Below, piece by piece: positions 1 to 64,000 of a DNA stretch of 64,000 nucleotides. The position numbers and the translations under genes are program-made. The stretch covers positions 111,898,730 to 111,962,729 of the forward strand of contig CM071571.1 in NCBI GenBank assembly GCA_036426205.1, read 5' to 3'. Below the pieces are notes generated by a model. That model made no database searches and had not been told where the DNA came from. It saw nothing but the letters and a program-made list of their open reading frames with translations. This DNA comes from Ascaphus truei (Eukaryota; Chordata; Amphibia; Anura; Ascaphidae). The first letter of the stretch is position 1, and the number at the start of each line of letters is the position of its first letter.

Positions 1-174
1 CAGCACCATTTAGTATGTATAGGCCTAAGACTGTTGAATCGCTATAAAAAAAAGACTTAAAAAGTAAAAAATACAATGCTTACATCTGTATTAGAGTAGG
101 AAGGAAGTCAAAATATCTACTTTCTAGCTGCACACTGAATAAATATTATGTCAGTCTCTACAAGATAATTTTAA

Positions 175-861
175 GTGAGTCATGAATTCATAGTCTATCA
201 ACCTGGTCATGAACTACAGCCCTGCCATATTATCCTCTCTTTATCTACATGCCCCTCTTTCTCTCTGACGCTGTCGCTCTTAAAACTCCAGACCCTGGCT
301 AAATTGCCATACAGTACATACTCCACTCCTGCACTCGTTCCTCTGAACGCCTCTGGAGGAAATGTTATACTCTCGCAGACTTCCTTCACGGCAAATTTGT
401 CCTATCCTGTTTCAACTCTGCCCTCTTCCAGGGTAAACAAACCTAATTTTCTTCACTAATCAACACTCACAAGTCTAACCAACACTGCCTCATCTCTGTC
501 CTTGACTTGCTACTCAGACCACCGTCTGTTACCTGTTTATCTTCCTCCATTTCACCTCAGAACTTTGCTAACTATTTCAAGACAAAGGTGGATTCCATTC
601 GCCAAGACATCCTCTCTTTATTTTCCTCATATCCTACATCTCCTCTTTCTAAGGCCTGGGACATAGTAAGCACTTAGGTGCTGCTGCTCGCTCTTGCTTG
701 CTGCCGCTCGCTCTACCAGGAGCTTTTTGCTGTCCTGGCAGAGGAGACAGCAAGCGCGCTTGGGAGGCGGATATCACTGTGTGTGTGTCACTTGGTAGCT
801 GTCAGTGTGTGTGTGTGTGTGTCACTTTGAAGTGGTCTGTGTGTTTGTGTGTCACTGGGGA

Positions 862-905
<44 letters not shown>

Positions 906-1178
906 GTGTATATTATATAATATTTTAAACATTTAAAAAAAAGACATGTTGTGAGAATAAATTATTCATTAACATTGTACAACTTTGATAAATATTTTCG
1001 CACACACACAGACACAGACACACACACACACACACACACACAGACACACAGACACAGACAGATATGCACACACGCACATGCACACACACATGCACACACA
1101 CATACATACATACACACACATACATACATACACACACATGCGCACACACGCACAGACACACATGCACGCACACACACA

Positions 1179-1213
<35 letters not shown>

Positions 1214-3075
1214 ATGCACACACACATACACACACCTCTGTGCTGCCTCTGTCTTGTCTGGTAGTTACAATGCCGGACCGGCTGCAGACCCATTGGATGG
1301 GAGCGATCACGTGACCACTCCTCCGCTTCCCCGAGCGGCAAATTTCAAACTTGCCTGTCTCGGGGAAGTTTCTCAGCCTCCGCACGCATCAGCAAGCATG
1401 TCGCTACTGATCTCCTCTTTTCCCTCTAACATCTGCCATCTTGACCTCAAACCTCTTGCTACTACTCTAATTCCCACACTCACACATATTTTCAACTTCT
1501 CCCTCCTCTCTTGTACCTTTTCTTTTTCTTCAAGCATGTAACAGTTATACATTTACTCACAAAAGCTAGCTTGACCCTGCCTGTCTCTATCGCTTTGTCT
1601 CCCTACTGCCTTTTGCCTGTAAACTTCTTGAACGCCTTGTATTCTCAAGCCTGCTCCATTCTCTTACCTCCTTTTCTCTCCTAGATCCTCTACAATCTGG
1701 CTTCTGCACTGCTCATGCCACGAACAGCCCTCACCACAATAACTAATGACCTCCATGCTGCCAAAGACAAAGGTCATTGCACTGTGCTCATATTACTCAA
1801 CCTCTCTGCAGCCTCTGTTACTATGGACCACCCGTTTCTCCTTCCTGTACTCTTGGTGTCCGTAATAGAGCTCTTTCTTGGAGTTGCTGTTACGTACCTC
1901 TCCCATCGTACTTTCAGTGTCTCGTTTGTCAACACCTCCTCCGTTGATATTTCTGTGTGCCTACCCCAAGGGCTCTGTTCTTGGACATCTTCTATTTACA
2001 CACGCTCTCTAGGTGACCTTTTCACATCTGTTGGGTTCAAATATCCTCTCTACGCTGATGACACAAAAATGTACCCTTCATCCCCTGACCTTACACCTGC
2101 TTTACAAACCAAAATCTGAATGTCTCTCCGCTACAGTATATCATTCTGGATTGCCCTCTGCTGATTCAACTAAGCATGCCAATGAAGGAGCTCCTAATAA
2201 TGACTACCATGCCTGGCCCTTCTGCCCCCTTCTATATTAGTGTTGACAGCACTATTGTACACACAGTATCAAAAGCAAGCTGCCTGGATGTCACATTTGA
2301 CTCCTCTCTCACATTCACAATGTTGATAAAAACAACTATCATTTTTTCCCTCAGCAACATAGCAAAGATATGCCCTTTCCTCTGTTGTCCTACTGCTAAA
2401 AGTCTAATGCAGGCCCTTATTCTCTCCCTTCTTGACTATTGTAACTTTCTAATGTCCGGCCTTCCTGCCTCTCACCTGTCTCCTTTACAATCTATCCTAA
2501 ACGCTGCTGCCAGAATCACTTTACTCTTTCCTAAATCTGTCTTCACTTCTCTCATGCTAAAATCTAAATTCTCATAATTTAAGTGTATACACTTCTCTGC
2601 CCCTCCTTCCATCTTCACCCTAATTTCTCGTTATATACCTGCCCGACTCTTGCATTTTGCTCAAGGATGTCTCCTGTCTACAGTCTAAAGTCCTCTCCCA
2701 CCTATACCCTCTTACTCACTGCTCCACACCTCTGGAATGCCCTTCCCCTCAATATCCTACGAGCACCCGCTCTCTCCACCTTTTAAGACCTTCCTTAAAA
2801 AACCACTCTTTAACAAAGCAGATGGGTAGCTCCAGTGGCTGATACTGTACATTCATATGAATTGACCTTGACCCCCAGAAAACACACTTACCAGAACACC
2901 TTCCTACTGTCTCTGTAAGTTCTCTCTACATACCACTTAGATTGTAAGCTCTTTGGGGCAAGGACTTATTTTCCTAATATTACTTTGTCTGAAGCTCTTA
3001 TTCCCATTATGTTATATTATTATGTCACTTGTATTACTGCTGTGAAGTGCTATGTAAATAAAGATACATACTGTA
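175..3075 (+). pseudogene. L2-type LINE remnant (reverse transcriptase, 3' tail)
   Basis: This is a decayed non-LTR retrotransposon. Frames 1-3 between 200 and 660 read as the linker before the RT domain of L2 elements (phrases like LINTHKSN and YFKTKVDSIRQDI). After a repeat-rich interruption at about 660-1395 the RT resumes: LSAAS.TMDHPFLL near 1800, then VPQG near 1960 and YADDTKMY near 2050-2070, the catalytic YADD box. Many frameshifts and stops break it, so no protein is expected. The end at about 2930-3072 is the family 3' tail (GATTGTAAGCTCTTTGGGG, then a short AT-rich stretch ending AAATAAAGATACATAC). The same tail appears inside two Tc1 copies at 6.2 and 38.4 kb. The L2 assignment rests on RT motif order and the tail; a related CR1-group clade is possible. 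Confidence 0.75.
660..1395. repeat. Microsatellite-rich insertion in the L2 remnant
   Basis: The L2 reading is interrupted here. The block holds (TG)n tracts (about 778-912) and a long (CA)n tract with TACA variants (about 1003-1236), bounded by GC-rich non-coding sequence. The open frames here are poly-His/Thr or Cys/Val strings caused by the dinucleotide repeat and are not genes. Its class is unknown. It resembles the CACTTTG/GTGTGTCAC-rich middle of the Helitron at 4.5-5.75 kb, but I found no matching ends. Confidence 0.6.
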
Positions 3076-3615
3076 TGTGTGAAAACATGCAGAGAAAAGC
3101 TACCAAATTACAAAAGGGGATGGAAAAATCTGATTTATGAAGAGAGGCTAGCTAAATTTGATTGGTTTTCATTTGAAAAAAAAAAGTGTCTAAGAGGTGA
3201 TATAACTATATCCAAATATATTCGGGGACAATACAAGTAGCTTTCAAAAGAACTAATCTATATATAAGGGCAGTACAAATAACATGGGGTCATCCCTTAA
3301 GGTTGGAGGGTAAGGTTCTTTATACTGTAGTAAGGGCAGCTAAAATGTGGAATTTGTCGCCCATTGAGACTGTGATGGCAGATACAATAGATAGCTTAAA
3401 AAAAGGTTGAACATCTTTTTAGAAAGGAAGGGTATACAGGAATATACCAAATAAGTAAACATAGGAAGAATGTTGATCCATGGAGTCAGGAAGGGATTTA
3501 TTTGGAGTCAGTAACGGATTTATTTTTTTACCCTTATGAGATCATTGGATGATATTTCACTGGGGTTTTTTGTTTGCCTTTCTCTGGATCAATATACTGT
3601 ACTGTAAATACAAAT
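3076..3615 (+). repeat. CR1-type LINE 3' end (5' truncated)
   Basis: The sequence carries the C-terminal RT remnant (YEERLAKFDWFSFEK-like, then RGDI) and the 3' UTR of a CR1 LINE. It is the reverse-complement counterpart of 14.93-15.44 kb; shared landmarks are the AGAGAGGCTAGCTAAATT segment and the GGGTCATCCCTTAAGGTTGG segment. It follows directly on the L2 tail, so one element inserted beside the other. Several stops; no coding capacity. Confidence 0.75.
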
Positions 3616-3779
3616 ATAGGATAAGTATCTGTCGTCCAAATTTAGCATACAGTAGTTTGAACTTGATGGACAACGTGATCTGCTATGTAATATGTTTGTG
3701 TAGAAATAGTTTTTTTTCCTTTGTAGTTCGTAAATGTATTAAACTGTTGTAATCTAATCTGAGACACTAAGATTACTAT

Positions 3780-4011
3780 AAATTTGAGTTCAAAGTGTGC
3801 ATTCAAAATGTCCTCCTTCTGCTGAAATGCACAACCTAAGACGAGCACGCCACTGTCTGATGGCATAATCAATAACGTATTGATCCAGCTGCTCCCACTC
3901 CTGAAAGATACGTTGTTTACAAATTCGTTTTTTCAGTCCTCCTAGTAACCATCTTTTATCAAGAGACATTTTATGTAAGTATTTTGGACCATAATTCTTG
4001 CTCTCAAGCAC
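3780..4011 (-). pseudogene. Mariner-type transposase C-terminal remnant
   Basis: A 73-codon open stretch on the minus strand ends in a motif of the form VIDYAIRQWRARLRLCISAEGGHFE. That W-R-x-R-L ... GGHFE signature is typical of the C-terminus of mariner-family transposases found in invertebrate and some vertebrate genomes. Only this end survives and I see no DDE core or terminal repeats around it. The identification is from motif memory alone. Confidence 0.5.
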
Positions 4012-4545
4012 TTTATAACGTACTTATCTTCTTTGCTAAACACCATTTTGTAACTATGCGCTTGATGCGGGTATCATGCCGTCACCAATCCCAAAGAATA
4101 TTTATTACATTATCAAATAATTCTTAAATGTATTAATCTCCGGGGAGAGACATATAATTGCTCAAATATTAATGAAAATGTTGTGGTTTTTCTGCAGGGT
4201 ATGACAAAAATAAAAAGGGGACCTGTTTTTGCTGAACATTGTCCAAATACATAATGTAGAGTGGCGAGAAAACGTTTGTGAACCCAAATGATAATTACAG
4301 AAATTCCATAGTTTTTCTATGATAACCTCCATAATCAAAACAAGTCGTAAATTAAATATCTATAGGGTTTATATTAACCAATTCCATGACTTTTGAAACA
4401 AAATTATATATGAATTAGACAAACAATGAGTAATTAAGAGTCCGGGTATGTGAAACCCTGGTTTTATTATCTAAATTAAAGGGATAATTAGAATCAGGTG
4501 TTTCAATCATTTTGAAGATCTTCAAGTGTGAGTTTGGAAGGCCCC

Positions 4546-4604
<59 letters not shown>
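4546..4604. repeat. (TATC)n microsatellite
   Basis: About fourteen ATCT/TATC units run at the very 5' end of the Helitron, followed by TATATATATAAAACTG. The tetranucleotide probably expanded from the TCTATATATA start typical of these elements. Confidence 0.95.
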
Positions 4605-4607
<3 letters not shown>

Positions 4608-5754
4608 ATATATATAAAACTGAAAACGTTGTATATTTGCTGTGCCTCTGGGCAATCTGATTGGTCCGTTGGTCTGTCACTCAGCCTCTGGCCAATCTGA
4701 TTGGTCCGTGGCCCCGCCCCCGCACGCCTCTCATTGGCCTGCGTGGTTCTATGACATCACATACCCAACTGCCAGACTCTTAAAACATTCACTAAGCTTT
4801 GGGATGCATCACAGCAGCATGATCCCGCCTCCTCTCACAAACTAACCCCAGCGCAGATTCACCCCAGCGCAGATTCCTCCCCTGCGGACTACACTTCACC
4901 TCCGCACACCCTCCTCTGCTCCTCCATCAACTCCCGACAGGAGCCATCAACTCCTGACAGAAGCAGCACCTTAGGTACCGAGCGCTGCCGCCTGCCCCCT
5001 CAACCCCCAACACGACCCCCCCTCACCCTCCGCTGCTCCGCCATCATCTCCCGCCACGTGCAGCCAACTGTCACCAACCGCCAACCGGTACATGCCAGCG
5101 GGGGGGAAGGGAGGGGGAGCAGGGGGCAATGGCGGTCTCGGCGCGGCTGACTGTCCCCTGGGGCGTCTGGTGGGGGGCACTGGCACCGCCTTTCCTCCCC
5201 CCAATCCCCCTCCTCTCCCCACCGGCACTCGCCTCCAAACTTGTGCCTCTTACTCGTGTGTGACACTGTCTGTTGTGACACTGTGTGTGTCTGTGTGTAT
5301 GTGTGTGTCACACTTTGTGTGTATCTCACAGTGTGTGAGACACTGTGTGTGAGACACTGTGTCTGTGTGACAGTGCATGTGTGTGTGACTGTGTGTGTGT
5401 ATGGCAGACAATTTGTGTGGTGGGGGCTGGGGGGACATGCAGGGGGGCACTAATGTGAGGTGCAAGGGAGGGTACAGTGATATCACGTGCAAGGGGGGAG
5501 ACTCATGTGAGGTGCAAGGGGGGGGGTGAATCATGTGAGGTGCAAGGGGGGGGGGAGTGATGTGACGTGCAAGGCGGTGACAGTGATGTGGGGACCATGG
5601 GGGGGAGAGTGATGTGGGGGGCAGGGAGGGGAGACCGCAGCTGTGATGGAGGGGGGGGGGGCTGGAGCTGTGAAGAAGGGGGGGACGGAGCTGAGAAGGG
5701 GAACGGAGTTGTGAAGGGGTGTACATCCCAGGCAATGCCGGGTCTCTCAGCTAG
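4547..5754 (+). mobile_element. Helitron (non-autonomous) nested in Tc1
   Basis: The Tc1 sequence breaks between A (4546) and T (5755), the expected Helitron target. The insert starts with TC and ends with CTAG. Ten bases before the end is a GC hairpin at 5727-5742 (CCC-A-GGC, loop AAT, GCC-GGG), the usual Helitron terminator. No target duplication is present. The 5' end has become a (TATC)n microsatellite. The interior holds several inverted CCAAT-type boxes (GATTGG at about 4660-4740), a G/C-rich part and TGTG-rich repeats. There is no Rep-helicase gene, so it is a non-autonomous copy. Confidence 0.82.
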
Positions 5755-5778
5755 TCCTATAAAAACATAAGAAACTTT

Positions 5779-6900
<1,122 letters not shown>

Positions 6901-7083
6901 CACATACTTTTTAACACATAAATATTGAATATGAAATAATTTGTGGTTAAATAAATATTGAAAAAGTATCATGTCTTTGTGTTAGTTGTTTGATCAGGTT
7001 ATTTATTATTAGGATTTAGATTAAGATCTAATAACATTTTATGTGCAAATTCCAAAGGGTTCACAATTTTCTTCTCTCCACTG

Positions 7084-7120
7084 TGTGTGTGTGTGTGTAT
7101 ATATGTATGTGTATATAAAT
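7084..7120. repeat. (TG)n/(TA)n microsatellite
   Basis: A short TG then ATAT-rich tract lies between the right end of Tc1 copy 1 and the solo LTR. Confidence 0.8.
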
Positions 7121-7824
7121 TGTGATCCCCACACCATGTTGCAGTCTCTTTTGTCCCAATTTAAGGCTGGAAACACTGTATTTTCTAAGCAGGGGTTTAT
7201 TTACAGGGATTAAATCAAACAACGGGCCCACCATCCCTTTAAGAAAACCAAATAATAAAATCAAATCCTACTACCGTTAGAGAAAGTAACTCACTTTCCT
7301 TCAGTCCTCTCTAAAGACCGCTGGCCAACTATACTGGTTCCCAGCTAAAACATGCCCCGGCATATACACCAATGTAGCATAGTCTTTGCATACAATAGGG
7401 GTTTTGCTTATCTTTAGTCTTTATGGAGCAGACGTCACTGCTTCAGCACAAGCTCTCCTCCTTTTCTTCCTTAGGGAACTAAGCCCCACGTGAGCTCACA
7501 GAAACTCCCGTAGGTCCTATGTAACCAGGCGCCACTGCTTCAGCACGACTCTCAGCAGTGTCTCTCACTCTTTACCAGCTTATTTAACCAGCTTCCGCAG
7601 CTGGAGAGCACTCCTGTCTCCCCCCCCCCTTCTCTGGGGAAAAAAGAGTCTCTCTTTGCAGGCCAGCTATCAGTCTTTTAAAGCTCTTCCTGACTATTCA
7701 GACCAGGCTGATTAGCTTAATTAGTTAACAGATGAACAGCCATTCCAAGGAGGATTAACTCTCTGTGCTGCAAAAGTCCTATAGCTGCCCTATTCAGCCC
7801 CTCGAGGACAGCGATGGCATCACA
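7121..7824 (-). mobile_element. Solo LTR of an LTR retrotransposon
   Basis: A 704-bp block begins TGTGATCCCC and ends GGCATCACA, that is TG...CA with a short inverted repeat TGTGAT/ATCACA. No coding sequence or second LTR lies beside it. On the minus strand an AATAAA (near 7200) sits about 80 bases from the end, as expected for R/U5, so I favour minus orientation. ATATAAA occurs on both flanks but in AT-repeat context, so the target duplication is unsure. Superfamily not determined. Confidence 0.6.
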
Positions 7825-8049
7825 ATATAAAATATGTGTGTGTGTTTTGCTTCTTTTAAATAGAGTATTTACAAATTGATTTAAAGAAATATTGCAAGTC
7901 TTTTAGGAAGTTTATCTTCCAAAAAACTATAAGTATGTGTTCATGATTATTACCACACTTGGCCAACAGTTGATCGCAAGGTCTTAATTGAAGATTAAAA
8001 AAATAGCAATTGGGACAATTGTAGCCTCTGTAATAATCAAAATACTAAA

Positions 8050-8095
8050 CAGATTTGAGAAAGGGTGCTTTCTGCCTGAAACATTGTCCACCAAG
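8050..8095 (+). ncRNA. Hammerhead-like motif (degenerate)
   Basis: The order is TTGAGAA, a hairpin AGG...CCT, GAAAC, ATT, GTC. This follows the hammerhead plan (C/U-UGANRA, stem II, GAAAC, short stem III, GUC), but position 8 is A rather than G. No clear stem I is seen. It is probably a decayed relative of the motifs at 20.2, 42.7 and 63.9 kb. Confidence 0.35.
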
Positions 8096-8556
8096 TGAAT
8101 ATACACTTGTTTACTGTATGTCATGTATTTGAGGGTTTTTTATCATTGTCTCTATGCGTGTTTAGTATATATTGGATATATTTTTATTACATTACCACTA
8201 TTGTGGATTTACCTGCATTACGAAATGTTTCCAATATATTATATATTTTATATATTCAGGTATGTTTAGTGTTGTGATTTTTCCAGTGAGTACAATTGTT
8301 CCAATTTCTATATTTGTATCTACATGTATATTTGACATGGGGAGAATGCATTATGACTATATGTGGGTCACACATTACATTATTGCCTTTCATTTTCCTA
8401 GGAGGCTGTATGTTATGGAATCTATTTATTTTTCAAATTCTTATTTGAAATCAGTAAAAAATTATAACATACAGAACACAAATACTTTTTTTGAAAGAGG
8501 CATGTTAAGAAAGAGGCATACTGTACCACAAGAAATATGATAGAGATAATAATAGC

Positions 8557-8792
8557 ATGTTCTTGTATAGCACTGCTAGTTTTACGTAGCGTTTTACAGA
8601 GACATTTTGCAGAGACATTTTGCAGGCACAGGTCCCGAGGAGCTTACAATCTATGTTTTTGGTGCCTGAGGCACAGGGAGATAAAGTGACTTGCCCAAGG
8701 TCTCAAAGAGCCGCCACTGGGAATTGAACGAGGCTCCCCTGCTTCATTCTCAATGCCAGTGTCTTTACTCACTGAGCCACTCCTCCCCAGAT
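8557..8792 (+). repeat. CORE-SINE/MIR-like repeat
   Basis: The segment GATAAAGTGACTTGCCCAAG, followed by GGAATTGAACGAGGCTCCCC and CACTGAGCCACTCC, is the layout of MIR/CORE-SINE type repeats. The upstream part (CTTGTATAGCACTGCTAG) may be the 5' portion. I see no convincing tRNA A/B boxes. Confidence 0.5.
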
Positions 8793-9661
8793 GGATTGTT
8801 GTAATGATTCCAAAGCTTTAATGATCAAGGATGAGATCTTAATTAGTTCCTATGGTGTCTATTTAATGAGTTTTCAAAAATTAGTTTTCATCAATGTGTG
8901 TACAAAACAGAAAACTACTGCAAAGTAATGTCATTGGGATGAAAAAATGAGTATTGGTGACTTCTACGAAACAATTATTGTCTTTGAGTAGTCTATTGTA
9001 AGATAATGATTAATTCAGTGCCTTCCATGCGAAGAGGATACAAATATTTAATTCATTTCACAAACCATCAAATCAATACTCCCTGGCTTATTGTAAATGT
9101 TTAAAAGATAGACAGTAGAGGTGTTTTTCCTGTTAACCCTATCATCAGAAGACAGAGTGTTCTTTGGCAAGAGGTTAAAATCAATATGTTTGATGAAAGC
9201 AAGTTCAAGCTTGTATTTAAGAGCCTTTTGGCCATGTGTAATACTTTCAGAAATTACATGTAACAATAATGATGATAAGGATTATAGCTGTTGGGTATGC
9301 AATGAGATAATACCTCCTAAGGAGCCAAATTGATTGAACAGAATCTCTGCTTTAAATATGCTGTTAGGGTTGAAGCTTAAAGTTGACTGGTTAGTGTTTC
9401 CTTTGAAAATATTTTCAAAATATTGCGTGTTCTGTGTTGCGTTATTAAGGACCTTTTGATTCATGTGGACATGGTATGCTACAAACATATTAAAAGATAC
9501 AGCTAGCAGTGCCTTTGAAATAATTTCCTTGTTATCATTTTCCATTTACTTGAATTGGTAAATTGTTTCCATATATATCCTATTTGAGGCATAAATACAT
9601 AATTTACCTACATTGCTGAAAGTTGTGGTCTGGTGGGGGAATAACTTAATCTGCCCACTAA

Positions 9662-9694
9662 TTTATTTTTCTCATTTTTGTTTTCTTTTGCCAG
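9662..9694 (+). promoter_or_regulatory. TMTC2: Splice acceptor of TMTC2 last exon
   Basis: A T/C-rich tract leads into TTTTGCCAG|TAC. The open frame begins exactly at the AG, which fixes the exon start. Confidence 0.85.
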
Positions 9695-9874
9695 TACCCT
9701 GCTGCCTTGATGAATCTTGGAGCCATTCTTCACCTCAACGGCAAATTAGGAGAGGCAGAAGCTAACTACCTCAGAGCTCTTCAGTTTAAACCAGATGATG
9801 TAATCACGCAGTCAAACCTTCGCAAATTGTGGAATATCATGGAAAAGCAAGGCTTAAAGACTTCGAAAACGTGA
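9695..9874 (+). CDS. TMTC2: TMTC2 terminal coding exon (C-terminal TPR)
   Basis: After a long pyrimidine tract and TTTTGCCAG (splice acceptor, ending 9694) comes a 59-codon exon ending in TGA at 9872-9874. It reads YPAALMNLGAILHLNGKLGE ... AEANYLRALQFKPDDV ... ending KQGLKTSKT. The first part is a tetratricopeptide repeat (A-L-x-N-L-G-x-x-x, then A-E-x-x-Y-x-x-A-L). The C-terminus matches my memory of vertebrate TMTC2. TMTC proteins are ER multi-pass membrane proteins with C-terminal luminal TPRs; the family acts in O-mannosylation of cadherins, and TMTC2 is reported to bind calnexin and SERCA2B. The rest of the gene must lie to the left of the window: I see no other exon, so the last intron exceeds 9.6 kb. 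TMTC1, 3 and 4 are alternatives but their C-termini differ. Confidence 0.88.
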   Translation, partial: YPAALMNLGAILHLNGKLGEAEANYLRALQFKPDDVITQSNLRKLWNIMEKQGLKTSKT

Positions 9875-11845
9875 CATTAAAGGACGTGAGACCTTTGACC
9901 AGCAGTCAAATTCTGAAATTGGACATGCGGGAAGCTGAATGTTAACAGCATTAAGTTGACTTTCCTGCAAGTGTTTGGAGAGTATAATTGCTGCTAAGAG
10001 AGTGTTCTGCTTTTTGGCACAGTAGTTATGCCATCTTAAAAAGGGAAATGATAAAGGGGATATGAACTCTCCACAAGGATTAGGAAGTGCTTGCATTAGC
10101 CCAGATAAAGAAAGGCACTTAAAGAAAGAATCTGTCTGCATACATCACTACATACTGGTTGTACATATTTGTTGAATAGGCCCTGACAGATATGAGTCTC
10201 TAAAGCTGTAAAAGAAGGCATACTAGTGGACACAACCTCTTAACTATCACTAAAACTAATTAATTTAAAGTATTACCTTGGCCGATCATATATTTCAGAG
10301 TTAATATACTAATTTCATTAATGATTGAATTTGTTAAAATGGCACTGTATACTACTGTAATTATGCTTAAATGGTTTTCATTTAGTTTAAGGCCAGTGCA
10401 AATTACCTGATGGCATTTAAAAAATAGATAGTGATATTAAACAATAAGTAATAAGAGGTTATTAAATTGACATGCATAAATGTGCAGTCCTACATAACAT
10501 ATACAGCTTTATTTTTATTTTTTAAAGCCACAGTATAGTGTTATTCAGCAAACTGTGATGGTGCTGATCGTGGCACTATTGAACAGAAGCTCCCATGCGA
10601 TAATACTTCCATCGTCATTGTCGCTGTGGTATCCCGCATAGTATCCCATCGTGTCTATCATTTTATAGTATAATTTTTATCATACTTAAGGATATTGTTA
10701 ATAGTCTTGCAAATTTAGAGCAGAATGTCTAACTGAAAAAAGCAGAATAACAACTATAGCAGTTAACATGACATACTGATGTGTGCTCTGAGCTAAGAAA
10801 GCAGGCTGCAAGTTTTACCGATCAGGACTGTGAGTTGCCCAAAAACTTTCGGGTGATGAATAAGGGAGGCATTTGTAACATAAATCAATATTTAAAGAAA
10901 ATGTATTGGCATATTAGGGCAGCATTTGTAGCCCTCCCTGCTATAAAGGTAGCACAGACATAACAAGGCTTCTTCACCAGGACATGGGGTTTGATGCTTT
11001 AAAGCAGCAGTTCCCTCCTTGGCCTCCTTTTGTTTTCTCAGGATGGGAAGCAGGAGCTGAAATTAAAATGCTTCAGGTCCGGGGGCCTCTGGTTTCCAAC
11101 ATAAATACATGTAAAAGTAGTGAAAGTTCTCGCTGGTACTTAAATTCCCTGCCTCATTAAGAAACTGCAAAGGATGATGTTGCAACTTGCTATTGTCCCA
11201 CATACAGTATACGCAGACTGAAACTGTCATTTTGTCTCCCCAGTTGGGGACATGTACGCACTTGTTATAACAGTTAGTATTCCGGGAGCTAGGGGGTTAC
11301 TGCTGCTGAAATGAATACTTTTATGCTCCGAGGACCCGTGCTAGCCTGGTAAAAAAAAATGGTTGGTTAAAAAAAAATATCCAGAGGAACTGCTGCTTTA
11401 AATTTCACAAAAAGGATATTGTAATTTGTAATTTTGCTTTTGAACACCATCCATGATAAAAAGAGAAAACTTGTGTTTACGCTGCATTTAATGGAAGCTG
11501 GTATAATAGAATTCAAATCTAGTGGCTTCCATTGAATATATGCAGTATAATAGAGCCTCTACAAGAGAAAGCGGTCTCCATATCAGTAAAGTTGATGTTG
11601 AATAATGTCATAGGGGATCACTGCACTGTATCACAATGAAAAGGAAGTAATTGCACTTAGTTTTGACATAGGGTGCAAGGGATACATACAGTACATGCAT
11701 CAACCAAGGCTGCTAAGAAACTTGCTCAAAGGTGTTTTACGTTATTCTTCCAGGACTCTTGTTTATACTTTCACTTATGTGCGGTACAGTTCCATTGCTG
11801 TGTTGCCTTCTATTGCAAATGCTCTTTAGTGTTCTGAGTTTAGAA

Positions 11846-12387
11846 CAGTGTTTCTCAACCAAGGTGCCGCAGCCCCCCAGGGGAGAAAATGCAGCTGGCT
11901 GCTCAGCAGGCACCTGCCACACAGCCTGGAAACACAAAGTCTGCGACCCACCTCTCCTCCCTCAGCCCAGCACAGAGGAGATTGAGAAGCCTCCATCTCC
12001 AGACAGCGCAGGATGTGTCCGCTGAGTAGCTGACATGTTTGAGTGGAAATAAGTGAGGGCTTTGTGTGGGGAGAGTGGGGGAAGCTACTGCTTTTTGTAG
12101 GGAGAGGGAAGGTATATGTATGTGGTGTAAGTAAGAGAAGGGGCAGGGGGGGTGAAAGGTATTTATTATTAAGAAAGAGAACGGGTGTGCTGTGTGAGAA
12201 GGAGGGTAAATGTGACGTGTGTTGAGTAAAAGGGTGAATGTGGAATGTAAGAAGAGGGCGGGCGAGTGTGCTTGCTGTGTACTTGTGAGAAGATGAATGA
12301 GGTCTAAAGCTCAGAAGTGCCCTGAAATGTTAAAAAAAAAAAAAAAATTCAGTGGTGCCCATACTCTAAATAGGTTGAGAACCATTG
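11846..12387. mobile_element. hAT-type MITE with 8-bp target duplication
   Basis: The ends are CAGTGTTTCTCAACC and GGTTGAGAACCATTG (inverted, 13 of 15 match). Both sides carry GTTTAGAA (11838-11845 and 12388-12395), a perfect 8-bp duplication typical of hAT transposition. The 542-bp interior is G-rich and has no transposase. Confidence 0.92.
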
Positions 12388-14367
12388 GTTTAGAAACTCT
12401 TTACAGCTTGAAGGAAATCCAATAAGCAGCTCCAAACAAAACAAAGTACTCAAAGCAACCTGCCAACTGTTTTACGAACAACTAAAGTGTTTGTGTTTGT
12501 TTGTTTCCCTTTATAAATCTTACTAATTTGTATTAAATAATACATGTATGCTATGCAGCCAGATCAATATTTACCTTCAGTTTACAAGTAATCTTCGGAA
12601 TTATTTCACCCCATGCTTGCTCTGCTTGCAAAGCTCTAGGCTTCCTACTGTATACCATTTCATTTACACTACGTTATTTGATCACTGTGATCTTTAAAGC
12701 CAGTACTGCAGATCATTTTATTTTGGGCAGTTTAAAAAAAAATGAAAACTAAATGTTTATAGTACTCCTAGATATTATTTTATTCTTTTAATTAGGGAAT
12801 GGCTATGCCATGCAGGACTCAACATTCAACACTTTTTGTTGTCATTTTTGCATTTATATATATGGTTGTTCTTAACATAAATTTGCACTAGTAAGCAGTT
12901 TAAAGTCTGTTTCTTAAGCTAATTAGAATATTTCAGAACTAAAAGTTATATATACTGTAGTCTCTGAGGGCTAAGAATCAAACTCTAAAATCTGCATTGT
13001 TGACATGAAATTTATCGCCATAGTCTTTCTACAGTAAATCTTTATGTACTGTATTAAAGCACATTTAACATTGTTACGGAAATGTATTTTAATCATTATT
13101 TTTTAATGTCTATGTATAAAAACAATTTGCATCTATGTTGCCCTAATTGAGCAATAGGAAGAATAAGAGAGGCATTACTGTATAATGGGATGTTGAAATT
13201 TCAGTATCTACTTTTTTTTTATGCTTAAGAAAAAACAAACATCTGTGATATGAGTTTTTGTAAGCCAAATTTTTTTTAGCAGCTTTGCATCAAGTACAAG
13301 AGACTTAATTAACAAAGTACTTATATATTAGAGTGGACAGAGTAATACATGTTTGGTCTCATTTTTTGTCTAAGAATATAAAAATCTCAGGACCTAAGAA
13401 CTTGCTTCTTCTATCTGGACTACAATGCCACCCAAATGTATCATACAATAAGTTAGACAAAACGGCTCAGATCTTCTAACATGAATATATACTGTATGTA
13501 TAGTAAAATTCCCCATACATAGTTATTAGTTATGTTATTTAACTTTTTTTATGACTGTTTTTCCTTACTCAACATCTATTGTAGTAATTTGTACATTTAT
13601 TTCATATTTTTATGGCAGTAGTTGCGTCTAAAAAAACAAAACAAAACAAAAAAACCTAAAATAATTATTAATGATTGCGAAGAATATTATACATATTTAT
13701 TTGAATCATCATAAAGCATTAACAGTAGTTTCTTAATCAATGTGCTCATTACCCATTTTGTTTTAATTCTGTAATATAATTTTAAATTGAACTGGAATCA
13801 TACCGTATATAATTATTCAGCAGTCGTAATTCCTATTTCTTAAAAAATATGAAGGAATACAAATGTAACCTCCTCATTGCCAGAACAGCCTGCAATGCTT
13901 TGTATTTTTAACAAATTGTGCAGCTCATACAAGGTACAGCTAACAACAGCCTGTGTTAGGCAAACTGCTGTGCGCTCGTATTTGCCTACACTACCATTAA
14001 ACCCCCATATTCACAGAGCTGCAGTGGCTTACTTTGCACTATTGATCATAGAGATGATTGGCTGAAAATTAATGGTATTCTTTGCAAGGCATTTCCGGCC
14101 CTTCATGTAGCAAGTATCCATGGAGGGATTTACACAGAGGGGTTGGGCTTTATTGTAATGTGTGCAAAACAATGTATTGAAATATATGCCTATGCTCAGG
14201 GATTTATAATTGATGATTGCAGACAGCAGCAGCCAGGTTTACTAAATCAATTTTTATTTTATTTTTAGATTAAAATACTATTTGTATAAATTATGACGAT
14301 TTTGTAGGATTTCCTTTTTGTAGACAAGTTTGTTTTATTTGACATACAGACAGCGATCAACCTTTTT

Positions 14368-14373
14368 ATTAAA
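14368..14373 (+). terminator. TMTC2: Candidate polyadenylation signal (ATTAAA)
   Basis: ATTAAA is followed about 25 bases on by a GT-rich stretch (ATTGTGAGAAGTTGTTGTG). It is a variant signal and the choice among several AT-rich sites is uncertain. Confidence 0.3.
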
Positions 14374-14707
14374 GCAATGATAACACATACATTGTGAGAA
14401 GTTGTTGTGTTTAATTGAACGTCTACTCAGAATCCAGATGAGTTGTTTTAATAGACTTTTTTCTTTTATGATTTTATTTTAGAGGTGCATTGAATTATTT
14501 GTCAAATTTGTGATTAAAAGTTTTTTTTTTTTTTATTCATGCTAAACTGTAAACTTTTCTCTACATTTGCAGGAATATTTATTTCGTGTTAAATACACGT
14601 TTTTCTCTACTCTACATAATTCTTAGTTCTATCAAGGGAACCCTGTCCTTGATTTCCTACATTCTCTTCAGTCTTCTACATTCAAAGTTCTTCTTTGTGG
14701 TCTAAAA

Positions 14708-14866
14708 CAGAGGTCCCAAACTCCATTCCTCAAGGACCGCTAACTGTACAGGTAAGGATAGCCTCTCATTAGCACAGGTGGCCCAATCATTTTGACTGAA
14801 CCACCTGTGCTCTAGCAGGGGTATCCATAAAACCTGCACTGTTCGTGGTCCTTGAGGACTGGAGTT
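14708..14866. mobile_element. hAT-like MITE, right end lost
   Basis: The left end CAGAGGTCCCAAACTCCATT, with CCTCAAGGACC, is mirrored at the right by GGTCCTTGAGGACTGGAGTT. The right copy stops short where the CR1 tail (ACATAGTTACATAG) begins, so CR1 inserted into or next to it. No target duplication can be read. Confidence 0.75.
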
Positions 14867-16600
14867 ACATAGTTACATAGTAGATGAGGTTGAAAAAAGA
14901 CGTAGGTCCATAAAGTTCAACCTATGCTAAATTTAGACAACAGATACTTTATCCTATATCTATACTTACTTATTGATCCAGAGGAAGGCAAACAAAAAAC
15001 CCCATTAAGGGGAAAAATTAATTCCTTCCTGACTCCAAGAATTGGCAATCGGATTAATCCCTGGATCAACATCCTTCCCATGTATACTTATTTGGTATAT
15101 CCCTGTATACCTTTCCCATCTAAAAAGATGTCAAGCCTTTTTTTTAACAAATCTATTGTATCTGCCATCACAGTCTCCATGGGTAATGAATTCCACATTT
15201 TAACTGCCCTCACTGTAAAGAACCCTTTCCTTTGTTGCTGGTGAAATTTCCTTTCCTCCAACCTTATGGGATGGCCCCGAGTCCTTTGTACTGCCCGTGG
15301 GATGAAAAGTTCTTTTGAAAGCTCCTTGTGTTGTCCCTAAATATATTTGTATATAGTTATCATATCCCCTCTTAGACGCCTCTTTTCTAATGTAAATAAA
15401 TCTAATTTAGCTAGCCTCTCCTCATAATTTAGAACGTCCATCCCCTTTATTAATTCGGTGGCTCTTCTCTGCACTCTCTCTAGTTCCATAATGTCTTTTC
15501 TTAGGATTGGTGCCCAAAATTGTACTCCATATTCAAGGTGTTGTCTTACTAATACTTTGTAAAGGGGCATAATTATGTTTACTTCCCTTCCATCCATTGC
15601 GCGTTTGATCCAAGATAAGATCTTGTTTGCCTTTGCAGCTACTGCATGACATTGGGCACTATTGCTAAGGCTGCTGTCTACAAACACTCCTAAATCCTTC
15701 TCCATCAAGGATTCCCCCAATATATCTCCATTTAATTTGTAAATCGCCTTTTCATTCTTGCATCCCAAATGCATAACCTTACATTTATCTGTATTCAACC
15801 TCATCTGCCATTTACCTGCCCACGTTTCCAGTCTTTCCAAGTTCTTCTGAAGAGAAATTACATCCTGCTCTGATTCTATTACCTTACACAATTTAGTATC
15901 ATTAGCAAAGATGGAGACTTTGCTCTCGATCCCAACCTCAAAGTCATTAATAAACAAGTTAAAAAGCAGGGGTCCCAGTACCGATCCCTGAGGTACTCCA
16001 CTCACAACTTTAGCCAAACCGGAAAAAGTTCCATTTATGACAACCCTCTGTTGTCTGTCCTTTAACCAGTTTTCAATCCAGGTGCATATATTATTACTGA
16101 GTCCAATTTTCTTTATTTTGTACACCAACCTCTTGTGTGAAACCATATCAAAAGCCTTTGCAAAATCTAAGTAGACCACATCAACTGCATTACCCTGGTC
16201 TAATTTCCTACTTACCTCCTCAAAGAAACAAATAAGGTTAGTTTGGCAAGATCTATCCTTCATAAATCCATTCTGACTATTAATAATAATTTTGTTTTCC
16301 ATTAGGTATTCCTGAATTTTATCCCGTATTAAACCTTCAAGTAGTTTCCCTACTATTGAAGTCAGGCTTACAGGTCTGTAATTTCCAGCTTGTGATCTAG
16401 CTCCCTTTTTAAATATAGGCACCACATCTGCTTTAAGCCAATCTTGTGGTACTGAGCCTGTGGAAATGGAGTCCTTGAATATTAAATATAATGGTTTTGC
16501 TATTACTGAGCTTAACTCCTTGAGAACTCTTGGATGTATGCCATCGGGGCCAGGTGCCTTATTTACTTTAATTTTGGGGACCTCTGGTCTTAAAGATCAA
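14867..16600 (-). mobile_element. CR1-type LINE, 5' truncated
   Basis: The minus strand holds a partial RT (see the pseudogene entry) followed by a 3' UTR that ends in an 8-bp repeat tail (ACATAGTT direct units at 14867-14882), a CR1-style 3' end. Sequence homologous to the 3' part lies in plus orientation at 3.08-3.6 kb, and a shorter piece lies at 61.07-61.2 kb. The 5' break is near 16590. Confidence 0.85.
15337..16590 (-). pseudogene. CR1 reverse transcriptase (partial, active site changed)
   Basis: A long open frame reads from APGPDGIHPRVLKELSSVIA (near 16570) through NYRPVSLTSIVGKLLE, YLDFAKAFDMVSHKRL, VPQGSVLGPLLFNLFIND to the C-terminal LERVQRRATELI and EERLAKLDLFTLEKRRLRGD. This is the RT and thumb order of CR1 ORF2. 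The catalytic F/YADD box reads FANDTKL, so the first aspartate is replaced by asparagine and the enzyme should be inactive. The endonuclease half is missing because of 5' truncation. More than 410 codons stay open, so the copy is fairly young. Confidence 0.85.
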
Positions 16601-16741
16601 GATAGATTTTCATGAGTATGCGTAGAACCGCAGAGAAAGTTGTTTTGTTTTTTCATTATTAAGCTACTTGTTTTCTGTTCTATACAAACCAACAGACAAA
16701 ATAAAATTGGTAAGAAAGGATCTTATTTGAGAAATTGTTTA

Positions 16742-17138
16742 CACTGGCGACACACTTTATTCGAGCTCGGCTAGTCCCACGAATTCGGGTATACCCGGGT
16801 ATATTGAGGTTTGTGACTGTTTTCTGCCCGAGTGCATTGAGGTATTTTCCAGGCAGGGATTGAAGCATTTTATTCCCGCTGGCTGCAATACTGCACAGTA
16901 TATATATATATACTGCATTACAATTCATGAATTTATGCCATCTGGTAGACACGCGAAGCATTGCAGCCTATTAAATCCTAATCATTATCATTTAACAGAT
17001 CAGCCGCCCGTCAGCCAGGCATGAACCCAGGCTGGGAAAGCAAATGCAACGGGGCTTGTCAGAGGTGAGGAGCGGCGCATTCCAGGTATCTGCCAGGTAC
17101 ATACTGGGTATTTGCTCGAATAAAGTGTGTCGGTGCAG
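16742..17138. mobile_element. MITE with TA target duplication
   Basis: The left end CACTGGCGACACACTTTATT, with CGAGC, is mirrored at the right by GCTCGAATAAAGTGTGTCGG followed by TGCAG. TA flanks both sides (16740 and 17139). The 397-bp interior has no gene. TA points to the Tc1/mariner group. Confidence 0.8.
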
Positions 17139-17790
17139 TATTTTACTTAGACCAAAAGTGACTTTACCTGTAGGATATTATGTTAGATATAACCCCATTT
17201 ATGATATATTTTAAATTGTAAATAAATTAACTGCAATTACATTGGGGGTTATGCATAACGATGGATTCCTTCATGTCCACTATGGTACCAAGGAGTTAGT
17301 ATTTCAAAACTTTCACGAGAAAATATGCTTGTTTAAATATGTAAAAGCATTTAATTAGCATATTTTCCAGGTGTGCTCACAGGTATCTCACCCCTTCTCT
17401 ACAGCAGTAAGCTTATTTCACATACCTGAGGGAGGCAAGATGTTTGACTGTGGTTTTCCGGGCAATCTGCAGCATCACAGTTTAATGCATGGCCTTTATA
17501 AATTACATTTTTGCATAGAAAATCCACAAATTACACAACCAAAACAAAATTGTGTAAAAGAAAAAAAATAACAGTTATCGCACAGTTTGGATATGCAATA
17601 AGGGCATTAATGAATATGGTAAGATGTTAATTTAAGCGAAAATGTCTATTTGCACACGAAAATGCACTTAGTGGAGTTTAATGAATAGGCCCGTATGTAT
17701 GAACTATCCAAATGTAATTTGCTTCATATCTGAACATTCAAGGAAGATACATTTAAAAAAAAAATGTATGCACTTAGAGAGGCTTCACAG
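17139..17790. other. No feature recognised
   Basis: This is AT-rich sequence with only chance open frames. No transposon ends or conserved protein were seen. Confidence 0.4.
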
Positions 17791-17799
17791 AAAGACAAT

Positions 17800-18280
17800 C
17801 ACTAATAAACTACCCATAAGTGTTTAATTATTGGAAGTTTATAGTTAATTATTGATTTCCTGAAAGCTTCTCTATGGGGCTCGAACCATATGGATACAAA
17901 GAAACCCACAGCAGAAAAGAACCACTTGGCCCATTTTTCAATCTCACAGCAAATAGTGGATAGAAGCTCAAACCTCGAATAGGTCGACAGGTGCACTAGG
18001 AGAAGAAGCATAGAACAAAAATCCCAACTAGAGAAATCTCCCCACAGAAGGTGCGTAAGCAAGAAAAGCCCCCAATTGTATGTACTCCATCTCGACAAGT
18101 GGAGTGTGGTGGGTTTAATTATTCAGGAAAACCATCAATGAACATAGAGCTTCAACTAGTAGTACTATACAAGGTAGTACTGAAAGGCAATGTGAGATGC
18201 CCACGTTTGGATGTGACAGAATAACTACCTAAATACAGTCCCATAAATATGAACATGTGGTAGGAAATATAGCTGGTTGG
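17800..18280 (-). repeat. PLE-associated 3' repeat (minus copy)
   Basis: The reverse complement matches 29.09-29.38 kb. Shared landmarks are GAACATAGAGCTT/AAGCTCTATGTTC, TCCCCACAGAAGG/CCTTCTGTGGGGA and the GTACTACCTTGTA block. The other copy directly follows a Penelope GIY-YIG remnant, so this is probably a PLE 3' region or a repeat that inserts beside it. Confidence 0.6.
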
Positions 18281-18414
18281 TGATAAAATCAAGTTTTAAT
18301 AAATAAATCTAAAATAAATGGGGGACTAGCAGCAAACACTAAATAAGTCCAGATGAATAACAGTGAATTAAAACATAATGTAAATCCCTCAAAGAATCTC
18401 ACAGCACAGTGCTT

Positions 18415-18952
18415 ACCTCTGAATAGTAATGTCAAGAATAGAGGGAGCTGTGCAGTGGAGCTAATGAGACCAACCCTTGTACTGCTGTGCCCCAATCAAT
18501 TCACTGTCTAATGCTGTCTGCACTGCTCAGTACACTATGATGAGGATAAACTGGAGCGGACAAAAATTGGGAGAGAAGGGAGGCCCTTAATGTAATCGCC
18601 CTAATTCTATGAATAACAAGGTATTTCTAAGTAAAGCTGAGATTATATTTGGTGCACAGTACAGTCTTAGAGCAATGCTTTTAACATTATCAGGAGTGCT
18701 GTTTACCGCTTGGCGCTCCAGAGAACTTACAGTATATGTGCATGTTTCGAATGGCACAATGCTAACCACTGAATAGTAATGTCAGGGATAGAGTGGGAGC
18801 TATGTAGGAGAGCTAATGATTCCAAACCTTGTGCCACTCTGTCCCAATCAATTCACTGTTTAATGCGGTCTGCGCTGATTAGTACCCTGTAAAGAGGATA
18901 AAATGGAGTGGACAGGAGTGGGGAAGAAGTCCCCAATAAAATTGCCCTATTA
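18415..18952. repeat. Tandem unit of about 350 bp (two copies)
   Basis: AATAGTAATGTCA, AGCTAATGA, CCCAATCAATTCACTGT and GAGGATAAA recur in the same order at 18.42-18.60 and 18.77-18.95 kb. A TGTTTCGAATGGCACAATG sequence at about 18735 is a remnant of the GAAAC-type hairpin (minus). The second unit is split by the LINE at 18961-20019. Confidence 0.7.
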
Positions 18953-18960
18953 CTGTGAAT

Positions 18961-20019
18961 TTATTTATTTATAAAATATTTTACCAGGAAGTAATACATT
19001 GAGAGTTACATCTCGTTTTCAAGTATGTCCTGGGCCCAGCGTTAAGACAAATAATACATGGTTACAAATAGTTACATAAATGAACGGTATACATTATATA
19101 CAAGACATTGTATGCACAGTTAAAGATAATAAATATTATGGGCGTATGAAACAGTTACAGACCAGATTAAAATGTGTGACAGCCTTAGATTTGAAAGAAC
19201 TTAAACTGGTGGTGGATGTGAGAGTCTCTGGTAGGTTGTTCCAGTTCTGGGGTGCACGGTAAGAGAAGGAGGAACGTCCGGATACTTTGTGCCTTGGGAC
19301 CATGAACAGTCTTTTGGAGTCTGATCTCAGATGATAGGTGCTGCATGTGGTAGGGGTGAGGAGCTTGTTCAGGTAGCTGGGTAGCTTGCCCATAAAGAAT
19401 TTGAAGGCAAGACAGGAAAAGTGAACTTTGCACCTAGACTCGAGTGATGACCAATCTAGTTCTTTGAGCTTTTCGCAGGGATGTGTGTTATAGTTGCATT
19501 GGAGAACAAAACGACAAATTGAATTGTAGAGAGTGTCAAGTTTGCTAAGGTGGGTTTGAGGTGCTGAGCCATATACTATGTCTCCATAGTCAATAATTGG
19601 TATTAACATCTGCTGTGCGATACGCTTTCTGACCAGGAGACTTAGGGAGGATTTGTTCCTGTAAAGTACCCCTAGTTTGGCATAGATCTTGGTTGTCAGG
19701 GTATCAATGTGCATTCCGAATGTTAAGTGGGAGTCCAACCACATGCCCAGGTATTTAAAACTAGTAACAGGTGTTAGGGTGGTGTTAGTGTTGGTTCTAA
19801 TCTGGAGCTCAGTCGCTGGAAGCTTTAAAAATTTAGTCTTGGTCCCAAATACCATTGTTACAGTCTTGTCAGTGTTTAAAAACAGTTTGTTTTGGGAAAT
19901 CCAGTTTTCGAGTCTCAAAAAGTCAGACTGAAGTATGTGTTCAAGGTCGAAGAGGCTATGGCTGTGTGCATATAAGATTGTGTCATCTGCATACATGTCT
20001 ATTGAAGCTTCCTTACACG
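18961..20019 (-). mobile_element. L2-type LINE, 5' truncated, with 8-bp target duplication
   Basis: CTGTGAAT flanks both ends (18953-18960 and 20020-20027). The 3' end is a (TAAA)n tail at 18961. The element begins inside the RT domain, so it is a typical 5'-truncated retroposition. It belongs to the same family as the long 2A-bearing copy at 22.0-27.65 kb. Confidence 0.9.
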
Positions 20020-20032
20020 CTGTGAATATCAA
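19136..20032 (-). pseudogene. L2-type reverse transcriptase C-terminal part (open)
   Basis: 298 codons stay open. It starts at TACKEASIDMYADDTILYAH with an intact YADD and continues through FLNTDKTVTMVFGTK, SFKYLGMWLDSHLTF, IDYGDIVYGSAP and ends in the family C-terminus (LPETLTSTTSLSSFKSKAV). The fingers, palm start and endonuclease are missing through 5' truncation, so no functional enzyme can be made. The absence of stops shows recent insertion. The first two codons belong to the flanking repeat. Confidence 0.85.
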
Positions 20033-20210
20033 GGTACTATATTTCTGGATAAAGCTAAGTTTACATTAGAGACACAGGACTGTCTCGGAACAGTGCAGTA
20101 GCAATGCATAGGCGCTGTGCACCACTTGGAGCTTCAGAGAGCCGAGAGTAGCTGTACGGGTCCCGAGTGGATGAAGAACGCTGATGGAGTGACGGCAGCG
20201 GAGAACTCGT

Positions 20211-20240
20211 CATATGTTTCGCGTAAGCTTTCTCAATGTC
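20211..20240 (-). ncRNA. Hammerhead-like motif (degenerate)
   Basis: On the minus strand the order is UUGAGAA, A, GC-UUAC-GC, GAAAC, AUAUG. It has the hammerhead layout with U3/A8 in place of C3/G8 and one extra A before stem II. No GUH cleavage triplet is clear. Confidence 0.35.
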
Positions 20241-20266
20241 CTCTTTTTCACCAGCTGCTCAATATA

Positions 20267-20332
20267 ACTGCATTAGATAGTGAGGCATTTAAAGTGAGGT
20301 TTTTAAGTGATAAATACAGTTAGACTACAGTT
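20267..20332 (+). repeat. 66-bp direct repeat, left copy
   Basis: Begins ACTGCATTAGATAGTGAGGC and ends CTACAGTT. The same 66 bp recur at 21976-22041, at the 5' part of the 2A LINE. The two copies bracket the ribozyme array. Confidence 0.9.
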
Positions 20333-21011
20333 AATATATATATATATTATATGCAAATATAGCTGTGTGCTCATCTGCATGTCTTAGGCAGGTCTGCAAC
20401 CCTGCCTTTCCCCATTATCACCCAGCATACAGCACTTCCACTGCAGCAAGGGATTCTGGGAAATGACATGCAAATGAGCACACAGTGTCACTTTTTGCCT
20501 CAATAACCATTTTTAACATGGTTTCCTGTAGGCTTAAGCTTGCTGCATGGTCACAGCTTTGAGCACAGCCAGGGTTAAGGTGCATACCCAGAAAACCACC
20601 CACAGACAGCTGTTTCGACCTTGATGGGTCTCATCAGAGTGGGGTTGATTTTACTTGGAATGCAATAGAGGCTATGGGATAGGCTAAACCATAATACTGA
20701 GTTAAGTTATGGTGAGTAAAAAAAGTGACAAAAACCCTCCACAGGAAAGCAAATATGCAAATATTGCTGTGTGCTCATCTGCATGTCTTAGGCAGGTCTG
20801 CAACCCTGCCTTTCCCCATTATCACCCAGCATACAGCACTTTCACTGCAGCAAGGGATTCTGGGAAATGACATGCAAATGAGCACACAGTGTCACTTTTT
20901 GCCTCAATAACCATTTTTACAATGGTTCCCTATAGGCTTAAGCTTGCTGCATGGTCACAGCTTTGAGCACAGCCAGGGTTAAGGTGCATACCCAGAAAAA
21001 CACCCACAGAC
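20333..21011 (-). mobile_element. Ribozyme-bearing tandem array, minus arm (404-bp monomer)
   Basis: Read on the minus strand, about 1.7 monomers run head to tail. The landmark CTGCAGCAAGG recurs at 20441 and 20845, a 404-bp period. Each full monomer contains GGGTGATAATGGGGAAAGGC, GTTGCAGACCTGC, GAGCACACAG and one hammerhead (here 20595-20651). The 5' end of this arm (21009-21011) coincides with the GUC cleavage triplet. There is no protein-coding frame. Small tandem non-coding monomers with hammerheads are the definition of retrozymes and of the newt hammerhead satellite; the class call is inferred. Confidence 0.75.
20595..20651 (-). ncRNA. Hammerhead ribozyme (canonical core)
   Basis: Minus strand: CUGAUGA (20637-20631), stem II GACC/GGUC (20630-20627 with 20620-20617, loop CAUCAA), GAAAC (20616-20612), AGCU, then the cleavage triplet GUC (20607-20605). 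ACAGCUGU is self-complementary, so stem III is a 2-bp stem with a small loop, or an 8-bp dimer as in PLE-type hammerheads. Stem I: GUGGG (20603-20599) pairs with CCCAC (20643-20639) after one U.U mismatch. All invariant core residues (C3 U4 G5 A6, G8 A9, G12 A13 A14, A15.1/U16.1) are present. Confidence 0.85.
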
Positions 21012-21550
21012 ACTTGCTGCAGTGGAAGTGCTGTATTCTGGGTGATAATGGGGAAAGGCAGGGTTGCAGACCTGCTTAAGACATGCAGATGAGCACACAG
21101 CTATATTTGCATATTTGCATTCCTGTGGAGGGTTTTTGTCACTCTTTTTACTCACCATAACTTAACTCAGTATTATGGTTTAGCCTATCCCATAGCCTCT
21201 CTTGCATTCCCAGTAAAATCAACCCCACACTGATGAGACCCATCAAGGTTGCGAAAACAGCTGTCTGTGGGTGGTTTTCGGGTATGCACTTAACCCTGGC
21301 TGTGCTCAAAGCTGTGACCATGCAGCAAGCTTAAGCCTATAGGGAACCATGTTAAAAATGGTTATTGGCAAAAGTGCACGTGTGGCTTATTTGCATGTCA
21401 TTTCCAGAATCCTTGCTGCAGTGAAGTGCTGTATGCTGGGTGATAATGGGGAAAGGCAGGGTTGCAGACCTGCTAAGACATGACGATGAGCACACAGCTA
21501 TATTGCATATTTGCTTTCCTGGGAGGGGTTGTCACTTTTTTAAGCACCAT
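21012..21550 (+). mobile_element. Ribozyme-bearing tandem array, plus arm
   Basis: The same monomer runs in the opposite direction. CTTGCTGCAGTG recurs at 21013 and 21412, a 399-bp period. It contains one hammerhead (21221-21275) and several small deletions relative to the minus arm. The two arms form a large imperfect inverted repeat with the break at about 21011. Confidence 0.75.
21221..21275 (+). ncRNA. Hammerhead ribozyme (damaged by small insertions)
   Basis: CUGAUGA (21230-21236), GACC-CAUCAA-GGUU, then GC GAAAAC instead of C GAAAC, AGCU and GUC (21263-21265). Stem I is perfect for 6 bp: CCCACA (21224-21229) with UGUGGG (21266-21271). Extra bases between stem II and GAAA, plus one extra A, probably abolish or weaken cleavage. 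Confidence 0.75.
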
Positions 21551-21700
21551 AACTAACTCGAGTATATGTTATAGATATATAGAGAGTAGAGAGAATAATA
21601 GTATATAGATAGAGAGATATATATAGAATCATAGATATAAGTATTAATATATTTAATTATATTTAAACAATCAATATACTCACTTTCTTCATGCAAGACC
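21551..21700. repeat. AT/AGAT-rich low-complexity tract
   Basis: ATATAGAGAGTAGAGAG-type sequence lies between the plus arm and the LINE 5' region. Confidence 0.7.
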
Positions 21701-21934
21701 AATAACCAATAACCTCAGCTGATATGACATGGATCTAATTGCATTCTCTTCACAGGTATGTTCCTGATGTTGAAACCCTGTGTATAAGACTGAATCTGGC
21801 CTTGTTGAATTGATATATAAGTTAGTATGTTTGAATGTAAAAATGTATTTTTTTTCCCTCTTAACTCTGTGCTGTTAATTGACCAAATGGAACAAGCTGA
21901 TTGATTGGGGAGGGGGAGGGTCATGTGACTGTTT

Positions 21935-22041
21935 TAGCTGTATAAAACCAACATCTTTCCTGCATCTTTGCAGGAACTGCATTAGATAGTGAGGCATTTA
22001 AAGTGAGGTTTTTAAGTGATAAATACAGTTAGACTACAGTT
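21935..22041 (+). promoter_or_regulatory. Possible LINE promoter region with TATA-like box
   Basis: TGTATAAAACC at about 21940 lies upstream of TTGCAGG and of the 66-bp repeat (21976-22041), about 420 bp before the 2A ORF. Whether it drives the LINE is inferred from position only. Confidence 0.35.
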
Positions 22042-22362
22042 GACTAGAGGTGACTGGGGACTGGATTTACTGCACACTATTTTACTCAAGACAACAAACG
22101 GTAAGCTATTCAGATCACACTATGATCCCATGCTTGTTAGCCTGCATAGTTTAACCCCCCAACCCTTTACAACTTCTTTCACTGCAGCCTCTCCCAAAAC
22201 TGACTGCACAAAACACTGAAACCCTGAATTGACCCTAGCATTTCAATGCAGCAAAACACTTGACAAGGTACAGGCTCACCCCTGCTGTTTAGTCTGCACA
22301 CACTCACTCTGCTCACAACAACTCCTTGCAGCACTGCCTACCTCTGGCATCATGAACCTGCT

Positions 22363-24144
22363 ATGTCTTTTAACATTTTTCTTTCTCCTGGCCTCATGGA
22401 GATGTTACTCCCTCTATCCACTACAAACTCCTCCATCCTGGCCCACACCCAACATCACCATACACCCTGGACTACTCAGAAGCCTTGCATTATCTATCAG
22501 GAATGTTGGTGGAGAACTCTAAAAACCAGCACACCAACCACTGCTCACTCTAATGGAAAACACCACAAATTTACAACTTGCAAACTACCCAAATTTCTAC
22601 TCATACTATTACTCTCTCTAGCAGGTGATGTTGAAACTAACCCAGGTCCTCCCATTTCAGCTCTGTCCCATGCCCCTGAGAATTCCACCTTTAAATTCCA
22701 AAAAGGGCTATCTGTCGCCCATATAAACATCCGTAGCCTGCTGCCCAAACTGGATGAACTAAGGGCATGGTGCCTTATGCATAAACCCAAAGCCATCGTT
22801 CTTACAGAAACATGGCTATCCCCTAAAACCCCTGATGCAAATATTGCCATTCAGGGATACTCCATTTTTAAGAGAGATAGGTCAAAGAGAGGAGATGGGG
22901 TGTTATTTTATATTGCAGACACCTTACAATTTACACTGTTAAATTGCCCACCAAGTCCACCCTCTTTTGAAACTCTAGTTGGCAAAATCTGCCTCCCCTT
23001 TTCTAAGCCCATCTTGCTTGCTGGCATCTACCGCCCCCCTAAAGCCCCTCTACAATCCTTGACTGATATCACCCAATTTCTTGGCTCCATTTCCTCTCTG
23101 AATGAGAAGAGTGAGCTGCTAGTTCTAGGGGATTTCAACTTCAATTGGCTTGACCCTAAAAACCACAAAATCCAGATACAACTCAAGTCACTTAACCTAT
23201 CGCAACTCATTTCCCAACCCACACGGATAAACCTGAAGTCGCATAACAATTCCTTGCTAGACTGGATTCTCTTCTCAAACCCCAGCAGAATCCAATCCTC
23301 TGGCATCCTTCCTGATATTTTCAGTGACCATGCAATAGTGTACTGTGTAAGGAAAATTAAACCGCCCCATTCAAGCCCTAAAGTTCTCCTCACTAAAACA
23401 TTCAAAAACTTTAACCCACAACAGTTTCTGGATGACCTTACCAACTGCCCATGGCACAGAATCGATTTAATTCCCGACCCTGATTCTGCGCTCGACTATT
23501 TCCAATCCGAGTTCTTAAAACTCTGCGATACCCATGCTCCACTACGCAAAATAAGGGTACGGGGGGCCCACCTTCCGTGGGTTACACCTGACCTTATAGC
23601 ACTCTACCAGTTCAGGGATGCCTTGTGGAAAAGCTACAAAGTAACTGGCACTACCAAGGATCTCAATCACTACAGATGCATGCGGAACATGTGCATAAGG
23701 CAAACAAGGCATGCAAAAGCACAATATTACTCTGACAATCTCCACCAGAATACATCAAACCCAGCTAACTTCTGGAAGGTTATCAACAATATATTCCAGC
23801 CTCCTAACCATCAACAACCAAGTAATATCACTAAGGGGGATATTACTCTGACAAATCCCACTGACATTGCAAATGCATTCAATGATTACTTTGTGGGGTG
23901 TGCCACTAACTTATTAGCGAAACGCAGCACAAACCCCAAACATGAATCTCATCCTGGGAGTACCCCTATAGTCCCACCCCCTCCCAACACTGCCCACAAT
24001 TTTCAATTTAGCCCAGTATCTGAAGAGGAGATTACACAAGCGCTCCTCAAACTAAAACTAAGCAGCCAATGTGGACCGACTTACTACAATCTAGGTTCCT
24101 ACGACTTGGTGCCCCAGCCATTGCCAAACCAATTGCGTCCATAG
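22363..24144 (+). pseudogene. LINE ORF2 N-terminal part: 2A motif plus AP endonuclease
   Basis: 593 open codons. Residues 76-96 are a hydrophobic run ending SLAGDVETNPGP, a canonical D-V/I-E-x-N-P-G-P 2A ribosome-skipping motif, just before the endonuclease. APE-type endonuclease motifs follow in order: HINIRSLLPKLDEL (N122), LTETWLS (E149), GDGVLFYI, LLAGIYRPP, LVLGDFNFNWLDP (GDFN 256-259) and SDHAIVY (321-323). All catalytic positions look intact. A frameshift near 24075-24090 moves the frame; the RT start (ILSAGHIPKTWKTARVVPIF, NYRPISLL) continues in another frame to 24263. Upstream another frame (22351 on) encodes a signal-peptide-like MNLLCLLTFFFLLASW, so the native N-terminus may be frameshifted as well. 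Confidence 0.85.
22585..22650 (+). other. 2A-like ribosome-skipping peptide
   Basis: GDVETNPGP is encoded at 22624-22650 (residues 88-96) behind a leucine-rich stretch. 2A peptides make the ribosome skip the last Gly-Pro bond, releasing the upstream peptide. Their presence near the N-terminus of some APE-type non-LTR elements is established. Activity of this copy is inferred from the motif. Confidence 0.85.
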
Positions 24145-24263
24145 TCAACTCTATCCTGTCTGCAGGCCATATCCCTAAGACCTGGAAAACTGCCAGAGTT
24201 GTCCCAATCTTCAAAAGTGGGGACAAAAACACTGTCTCAAACTACAGGCCAATCTCACTTCTC
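24069..24263 (+). pseudogene. RT start of the 2A LINE (shifted frame)
   Basis: FLRLGAPAIAKPIASIVNSI, AGHIPKTWKTARVVPIFKSG and NYRPISLL are the conserved RT 0 and 1 motifs. Reading stops where the foreign insertion begins (after CACTTCTC at 24263). It resumes at 26173 as PILSKVMGKC, which shows the original joint. Confidence 0.85.
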
Positions 24264-24333
24264 GAAAACGGTGAAAGGTCACAGCAGTGGCCTAAAAGAA
24301 TCCTATTTGCACTCGCTAAACCAGAAATGCTAG

Positions 24334-25508
24334 GCTAGGAAAAATTAAATCCTTGGAGTTGCCTCCATAGCCATACATAAACAGTATTAAAATCACATTT
24401 ATTTAACATATATACAGTAAACCTTAATTACTAAAACACCACTATGTGGCTCCAGGAGGGCACAGAGAGAAAGGTGTGTCGTCGGTGAGTGCTTATAAAC
24501 TCATCTGGACAATGGGAGACTCTAATTAAATTCAGGGCAGTGTATACATAATGTATAATCCTTAATGAACTCCCTACAACAGTTCACTGTATGTTACCAG
24601 TTCTGCGTATACCCTATATATTATGAATGGGAGTTCATGAGGTTGGAGGGTTGCTGCTGTACAGCTTGTCCCCTATGAGACTATATAGTGCTTGTGTGAT
24701 GTCACCCTAGGTAATATGCAAGTAACAATGTGTATGTACCCCCAAACACTGTCACTCTGTGATCATGTATCAGACATACGGGGTACCATATTAGTGATGG
24801 TATGTTATTGCAAATTGGTGACTTGAGGCGCGCCGTCAGGTCTCAGAGTTACCAGTCAGGGCGTCACTATGAGTAACGTGGCGCCGCCACCACTCTGAAT
24901 AAGTGCGTCTTGATACCTGGAATTAGTGCTAGGAAAAATAATCCTTGGAGTTGCCTCCATAGCCATACATAAACAGTATTAAAATCACATTTATTTAACA
25001 TATATACAGTAAACCTTAATTACTAAAACACCACTATGTGGCTCCAGGAGGGCACAGAGAGAAAGGTGTGTTCGGTGAGTGCTTAAAATCATTGGACAAT
25101 GGGAGACTCTAATTAAATTCAGGGCAGTGTAACATAATGTATAATCCTTAATGAACCTCCTACAACAGTTCACTGTATGTTACCAGTTCTGCGTATACCC
25201 TATATATTATGAATGGGAGTTCATGAGGTTGGAGGGTTGTGCTGTACAGCTTGTCCCTATGAGACTATTAGTGCTTGTGTGATGTCACCCTAGGTAATAT
25301 GCAAGTAACAATGGTATGTACCCCCAAACACTGTCACTCTGTGATCATGTATCAGACATACGGGGTACCATATTAGTGATGGTATGTTATGCAAATTGGT
25401 GACTTGAGGCGCGCCGTCAGGTCTCAGAGTTACCAGTCAGGGCGTCACTATGAGTAACGTGGCGCCGCCACCACTCTGAATAAGTGCGTCTTGATACCTG
25501 GAATTAGT
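24334..25508. repeat. Tandem direct duplication (594-bp unit)
   Basis: GCTAGGAAAAA begins both units (24334 and 24928) and TTGATACCTGGAATTAGT ends both. The copies differ only by small indels, so the duplication is recent. No gene is seen in the unit. Confidence 0.9.
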
Positions 25509-25659
25509 ACAGGCTGTGTAACATATGTATCTCAGTGCACAAGGGTCTCACATATTAACAGCTCATTCTGTCAGTATACAACCTGATGGTCTCCAGAGCT
25601 GTGTGCTCACTTCCCGATCTCTCAGTGCTTCCGGATGACGTAACGGAAGTGCGTCATCA

Positions 25660-25700
25660 CGTACCGACGTACGTTTCACGCTGTGGGTGCTTCGTCAGGG
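25660..25700 (-). ncRNA. Hammerhead-like motif, left arm of palindrome
   Basis: Minus strand: CUGACGA (25698-25692), an A, GC...GC, GU, GAAAC, then GUACGUC. ACGUACGU is self-complementary and ends in GUC. The core heptamer is a perfect CUGANGA, but stem II is short and two extra bases precede GAAA. Confidence 0.5.
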
Positions 25701-25714
25701 TTTGGGAGTCCATA

Positions 25715-25765
25715 CCATACCCTGACGAAGCCCCACGAGCGTGATGAAACGTACGTCGGTTACGT
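25715..25765 (+). ncRNA. Hammerhead-like motif, right arm of palindrome
   Basis: CUGACGA (25722-25728), a weak stem II, GAAA (25746-25749), CGUACGUC with GUC at 25755-25757. Stem I would be three to four pairs (ACC with GGU). It faces the left-arm motif head to head. Confidence 0.5.
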
Positions 25766-25920
25766 GATGACGCACTTCCGGTGACGTCATCCGGAAGCAC
25801 TGAGAGATCGGGAAGTGAGCACACAGCTCTGAGAGACCATCAGGTGGTATAGACAGGAATGAGTGATTAATATGTGAGACCCTTGGTGCACTGAGATACA
25901 TATAGTTACACACGGCTGCA

Positions 25921-26014
25921 NNNNNNNNNNNNNNNNNNNNNNNNNNNNNNNNNNNNNNNNNNNNNNNNNNNNNNNNNNNNNNNNNNNNNNNNNNNNNNNN
26001 NNNNNNNNNNNNNN
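25921..26014. other. Assembly gap (94 N)
   Basis: An undetermined run lies at the edge of the palindrome. The size may be arbitrary. The open frame that crosses it is meaningless. Confidence 1.
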
Positions 26015-26172
26015 GCAAATAGGATTCTTTTAGGCCACTGCTGTGACCTTTCACCGTTTTCTAGTATACACCCCTCCTGTATGCACCCTATCTTTCGAAT
26101 ACCAGCACATGTGTAAAATAGGACACTTTAGGCGAGCGGTAGCCATTTTTCTGTTTTGCAATCTCACTTCTC

Positions 26173-27464
26173 CCAATTCTATCCAAAGTTATGGGAAAAT
26201 GTGTCTACTCCCAATTAAGCGATTTCTACACCAAGACAAATTTCCCTAGCCAATTCCAATCTGGGTTTCATCCCAAACACTCCACCGTAACTACCCTGCT
26301 AAAAGTTTGCAATGAAATCCAGTTTGGAATGGAACGGGGACAACTCACTGGTGCAGTATTCCTAGTTTTTGCAAAGGCTTTTGACACAGTTGATCATGTT
26401 ATTCTGCTTTACAAACTCCAGAGCTCTGGAATAGGGAAACATGCTTTAAACTGGTTTCAGTCCTACCTATCAGGAAGATCCCAACATGTTTCCATCTCAG
26501 GCTCTAACTCCAACCCCCTGGATATCACCTGTGGTGTCCCGCAAGGCTCTGTTCTGGGGCCCCTACTCTTCTCAGTGTTCATTAATGATCTTCCCACAGC
26601 TTGTAAGGAAGCCTCAATACACATGTATGCAGATGACACAATCCTGTATGCACACAGCCATAGCCTCTCTGACCTTCAACACATACTTCAGTTCTTTTTG
26701 AGACTCGAAAACTGGATTTCCCAAAACAACTGTTTTTAAACACTGAAAGACTGTAACAATGGTTATTGGACCAAGACTAATTTGTAAGCTTCCAGCTGAG
26801 CTCCTTATAAACCAACGCTAACACCAACCCTAACACCTGTCACTAGTTTTAAATACCTGGGCTTGGGTTTGACTCCCACTTAACATTCGGGATGCACTTG
26901 ATACTCTGACAACCAAGACTATGCCAAACTAGGGGTACTTTACAGAACAAATCCTCCCTAAGTCTCCTGTTCAGAAAGCGTATTGCACAGCGAGTGCTAT
27001 GCCAATTATTGACTATGGAGACATCAGTATATGGCTCGTCCTCAAACCCACCTTAGCAACTTGAACACCCTCTACAATTCAATTTTTTTGTTCTCCAATG
27101 CAACTACAACACACATCACTGCGAAATGCTCAAAGAACTAGATTGGTCATCACTAGAGTCTAGGCGCAAAGTTCACCTTTCCTGTCTCACCCTCAAATAC
27201 TTTCTGGGCAAGCTACCCAGCTACCTGTACAAGCTCCTCACCCCTACCACATGCAGCACCTATCACCTGAGATCAGACTCCAAAAGACTATTCATGGTCC
27301 CAAGACTCAACAAAGTATCCGGACGTTCCTCCTTCTCCTTCCGTGCACCCCAAAACTGGAACAACCTACCAGAGACTCTCATATCCACCACCAGCTTAAG
27401 TTCTTTCAAATCTAAGGCTGTCTCACACTTTAATCTGGTCTGTAACTGTTTCATACGCTCATAA
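26173..27464 (+). pseudogene. 2A LINE reverse transcriptase, second part
   Basis: The RT resumes with FPSQFQSGFHPKHSTVTTLL, FAKAFDTVDHVILLYKLQS, GVPQGSVLGPLLFSVFINDL and an intact HMYADDTILYAHSHS (near 26625-26660). The frame is lost near 26735 and again at about 26850-27110. The C-terminal part reopens at 27126-27464 and ends like the minus copy (SFKSKAVSHFNLVCNCFIRS). The damage between 26.74 and 27.12 kb consists of single-base deletions. Confidence 0.85.
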
Positions 27465-27699
27465 TATATATTTTCTTTAACTGTGCACGCAATGTTTTGT
27501 ATATAATGTATACCTTGTTCATTTACGTAACTGTACTTGTAACCATGTATTATTTGTTTTACTCTGTGCCCAGGACATACTTGAAAACGAGAGGTAACTC
27601 TCAATGTATTACTTCCTGGTAAAATATTTTATAAATAAATAAATAAATAATAACTGTTTCGAATGGGTCAAGGAAACAAACATATATTTTATATAAGCA

Positions 27700-29055
27700 A
27701 AATGAGAATGGAGGTGAAAAATACACCATTTAACACTCTAGAAGCAAGCTAGAAACAAAATTGCATCTACAGATAAGATTTAGACATTTCGTGAAAACTC
27801 TTCTCATACAGTACCTACAGAACACCAAGAATGTCATTAGGAGCCTAGATGGAGTCTCCATTGACAATCGGACATTCTTGGTGGGCCTCGATGTGGAGGT
27901 TCTCTACACCAGCATTCCACACATAGCTGCTATGAGGGCAGCGTCGCATTCCTTAAATATGAAGGGAACACATTGGAATACACAGTGCTTTTGTTATAAA
28001 ATGACAATGTTGTATTGTTACAAAACTACTCTTCAATAACCATATCCACCACTAGTTCCAAGGTACTGCAATAGGCACCACATGTGCACCCACCTATGTG
28101 AACTTGTACCTTGGATGGTCGAAAGAGATTGTAGTCTTTTAGTGACACGATGGCTGAATATACCCAGTACATAAAACTTTGGTGTCGTTACATAGATGAT
28201 ATTCTCATCCTGTGGCGAGCACTCAAAACTGTTCTCCTGTAGTTTGCTCTCCTAAAGACCAATGACTTATCTTAAACTGACCAGTGAAATCAAAACAGAC
28301 TCATTAAACTTCCTAGATTGACATCTTGATCTTTATAGATGGTCAAATCTGGTGACTACAAATAGTCTCCTAAGAGCCGATGCCCTAGTACAAAATATAC
28401 CAGATGGACAGTTTTTACAGATTATAAGGAATTGTTCCCTGATAGTGGGTTTACAAAGCAGGCCTCTGCAGTGACGGCTCATTCTTTTAGAAAGAGGCTA
28501 TAGTAAAACTTGCCTCAAAAAGGCCTTCAATAATTCCAAATCTACTAAACATAGCGATTTCTTAGCCCCCAAAGAAACTCTGTATGGTGCACCTAAAATG
28601 ATTAAATTTGTTGAAACATACAACAATAAATGGAGCTAATATAACTCCACTCTCATAAAACACTAGCATCTTATCCTCGAGGATGACGATTTAAGACCGG
28701 TCCTGAATTGAATGGAAACTTTGGTGAGCAGGAGAGCCTGCAATCTAAAATATCACCTCATTTACAGCCATCTCTCTAATCTCACAAATGAGACCTGGCT
28801 CCTGAAAGAACTCTGCATTTTTTTGAGGTGTGGCAAATGCAGAGCTTGCTCTTCCAAACTACTTTTAAAAACAATTTGTAACAATGTGTCACTTTATAAA
28901 TTGTCAGACCACGAGCATCAGCTACATGGCCATATGTGCCTGCAGCATGAAGTATGTGGGCAAAAACTTCCACCAACTTAGACATCGGATTTTAGAACAC
29001 ATAGAGTCAGTGAGAAACCAAATTGAGACCACCTTAACCTGACATATGAACGATG
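27700..29055 (+). pseudogene. Penelope-like element: RT and GIY-YIG endonuclease remnant
   Basis: RT phrases appear in order: SLDGVSIDNRTFLVGLDVEV with LYTSIPH (27875-27922), WCRYIDDILILW (28190-28225, the YIDD active site), and a stretch reading LTSEI..DSLNFLDLHL near 28290. Then come a Cys-rich LRCGKCRACSS (about 28830) and a GIY-YIG part in a shifted frame: CACSMKYVGKN ... LRHRILEHIESVRNQ (about 28935-29035). This RT-then-GIY-YIG order is diagnostic of Penelope-like elements. Several stops and frameshifts inactivate it. PLEs are the only known animal retroelements with this endonuclease type. Confidence 0.85.
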
Positions 29056-29089
29056 GGGATCTTAAAAGTCTCAAGTTCTGTGGTATTTG

Positions 29090-29390
29090 GATCATTTCCT
29101 TCCTATATTTCCTACCACATGCACATATTTAGGGGAATGTATTTAGGCAGTTATCTCACATCCAAACTTAGTTCTCACATTGCCTCTCAGTACTACCTTG
29201 TACTACTAGTTAAAGCTCTATGTTCATTTATGATTTTCCTGAACCCACCACAAACTCCACTGATAGATATGGAGTACATACAATTGGGGCTTTCTGTCCT
29301 ACTCCTTCTGTGGGGAGATCTCTCTGGCTGGTATTTTTTTCTGTTTATTTTGTAATCTGACACAATTATTTTCATATTTAGGATACCTTT
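29090..29390 (+). repeat. PLE-associated 3' repeat (plus copy)
   Basis: This inverted partner of 17.8-18.28 kb directly follows the GIY-YIG remnant. It may be the PLE 3' UTR. Confidence 0.6.
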
Positions 29391-29639
29391 TTGTCGATCC
29401 CAAGCTATTTTAAGTACTTTGCTGTAACAGCCCTACAACTTCTTTAAGGCTATTACATACATCTTCTATTGTTTTTTATTATGTACACTATTTGCTCACA
29501 TTTCACCTGAGCCGCCGAACCATCTATATTTAAACACAACGTCCTGATCTTTCTTTTGTATGCTTATTATTTAGTATATTATGTGATGTATAACCCACAC
29601 ATTATATAGTTATGGCAGGTAGAAAAGGGATCCATGTTA

Positions 29640-29815
29640 TAATGGACAAGAAGCAGAGAGGGACACTGAGTGCTCGGTTGCATGTCATTTCCTAGAATCT
29701 CTGGCTGCAGTGGAAGCACTGTATGCTAAGAAATAATGGTGAAAAGCAGGGTTGCAGAACCTGTCTGAGACATGTGAATGTGCTCACAAGTGATATTTTT
29801 ATTTGCCGTGATGTA
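29640..29815 (+). repeat. Partial copy of the ribozyme-bearing monomer
   Basis: GCATGTCATTTCCTAGAATC, GGCTGCAGTGGAAGCACTGT and GCAGGGTTGCAGA match the 404-bp monomer of 20.3-21.5 kb. The hammerhead part is absent. It lies just after the PLE 3' repeat. Confidence 0.75.
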
Positions 29816-31290
29816 TATTGCAATTGATAATGACCATACTATATCCAATAAAAATGTTTCTCCAGTATTTACAAAGAAGCTAAATATGCAGTACCATTAA
29901 CAGGGATTTCATGCTTGCTTGGACTCAAATGAGGGTATGCAAACTCGACGTTACCTCTAATAACTCTTCTGCGGCAATACAGTATGTTGCTTTCGAACTA
30001 TGGTAATACTGTAGATCCACTTTCCTAGCCACACTTTATTTCATTGACCATACATTGTTTGTTAATAATCGGGGAATTGCACTCTTAGTGACCTGACGCA
30101 TTCTCTTATACAGTAAAATAGAAGAAAAGTGTAAATAAACTTTAGAGAGATAAAAACAAAATGATCATATCATTTCTGATATACTTAGGAATGTGACCGA
30201 AATAGAATCATGCTAATAAACATTTATGTGTGAATGTCCTGGGAAAGCCTGAAATTATATTTTGAACAGGCCAAGCAAAACAAGACAATTATTTAACCAT
30301 CATCATGGTATTGTAATGATTAAAGCTTAACTTAATAGAAAATATTAAGGACATATTAAAATGTCTGTCATTCCTTACATTATCTTACCATTTTAATATG
30401 TTGCTATGGTTTTCCCACCAACTGCTATCTATTAGATAGGACCGCTATATGCAAATATTTTTTTTCCATCTGTTGAACCAGAATGTTTTGCATTGCTAAA
30501 TACTGTACTCGCTCCTTATACGTTTTAATGAACTGTTTATTGACATTCAGTGCTTAACAAACAACAATAAGTAAAACACACACTTGCAAATGTTTGCTGA
30601 GCCCCACACAGTAATAGCTTAAAAAGATTTTCAGTGCCCACATGTGTGATAAATATTATTATAACGTTCATGCTCATAAAAATGAGTTCCGCTACTACAT
30701 AGATTTTAGTTATTCAACATGGGTGTGCTGCTGTGTTACTTAGTGCCACCAGAAAAGAATGAAAAGGGAAGACATATGTTTGCTTGTTACTCGATCTTTA
30801 CTAGGTAAGAAATTGTCATATAATATTATCCTAAGGTGCATAATTACAGGATCAGGAAACTGCTCAGAGGATCTCAGTGCTTTGCAATTTAAAGCAGCTT
30901 TATTGCATTATTTATGCTGCTGCATGTGACCCAAGATTTATTCTGTTAATCTCTTGCTGCATACATCTCGGCAATCAGCAACATTATATTCTATTTGAAA
31001 GACTCTAAAACCACATAGGTACATGACACATTCTTTACCATTTTTAGGTTACTTTAATATTTGAAGACACATGCTACTATGAATATGTTGCTGGTCCCTC
31101 GAGCAGCAAAGGTGTTGGGACATAGTTAAAAGCTTTAGACCTAAAAGCTGAATGCCCAGAAAAAGCCAACATGTCTAGGAATATACAAACTGCTTTTTAT
31201 TAGGACAAAATGTACTGATTTTGTACTGATTTTTTTTAATGAAGGCCTAATGTCCAATTGAGAAAATATTGCTACAGTAGTTGCAATTTT
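29816..31290. other. No feature recognised
   Basis: AT-rich sequence without recognisable genes or element ends. Confidence 0.4.
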
Positions 31291-31294
31291 TTAG

Positions 31295-31980
31295 TGATCT
31301 GAGACGTGAATGTGCTCACAAGTGATATTTTTATTTGGTGCACACTGTAAGGGGGAGGGTTTTGTCACTTTTTTACCCACCATAACTTATATCATGTGTG
31401 GTTGAAATCTATCCCAACTTCACATTGCAAAGCCAGTATAATCAGCCTCACACAGTCAAAACAGTCTCTGTGGGTAGGTTTACTGGCTATGCACTTCTTT
31501 AACCCAGGCTGTGCTGAAAAGCATTGTAATATGGCAGGCATAAACTTCTAGGAGTCCATGTTAAAATGGATATGAAGTAAAAAAAAAAGTGATTGTGGCA
31601 CGAACAAGATACGGCCATCTATGGGGCCGGCCTCAGTCAGTGCGTACGCGCACATGTTCAAGCGCGAGTGGCGCTACTACATTTTGAAAAGTCAAAAAAT
31701 TTGACTTTTAGTGCGGTAGCTGAGCCACGTCATGGCAGCTGTTCAGCCAATGAGGCTGCACCAGACGTGTGATGTCATTATCCACGCCACCACCTAGCCT
31801 CCCCGTCGCGAGTGATCTGAAGTCCACAGATCCTTCGGCTGAAGGCCACGAGCGCCACCTGGTGCTCCATTGCTCGCGTGTACTCACTGGGCCCGTAACC
31901 TAGAGGTAATGGGGAAATGCAGGGTTGCAGACCTTTCTGAGATTATTTTTTTATCTGCTGTACAGTGATTTGCACTTTTC
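31295..31980 (+). repeat. Divergent ribozyme-type monomer, core deleted, with insertion
   Basis: TTTTGTCACTTTTTTACCCA and CACCATAACTTA match the monomer. At 31450-31485 the sequence goes from AATCAGCCTCACA straight to CAGTCAAAACAGTCTCTGTG, so CUGAUGA and stem II are lost while the stem III/stem I 3' strand remains. The monomer resumes at about 31905 (TAATGGGGAAATGCAGGGTT). Between, 31600-31900 is a GC-rich insertion of unknown class. Confidence 0.7.
31600..31905. repeat. GC-rich insertion of unknown class
   Basis: The segment is rich in GCGCGAG/CTCGCG words and has an internal AAAAGTCAAAAAATTTGACTTTT-type inverted repeat around 31678-31700. It interrupts the ribozyme-type monomer. No terminal repeats could be assigned. 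Confidence 0.45.
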
Positions 31981-32157
31981 ACAGTTCAAGCTTGGATATT
32001 TGTGACAGGTATCCCTTTGAACCAGCAGCACCGGTAATACTGTTTGTATTGTAATACTAATGGTGTGCAGCATATCACTGTTCATTTGTACAGTGATTTG
32101 CCCCAAGTTAAAAATAGTCTTTTTTTTTTTTTTTTTTAAAGAACGGCAAAACTCACT

Positions 32158-32276
32158 GGCCGGGAGTCATGAAGCTGCAATACGGGACATCTTGCATGAT
32201 CTTACAGTGACTTGAATACTAATGCTGACAGGTTGGGTGCAAAGTCTGGCATTGCGGTTCATGACTCCCGGACATG
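32158..32276. mobile_element. Short inverted-repeat element (MITE-like)
   Basis: GGCCGGGAGTCATGAAGCTG at the left mirrors GTTCATGACTCCCGGAC at the right. The element is about 119 bp with no coding. The flanks give no clear target duplication. Confidence 0.6.
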
Positions 32277-33435
32277 ATTTAATCAATCTTTCCAAATTAA
32301 TTACAAATGAAAATACAACAATTATATCATATTATTTGAAATGTATGTGGATGCAAAAACCTTATAAAAAAATTAAATGATTTCAAACATCTTCAATGTG
32401 ATATTGCCTACGAGATGCAAATGGCAGAAGTGACTAAGTTACAGCAAAAAAGTTGCATTAGAGACGTACAGTAATTTATTCCTCTCACAATAATAAATTC
32501 CATGGATTAGTTACCTTAATTAATAAATCTATCACATTTCAAACTAAACCGTCTGATAATTAAGATGGTGCATTTTTCTTAAAGGATTAAATGCCTTTGG
32601 TAGACCAAATATTGGATAGATCTAACAATCAAAAATGAAAATGTTAATGTTCTGATAAACTAATACAAGATTATAATTTGACGGACGTGTAGAAATGAGT
32701 AATCCATAAACAAGATCACATCCAATATTCAAATATTGATGACTCCTACTCAGGTATTGACTACTTTTTAATGTCTGACATGCTATTAATTAACTTACTA
32801 TCAATATTGAAACCTAATCATAGCTGATAGCAAATAATATGGATATACTGTATAACTCCACAATATGCTATGATTCTAGAAATTAGGAAAACCTAATTTC
32901 CAATGTCAAAACTTTCTTAAAAGATAACATGATGGAGGAATGTAATCTAAACACACAGCATGGTATGCGTGTGTAAATTATATTACAGAGAAGTTGAGAT
33001 TTCCAGTTTCACGAAAAAAAAGGTATCAAACTTTTATGCATCAAAAAATAAAGAGATAAAAATGGAGGACTGTAAAGAACATAGCCATTAAACTTTTCAA
33101 GACCTACATATAACTAAAAATAAATACTGTATGACCTTAAAGCAGCAAAACATGTGGCATCTTATGTTTTTTTAAATCAGTTCTGTGGTATTAGATAATG
33201 ATGTGTTTCGTTTTTATTTGTATTGTTCAACTTTTGTTTTTCTGTGTTCAAACATTTTATTCACTTCTCTTTCCTTACAACACATTGTAGATAGTTCACA
33301 TACAATATTTGTACATGTTCCTTTCTTAACCACCTCTTTTCTAGTATTACTATTGCAGTCAACTTTGTAAAATATTTTCTGTGTTTTCAAATATAATATT
33401 CCTCCCAATGTGAAGTTATATATATATTGTTGCAT
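32277..33435. other. No feature recognised
   Basis: AT-rich sequence; small open frames on both strands look random. Confidence 0.4.
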
Positions 33436-33439
33436 AACT

Positions 33440-34190
33440 CAACACAGGCATAGCAATAACAGGGGAATCGGGGGACGACATGGGGGGAGAGCTACCCTTA
33501 TCTCTCTTCGTTAAACTTTAGTCTTAATAGTATATAATCAAGTTTAAACTTGTATATTCAAGTTGTCTCTTCTCTCTTTTCTCTATTCCCACCGGGTATA
33601 TCTCTATTGACCCCATGCTAATGCGCCTTATTTTCTCTGGTATACATTTTAAAATTGGTGCCCATTTTTCTTCAAATTTTTACCTAGTGGATCCTCATTA
33701 TACAGTATATTAAATCTCTTCTATCAAATTATATATTTCCTTTTCTAGATCCCTGATTGAAGGTGTGTATTTATCTAACGATTGTTTTTTTATAACTTTC
33801 TTCGCTAGTACAAGTATAGAATTGAGTGTATAGTCTTATCTCTTCTTTATATTTAGAAAGGTCCCCCAAAAAGGAGACTTGTTTCTTCTTTACTTACATT
33901 GATATTAAAAACACTTTTAATATATACTGTTACTTTGTACCAGAATGTTTCTATTTTTCGGCATTTGCACACACAGTGAATAAAATCTGCTCTCTCATGT
34001 GAACATTTTGATTAATGTATCATATAGATTTTTTCGCCATGGGTACGTATATGCTCTGTGTATAAATTTTACAAACATTTCTTGTAAGGCGGCTGAAGGT
34101 ACACTCTTCATTCCCGCCACCATACCTTTGGTTATTTCTTCTAATGATTGAAGGTCATTTATCTCTCTCTTCCATAAACATAGGGGCCTA
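33440..34190 (-). pseudogene. L1-like LINE ORF2 C-terminal remnant
   Basis: On the minus strand the text reads near 34080-33950 as HRAYTYPWRKNLYDTLIKMF, then ADFIHCVCKCRKIETFWYKV. The x-F-x-H-x-x-W/C-x-C-x-K-I-x-x-F-W pattern is the C-terminal zinc-knuckle-like segment of L1 ORF2. Later text (YTPSIRDLEKEIYN) fits the tail. Stops are frequent. Confidence 0.65.
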
Positions 34191-34620
34191 TGCTATAAGC
34201 CTCGATAAGCCACTTAAAGGTATTTTTCCCAAAAAAGGTCTACTGCTATTCAGTAAGTGGCAGATAAAAGGCTTTTTCGTCATTTTTTTTCTCTCAAAAA
34301 AATAAAAGAAAATCGCCAGGCGTGCCGCGATAAGCCACTTATCGGCAGGTTTTCACATTTGTTTAATTCTTGTAGCCTCGTGTAGTTTATCAGGGCTAAT
34401 CGAGGTCCTAGAATGGCGATTTCCTCTGAAAATCCTCCCGCCTGGAAAAGTTGGCGTGAAGGTGGTGAGAACCTGCCGATAAGGCGGTGAGAGGGTCATA
34501 GAAAAAATGTTTTTCCTCCCTCTGATTGATTCCGGGAGTCTCCAGAGCTGATACCCATTAATATCAGCACTGAAGGCCCCCGGCATGAATCCCATGCAAT
34601 AAAAATGCATTTACAGGCAA
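34191..34620. repeat. Repeat with inner inverted words
   Basis: Begins AGGGGCCTATGCTATAAGCC and holds repeated GATAAGCCACTTA and CGGCAGGTTTTC/GAACCTGCCG words. The GGGGCCTAT start recalls Harbinger-type MITEs. No firm boundaries. Confidence 0.4.
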
Positions 34621-34786
34621 CTTCATTACCTTAGCGGTTAACCCTTCCGCTTCCCCCGGTAGGCCTAAATATCCATCCTTGGGGCTCTACCCCCTTCACC
34701 CATTCCCTCTACCCATAATAAATATCCCCACACAACAACCCTACTACCCACCTGTTCTACCCCCACCAACCTCCCCTCACCTCACC

Positions 34787-34832
34787 TCCCCCCCCCCCCC
34801 CCCCCCCTCCCCCCCCCCCCCCCCCCCCCCCC
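34787..34832. repeat. Poly-C tract
   Basis: Almost pure C with a single T. The proline-rich open frame across it is an artefact. Confidence 0.95.
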
Positions 34833-34935
34833 ACACCATAAGTAAATACTGTCAAAATGACTATTATCCAGATATGGATAATAGTGCATTTGCTCATTAT
34901 AAAATTAAACACTAGCCAGCCAGCATTAATAAAGT

Positions 34936-36355
34936 AAATAAAATGTTCAACTTACCCCTGCCATCATGAAGGGTGTCCTCATCTGCATAATCCAGGTCCA
35001 TGTCCTCTGATGCCAGCAAGAATACATGAATGCTTGTTTTTAGTACATTGTAGGATTGGTTAGCATTTTAAATTAATTATTTGTTATTTTGGCTAGTGGT
35101 TTAAATTAATTAATTGTTTTCTTGTCTAGTGGTTAAATTATTTGTTTTATTGGCTAGTGGTTTTATTTGTTTCATAGTTTGCTTGGATAGTTGTTTATTT
35201 TTTTGGAATAACATAATTGTCATAATTTTTCTATTTTGGTGATAGATCATTATTTGTGATGTGTACCATTAGGCTATTTAGTTCTTTTATTGTTGGGGTA
35301 TTTAGGTGGTTGTGTATTTTTGGCATTAATTATTTTTATTAGGTTGACCATTGAGTGATATAGTGGCTTATCATGCTGATATTATATGGGTATGATATAC
35401 CACTGTGCCAATTAATGGGAACAGGGTGGGTATAGTGGGTCTGGGGTGGGTGGTTAGGCCTCCCGGGTGGGTAGCGTGAGATGGGGGTTAACCCCTTAAT
35501 GACTACAGCGGTTATTAACCGCTAAGGTTATTAAGGGGTTAAGGGGCATTAGATTGTATTTTTTTCTGGCAACGGAGGACATGGACCTGGAGTATGCTGA
35601 TGAGGACACCCTTCATGATGGCAGGGGTAAGTTGAACATTTTATTAATAAAATGTTCAACTTACCCCTGCCATCATGAAGGGTGTCCTCATCTGCATAAT
35701 CCAGGTCCATGTCCTCTGATGCCAGCAAGAATACATGAATGCTTGTTTTTAGTACATTGTAGGATTGGTTAGCATTTTAAATTAATTATTTGTTATTTTG
35801 GCTAGTGGTTTAAATTAATTAATTGTTTTCTTGTCTAGTGGTTAAATTATTTGTTTTATTGGCTAGTGGTTTTATTTGTTTCATAGTTTGCTTGGATAGT
35901 TGTTTATTTTTTTGGAATAACATAATTGTCATAATTTTTCTATTTTGGTGATAGATCATTATTTGTGATGTGTACCATTAGGCTATTTAGTTCTTTTATT
36001 GTTGGGGTATTTAGGTGGTTGTGTATTTTTGGCATTAATTATTTTTATTAGGTTGACCATTGAGTGATATAGTGGCTTATCATGCTGATATTATATGGGT
36101 ATGATATACCACTGTGCCAATTAATGGGAACAGGGTGGGTATAGTGGGTCTGGGGTGGGTGGTTAGGCCTCCCGGGTGGGTAGCGTGAGATGGGGGTTAA
36201 CCCCTTAATGACTACAGCGGTTATTAACCGCTAAGGTTATTAAGGGGTTAAGGGGCATTAGATTGTATTTTTTTCTGGCAACGGAGGACATGGACCTGGA
36301 GTATGCTGATGAGGACACCCTTCATGATGGCAGGGGTAAGTTGAACATTTTATTT
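34936..36355. repeat. 709-bp tandem duplication, near identical
   Basis: The unit occurs twice (about 34936-35645 and 35646-36355) with essentially no differences seen. Each unit is itself ended by about 78-bp inverted repeats (AAAATGTTCAACTTACCCCT and complement). Each also holds a short palindrome around AGCGGTTATTAACCGCT with AACCCCTTAAT outside it. The open frame at 35554 is the inverted arm and not a gene. Confidence 0.92.
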
Positions 36356-36819
36356 ACTTTATTTATGCTGGCTGGCTAATGTTTGATTTTATAATTTGCA
36401 AATGCACTATTATCCATATGTGGATAATAATAATTTTTACCATTACTGTATGTGTTTGGGGGGGGGGGTTTATTTGAGGTAGATGAGGTGGGTAGTGGGG
36501 TTGTTGTGTTTATTTTAGTTTCTTGGGGAAGAGGGATTAGGTGAAGGGGGTAGTAACCCCCAAGGATGGATGTTTAGGCCTTCCGGGGGGTAGCGGGACT
36601 GGTTAACCCCTTCCTTACCATAGCGGTTCCCACTGCTATGGTAGTGACGTGGTTAACTTCTCCCGCAACCTTCCAGGCAGACCTAATCACCCACCCTAGG
36701 ACTACTAAACCCTTCATCCACACCCTCTGCTCCAAGAAACAGGCTTTTGAGGTTTAACCCCTTCATTGCCTTAGTGTCTGGGAGCTAAGGTAATGAAGCT
36801 GTTTTAATATAAATTTTAA

Positions 36820-37170
36820 TACTAGGTTAGATGACCAGGGGGTCTCGGAGAAGAACCTCATTGATTTGAGGTCCGGGGACCTCCTGCTTCCTGAGATGCA
36901 GGCCCCGTAATAGGGTCCTAGTATCGCCTATACATTTAAATGTCCCGCGTCATGTGACTATGGGAATAAAATGCATAGGCGATACTGGCACCCCATATCG
37001 TAGCGAGACCCCCTGCTCATCTACACGCCTCTGACAGGCGATCGCGGGGGGTTTATTTTAATATTACTGTATTGTAGCAGGAGGTCTCCGGAGCTCAAGT
37101 GCATTGATTTCAGGTTCGGGGACCCCCTGCTTCCCGAGTTACAGGCCCTGTTATGGGGTGCCGGTATCCC
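36820..37170 (+). repeat. Pair of about 80-bp direct repeats
   Basis: CATTGATTTGAGGTCCGGGG, CCTCCTGCTTCC and CAGGCCC recur at about 36860-36920 and 37100-37150 (CATTGATTTCAGGTTCGGGG). Related wording also appears at 54190-54235. Confidence 0.65.
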
Positions 37171-37344
37171 TCTGATTTGTTGGGCCGTAACGCGGGAAAA
37201 TTTGAACATGACCAAAGGTAAATTAAAGGAAATAATTAGAATCTGGTCTTTAAATAATTAGGTAGATATACAGGTGTGAGTTTGGGAGCCCCTACCTTTT
37301 ATAAAGATCAGAAACTTTGTGAATGTGGTCTCCCCATACAGGTA

Positions 37345-38640
37345 TGTGGAAACATGTCATGCCATGATCTCGGAGGACCTCAGAAAAGCAGTTATTAATT
37401 CTCACAGTGTAGAAAAGGTTACAAAACCTTTTTTAAGTACTTGGGACTCCACCAGTCCACTGTCCGACAGATAGTATACAAATGGAGAAAGTTCACGACC
37501 ACAGTCACTCTAACCAGGAGCGGTCATCCTACCAAAATATTTCCAAGAACAAATCGAGAAATAATCCATGAAGTTACAAAGAACCCCAGAATAACATCCA
37601 AGGATCTGCAGGCCACTCTGGCCTTGGCTAATGTAAGTGTTCATTACTCAACTATCAGAAAAAGACTGAATGAGAATGGTGTAAACCAGGAGGAAACCAT
37701 CACTCTCTAAAAAGAATATTACTGCCCATTTGAAGTTCGCCAAAGAGCACATACTGTACAGTAGATGATCCACAATACTTCTGGAACAATAGTCTCTGGA
37801 CAGACAAGTCAAAGGTATAACTTTTTGGCCTCAATGAGAAATGTTATATTTGGCGAAAACCAAACACTGCCGTTTGAACAGAAGAACCTCATCCCAAACG
37901 GCAAGCATGGTGTTGGGAGTGTGATGGTTTTGGGCTGGTTTGCTGCCTCAGGACCTGGACGGCATGCAATCATAAACATAACCATTAATTTTGTATTGTA
38001 GCAGAAGATTCTAAACAATAATGTCAAGCTATCCATCCGTGAGCTGAAGCAGAAGCGAAAGTGGGTTATGCAGCAAGATAATGATCACAAACATACAAGC
38101 AGATCTACAAAAGAAGTGGTGCAGAACAAAAAATCTGCGTTTTAGAATGGCCTAGTCAAAGTCTGGACCGACACCCCATTGAAATGTTGTGGCAGGACTT
38201 GAAACGAGCTGTCCATGTAGTTTTACACTGTATACATAAACCTTGGCCCTTTGCAGACGCACTTACCAGAATGCCCTCCTATTGTCCCTATATGTCCTTC
38301 CTACCAACCAATTAGATTGTAAGCTCTTTGGAGCAGGGACTCCCTTTCCAAAATGTTACTGTTATGTCTGAAGCACTTCTCCCCTTTATGTGTTATTTAT
38401 ATTATTTGTTATCTATATGATTGTCACGTGTATTACTGCTGTGAAGCTCTATGTACATTTATGGCACTATATAAATAAAGACATACAATACAATGGAAGC
38501 CCTCAAATATCACTGAGTTCCAGCAGTTCTGTAAGAAAGGATTGGCCAACATTCCTCAAAACTGATGTGAGAGACTGACCAGCAGTTATAGGAAATGTTT
38601 AGTTGAAGTCATTGCTGCTCAAGGTGGTGCCACCAGCTAC
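37345..38640 (+). pseudogene. Tc1 transposase pseudogene (copy 2)
   Basis: HTH phrases (GLHQSTVRQIVYKWRKFTTT, RSGHPTKIFPRTN, ITSKDLQATLA, STIRKRLNENGV) lead into catalytic-core parts in other frames: GENQTLPFEQKNLIPNGKHG, SVMVLGWFAASGPGRHA near 37930-37970, and LDRHPIEMLWQDLKRAVH near 38165-38215. An L2 tail then interrupts it. Stops at several places; not functional. Confidence 0.8.
38220..38493 (+). repeat. L2 LINE 3' tail inserted in Tc1 copy 2
   Basis: ATTAGATTGTAAGCTCTTTG through TATATAAATAAAGACATACA matches the tail at 2930 and 6140. The insertion point differs from that in copy 1, so these are independent events. Confidence 0.75.
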
Positions 38641-38846
38641 TGAATCTTAAAGGTTCACATATTTTTTCACACATGGATATTGAATGTTTAATAATTTGTG
38701 GATAAATAAATGTTGCAAAAAGTATCATGTTTTTGTGTAATTTGTATGATCAGGTTATCTTTATCTATTATTAGAATTTAGATTAAGATCTAATAACATT
38801 TCAGGTTTGAAAATCCTAAGAGGGTAATAAACTTTCTCGCCACTGT

Positions 38847-38892
<46 letters not shown>

Positions 38893-38910
38893 CCCAACAC
38901 ACACACACAC

Positions 38911-38955
<45 letters not shown>

Positions 38956-38971
38956 CACACACACACACACG
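38847..38971. repeat. (CA)n microsatellite
   Basis: CA repeats with a few AACA interruptions begin at the right TA of Tc1 copy 2. Confidence 0.95.
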
Positions 38972-39472
38972 AAAAAGGTACCAATATACTCTATTGCCTC
39001 TTACCTTTAGAAATATTTAAAGAATGATTAAAAAGGTTATTCAACTCCAAAGATAAATTGGACAAAAATGTAAACAAATGGATCAATAATCTCAATCTTC
39101 AATATGTACTCAATATATAATCCAAATATTTATATACAGTAGACCATTTTACAATTGAACAATTTTAACTCTTGCTTTTACGGATGCTTAGGTGCTCAAA
39201 CTAAAAGAATTGGATGATGCTAGGTGTGAAAGTATAGGAATCAAATGTAAAGTCCATTTTATTAAAAATATATATTTTTAAACCTTGTAGGGGAGGGGGA
39301 TTTCACCTGCAGCAGGTACACCATATATACTATCATCCAGATTTACTAAGCAACGTTATCGGTTTAATGTTAAGCTAACCTATGTTAAGATATGTTAAAA
39401 TTAGCACAGTATTTGCTAAGGCTAATATTCTGACATTAATTAATTTTGATCCCATTAAAAATTTGCCATTAT

Positions 39473-39986
39473 GTAAAGGCAATAGGCCGCGAAGTATAAA
39501 CTAGAAATGAGCGGGTTGAGGGGGGACTAGAGGGGGGTGGGGGGGAAATTGAGCTACCTGTTCCCGTTCTCCTCACCCCTTCTCTTCCCTCTACCTCACC
39601 TACCTTGAGTGGACCCTCCACCCCCCTTGCCCCCCCCCCCCCCCTTGCCCCCCCCAACCCCCTTGCCCTCCCCACCATACCAACCTCCTACTCCCCCCTT
39701 TTTTCTCTCTTTCCTATCTCTGTCTATTCTAAGCTTCGTACAAGGAATCCAATATTGTTACAAGATGCATGAATCCGAGGGCTCAGTTGAAAAACATTCA
39801 CGTACAAAATGTCAAACTATTACATTTATTTAGAATTTAAATACAAAGTAGGAAAATGTTAATTATAAGTTTGTGAGAGGCACACTACTAACTGTAATCT
39901 GTCTCAACTGCCCTGTGCACAATGAACTGTAAACATTTGTACATCCTTGTACTGTATACGCAATAAAAAAAATTGAAACAAAAAAT
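39473..39986 (+). mobile_element. Retroposed L1-type 3' end with 12-bp target duplication
   Basis: ATTTGCCATTAT occurs at 39461-39472 and 39987-39998. The insert ends in ACGCAATAAAAAAAATTGAA and an A-rich tail, the usual L1 3' end. Its 5' part has C/G-rich tracts (open frames there are artefacts). It is a 5'-truncated LINE or an L1-mobilised sequence. Confidence 0.8.
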
Positions 39987-40447
39987 ATTTGCCATTATAC
40001 TTTAAAATCAGGAAGATTAACAGCAATGGAGAAAATCCTCTAAAGGACACCAAGGGAGAAGCTATGGTGAGATTGGCCAGGGTAGGAATGCTATATAGTG
40101 AGAGGGAATGCTTGGGGTAGATTTAGGAAAGGCTTTGCCAGAGATGAATGAGAGGGAAGGTGCAGAGGTGACATGCTGGGAAGGATGGGAGGGCATGCCG
40201 AAATAAAGAAGCACAACTCAACATACTGTAAATGCTATGTACAAACCAAGCTTAGGGACTACAGAAGGCATGAACAGTACAGAGCAGAACTGGGATCTCC
40301 ATATGGGCAGCTCAGAGTGAGAGTCCAGCTTCTGACTTTCTAGCTAACAAAGGAAGCAGGGAAGTGCTTCCAAGACAGTATAAAGCAGAGATCAGCTATA
40401 ATTAATAAATCAGCCTGAAAGCCTGGACTGGAATGGCCACTCTGTGT

Positions 40448-41020
40448 AACAAATACCGGTTACAGTCTTCCAGTAAGATACAACACATACTATACAGTAT
40501 ATTTTGTTATTTAGACGACTATAGTAAAATGACTTTTCAGATGTGAACCAACACAGTGTTTGGTAAAAAGGCTAATATATTGTAATATGCTAATATTTGT
40601 CTCACGATGAAGTGACTGACATTGGGTAACGCTTGGGATAGTATGTACGGTTTTGATCTAATCAGAGCGACTGAACCTTTGGGAAGCCCATGTTGCAATG
40701 CCTATTTGGAGAGTTCAGCGATGCTGCGTCCGTGTATGAAGTTTGAGAGAACAACGGGGTCCAGTTCTGAGCCATACTCCATTTCATACTGATATGTTTC
40801 CATGACATTAAAAGTACCTTTATTAAAAACAAAATTACACTGCTGGCATGTTTTATGCTTTGTGCATTTGTCTTTGTTCAGGGTTCATTCTACTCCCCTG
40901 TGCATCAAATACAGGTTACAGTCTTCCACTAAGATACAGTACAGTATATGTTATTTAGGTGACTATAATAAAAGGACTGTTCAAATGTGAACAAAAACAA
41001 GGTTTGGTAAAAATGCTAAT
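40448..41020 (+). repeat. Direct repeat pair (about 120 bp)
   Basis: GGTTACAGTCTTCCA, AAGATACA, GTTATTTAG and TTTGGTAAAAA recur in order at 40450-40570 and 40913-41015. The spacing is about 460 bp. Class unknown. Confidence 0.75.
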
Positions 41021-41253
41021 ATTGGTTTTGAAACTGCTTGCTTTCTAAACCTGAAGATTCTAAGATTGGCACACGATTCGTTGACAATGATTGCGTTGTT
41101 AATGCTTCTTTCCAACTAATATCGCATACAGTATTTTAGTTTTATGTTTTTTTTTTGCAAACATTATGCCTGAAACGTGCTAAAATAAATGTAAAATTGA
41201 TTATACCAAAATATATACTGTATGTTATTAAGCATATTAAAATGTAGAATATA

Positions 41254-41562
41254 TTAAATTGTACATTGATCAATGTAAATCAGACAATTATACTGAATGC
41301 GAGCAACCAGTTGGGGAGGAAGGCACAGACCTGTACAGGCTAACACCTCTTCACTGCAGAAAGCAGCTCCAGTAGGCCCCAAATCACAGAGGCAGAGGAG
41401 CATCAGAAAGCCCATCCATGCTGTAAAAATGTTGCCAAAATAAACATTTTTTCTAGTATTGCGATTCTGTGTCTTAAGAAGCAATGATTCATGCTGCTGC
41501 ACCATTGTATTTATATGCAGTTCTAAATACTCATCTCTAATGTAACCTTTCTTGTGCAACAT
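41254..41562 (-). other. Unassigned open frame, 102 codons
   Basis: I do not recognise it. It has a hydrophobic part (AWMGFLMLLCLCDLG) followed by five cysteines within 35 residues. There is no splice context, promoter or homology that I can name, and it lies in intergenic repeat-rich DNA. Chance is the default explanation. Confidence 0.15.
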
Positions 41563-42284
41563 CTTTCACCTCTAGAGATTAAGGAAGCAGTGGTATGCCC
41601 TGTGATTCATTAGCCATGGTTTAGCAGGTTCCGCTTAAGTAATACAAACAGTAATCAAACACAGCTGCCTCTATCTTAAATGCAACTTGTGTTCTCAATA
41701 TAAGAAATCATTTTACTCAATAAATACCACTGTATATTAAAATTATCTTGGGCTAATCTGTTTCTTCTGTGGTAATATTTAGCGCAGGCATGTGGGAAAA
41801 AAATTAATTGTTGTGGGAAAAGGTCAAGGTGAGAGATGCGTAGTTAATACAATATTATATACAATGGAAGGTGTCTGATGAACAGATTTAGTATAGAATC
41901 TCAGTACAGTGAAGTGGAAAGAACTCCAGTTACATTCAGCACATACAGTATATGTGCTAACCATACAATGATAAATCCCATTCCAATTATTTTGTACTAC
42001 TCATGCATATAACTTTATATGAAATTACCAGCCTTGAGAAAATGTATTTCCAAGTAATACTTTGTGATTTTAAGTAAGTCTTTGTTGAAAATAATTAGTA
42101 TATCCAATTCTGAAAATGATTACAAATATATTGTCACATTGTTTTCATGAGTTTTTTTCATTGCCCAGTTGTTTGAACAACCTTGCAAGTTTGTATTTAT
42201 TGTGAATTTTGAACAGTGAATTTACTTTAAATGTTAATCCATTGCACTATAAGGAAATACATAGTATTCTGTATGGAAAAATGG

Positions 42285-42340
42285 CAACCGTGTGTGTGTG
42301 TGTGTGTGTCTGTGTGTGTCTGTGTGTGTGTATGTGTATA
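42285..42340. repeat. (TG)n microsatellite
   Basis: TG repeats with TC interruptions. Confidence 0.9.
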
Positions 42341-42342
42341 TA

Positions 42343-42445
42343 CCATTATCACCTAGCCTATAGCACTTTCAATGGAGCAAGGGATTCTGGGAAATGAAAT
42401 GCAAATGAGCACACATCTTTTGTCTCAAGACCACATTACATGGTG
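42343..42445 (-). repeat. Partial copy of the ribozyme-type monomer
   Basis: CATTATCACCTAGCCTATAG, GCAAGGGATTCTGGGAAATG and CAAATGAGCACACA match the minus-arm monomer of 20.36-20.5 kb. A second (TG)n tract follows at 42486. No ribozyme core. Confidence 0.75.
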
Positions 42446-42483
42446 GCACTGTGTGCTGTCTCTTTTATCATCAGGATTCCCCT

Positions 42484-42518
<35 letters not shown>

Positions 42519-42539
42519 ACACACAAGAATGTTCAGGGC

Positions 42540-43990
42540 ACTCAACAGGGGAAAATATAAGGAAAGCAACTTATCTGGTCAGTTGTGGAGCAAGCAGTGC
42601 AACCAGGATCACCATCCAGCAGCAAAAATAGACAAAATCCTGATGTACAAAATCCGCAGCACTCACCAATTCAAATGCAAGAACAATTTAATGTATAAAC
42701 ACAAGCATCAGGGGTAACAGCAGGAAAAAAGAAGCGACGTTTCGGACCTCCCGGTCCTTTCTTAAGCTCCCTCACTCAGCAAGTAATACACTGCTAATAC
42801 ATATAGTGATGTCAATTAACAAATTTGGTGCCAAACCCTTACTACTACTCCTATGGTGGCTCATCAGGAACAAAAACTTTGTGCCCCTTTAAGTGAGAAA
42901 AAAAAAAAAACGCAGTTCCCTTAATAAACACCAGAGGCAAGTCTTATGCACATATGGTACATACACATACTCCCCTCAGTTCATGCACATACAGGAGGGG
43001 AAGAAATGCTCATTGCATGATCAGCAATATAAAGATGTATCCCACGATCAGACTCATAGTACACTGTTGCATTATATTTGTTTACATCCATGTGCGCATG
43101 TGCGCACTCATGCGTCTTCCAGTGATGATTGCCCAGTGTACTGAGTCTAGTGTGTGATGTATACCCGTGCCGCTTAATTTCTAAGGGGATTTACCTACTC
43201 TATGTCTTAACCGGCAATGCTTAAGTCCCGCGGTGTCCAGGTACAAACTTTGTGCGAATGCACATGTCAGTATCTATCAGTCAACCGGCAATGGGATCAG
43301 GTGTATGAAATCCATACATGTAAAAGTTGGGGATGCCCTGCGCTATGCCATTAACAAATGCAGCAATGGAGACATATAAAGCTATTTGGCAATATTGCTA
43401 TGTCCCAACCCACTGCACACACCCAGGAAATAACAATCCCATCCTTACTTAGTAATGCTGAAGACATAATGGTCCACATAGTATAAGAGCATTCTAACAT
43501 AGCTAACATCAAGTATCCCTAAGTAGACAGTCGTCATCATGATAATGTATACGCCCCTATGTAGATCCAAGATGATATTGGAAGACCTCTGATGCCCATA
43601 TACAACCTGTAATACAGAGGAAAAACAAAAAATGAAATCCATCCACCCCCCTGTTTTTAATATCTCCAATATCAGACCCAACAAATCACTCAGGGTACAA
43701 TACACAATCCAGACAGGCCACCAAGGTAGTAGTTTACATACATAGTCCCTAGGGACAAAATTGTTATAAAAACTAGTTCAACCTAATGAACATGTGAAAA
43801 ACCGGATAACCTCATGCGAAAAATGCTCGCTATGCGACATAGATGCATCCAGATGCACATATATCTCCTCAGGGAACCTAGGATGAAACAACAAAAACCT
43901 AACCATAAAAGAAGGAATAGACCACCCATTTAATCATGTTATATAATCGGAATGAACCAGAGAAAAACCGGGTCTGGTACTGGCGACCCA
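42540..43990 (-). repeat. Probable PLE-type terminal repeat region
   Basis: The segment around 42700-42780 has the hammerhead-like hairpin. The rest is low in coding and has no recognised ends. The link to PLE rests on the hairpin and on similar hairpins next to clear PLE sequence at 58.4 kb. Confidence 0.35.
42727..42773 (-). ncRNA. Hammerhead-like motif
   Basis: Minus strand: UUAAGAA, A, GGACC-GGGA-GGUCC stem II (perfect 5 bp), GAAAC, GUC. Stem I is GCUUC with GGAGC (one G.U). The layout is complete, but the core heptamer departs from CUGANGA and an extra A precedes stem II. Confidence 0.5.
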
Positions 43991-44023
43991 ATAGTCAAGG
44001 GAGTGTGTGTGTGTATATATATA

Positions 44024-45657
44024 CAGTTAGGTCCGGAAATAATTGGACACTGACATAATTTTCTTAATTTTGGCTCTGTACGCCACCACGAAATGAAACA
44101 ACCGAGATGCAATAGAAGTGCAGACTTTCAGCTTTAATTCAAGGGGTTGAACAAAAATATCGTATGAAACGTTTAGGAATTGCAACCATTTTCATACACA
44201 GTCCTCTTATTTCAGGGGCTCAAATGTAATTGGACAAATTAACACAATCATAAATAAAATATTTGGTTTTAATACTTTGTCGAGTATCCTTTGCAAGCAA
44301 TGACTGCTTCAAGTCTGGAACACATGGATATCACCAAACGCTGGGTTTCCTCCTTTGTGATGCTTTGCCAGGCCTTTACTGCAGCTGTCTTCAGTTGTTG
44401 TTTGTTCGTGGGTCTTTCTGCCTTAAGTTTTGTCTTCAGCAAGTGAAATGTATGCTCGATCGGGTTGAGATCAGGTGATTGACTCGGCCATTGCAGAATA
44501 TTCCACTTCTTTGCCTTAAAAAACTCCTGGGTTGCTTTCGCAGTATGTTTTGGGTCATTGTCATCTGTAAAGTGAAGCGCCGTCCAATCAACTTCACTGA
44601 ATTTGGCTGAGCAGACAATATATCCATATACACTTCAGAATTAATCCGGCTGCTTCTGTCTTCTGTCACATCATCAGTAAACACTAGTGACCCAGTGACA
44701 TTGTAAGCCATGCATGCCCATGCCATCACACTGCCCCCACCGTGTTTTACAGATGATGTGGTATGCTTCGGATCATGAGCCGTTCCAAGCCTTCTCCATA
44801 CTTTTTTCTTCCCATCATTCTGGTACAGGTTAATCTTAGTTTCCTCTGTCCAAAGAATGCTGTTCCAGAACTGGGCTGGCTTTTTTAGATATTGTTTGGC
44901 AAAGTCTAATCTGGCCTTTCTATTCTTGAGGCTTCAGAATGGTTTGCACCTTGTGGTGAACCCTCTGTATTTGCTCTCGTGAAGTCTTCGCTTTATGGTA
45001 GACTTGGATAATAATATGCCTACCTTCTGGAGAGTGTTCTTCACTTGGCTGGATGTTGTGAAGGGGTTTTTCTTTACCATGGAAAGGATCCTACGATCAT
45101 CCACTACGGTTGTCTTCCGTGGACGTCCAGGCCTTTTTGTGTTGCAGAGCTCACCAGTGCGTTCTTTTTTTTTCAGAATGTACCAAGCTGTTGATTTGGC
45201 CACTCCTAATGTTCCTGCTATCTCTCTGATGGATTTTCTTTTTTTTCCTGCAGCCTAAGGATGCCCTGTTTCACTTGCATTGAGAGCTCCTTTGACCGCG
45301 TGTTGTGGGTTCCCAGCAACAGCTTCCAAATGCGAATGCCACACCTGGAATCAACTCCAGACCTTTTACCTGCTTAATTGATGATGAAATAACGAAGGAA
45401 TAGCCCACACCGGTCCATGAAACAGCTTTTGAGTCAATTGTCCAATTACTTTTGGTCCCTTGAAAAAGAGGGGGCTACATATTAAAGAGATGTAATTCCT
45501 AAACCCTTCCTCCAATTTGGATGTGAGTATCCTCAAATTAAAGGTGATATGCATTTTAAGCCCATATTCATCATTTAACTGTAACTTGAATTTATTTTGG
45601 TACACAGCCGAAATAACAAAACTTGTATCAGTGTCCAATTATTTCCGGACCTAACTA
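44024..45657 (-). mobile_element. Tc1-like DNA transposon, copy 3 (other family)
   Basis: Inverted ends of about 30 bp are nearly perfect: CAGTTAGGTCCGGAAATAAT at 44024 and ATTATTTCCGGACCTAACT ending near 45655, each with the TTGGACACTGA part. TA flanks the left end. The transposase is on the minus strand. Length about 1.63 kb, full size for this group. It differs from copies 1 and 2 in ends and protein. Confidence 0.92.
44269..45280 (-). pseudogene. Tc1 transposase, near full length, frameshifted
   Basis: The start ATG (45280-45278) gives MQVKQGILRLQE. After an A-run frameshift (about 45240) the HTH domain reads SIREIAGTLGVAKSTAWYIL and TGELCNTKRPGRPRKTTVVD. The core SVMAWACMAYNVTGSLVF (near 44700) is followed by RRFTLQM, where a one-base deletion near 44565 shifts the frame away from DNDPKHTAKATQEF. 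The C-terminus (SMCSRLEAVIACKGYSTKY) and stop at 44271-44269 survive. The span is 1012 nt, not a multiple of three. Only a few lesions separate it from a full frame, so it died recently. Confidence 0.88.
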
Positions 45658-45662
45658 TATAT

Positions 45663-46224
45663 ATTAAACACACAAACCCAGCAAGCTCAAACGCCCACAC
45701 CCTCCTAATATTGACTATATGTAATGCCACATAGAGTGCAACTGGGCTGTGGCACATGAATATAGGAAAACACAGGGGGTGCCCAGTGCTACATCCAAAT
45801 GACAAAACATACATGGTAATAATTACAAGAAATGATGCTTCAATACTATTAACATTGCTAATGCTAATAATAAAATATTTTTTTTAGTTAGAAATTTTGG
45901 CCAAAACATCATAAGCTTGCACACCAAACGTCAAGGTAAACCATAATAAGTGCAAGTCCTACACTACACTGCATTTGTTCCCAATACCTCTGTATGAGGG
46001 GGAAGAACCATAATAGATTCATTACCTGCAGCAAGATGAGACAATCCACCATTAAAAAGGGGGAGTTGACGTGAGCTCTGGGGAAGGTGCCACAACCTCC
46101 ATACAACTGATACCAGTCAGAAATTAATTAAACACACAAACCCAGCAAGCTCAAACGCCCACACCCTCCTAATATAACCCCCCCTTTATATGTTAATGCC
46201 ACATAGAGTGCAACTGGGCTGTGG
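45663..46224 (+). repeat. Direct repeat pair (about 92 bp)
   Basis: AAACACACAAACCCAGCAAG, CGCCCACACCCTCCTAATAT and GCCACATAGAGTGCAACTGG occur at 45665-45753 and 46130-46224. The spacer is 376 bp. They could be ends of an LTR-like or PLE-like unit interrupted by Tc1 copy 3 at its left side. Confidence 0.75.
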
Positions 46225-46242
46225 CTATATATTATATATATA

Positions 46243-46398
46243 CAGGGTTCGACAAACCTATACATTTGCTCGCCCCGGGCGAGTGGATTTACCCCCCGGG
46301 CGAGTAAATATTGGCCCCCACACACACGTTTGGTACAAGGTGGGCAGATAGATTTTTTTGTGTGGCGATTGAGTTTTTTTGGTGATTTGTCAACACTG
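46243..46398. mobile_element. hAT-like MITE
   Basis: CAGGGTTCGACAAACC at the left mirrors GGTGATTTGTCAACACTG at the right. The 156-bp interior contains CGCCCCGGGCGAG palindromes. The flanks are TA-rich so an 8-bp duplication cannot be verified. Confidence 0.65.
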
Positions 46399-46411
46399 TG
46401 TATGTATATAG

Positions 46412-46412
<1 letters not shown>

Positions 46413-46493
<81 letters not shown>
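46413..46493. repeat. (TA)n microsatellite
   Basis: About 40 TA units. The Tyr/Ile open frames on both strands are artefacts. Confidence 0.97.
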
Positions 46494-46494
<1 letters not shown>

Positions 46495-46882
46495 ACACCA
46501 CATAACATACAGAACAACCCTCTTGCTCAGTCCCCTCATAACATTTCAGAGTGCTGGGCATGGATATGCAGATAAAATAACGATGGGTGCCAGAAACTTT
46601 TATTGTACAAACAAGAGCTTTATTCAGAGCCATTCACAATGCTCACCATAGAACAGACAGACTTCACTTCAGACATAAACTGAACTGGTGTCAAATGATA
46701 TGGTTACTCTGTGCTTCTTCCCCTGGTAGCTCTTACTCCTACACTGAGGGGGTACTTGATTATATTGGCCAGTGCCTACATAGCTTGAATAATGCCCAGC
46801 AATAATTAAAAATAAAAATCATGAACTACAATAAAAGGATCTTTATTTGGTCATGTACAAAATAATTTGAGGTCCAAAAAAA

Positions 46883-46918
46883 CCCCTACGCGTTTCGCGA
46901 CGAGTTTTATCAAGGTGT
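46883..46918 (-). ncRNA. Hammerhead-like motif (weak stem II)
   Basis: Minus strand: UUGAUAA, A, ACUCGUCGC, GAAACGCGUA. U3 and A8 would pair in place of C3-G8. ACGCGU is self-complementary followed by A (GUA triplet). Stem II and stem I are poor. Confidence 0.35.
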
Positions 46919-46919
46919 C

Positions 46920-48780
46920 ACTTATCCTCTGTAGAGCACTATATTCTATTCCATGACTACTCGGATCTCAGGTAGGCCTTTGTTGAAGCATCATATATGT
47001 GAAACGCATTGAGGTAGAGTTGGATTTCCATGATGGATGACTTATGGCGTCGTGATGACGGATGCCTGGAATCAACGCCCCCCCTAGTGAGAACACTGCG
47101 GCCATCTTCAACGGCTGTTCAGTGAGCTCTCTACTAGGAAATGACTCATTCTGGACCCTGTGTTCCCCCTCCTCTGTGCTCTTCCCCTTGAGCAGATGAG
47201 TGCGCTGATTAACATCTGAGAGAACCGAGGTCCATTATAACAACTGAGTCGTATCAGGACGATTGGAACATAAATTTTTATGTAAATGTTGTGAAGTGTA
47301 TTTTTTTATATAAAGTAACATTATTTTTACTAATAGTGTCCCTCAATGCGCTTCTTTTATTTTTCTTTGACCTTTGTTGGGGGAAGCAGCACTATTCTCT
47401 GAAATCACTATCCCATTTCAGTGCATGACATTGGTAGTCTGTACTTGTTGGATCAGGAGTTTACTTAAGACCTTCTGTTGGGGCCGATCCGGTTATGTTC
47501 CGGAGTTTCTACTCTGTGATCTCCCAGCTGAGCACATTCTTCTGACAAGAGAACAATCTTGGGACACACGGTCCTTAACGGAAAACAATAACTGGTGACA
47601 GGACATCCTTAATACTATAGACACATACCTATTTACAGGACTCGTGGTAAGGCTTCATCTTGATGTCTGAGAAGTCTGTCCCTAGAACATAGAAGGGATT
47701 ATATAGCTCCATCCTATCTACCTACACTGACATTACTGGTCTCAAGGCATATCAAGGAGTGTCTATCCCTTTCTGTATAGTCATCCTGCATTACATGATG
47801 GGGAAAGGAGTAACCTGAATGATCTCACATAGTTAACCCATTAATGTTTTTAACCCCTTATACTAAATAGTAGTCTCCAAAGGGGGGCTACATTTAAATG
47901 GTCAATGTCACAGTATTTATCAGTATACAGAATGAAAATGTACATCTAATCTAAAACATTGCATAGGAAGTATTGTCAGCATTTAATAAGTTAGGGTTTT
48001 GTTGTAGTATCTCCATATACTCTAGTACAGTATAATGTGTGTCATAATCATGTTTCTTCATCAGAATGTATATACAAATTAATTTACAAAACTATAGTGT
48101 TTTGGCACAGTTCTATTCAACCAGAGAATTTTAGGAGTTAGAGGGATTCAACAAGGGTTCTCTGCATGTTTCCGGGCTATGGTTTTTTTTCGGTAAGATG
48201 AGAGCGCGCAGATTCAGTGCTATTGCATGGAAAGCCCCATAAACACCGTCACAGCTTACTGAATAAGCCCAGGAGACTAGATTCTGTAACGTGATTGACA
48301 AAATCCACTTCTCTCAGAAGAGAGAGGAATCTGGGAGTTTAAAACCTGCCACATTTGAAAAATATTTTTAATCTAATATATCCCTTTTGTCAACCATTAC
48401 TGTTTCGTCTCCTGCGTAATCTAAGGGAGGTGGTTCATAGGAGTCAAAAAGGGAAGGAGAACAAAGTCGGCATATTACGCTAGTAGTGACCGAATCAAAG
48501 CTCTTTTGGTTCAACAGTGGAAATAACTTATGGTGTTTGATACTGTCCTAAGGTCTTCCAGCATATCAACCCATGTGACATTTGCTGAATATCATAATAG
48601 CTCTATATGGAATAACAGACTGTACCAGGCGATGAAGGAACAGTTTCCACAACCCAGCACCTTGTTATTTCTGAAATATTTGACCAGAAAAAAAAACACA
48701 AGGAATAGCCAGCTAGCTCAATTAACATACTGTATAACAATGGTGGGTGTTTTATTTATAATACATAATTAGACAAAACA
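46920..48780. other. No gene recognised
   Basis: Mixed sequence after the hammerhead-like motif. Open frames are short and without known motifs. Confidence 0.4.
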
Positions 48781-48784
48781 ACAT

Positions 48785-49265
48785 ATTGGTTAAAAAGAAT
48801 GTCAAGTTTGCTAAGGTGAATTTGAGGTGCTGCACCATAAATGATATCCCCATAGTCAATATTTGACATTAGCAAATGCTTTGCAAAGCACTTTCTGACC
48901 AAGGGGCTTAGGCAGCATTTATTTTTATAAAGTACACCCAGTTTGGAATAGATTTTAGATGTCAATATGCAAAACAAATATTAGATGTGGGCCTAGCCAT
49001 ATACCCAAATATTTAAATATTGTTTTAACTGAGGTTAGACTATTGTTAGAGTTGGTTCTGAGTAGTAGCCCTGTCATTGGAAGCTTTAGAAATGTACCGT
49101 TAGTCCCAAGTACTCTAGTTGTTTTGTCAGTGTTTAAAAACAGTTTGTTTTGAGTGATCCATATTTTGACCTTTTTAAATATCAGATTGCAGAACTGGTC
49201 AGAGGGTTGCAGCTGCGTGCCTATAAGAAAGTATCATCAGAGTGTCTAGAAGCTGTGAAACTTTG
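48785..49265 (-). pseudogene. Fragment of the 2A-type LINE reverse transcriptase
   Basis: Minus strand text (SKIYSKLGVLYKNKCCLSPL, VRKCFAKHLL, IDYGDIIYGAAPQIHLSKLD) aligns with the same region of the LINE at 18.96-20.02 kb. It is more diverged and shifts frame, so it is an older copy. Confidence 0.8.
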
Positions 49266-49269
49266 GGCA

Positions 49270-51180
49270 GGTTATTTCTAAATACAAAAAAATAAAAATA
49301 CATTGTGTTATTACCCAGAGCACCTATTACAAGTAAACAACACTAACCCTAATAAGACCTAAAATGAATAGATTATTAATTCAAAGGTCACCAATCATGT
49401 ACTATGTACTGTGTATATCGCAAACATAAATGTATCGATTTGTACTGTATGTCTTATTCAGAACATTTGTATTATTTGCCTTTGTATGCATGTGTATATA
49501 TAATATACATATGCATACATATTTTTGGCCATACTGTTTATGCAGATAAATAATATGTTTGAACTATTCCAATAATATTCACATTATATTAGGCGGCTAC
49601 AACATTATGAGTTGTGTAACCAAATGCATGCATATATGTGTCAGACTAGAAATGCAATAAAATGTGAAATATTTTTAGCCAGATAGAATTACCATCTTAC
49701 TTAAACTGAATGATGAATGTTCGTCTTCTGGGGTTTATTTTCTATCCTATCAGCACATAAAAGAAACAAGATTATTAATCACAGTTTTGTTACTCTTTTC
49801 CACCCTGGTTAATTGGCCCTAAAATCAGAGCATGATTTACTCCCACAAATTCTAAATGATATATATGGAACATACTCTTTTTATTCATGGTGTTAAACTT
49901 CCTTTGTTCTTTCAAAATGAACAGCTTGCTTACATCTTTTAGAGCTTTTTTTTGCCTAATAACTTCTTCTTTATACAGTACTTCATCAAACCTAATTTCA
50001 GTTGTCTATTGTGAGAATACTCTGCTAATGTGAATCGGTTATCTAATCATTGGGTCTATATTTGAACTTAAACTGTTACATTTAAGATGGCTTCTAATAC
50101 TGACCCCTAAAGGGATGTTTTCTAGAATAACCAGATGAGTTACAGCCCCCGTAGACAACCCCCAACATTAGGACTATATGGTCCTGTCTTGCAGGGGTCG
50201 TGCTGGCTGGCTGTCTCTGTTCAGAACATATTGGGGAAACAAGTACATTCTTAAATTATTTACTGTACAGTACAATACATGTATGTATTCAAACTATTGC
50301 ACTTTGTATTGAGCACTACCTGACTAGTCCTACTCTTTTTTTTTTTGTTAAAGCTGCCACAGCCAGCACAGTGGCACCTTGTCTGTTGCTATCAATTACT
50401 GCTAATACAGACAAACATCCGTCAACAGCAGCATCATCCAAAAATACACCTACTACATTGCAACTGAGACAGTTATTTGAAACACACAATCATCCCCATG
50501 GACACGGACCGGTACTGGGCCCCACGCGCCAAAAAGAAAACGGTCACATTTGCCCCCGTTAAGGATTGCCATTATGTGGTGCCTTAAATGTCTGAAGGGC
50601 TATCCGTAAAGTGGGACCTTAACAAATGTGCACTGTACTACTCAGGGATTGCCCAAAAGAATATGGAAACAATTTTAGTGCACAATTTAACCATAACTGA
50701 ACTTGACAATGGCACTTACACTAAACCTACTGTGGATATTTACCTGTCCGAGGTGGCCAACATGAAAGCTCAAGTCCGACTCTTGCACCCATTTACAGCA
50801 ATATAGTCACCAGGATAGGTGTAATGGACCACAAGAAACTCCAGAAAGTGCTGCTGATGCTGCTTCGGGCACGTTTATTTGTTTTGATTTCTGTTTCTGT
50901 GTGTTTTTGTAGACAGCGCATGCACTGGTTTTAGTGGATTTAAAGGGGCAAACTAATACTGTATATACTGAATGCCAATATGCTATAGTTAATAATGGTT
51001 AGTGGGAGGAGGGGGGAGTGGGCAATAGTTACTTTGTAGTGAAGTTATAAGTTTTGGTTGTTAATGTATGTTATATTGTTCTACCTTTGTTTACTGCATA
51101 ATAAAAACATTTTTAAAGCAGCAGTACAGGTTATAGAGACCGCCTGCTTCAAACCTGTAATAAAAAAACAAATATTCTGT
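49270..51180. other. No gene recognised
   Basis: AT-rich at first. From 50190 to 50820 there are two open frames (120 and 72 codons) with no motif that I know. They might belong to a degraded retroelement. Confidence 0.35.
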
Positions 51181-51183
51181 ATA

Positions 51184-51533
51184 TGTAACATGGCTGGTCC
51201 AGATTGCCTCTCTGCCCCTTGTCACATAAGTCCTGATAGTGCTGCAGGCTGTGACAAGCTATCCTAGGGGAAATTGACCCCCCTCATGCTACTCTCTGAA
51301 TGACAGGAGAGGAGGTGACCTGGTGTTTGTGTACAGCTAATAGTGGTGCAGACACTAGGCCCTCCCCTTCCAGATTTCAGAGGGGAAGTGCCAAACTGTT
51401 AGTCAGTTCTGGTCTGGAGGTTGAGACTGGAGGAAGTGCTGTGTGTCTCTCCAATCAGGGATGAGTGTGCCCCCCCCCCAAGCCCTTAGGGGGCTGGAAG
51501 AACACCTAAATTACAACAGAGGCCTCAAGACTA
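51184..51533 (+). repeat. LTR-like direct repeat, left copy
   Basis: TGTAACATGGCTGGTCCAGA through CTAAATTACAACAGAGGCCT recurs at 52385-52728. Starting with TGTAAC it resembles an LTR. The left copy loses homology after CAAGACTA, earlier than the right copy ends. Confidence 0.7.
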
Positions 51534-52384
51534 ATGTAAAGGATCTGTCAGTCGTGGAACCTGTGGAAACAGATGGTGGCACTTACCTGCGGATGGGTGA
51601 GACTCCTACCGGTTACCTTCAACAGGATCCTGTTGCGGCCTATGCAGACACGGAGCAGACAGAAATGTCTATTCTCTCCCAAGGAGACTGCTGAAGTCAT
51701 ACGAAACAGGCTGGGAGAAATTACTCTGGGTACTAGAGTACCAAAGGGCCCCTCTATACTATACCAAGAGGTGGGAAGAGGAACCCAAGTCTTGGGTTTT
51801 ACCTGGTCAAGGGAAAGGTAGGTCGTAAAATATTAAGACTGCGCTGAGCTGATAGGGCCATAAGAAACCGGTACCGTTAGTCCAATGGTTATAATTTCCC
51901 CTATGTCCAAGAGCCGATCATGCAGGAAATAGAAGATCACTGGCATGAGTGGCTTAAGCTGGCGGTCACTGACTATCTCCAAGCTAAGAACAGCTATAAA
52001 GAATTTGTTACAGAGTGCAATATCTGTGCTATAATGAGGGAATGGCTCATAGTGACATGTATATATATGGATAGAATGGAGATTTGTCAACAAGCGGTTG
52101 CCCCTAAGGTTTATTCCGTTTGGGTTAAGGACTGTGAGGAATGGGCGGTAAAAAAGCCTGATCCCAAATATTATAAGTAGTTCCCCATACTCTTTATGTT
52201 GGAAAGAGTTAGTTATCACCGCTGAAGTCAGTGAGTGAAATGGGTTTCCTCTGAAATATACAGTATACAGTTATGTTGTACTGTATACTATATATAACCT
52301 GTATTATTTTGCAGGCTACATTCTGATGGATGGTGCAATCAATTGGTTCCAGTGAGTGCATGGACATTTCCACCCAGGGTAGAG
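51534..52384 (+). other. Interior between LTR-like repeats
   Basis: About 850 bp with an open frame of 86 codons (51920-52180, MQEIEDHWHEWLKLAVTDYL ...) rich in charged residues and Trp. I recognise no gag, protease, RT or integrase motif. It is too short for an autonomous element, so a TRIM-like or internally deleted LTR element is likely. Confidence 0.4.
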
Positions 52385-52860
52385 TGTAACTTGGCTGGTC
52401 CAGATTGCCTCTCTGCCCCTTGTCACATAAGTCCTGATAGCTTGTCACAGCCTGCAGCGCTATTCTAGGAGCAATTGACCTCCCCCCACTCATGCTACTC
52501 TAGTGACTGGAGAGGAGGTGACCTGGTGTTTGTGTATAGCCAATAGTGGTGCAGACACTAGGCCTTCCCCTTCCCAATCTCAGAGAGGAAGTGCCAAACT
52601 GTTAGTTCTGGTCTGGAGGTTGAGACTGGAGGAATGGCTGTGAGTCTCTCCCGTCAGGGATGAGTGTGCCCCCCCAGCCCTTAGGGGGCTGGGAGAACAC
52701 CTAAATTACAACAGAGGCCTCAAGACTACCAGAGGGCTCTGCACCATCCAGATGCCTGGAATCCTCTGACATCCATCTGTAACGCTGTAAAAAACAACTG
52801 CAGTGACTGCATCAATAAAGTATCCCTTCTGTTTTATATAATCCTGTCTGAGATTGCAGT
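52385..52860 (+). repeat. LTR-like direct repeat, right copy
   Basis: It repeats 51184-51533 and continues to a polyadenylation-type AATAAAGTATCCC at 52814, as expected for R/U5 of a 3' LTR. The exact end is not clear. Confidence 0.65.
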
Positions 52861-53099
52861 GTATTGGGCAGGGGTATGGAAGTACTGCTCTTTGGGGGAT
52901 CTATCTTTGGGCATCCTGGAGCTTCCCTGAAGACGGAGGTGCTGACACTCTGAGTTGAACATCACGAACCACAAAAGCCTGTCCTGGTCCCCATACAACG
53001 TGGACATCTCAGCTCTCCTGGACTCTACAGGTACGCCACTGCACCACAACACATGTAGCAGCCGCAACATCTCCCAGGGGGGTGGGGGGAGGAAGCAGT

Positions 53100-53145
53100 G
53101 ACACACACACAAACACACACACACACACACATATATATATACAGT
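53100..53145. repeat. (CA)n/(TA)n microsatellite
   Basis: CA repeat followed by ATATATATATA. Confidence 0.9.
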
Positions 53146-53649
53146 TAAATCGTATTGCTGCTTTAACTATATAATTTGTAATATTTGATATAGCGCTGAG
53201 GCTTTTTGTCTTTTGTTGTATTACAAATGAGGTCACAATCTCAGTAGCATTCATTTCTGACAAAAATATATATGGTGTGGTGGGCTTGGGTTATGAGCTT
53301 ACAGAAGCTTTGTGTGTTTGTAAACTTCCATTAGTAAACAATTTGGAGGTTTGGGACCCCTCCTCCCTGGTTTTACACTCATCCCACTTTTTAAATTGCA
53401 GTTCCTGTTACGTACCTGTGAAGGACCAGTGACTTAATACCATTCTCCCCCCATTAGAGATGTTATGAGAGCTTGTAGTGCGTACAGTAGTGTTATGACT
53501 TTAAAAAAAAGGGGGGGGGGGTACCTTTGTGTGGTTTGCAACCTTAAAATTCTTGGGCCAAAGAAGTGAACTACTGTAAATCACCTTCACTAATGAAAAG
53601 AAAAACAGATAAGTATTTAAAGAATACCCTTTTTGTTTGAAGGGCTCTT

Positions 53650-54125
53650 GTCTGGGAACCTTAAAACCCACTGTCTTTTAGGGTAAAGCACAGTCACAGG
53701 ACCATCCAGCTCTGGTTTAAAGGCTTTATTTTCTTTGTCACTCCAGCGGACAAAATCAAAACAAACAAAATAATCAAAATAATCCTAGCTCTATCTGAGC
53801 ATTAACTAGACAGCAATTCTCTAGCTATCTTTGGGTGGCTTTTCCACTTACCAAACAATAAAACAAATATCATAAACCAAACCTGTTGCAGGCCAGTGCC
53901 TGTCTGTAGCATCCAGCTCTCTTAGCTGGAATAAGGGGAGAGGGAAGAACTGATCTAGCCTGCCCTTTCTTATACTCTGTTAATTAAGGCCAGGTGATCT
54001 GCACTTGGCTTAATTTGCAAAACCTTCTCCGGGCCTTTAACCCTTATTAGGGATAGGTATAATTTACAAATGAAGGGCTTATGTATCTCCCATCCACAAC
54101 TTCACCACCTATCCTCTCACAACAG
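53650..54125 (-). repeat. LTR-like fragment
   Basis: The composition and words (AGGCTTTATTTTCTTTGTCA; TTAATTAAGGCCAGGTGATC) resemble the solo LTR at 7.1-7.8 kb (GGGTTTATTTACAGGGA; TTAGCTTAATTAG). The ends are not identified. A poly-A tract follows at 54134. Confidence 0.35.
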
Positions 54126-54531
54126 GTTAACTTTAAAAAAAAAAAAAAAAAAAAATGAATATATACTTTTTATTACAGTTTTGAAGAAGGGGATCTCTGG
54201 AGCTGAACCCCATTAACTTCAGCTTTCAGGGATAATTACTTTGTAGTTGTGTTGGTACCTCTGTAGGCAGAGAAACTGTGTTCGTTAATCTAATGCGGAT
54301 TAAATGTCCCACATCACATGGGCCAATAGGAAAATGTGACATCATCCCCTGAAGTCAAGTTCGTGTTTTCCTGATTCTCCTTCAGTGTTTTAAGTACCCA
54401 GTCCTAACTCCAAGACTTTTGTTTTTAAGTCGGCTTTTCCGCTCACCCAGCCTCCTGCGGTACTGGATAAGATCTGTATTGATCCAAGCTCTCTCACTTT
54501 TCAAGCAGTTTCAATACCCGCGGGTTGCTGT

Positions 54532-55095
54532 GTGGTGCCTGATGTGTTCCCTCTGGACTCCTTGTTGTCATTGTCAAAGACTGAAATATCCCCATTGAAC
54601 TTCCTTGTCTTTTCTGAGGTGCCTGTCCCGCTTCTCTCTGCTCGTTCTTTGGTGTCTACGGCATCCTCTGTGGATGTCCAGACTTCGGACCTGATGCTCT
54701 CTAAACCTCATATGCGCAGGGATGCTGGCCTCCTATCATTTGCCAGTACCATGGCACTGAACTACATAAACACTACTACCATCGCACTCGACTTGTTTGG
54801 GGTAACGGCCCTGGACTGTATCAAAAGAACTGTATCTGTATCTTTCAGTGAACCCTCCTGCCCTCTTCCCTCGCTAACCACTGCCCAGATTTCATTTGGA
54901 GTAATAGCTTCTCACAAATTTCTACATGCCCATTTGAGCAATACCATTACTCTTCCAGGATGTTTCTCTACCACAACCAATCAACAATCACTCTGCCTTG
55001 TTTTGTACTCTGGGAATAGTGCTGAGTACCGGGCACCTGACGTGTGCCCCCCGGACATCCCTGTTCTGGACTCTTCTGTTCTTGCAAAGCTCTAG
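54532..55095 (+). other. Unassigned open frame, 187 codons
   Basis: This is the longest open frame in this part without a recognised motif. It is Ser/Thr/Leu rich, with no signal peptide or repeated domain. It lies in sequence that is duplicated in part at 57.1 kb (CTATGGATTACCCTGGC), so it is likely part of a retroelement interior or LTR. Not a supported gene. Confidence 0.2.
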
Positions 55096-55799
55096 ATTTC
55101 CAAACCATTTTGTGATGCTTTCTGCGCCTCAAGAATTGCAGTACCTTCGTTTTCTTGTCCAAAGATTGTACTCGCCAATGGACTGCTGGATCATGGGCCT
55201 ACTTCTTGCCTAAGACACTTCAGAAACAATTCTATGTCACCCAGATCTCTGATTGATTCGTCTAGTCTGAAGGCCTCGCCTAAAGGGGGGTATGGTCACA
55301 GTAAGGAATCCGTTCCTGGTTTTGGCTGGAGCTCATTCTTGCAGAGTTGGTGGGCTCTCAGACAGACCTTCCCTTGCATTTGCAAGCACTATCACCTCTG
55401 CTTGCAATCACTGCAGCTCCGTCTCTCTGCTCTGGCATTGGAGGAATTCCCACACACCCGTCTTGGGATTGGCTATCTGCCCTTCTTATACTGGGCTTTC
55501 CCTTTTCCTCATTGCTGAGCATAAACCAAGATTCACTTGGATGTAACGGTATTTGCCTCAAACACACCTACCTTAGCCTTAATCCTGAGACCTGCTGCAT
55601 TCCCCCGAGGCAGAGGTCTGCTTCCTGTGCTGAAGCGCTGGAACCCCACTGCCAGCCTTACCTTGTTCCTGAGACCTGCATTCTCCCCTTGCAGAGATTT
55701 ATCATGGGCCTCTCCCACTCTTCGCACAGAGGCCAATCCCACGCTTCAGCTGCTACGCTGAAGCGGTGTGCACCTGACTTCCTGTTGCTGAACTCCAGC

Positions 55800-57190
55800 C
55801 TGGACATCGACTACCCTACCGTCTCCAACCCTGACGTGTCTATGGATTACCCTGGCCTGTCTATGGATTAACACATGGGGCATTGGGCACCCTGTCTTTT
55901 GTTTGTATACATTGGCTACGCTCAGTAGCACTCTTTTTGACATAAATACAGCTTAACCCCGTTATAGCGCGATCCTCGGGGGCCACCCGATACCACCGGG
56001 TTATAAACGGGGTCGCGAAGTACAAAATGGTCGCTGCGAGAAAAAAAATGGCTGCCGCATCAGTGGTACCGCGTCCGCTGGAGGGGGAGAGCCTGGATAA
56101 CTGTAAGCAGGGGGGTACTGTGTCAGCAGGGGGGGGGGGTACTGTGTCGGGAGGGGGGGGGGGGGGTACTGTGTCAGGAGGAAGGGGGGTAACTGTTCGG
56201 AGGGGGGGTCCTGTGTCAGGAGGTGGGGGGGGGGTACTGTGTGAACGTATCCAGACATTTTTATGTACAATATTTTTGATATTTATTAGAAGGGGGAAGG
56301 GTCTCCTGCAGCTTAATTCTGCGTGGTTTTTCGGTTAACGTCAAAGATGCTGGTCTTTGAAGTGGTAGGGTACTTTGTGATCGTGGCCTTGAGAGCCCAC
56401 AGCGACCAGAACTCACACAGCGCCCAGAGCACACAGAGTTCCCATAGAGCGTGCACAGTGCACAGCGCACAGAACCCACAGCCCGCAAATAGCGCCCACA
56501 GCCTGCACACAGAGCCGGCAGCACGATCCCATAAAGAGGAGAGGTAGGAGATCTTCAGTTTATGTCCTATTTACTTATACAGTATTCTTTTGTGCTGTTT
56601 TGCTGGGTTTGTGTTTTTATTTTAAGCTTTTATTAATGTTTTGTCCCAATTTTGTGTCCCCCCCAAAACGGGAGCCACGTTAATACCGCGTTATTAGCGG
56701 ATTCGTGTTATAGCGGATTGCGCTATAATGGGGTTAAGCTGTATATAAGTGGTGGGTTTTGGAGTTGGAGCATGCTGGGAATGCGTGTGTTAATTTAGTT
56801 CCTGACTGGTAACAGTCTTTTGGAGGTAAGTGGCCCCTTCTCCCAGAGCTCACTCCTCTCCACCTTTTTAACTTGGGAGGTTCTGGCATTTGCTGAATGG
56901 ACAGGACACACTGTAGTTGCTTCCCCTCATACAGAGGTAAAAGGGATGGTTCACAGTTTTGTGTTAGGAACTGAATTAATTTGGTTATACCTTGACGTTG
57001 TTATGCAGGCTTATAACGCTTTGGCCAAAGGGTTTAACTAAATAACCAAGTAATTAATATTATCATTGAAGTATTTATACTTTATACATATTACTCAATA
57101 TGTTTTGTCAATTGGAAGTAGCATTGGGCACCCCTGTCTTTTGTGTGTTTATGGATTACCCTGGCTTCTCCAATCCTGACCCTGCTACAA
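55800..57190 (+). repeat. Duplicated segment flanking the Tigger-like MITE
   Basis: GTCTATGGATTACCCTGGC, GGGCACCC and CTGTCTTTTGT occur at 55835-55910 and, rearranged, at 57125-57190. They suggest two copies of one retroelement end on either side. Confidence 0.55.
55949..56741. mobile_element. Tigger/pogo-like MITE with TA target duplication
   Basis: CAGCTTAACCCCGTTATAGC at 55949 mirrors GCTATAATGGGGTTAAGCTG ending at 56741. TA flanks both ends (55947-55948, 56742-56743). The interior has G-rich repeats (GTACTGTGTCAGGAGG units at 56110-56245). No transposase. The GTTATAGCGCGATCC wording resembles Tigger ends. Confidence 0.85.
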
Positions 57191-57489
57191 TTGACTACGG
57201 ACTGCGCAATCCTGAACCAGCATCGTAGTCTAAGGTCGGTGTATTCACATCCCCACCTCAGCCCCGCGGTCCGGTCCCGGTTTTGTGGCGAGCACAGCTG
57301 TTACAGTAGATAAGGGAGTTAGTGTGGCCTCACGCCTCCCCCGACATTTAGATTTATATGCCTTGGGGAAGAGCGCAGGGCCTCTAACAGCTGCGCCCTG
57401 CCTAGAAAATCCCAGTCTGCGCACCCCTGTCCTAAGGCACCGAAATTTCATTCTGATCTCATCCATGAAATTAGCACAGCATAGGAATA

Positions 57490-58370
57490 AAGATTAGTAC
57501 ATCAAATATATCAATTTATATTAAAATTTCAGGTGCTTGTACTGCATGTTAGTGTGAACATTAGAATAAAGTATTCATTTATCAAAACATCTTCAGAAAA
57601 ATAGATGCATATGGCAATACAAGTTTAAAAATATTACCTGTTATTAGCACTCGGACATCTTCATGTGTTTTGCACTCTGACTTTTCATCTTCTTCTGAGT
57701 TTGAATATTTGGACGATTAATCAGCCTTGTATAAGTATGTGTCGTCGGCCTTGGAGTAACTGAAATGATCTATGTGCCATTTGTCTTTTAGCTTCTTTTA
57801 TATTGGTCATACACATAAAATAACTCTCTCTGCTCTACGTTTATTCACGCTCATCACTAGGGAGCACTGAAAGGATTAAGGTAGTGAAAGATGTTCTCAG
57901 TTATGGTATTCATTTTAGCAGTATTGTAATAGAAAACTTAAACACATTTATACACATACTACAATATTCATCAGAACAATTGTTCTTGTGTACTTGTCTA
58001 AGTCCTTGTTTTAGAAAGTACATTATGGTGAGTGTGTATTTGTCATATACAGTGTAGGAGAAACATGATTTGTTTTTCATTCTACAATAAGAAAAAAATA
58101 TTTTCTAGTCCATTAGTTATTTTCTTACATGTGCAAACAACACTCACATGTAGAACATAGGGTATATTCCCAGTACACCATGAGAATACGTTTGTAATAA
58201 ATTTTCAAAAAGGTTTTGCAAAAAATATAGTCTTTTCTTATATATTGAACGTTACATGGAGCAATCATCTACATATAGCCAAGATACCGAATAGGCTAAA
58301 TAATATTTCTGAAATATACAATACTATGTCACAAAATATACAAATATATAAAGGTGGAAAAATGCACTAG
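57490..58370. other. No feature recognised
   Basis: AT-rich sequence without motifs. Confidence 0.4.
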
Positions 58371-58435
58371 AAAAGGGAGACAAGGTAAGGGGAGACAAGG
58401 AGAAATGAGGGGAGGGGGATAAAACAGGGGAATAA

Positions 58436-58480
58436 GGGGGGCAACGTTTCGGGGCTCCTTGCCCCTTCTTCTGGCCCGTT
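58436..58480 (-). ncRNA. Hammerhead-like motif in PLE 3' region
   Basis: Minus strand: CAGAAGA (58473-58467), one A, stem II GGGGC-AAGGA-GCCCC (perfect), GAAAC, then GUU (58445-58443). ACGU is self-complementary for dimer stem III. Stem I: GCCC with GGGC, 4 bp. U4 is replaced by A and there is an extra A, so activity is doubtful. It lies on the same strand as the PLE, 1.33 kb past its stop. Confidence 0.55.
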
Positions 58481-59806
58481 CCCTTACATCAATCCGATCT
58501 AGGTACTTCCCTTACCCCTGTCATAAACAAGTGCTCCCAAACATTATGAACTCAGTATCGAAAGATAAACAAAAAGGAGGAATGCCTGTGGCCCGGTATC
58601 CCTCAGAGGGGTACCACCTACAACTATTGTAGCAGACACTACCTCAATAAAAGACAGGCTATCTCATGAAATGCAGCAGATATTCTTTAGATTCTGATAA
58701 GGCGCACTCAGAATAAATAAACTAATGATAATGCACGAATGCAAAAGAGAACCAATACAACAACGTGTTATTCCATGTACTAAGGCAAAACCATATAGGT
58801 AATAAAGAACAAGTCTCCAAGTATCTCTCAAATAGATAAAGATCAAACCAACTGTAGACAGACTGCTAACTGGAAACTTTGACTGTGAGATGCCTGATTC
58901 AGGGAGCTGGTGTGAAGAGTATAAGTGTCCTGTTACCCATGACGTTATCAGGGGCGGTACACCCAAGTCGTTTTGGGATTGGTCTCTGAACTTCACTCCC
59001 ACAGCACTGTGATCTGCATAATCAGTTCTAATGAGCTCTCAGAGTCCGGTGTGTGAGGGGGCGTATACCACACACGCATGTGCAAAGAAGCTCCTCGGCT
59101 GGCAATGTCACTGAGATAAACCCAACAGGTTACTCTTCCTGCAACACACTGTAGTTATGGCGTCACAGGACGGCAGGGACCAATCAGATCACCTAAATTT
59201 GCATAGGCAGTGCATAATGGATACGAATTCTACCACGCTCTGATGATTCTTTTGTGCAGTCTTTAAGATGATCCTCATTAGTCATCGATACAAACAGACA
59301 CATAGTGGAAACAAAAAGGAAAAAGAATTATAACAGCATTCACTTTCAAGTATGTATTACAGTAGTACTCACTGGTATATATCATACATACAGATATTCT
59401 CACTGCATAATGTGTCTATGACAATAAGAAAACCACAGAATCTCTAATAAATTGTAAGCAATAATCTAGAGCCAGCAATTAATATTAATATCTATTAGTA
59501 TAAATTACCCATGCCTGCAGGAGTGTAATTTCAGATTTGTAACTCAGAGTAGAGTATCACTTATTACAGTCCCTAATGTGGATATAGAGGGATAAAGGTG
59601 TGAGAAGCCCAATGCGATAGGTAGGATCACAAGTTGACGACGAGAGTCTGTATATGGCGGATGCAAGCGGATTGGCACAACATTCAATAAATGAGGACAA
59701 CGGCACAACTTCCTAGGCGGTTTGTTCTGTAGGAGATAAAAAAAAAATCTCTATTAAAGCATCTATTGTAGGAAAAGTTTACACTGTGTGTCACAGCTAG
59801 GTCAGA

Positions 59807-60115
59807 TTAAAAACAACTTAAATCAAGCTCCTTATTAATACCAGTCGGAGTCATAGCATCAAGTCGTCTAATCCATTGCGATTTCTTTTGTAACAGGAGT
59901 CTTGTGGTATTTCCACCACGACGGTTCTATTTCACCCCATCGATGACTTGGTACCGCAGTTGGCTCGAATTGTGTCCAGCCTGTGTGAAATGATGTGCCA
60001 CTGGGTCTTCCAAGTCACACCTGAGAATTGCCGCTTTACTGTATGTTGTCAGATCCGACCCTTAACGATTTGGGTGGTCTCCCCCACATAGCCTTTTGCC
60101 ACATGGACATTTAAT
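59807..60115 (-). pseudogene. PLE GIY-YIG endonuclease C-terminal remnant
   Basis: Minus strand: KCPCGKRLCGGDHPNR (the usual YVGKT is altered), then DLEDPVAHHFTQAGHNSSQL, RYQVIDGVK, stop, NRRGGNTTRLLLQKKSQWIR, RLDAMTPTGINKELDLSCF and a stop at 59809-59807. The H-F-x-x-A-G-H and L-x-x-R-E/K-x-x-W-I-x-x-L-x-x-x-x-P-x-G-x-N spacing is the PLE endonuclease tail. One in-frame stop and a damaged active site. Confidence 0.85.
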
Positions 60116-60309
60116 AAAAAATAACATTTTTAGAAAGGCATGTCTAAATTTTTTTAATAAAAAACCTCTTGCCTTGTAGGGGATGGAAAAACAAGTTGCC
60201 TTTCTGCATACTTGCACATTGACTGCAGCTATCGAGAATTCCCTGGTGGCATTCGTTGAATGTGGTCCCTATGTAATAAAGTTGATCTCTCACTAGACTC
60301 TGCATGTTT

Positions 60310-60425
60310 CTCTAAGATATATATATATCTAAAATATATGATATATAGATATATATATATATCAAATATATATATATATATACTATATATATATATATAT
60401 CTAATTAATATTCTAATATATGTTT
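60310..60425. repeat. (TA)n-rich tract
   Basis: Imperfect TATA/GATA repeats; the Tyr/Ile open frame is an artefact. Confidence 0.9.
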
Positions 60426-61069
60426 CACCACCGCTTGGTTACAGAATAAAGGAGATACTAGAAATATTGATATCTATATCTATCTCTCTATATACACACA
60501 CATTAAATAAGTAATGCTTTGGGCTCTGAATGAACTGTTGCATGCTCTGGGGAGAGCATTTACATTTTCGGACACATTTTGCTACAACTGATTTTTGTGT
60601 GTTAAAGTGCATAGTTTTTTCTATAATAAACAGGGACCTGGAGCCCTGACAAATTTTAATTTGACATCTTTTGTTTACATAACTTCCTCAGGTGGTGGCA
60701 GTGGATATGATTTTCAATTGACTAGGGGTTAATATTAACTCACTGGAGGTACCTTGCGCAGGCGAAAGGAGAGTTGGCTAGAGTAGCCATGTGTATTAAC
60801 CCTGGTTGCATTTCTAAGTCACATGCTCACTTGTGTGCTGTTCGTGACAGTGGTATATTGGGACGGATTTAACGCGAGATATTAACTCATCTGAGGGACC
60901 TTAGCAAAGGTGAAGGGTGGGGCTCTTGCAAGTGCGAGTATTAACCCTTGTTCTGTAAAGGAGATATTGTCCATTTGGCGGACTTCTTCGAAGATGAAAA
61001 GTGGGAATGCTTGCGAGCATCAGTATTAACCCTTGTCCCGTATGCAGGTCGTATGCTCGGATGGCGCCG

Positions 61070-61215
61070 TACGTGACACCCCGTTTAATGCAAAATAAGA
61101 TCGTATTTTTCTTTGCAGCTCTTGCTTGAAATCGGGCATTATTGCTAAGCCTGTTGTCTACAAGCACTCCTAAATCCTTCTCCATCCTTGTATGTTGGTG
61201 AATACCAAGAACGTG
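61070..61215 (-). pseudogene. CR1 reverse transcriptase fragment
   Basis: Minus strand MEKDLGVLVDNRLSNNARFQ, ARAAKK, ILFCIKRGV matches the thumb region of the CR1 at 15.6 kb (MEKDLGVFVDSSLSNSAQCH). It is a short isolated piece. Confidence 0.8.
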
Positions 61216-62028
61216 CATAAATTAACTGCAGGAATTAGAAATATACAGTTAATTTGCTTAAAGTGTTAATCTTTTTAATATCTGGGCAAACCAATCAAAT
61301 CCAATGATATATTTTTTCTTGAAGAATATTTTTTATTTTTCTCAATTCATGCTCTTTCAGTACAAAAAATGTCTATTTCTGCATTGACCTTCAATGTTTC
61401 TTTTTTCTGTATTTTTATTTCCCATTTTTTGTTGTTTAAACAAACTCCTAAAGTCTCCATTGGTAATTCTAATGGATGTAAAAAGCTCTTATGAGAAGGA
61501 AATTGTTGTTTGGAAGACACTGAAAGAAAAGGCAGATTGTTTCTTCTCTGTTCCCTGTACACACTAAAAGCTGGCACCATTGACACAGCTGAGAAACTAC
61601 AAACAATGTATGAAGAAAACAAACCATGCCGCACAGAAAGAATGAAAGGGAACATGAAAAAAAATGAATAAATATTTTTAGCTCATGACTCATAGCATTT
61701 TAATGAGTTACAGTACATCTCCTAATAGCTTTGTTGTGACTGTAGTCACAGCTGTTTATTTAAAATGTGGTGAACTAGTTTAAAATAACTTTGAATAGCT
61801 TGATTCATGAAAAGTGAATAAATTAGATTTAAATTAAGGCATAAACTCGGGCTAGGATACAAAATCATTTAGGATATGCATCTGTATATGCTGCATGGGA
61901 ATGCAAGACACGTCAGGCAAAGTAAAATCCAATTAAATAGTTCCTATTCTATGGGGCCTTTTCACTAAACTTCGATTAGTGCCTTAACTATTGGTAAGTG
62001 CACTTTTCAAGCAATTTTGTATGTGTAT
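61216..62028. other. No feature recognised
   Basis: AT-rich; a 102-codon minus frame has no motif. Confidence 0.4.
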
Positions 62029-62845
62029 GTAGCCCCCTGTAAACAGCACGGGCTATACATATCTTTCTCCTACTGTGGTAAGTCCTGTTAAGGGCAGGCG
62101 CCAGTAGTAATCATGAGTTTTCCCCCCTTCACGCCCTGCCTTGAGTGATAGATGCAGGCCCCTGACTCTGCTGCAGGCATGAGACAGAGGGGAGGTCCTG
62201 CTGACATCATGAGAGGTGGGGCTGACTCTATTTAAGGGCCAGTTCCTGTCGGTCCCAGTCCAGTCGAGTTCGAGGTCTAGGTCGAGCTCTCTCCAGGAAG
62301 CAGGAGAGAGAGAGAGAGAGAAAGCTGGCCTATACCGTTGGAGAGTGAGCAGAGCTCCGGTGGACCAATGCCCCTCACCCTGATGAGGGGGTGATGGGGA
62401 AGATCTATCCCCGCCCAGAGGATACCCTCTGAGGTGGGCATTGGGGTATTGAGGTCCCTCACAGACCATCCTGTCGGAGTGCATCTTGGAGGAAAGGAGT
62501 GGAGAGGAGAAGGCCTGTACACATTTGGGAGTGCATTGTGTGCTGCTGCTGCTGTGTGCTGCCAAGGCTGCTGTGTGCGAGCTAGAGTCAATAAAGAGAC
62601 CTTTGCTGATTTTATCAAAGAGACTGTGTGTGATTCTGGAGCATCCACCCTGGGACCAGGGTTATTTCTTCTATACGGGTCCTACCCCATATCCCTGGGA
62701 AGGTATAGAGGATGGAGGCGCTGCACCACCACTAAAGAATGAGGCAACTACCCCAGAAGCCTGGTCCAGTGTCCCCAACATCATCGCAGGAAGCTCAGGC
62801 CCTCCTGTTACTGGCAGGTACGCACCACTCAAACACGTGTAGCCA
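62029..62845 (+). mobile_element. Solo LTR (plus orientation)
   Basis: Starts TGTAGCCCCCTGTAAACAGC. A TATA-like TATTTAAGGG is at 62230 and a polyadenylation signal AATAAAGAGACC at 62590, the U3-R-U5 order of an LTR. The right boundary near 62840 (ACTCAAACA) is a guess. (AG)n lies at 62305-62325. The several 100-170 codon frames overlapping here are chance. Confidence 0.6.
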
Positions 62846-62859
62846 GCCCTCACACACCC

Positions 62860-63885
62860 TAGATATAGTATCTGTGTCTGGGTGGGGGGGAATATGGGTT
62901 ACATGTAGATATTCACAAAGCTTTAATAACATGTCAATATCGGTTCAAAACGGCTTTTTACCAATTGTTAGCACTCTTGCTCTGACAAGCCATCAGGTAG
63001 CTCAAAAAATGCAGACACTTGCATTTTTTTGCCAATTACTGCTATAAGCTCCGAGATGCATATTGTACCTTAAACACTCACATTTTTTTCTCGCTACCTA
63101 AAAGGGTGGCGATATCGGAATTGCAATTTACAGCTGACCGTTTCTTTTATTTTTACTAAATACGATTGAATCCGGGTGTAATGCGTAGCTCACCACAAAC
63201 AAAGAGCGACCGCGGTGCTGAGGTAGGGAAGTCAGTAACGCCAACCCACGCGGGTGCGCCTAAGATGTAGATTGGTCGCGCAATTTTTCTAAAATTTCCC
63301 AGAAATTTATTGTTAACTAAAAGGGAAACCTATTGGATTTTTACTATGAAAACTTTAGTCCCCATGGGGCTCTATGTTGATATTGAGCTTGGAGTCTTTT
63401 TTTAAAATTCAATTAGTGATATGAAGTATACATATACCATGTTTCTATGTACTAATATATATTTCTCTGTTTTTGAGAGATTATATCAAATCGACGAATA
63501 TCGCAATAAAAATGTGACACTATTATTGGGTCATAGGTAGTGTGTCCCACTATAGGGCTATTTAAAATTTGATGGAGTTTAGAGATATACCATGCTTTTT
63601 ATATATATGCACCGATTTTGTATGTAGATGCGCCGATTTTAAAGATATGTTAATTAGATATACAATGTTAAATGTGTACTTTACACTTATAAATTCACCA
63701 CTATATGCGCCGATTTCATTATGCTAACGATGTTTATAATGTTATGTGCTAATAGATAGACATATTGGTCATAGTTAGAAGAGAGAGTTTTTCTATCCAC
63801 CGATGCCTATGAGGCTTATTAGAATAGCCAACCATATGTATTTAGAGGCAGGGCCTAGTGGATATTTAAACCCCTGATGTGCAGC
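62860..63885. other. No gene recognised
   Basis: Repeat-like sequence with recurring GCGCCGATTT and ACCATG words (63605-63715, GCACCGATTTTG, GCGCCGATTTTA, GCGCCGATTTCA). It leads into the hammerhead-like motif. Confidence 0.4.
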
Positions 63886-63892
63886 CAATTAT

Positions 63893-63940
63893 CACTCCTG
63901 AGAAAGCCGTACACCTAACGGCGAAACGCGTAGAGTGTTC
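63893..63940 (+). ncRNA. Hammerhead-like motif at window end
   Basis: CUGAGAA (63898-63904), an A, stem II GCCGU-ACACCUA-ACGGC (perfect 5 bp), GAAAC (63923-63927), ACGCGU palindrome and GUA. Stem I CACUC/GAGUG is perfect for 5 bp (63893-63897 with 63933-63937). G8 is A and one extra A precedes stem II. Confidence 0.55.
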
Positions 63941-64000
63941 ATGTGGACGGACATTCACAGAGGTACGCAATTAGGAGGCTTTATAATGTGAAATTATAAT

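Follow-up and report, generated by a model that had tools for sequence, protein, structure and literature searches.

A two-armed array of a ~400-bp hammerhead repeat in the frog Ascaphus truei resembles a truncated amphibian retrozyme and carries a candidate snRNA-type promoter layout

What kind of element is a short, non-coding, hammerhead-bearing repeat in a frog genome, and how might it be transcribed and multiplied? This question is raised by a 64,000-nucleotide stretch of Ascaphus truei DNA (GCA_036426205.1, contig CM071571.1, positions 111,898,730 to 111,962,729; hereafter the window), in which an initial annotation made from the letters alone had proposed an array of retrozymes or of units akin to the newt hammerhead satellite. 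We put a probability of roughly 0.6 on the reading that the locus is a truncated, rearranged copy of a retrozyme from an amphibian, probably a frog. Such an element, ~400 bp long, non-coding and non-autonomous, would work like newt satellite 2. The class first proposed remains the best fit, given a type I hammerhead whose stem III is palindromic, a unit of ~400 bp, the absence of a long open reading frame, additional copies and a self-paired predicted circle, but the locus is less intact than it had been described.

A repeat search together with blastn resolved 20349-21574 into two opposed arms of one repeat (Table 1). Within the minus arm, copies of 260 nt lie 404 apart and are 97% identical; shorter stretches of the plus arm repeat at spacings of 398, 396 and 392. 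Between the arms, the longest inverted match is 95% identical over 247 nt, with 138 nt separating its halves, and unit identity by blastn is 97.3% within the minus arm, 93.9% across the arms and 89% within the plus arm. The 404-bp unit is non-coding, with a GC content of 0.443 and no stop-free stretch in the array longer than 70 codons. These results agree with the earlier description, in which a single non-coding monomer of roughly 400 bp makes up both opposed arms. The limits given at the time (20333..21550) needed correction: the array itself stands, but 20333-20348 is an AT repeat and arm homology extends from 20349 to about 21574. The proposed period of 404 is that of the minus arm; the plus arm, for which 399 had been given, shows the three spacings above.

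Table 1 Features of the array, its hammerheads and promoter-like motifs, and related copies in the window.
Feature	Position	Strand	Details
Minus arm	20349..21012	-	~1.6 units, 404-bp period, read 21012 to 20349; repeat search, blastn
Plus arm	21013..21574 (right end approximate)	+	~1.4 units at 392-398-bp spacing, opposite in orientation to minus arm
Hairpin-like block, 123 bp	20363..20485	.	closed by 21-nt inverted repeat 20363-20383 / 20465-20485, 95%
Type I hammerhead	20599..20643	-	CUGAUGA 20637-20631, 4-bp stem II, GAAA, palindromic stem III ACAGCUGU, GUC
Plus-arm hammerhead remnant	21214..21285	+	six stem I pairs CCCACA/UGUGGG, extra core bases
Octamer ATTTGCAT, DSE-like	20872..20879	-	3 nt upstream of Staf/SPH-like box
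Staf/ZNF143 (SPH)-like box ATTTCCCAGAATCCCTTGC	20850..20868	-	motif search
Second octamer ATTTGCAT (20762-20755), then one-base variant (20754-20747)	20747..20762	-	motif search
PSE-like box TCACCATAACTTAACTCA	20698..20715	-	start 164 bp downstream of octamer start
Predicted transcription start	20656..20657	-	CA, +1 at 20656, 59 nt after PSE-like start
67-bp exact direct repeat, left copy	20266..20332	+	partner 21975-22041; 16 bp outside left arm end
67-bp exact direct repeat, right copy	21975..22041	+	partner 20266-20332; ~400 bp outside right arm end
Diverged partial copy, 78-79%	29626..29806	+	blastn
Diverged copy, 185/249 unit positions identical	31354..31583	+	PSE-like core kept, hammerhead core lost
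Partial copy, 90-92% to minus-arm units	42343..42415	-	octamer and Staf/SPH-like box intact; ends beside GT microsatellite

The minus-arm hammerhead matches the Rfam model RF00163 (Hammerhead_1) over its full length (minus strand, 20643-20599) at 31.8 bits, with an E-value of 1.6e-5 for the 1.8 kb searched and 5.8e-4 for the 64-kb window. Recognition by a covariance model, which the initial annotation had suggested as a check, is obtained in a permissive search, but the score lies under the Hammerhead_1 gathering score of 34, and an Rfam scan of the window at gathering scores returned 0 matches. In the Rfam alignment the invariant core is complete, as had been claimed, comprising CUGAUGA, GAA and the residues that we take to be A15.1, U16.1 and C17. 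Stem II (GACC/GGUC) carries a six-base loop, stem III is ACAGCUGU, a palindrome between GAA and C17, and stem I consists of five pairs and a U-U mismatch adjoining the core, beyond which the outer strands continue to pair. The closed stem II, the self-complementary ACAGCUGU and the GUC previously read from this strand are all present in the sequence, and cleavage would be expected between 20605 and 20604.

The bare pattern CTGATGA...GAAA occurs three times in the window, once in each arm and once on the minus strand at 9148, where we take it as a chance occurrence. When a 4-bp stem II was also required, the pattern was found once in the window (20637, minus strand) and twice in 200 dinucleotide shuffles. 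An unconstrained fold of the extended minus hammerhead (-18.0) pairs part of the core, and a fold with the core held open (-15.4) forms stems I and II without stem III, so energy folding does not itself favour the hammerhead.

The plus-arm hammerhead has three additional bases at the stem II/GAAA junction, and in Rfam it is matched by HH9 only, at 15.5 bits and an E-value of 2.3 (gathering score 52). Of the two hammerheads first claimed, one per arm, the minus one keeps its core and the plus one is damaged. Each arm holds a single hammerhead and fewer than two units (~1.6 and ~1.4). With two hammerheads in neither arm, the locus alone would be unable to release a monomer, and its transcript would be cut at most once per arm.

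Such damage could mean that the family is a dead dispersed repeat of MITE- or satellite-like kind, with a relic hammerhead that is idle now and a means of spreading, past or present, that lies elsewhere; we consider this unlikely, though it deserves weight. The Rfam score below the cut-off and the damaged plus-arm hammerhead both point that way, and the 21-nt inverted repeat of the hairpin-like block, with 81 nt between its arms, is MITE-like. The minus hammerhead has nonetheless kept every invariant core base, and the high identity among the array units, within and across arms, argues that amplification was fairly recent.

The copies elsewhere in the window bear on the same issue. The dispersed copies previously placed at 29.64, 31.3 and 42.35 kb were recovered at 29.63-29.81, 31.35-31.58 (with a further part at 31.91-31.94) and 42.34-42.42 kb. 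Loss of the hammerhead core from the 31-kb copy would fit a dead repeat, as would the 29-kb copy, which retains only the 123-bp block and its flank. The 31-kb copy also retains CACCATAACTTA, and more unit sequence follows at 31907-31942 after inserted DNA; unit sequence on both sides of its hammerhead part suggests a former tandem state. The DNA that splits this copy (31590-31900) is ~300 bp of unrelated sequence, within which AAATTTTTT forms the middle of a short palindrome. The part-units in the 29-kb and 42-kb copies prompted the idea of a chimaera of two MITEs, which was rejected because in the 31-kb copy unit sequence stands on either side of the hammerhead part. Two pattern scans for a relative in viral contigs returned 0 stretches each.

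A self-paired circle, as the retrozyme reading would have it, is predicted from the minus unit. Treated as a circle, 21007-20604 folds at -149.2 kcal/mol (z = -6.7), whereas 60 shuffles average -110.1 +/- 5.8 kcal/mol, and 67% of the predicted circle is paired. Two control stretches flanking in the window gave z = -1.0 and +0.8, and the plus-arm unit a modest z = -1.96. Good folding is not confined to the hammerhead strand, since the antisense of the minus unit folds well too (z = -4.8).

The two-armed layout might in part be an assembly or sequencing artefact around one real array, for which we see only a rather small chance. The plus arm contains 0 gap columns and 9 mismatches across 21013-21249, and 19 gap or insert columns and 9 mismatches across 21250-21570; sequencing error may contribute to this gap-rich part. 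Elsewhere the window contains a gap of 94 N and a tandem duplication of 709 bp without a single difference, and the array itself is enclosed by the exact 67-bp repeat. A simple fold-back read, however, would not leave the arms unmirrored at their junction, with 138 nt between the 247-nt arms. A retrotransposon pair elsewhere in the window is likewise gap-rich (40 gap columns, 57 mismatches), so gaps need not fault the plus arm, and the remaining copies in the window are independent.

The inverted junction at 21012/21013 lies at most 4 bases from the expected hammerhead cut point of the unit (21009/21008), a proximity that we spotted post hoc and that by our own arithmetic would be a coincidence of about 2% in a 404-bp unit. 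The flanking 67-bp repeat could have arisen as a long target duplication, through an older duplication or from overlap in the assembly; a target duplication is no more than a candidate here, since the copies stand off from where the arms end and a second exact duplication occurs in the window. The search for short target duplications at the ends of the arms was by eye only. TATAAAA and a TTTGCAGG stretch lie directly upstream of the right 67-bp copy, as though this copy were the start of a transcript or exon. The 709-bp duplication (34937-36354; 34937-35645 = 35646-36354) is either recent or an assembly artefact, and a near-perfect 118-bp palindrome (35587-35704, 114 of 118 positions) is centred on its junction. 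Near the assembly gap (N run 25921-26014), 24334-24498 and 24928-25088 form a 97% direct repeat.

Set beside known systems, the frog unit resembles by description both newt satellite 2 and two axolotl retrozymes, Rtz_331 and Rtz_353: all come from amphibians and consist of non-coding units, a few hundred bp long and in tandem, with a type I hammerhead, a weak helix III, a palindromic cap and a likely dimeric mode. It differs from them in length (404 or 392-398 bp versus 330-353 bp) and in the short, truncated, inverted arms of the locus. According to the available text of two papers (PMC7229834, PMC6155905), a palindromic stem III can be shared between two copies in a dimer of the newt and axolotl motifs. 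Animal non-LTR retrozymes were defined by Cervera and de la Pena (2020; PMC7229834), whose available text describes circular RNA and dimeric cleavage in axolotl. The unit length agrees with the 150-450-bp tandem class of metazoan non-LTR retrozymes, but the arms hold only ~1.6 and ~1.4 units. The invertebrate members (coral, mussel) share the type I hammerhead, low GC and a self-paired predicted circle, but their hammerheads are mostly efficient cleavers, as far as the accessible part of PMC7229834 states. Among frogs, Perreault (2011; PMC3088659, in the part available) found Xenopus tropicalis hammerheads apparently associated with multi-copy interspersed repeats, to which the present family is similar, by description, as a frog repeat that is multi-copy and interspersed.

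Hammerheads are also borne by Penelope-like elements (PLEs), in tandem or partial tandem (PMC11167929, partial text), and PLEs are present in frogs (PMC10794172, partial text). It is nevertheless very improbable that the unit is a hammerhead-bearing terminal repeat left by such an element and not a free retrozyme. Unlike the Penelope-like pseudo-LTR hammerheads, the frog unit has no RT/GIY-YIG ORF, for which a tandem period of ~400 bp leaves no room, and its stem III is a palindrome, whereas minimal hammerheads of the PLE kind usually lack non-conserved helix III nucleotides (PMC7761336, in the text available). In the nine ORFs scanned of the 40 listed, Pfam found no GIY-YIG domain, and it found RVT_1 in three, one of them below Pfam's cut-off. 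We take the RVT_1 ORFs of the window to be of CR1/L2 type.

The RT ORF at 15340-16596, presumably of CR1 type, is 63-70% identical to proteins of Xenopus tropicalis and 66-68% to those of Leptobrachium, and 42-57% to those of turtles, birds, lizards and coelacanth, among the best 120 of 7941 proteins; one further listed protein reaches 66%, and the top match by E-value is from a turtle, at 55%. This similarity likely points to a frog host. A 626-codon frame at 22264-24141 encodes an endonuclease domain like those of non-LTR retrotransposons, gave no pointer to the host, with a best protein match of 38% among the best 120 of 134, and contains GDVETNPGP, which we take to resemble a 2A peptide. 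A frame at 5755-6144 contains a Sleeping Beauty-type transposase HTH domain (Pfam).

If the unit belongs to a retrozyme, its transcription has to be accounted for. On the hammerhead strand, the unit appears to carry a layout like that of snRNA genes, with an octamer, a Staf/SPH-like box and a PSE-like box (Table 1); the initial annotation had seen the hammerhead part of this arrangement but overlooked the promoter-like part. The motif search was post hoc, and we take 20850-20868 to be a Staf/ZNF143 (SPH)-like box. In the plus arm, both members of the second octamer pair are exact (21105, 21113). Against the 164 bp of the frog unit, the interval from octamer start to PSE start is 155 bp in chicken 7SK, computed from positions in the available part of PMC2235858, and octamer and PSE are 177 bp apart in buffalo 7SK and 137 bp in buffalo U6, computed likewise from PMC3958870. 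Applying the PSE spacing rule of PMC9758055 gave the predicted start in Table 1, and an alternative CA would place +1 at 20661, 54 nt after the PSE-like start. The predicted +1 would lie directly 5' of the bases that lengthen stem I of the hammerhead by outer pairing. In order and spacing, the motifs fit a candidate snRNA-type promoter.

In 60 shuffles of the window, TTCCCAGAAT never appeared within 8 nt after an octamer, and a PSE core stood 100-200 nt after an octamer once. Singly, both motifs are common, with 14 octamers in the window versus 5.3 per shuffle and 6 PSE cores versus 1.5 per shuffle. When aligned to the human U6-1 PSE (PMC9652321, partial text) in a register chosen by the analyst, the PSE-like box agrees at five of the eight stated positions (-65, -62, -61, -59, -52) and differs at -60, -53 and -51, which makes its 3' half weak and places the fit mainly in its 5' half. 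No TATA box was seen at the usual place in the unit, and T runs occur on the hammerhead strand at 20734 (T5), 20724 (T7), 21000 (T5) and 20595 (T4). Because Pol III should terminate at the T5 and T7 runs and no TATA box was seen, Pol II is the probable polymerase. In this the unit would differ from the schistosome satellite hammerhead repeat, which is also tandem with an internal promoter, but one used by Pol III (as cited in the available text of PMC2220036). A 3' box following the consensus in PMC3499247 is absent from the array, the sole match in the window being at 37872.

The Staf/SPH-like box of the plus arm is broken by gaps. Among the diverged copies, the PSE-like 20-mer is preserved at 16 of 20 positions, a value equalled by 102 of 230 stretches. 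The 29-kb copy keeps the octamer at 6/8 positions (equalled by 136/166) and the Staf/SPH-like box at 16/19 (74/155); the 42-kb copy keeps them at 8/8 (32/93) and 19/19 (4/82), and the last value alone ranks high. Special conservation of the promoter motifs in the diverged copies of the window was thus tested for and not found, and the promoter reading rests on layout and precedent. The precedent is newt satellite 2, where Pol II acts from an snRNA promoter (Coats 1994, cited in the available text of PMC2220036); retrozymes in general seem promoterless, according to the accessible part of a 2020 review (PMC7761336).

From the observed unit, its tandem and inverted layout, the hammerhead core, the order and spacing of the motifs and the predicted fold, we infer the following cycle. 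In intact tandem copies, an internal snRNA-type Pol II promoter (octamer and Staf/SPH-like box as DSE, PSE-like box, no TATA) would start RNA just 5' of the hammerhead, and Pol II would transcribe through successive units. The hammerheads would then cut after GUC to give monomers of ~400 nt, likeliest as dimers, since stem III is too short. A host RNA ligase would seal each monomer into a self-paired circle containing the entire promoter, and the RT of another element would copy this circle for more than one round, yielding tandem DNA in which the promoter again stands ahead of a hammerhead. That the unit works like a retrozyme is better backed than that it is an active retrozyme, because the Rfam score is below the cut-off and the locus lacks two intact hammerheads.

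Hammerhead repeats of frogs have already been published (PMC3088659, in its available part), and the promoter layout in a frog is the new proposal; among the matches listed from the open-licence literature, no title or abstract opening dealt with a frog hammerhead repeat that has a promoter of snRNA type. More speculatively, and with the odds against it at present, amphibian retrozymes may be a lineage common to frogs and salamanders in which snRNA-type promoter and hammerhead form one machine: the PSE would direct RNA synthesis to begin at the ribozyme's 5' edge, the cut monomer would hold the whole upstream promoter, and a circle copied for more than one round would restore that promoter before the next ribozyme. 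As to how animal retrozymes are transcribed, the frog unit and the newt precedent together give a directly testable answer, namely Pol II, SNAPc, Oct-1 and Staf. If this is true, the start would be fixed beside the ribozyme and an upstream promoter could be passed on by way of circular RNA, an answer to the usual loss of the external promoter when a retroelement transposes.
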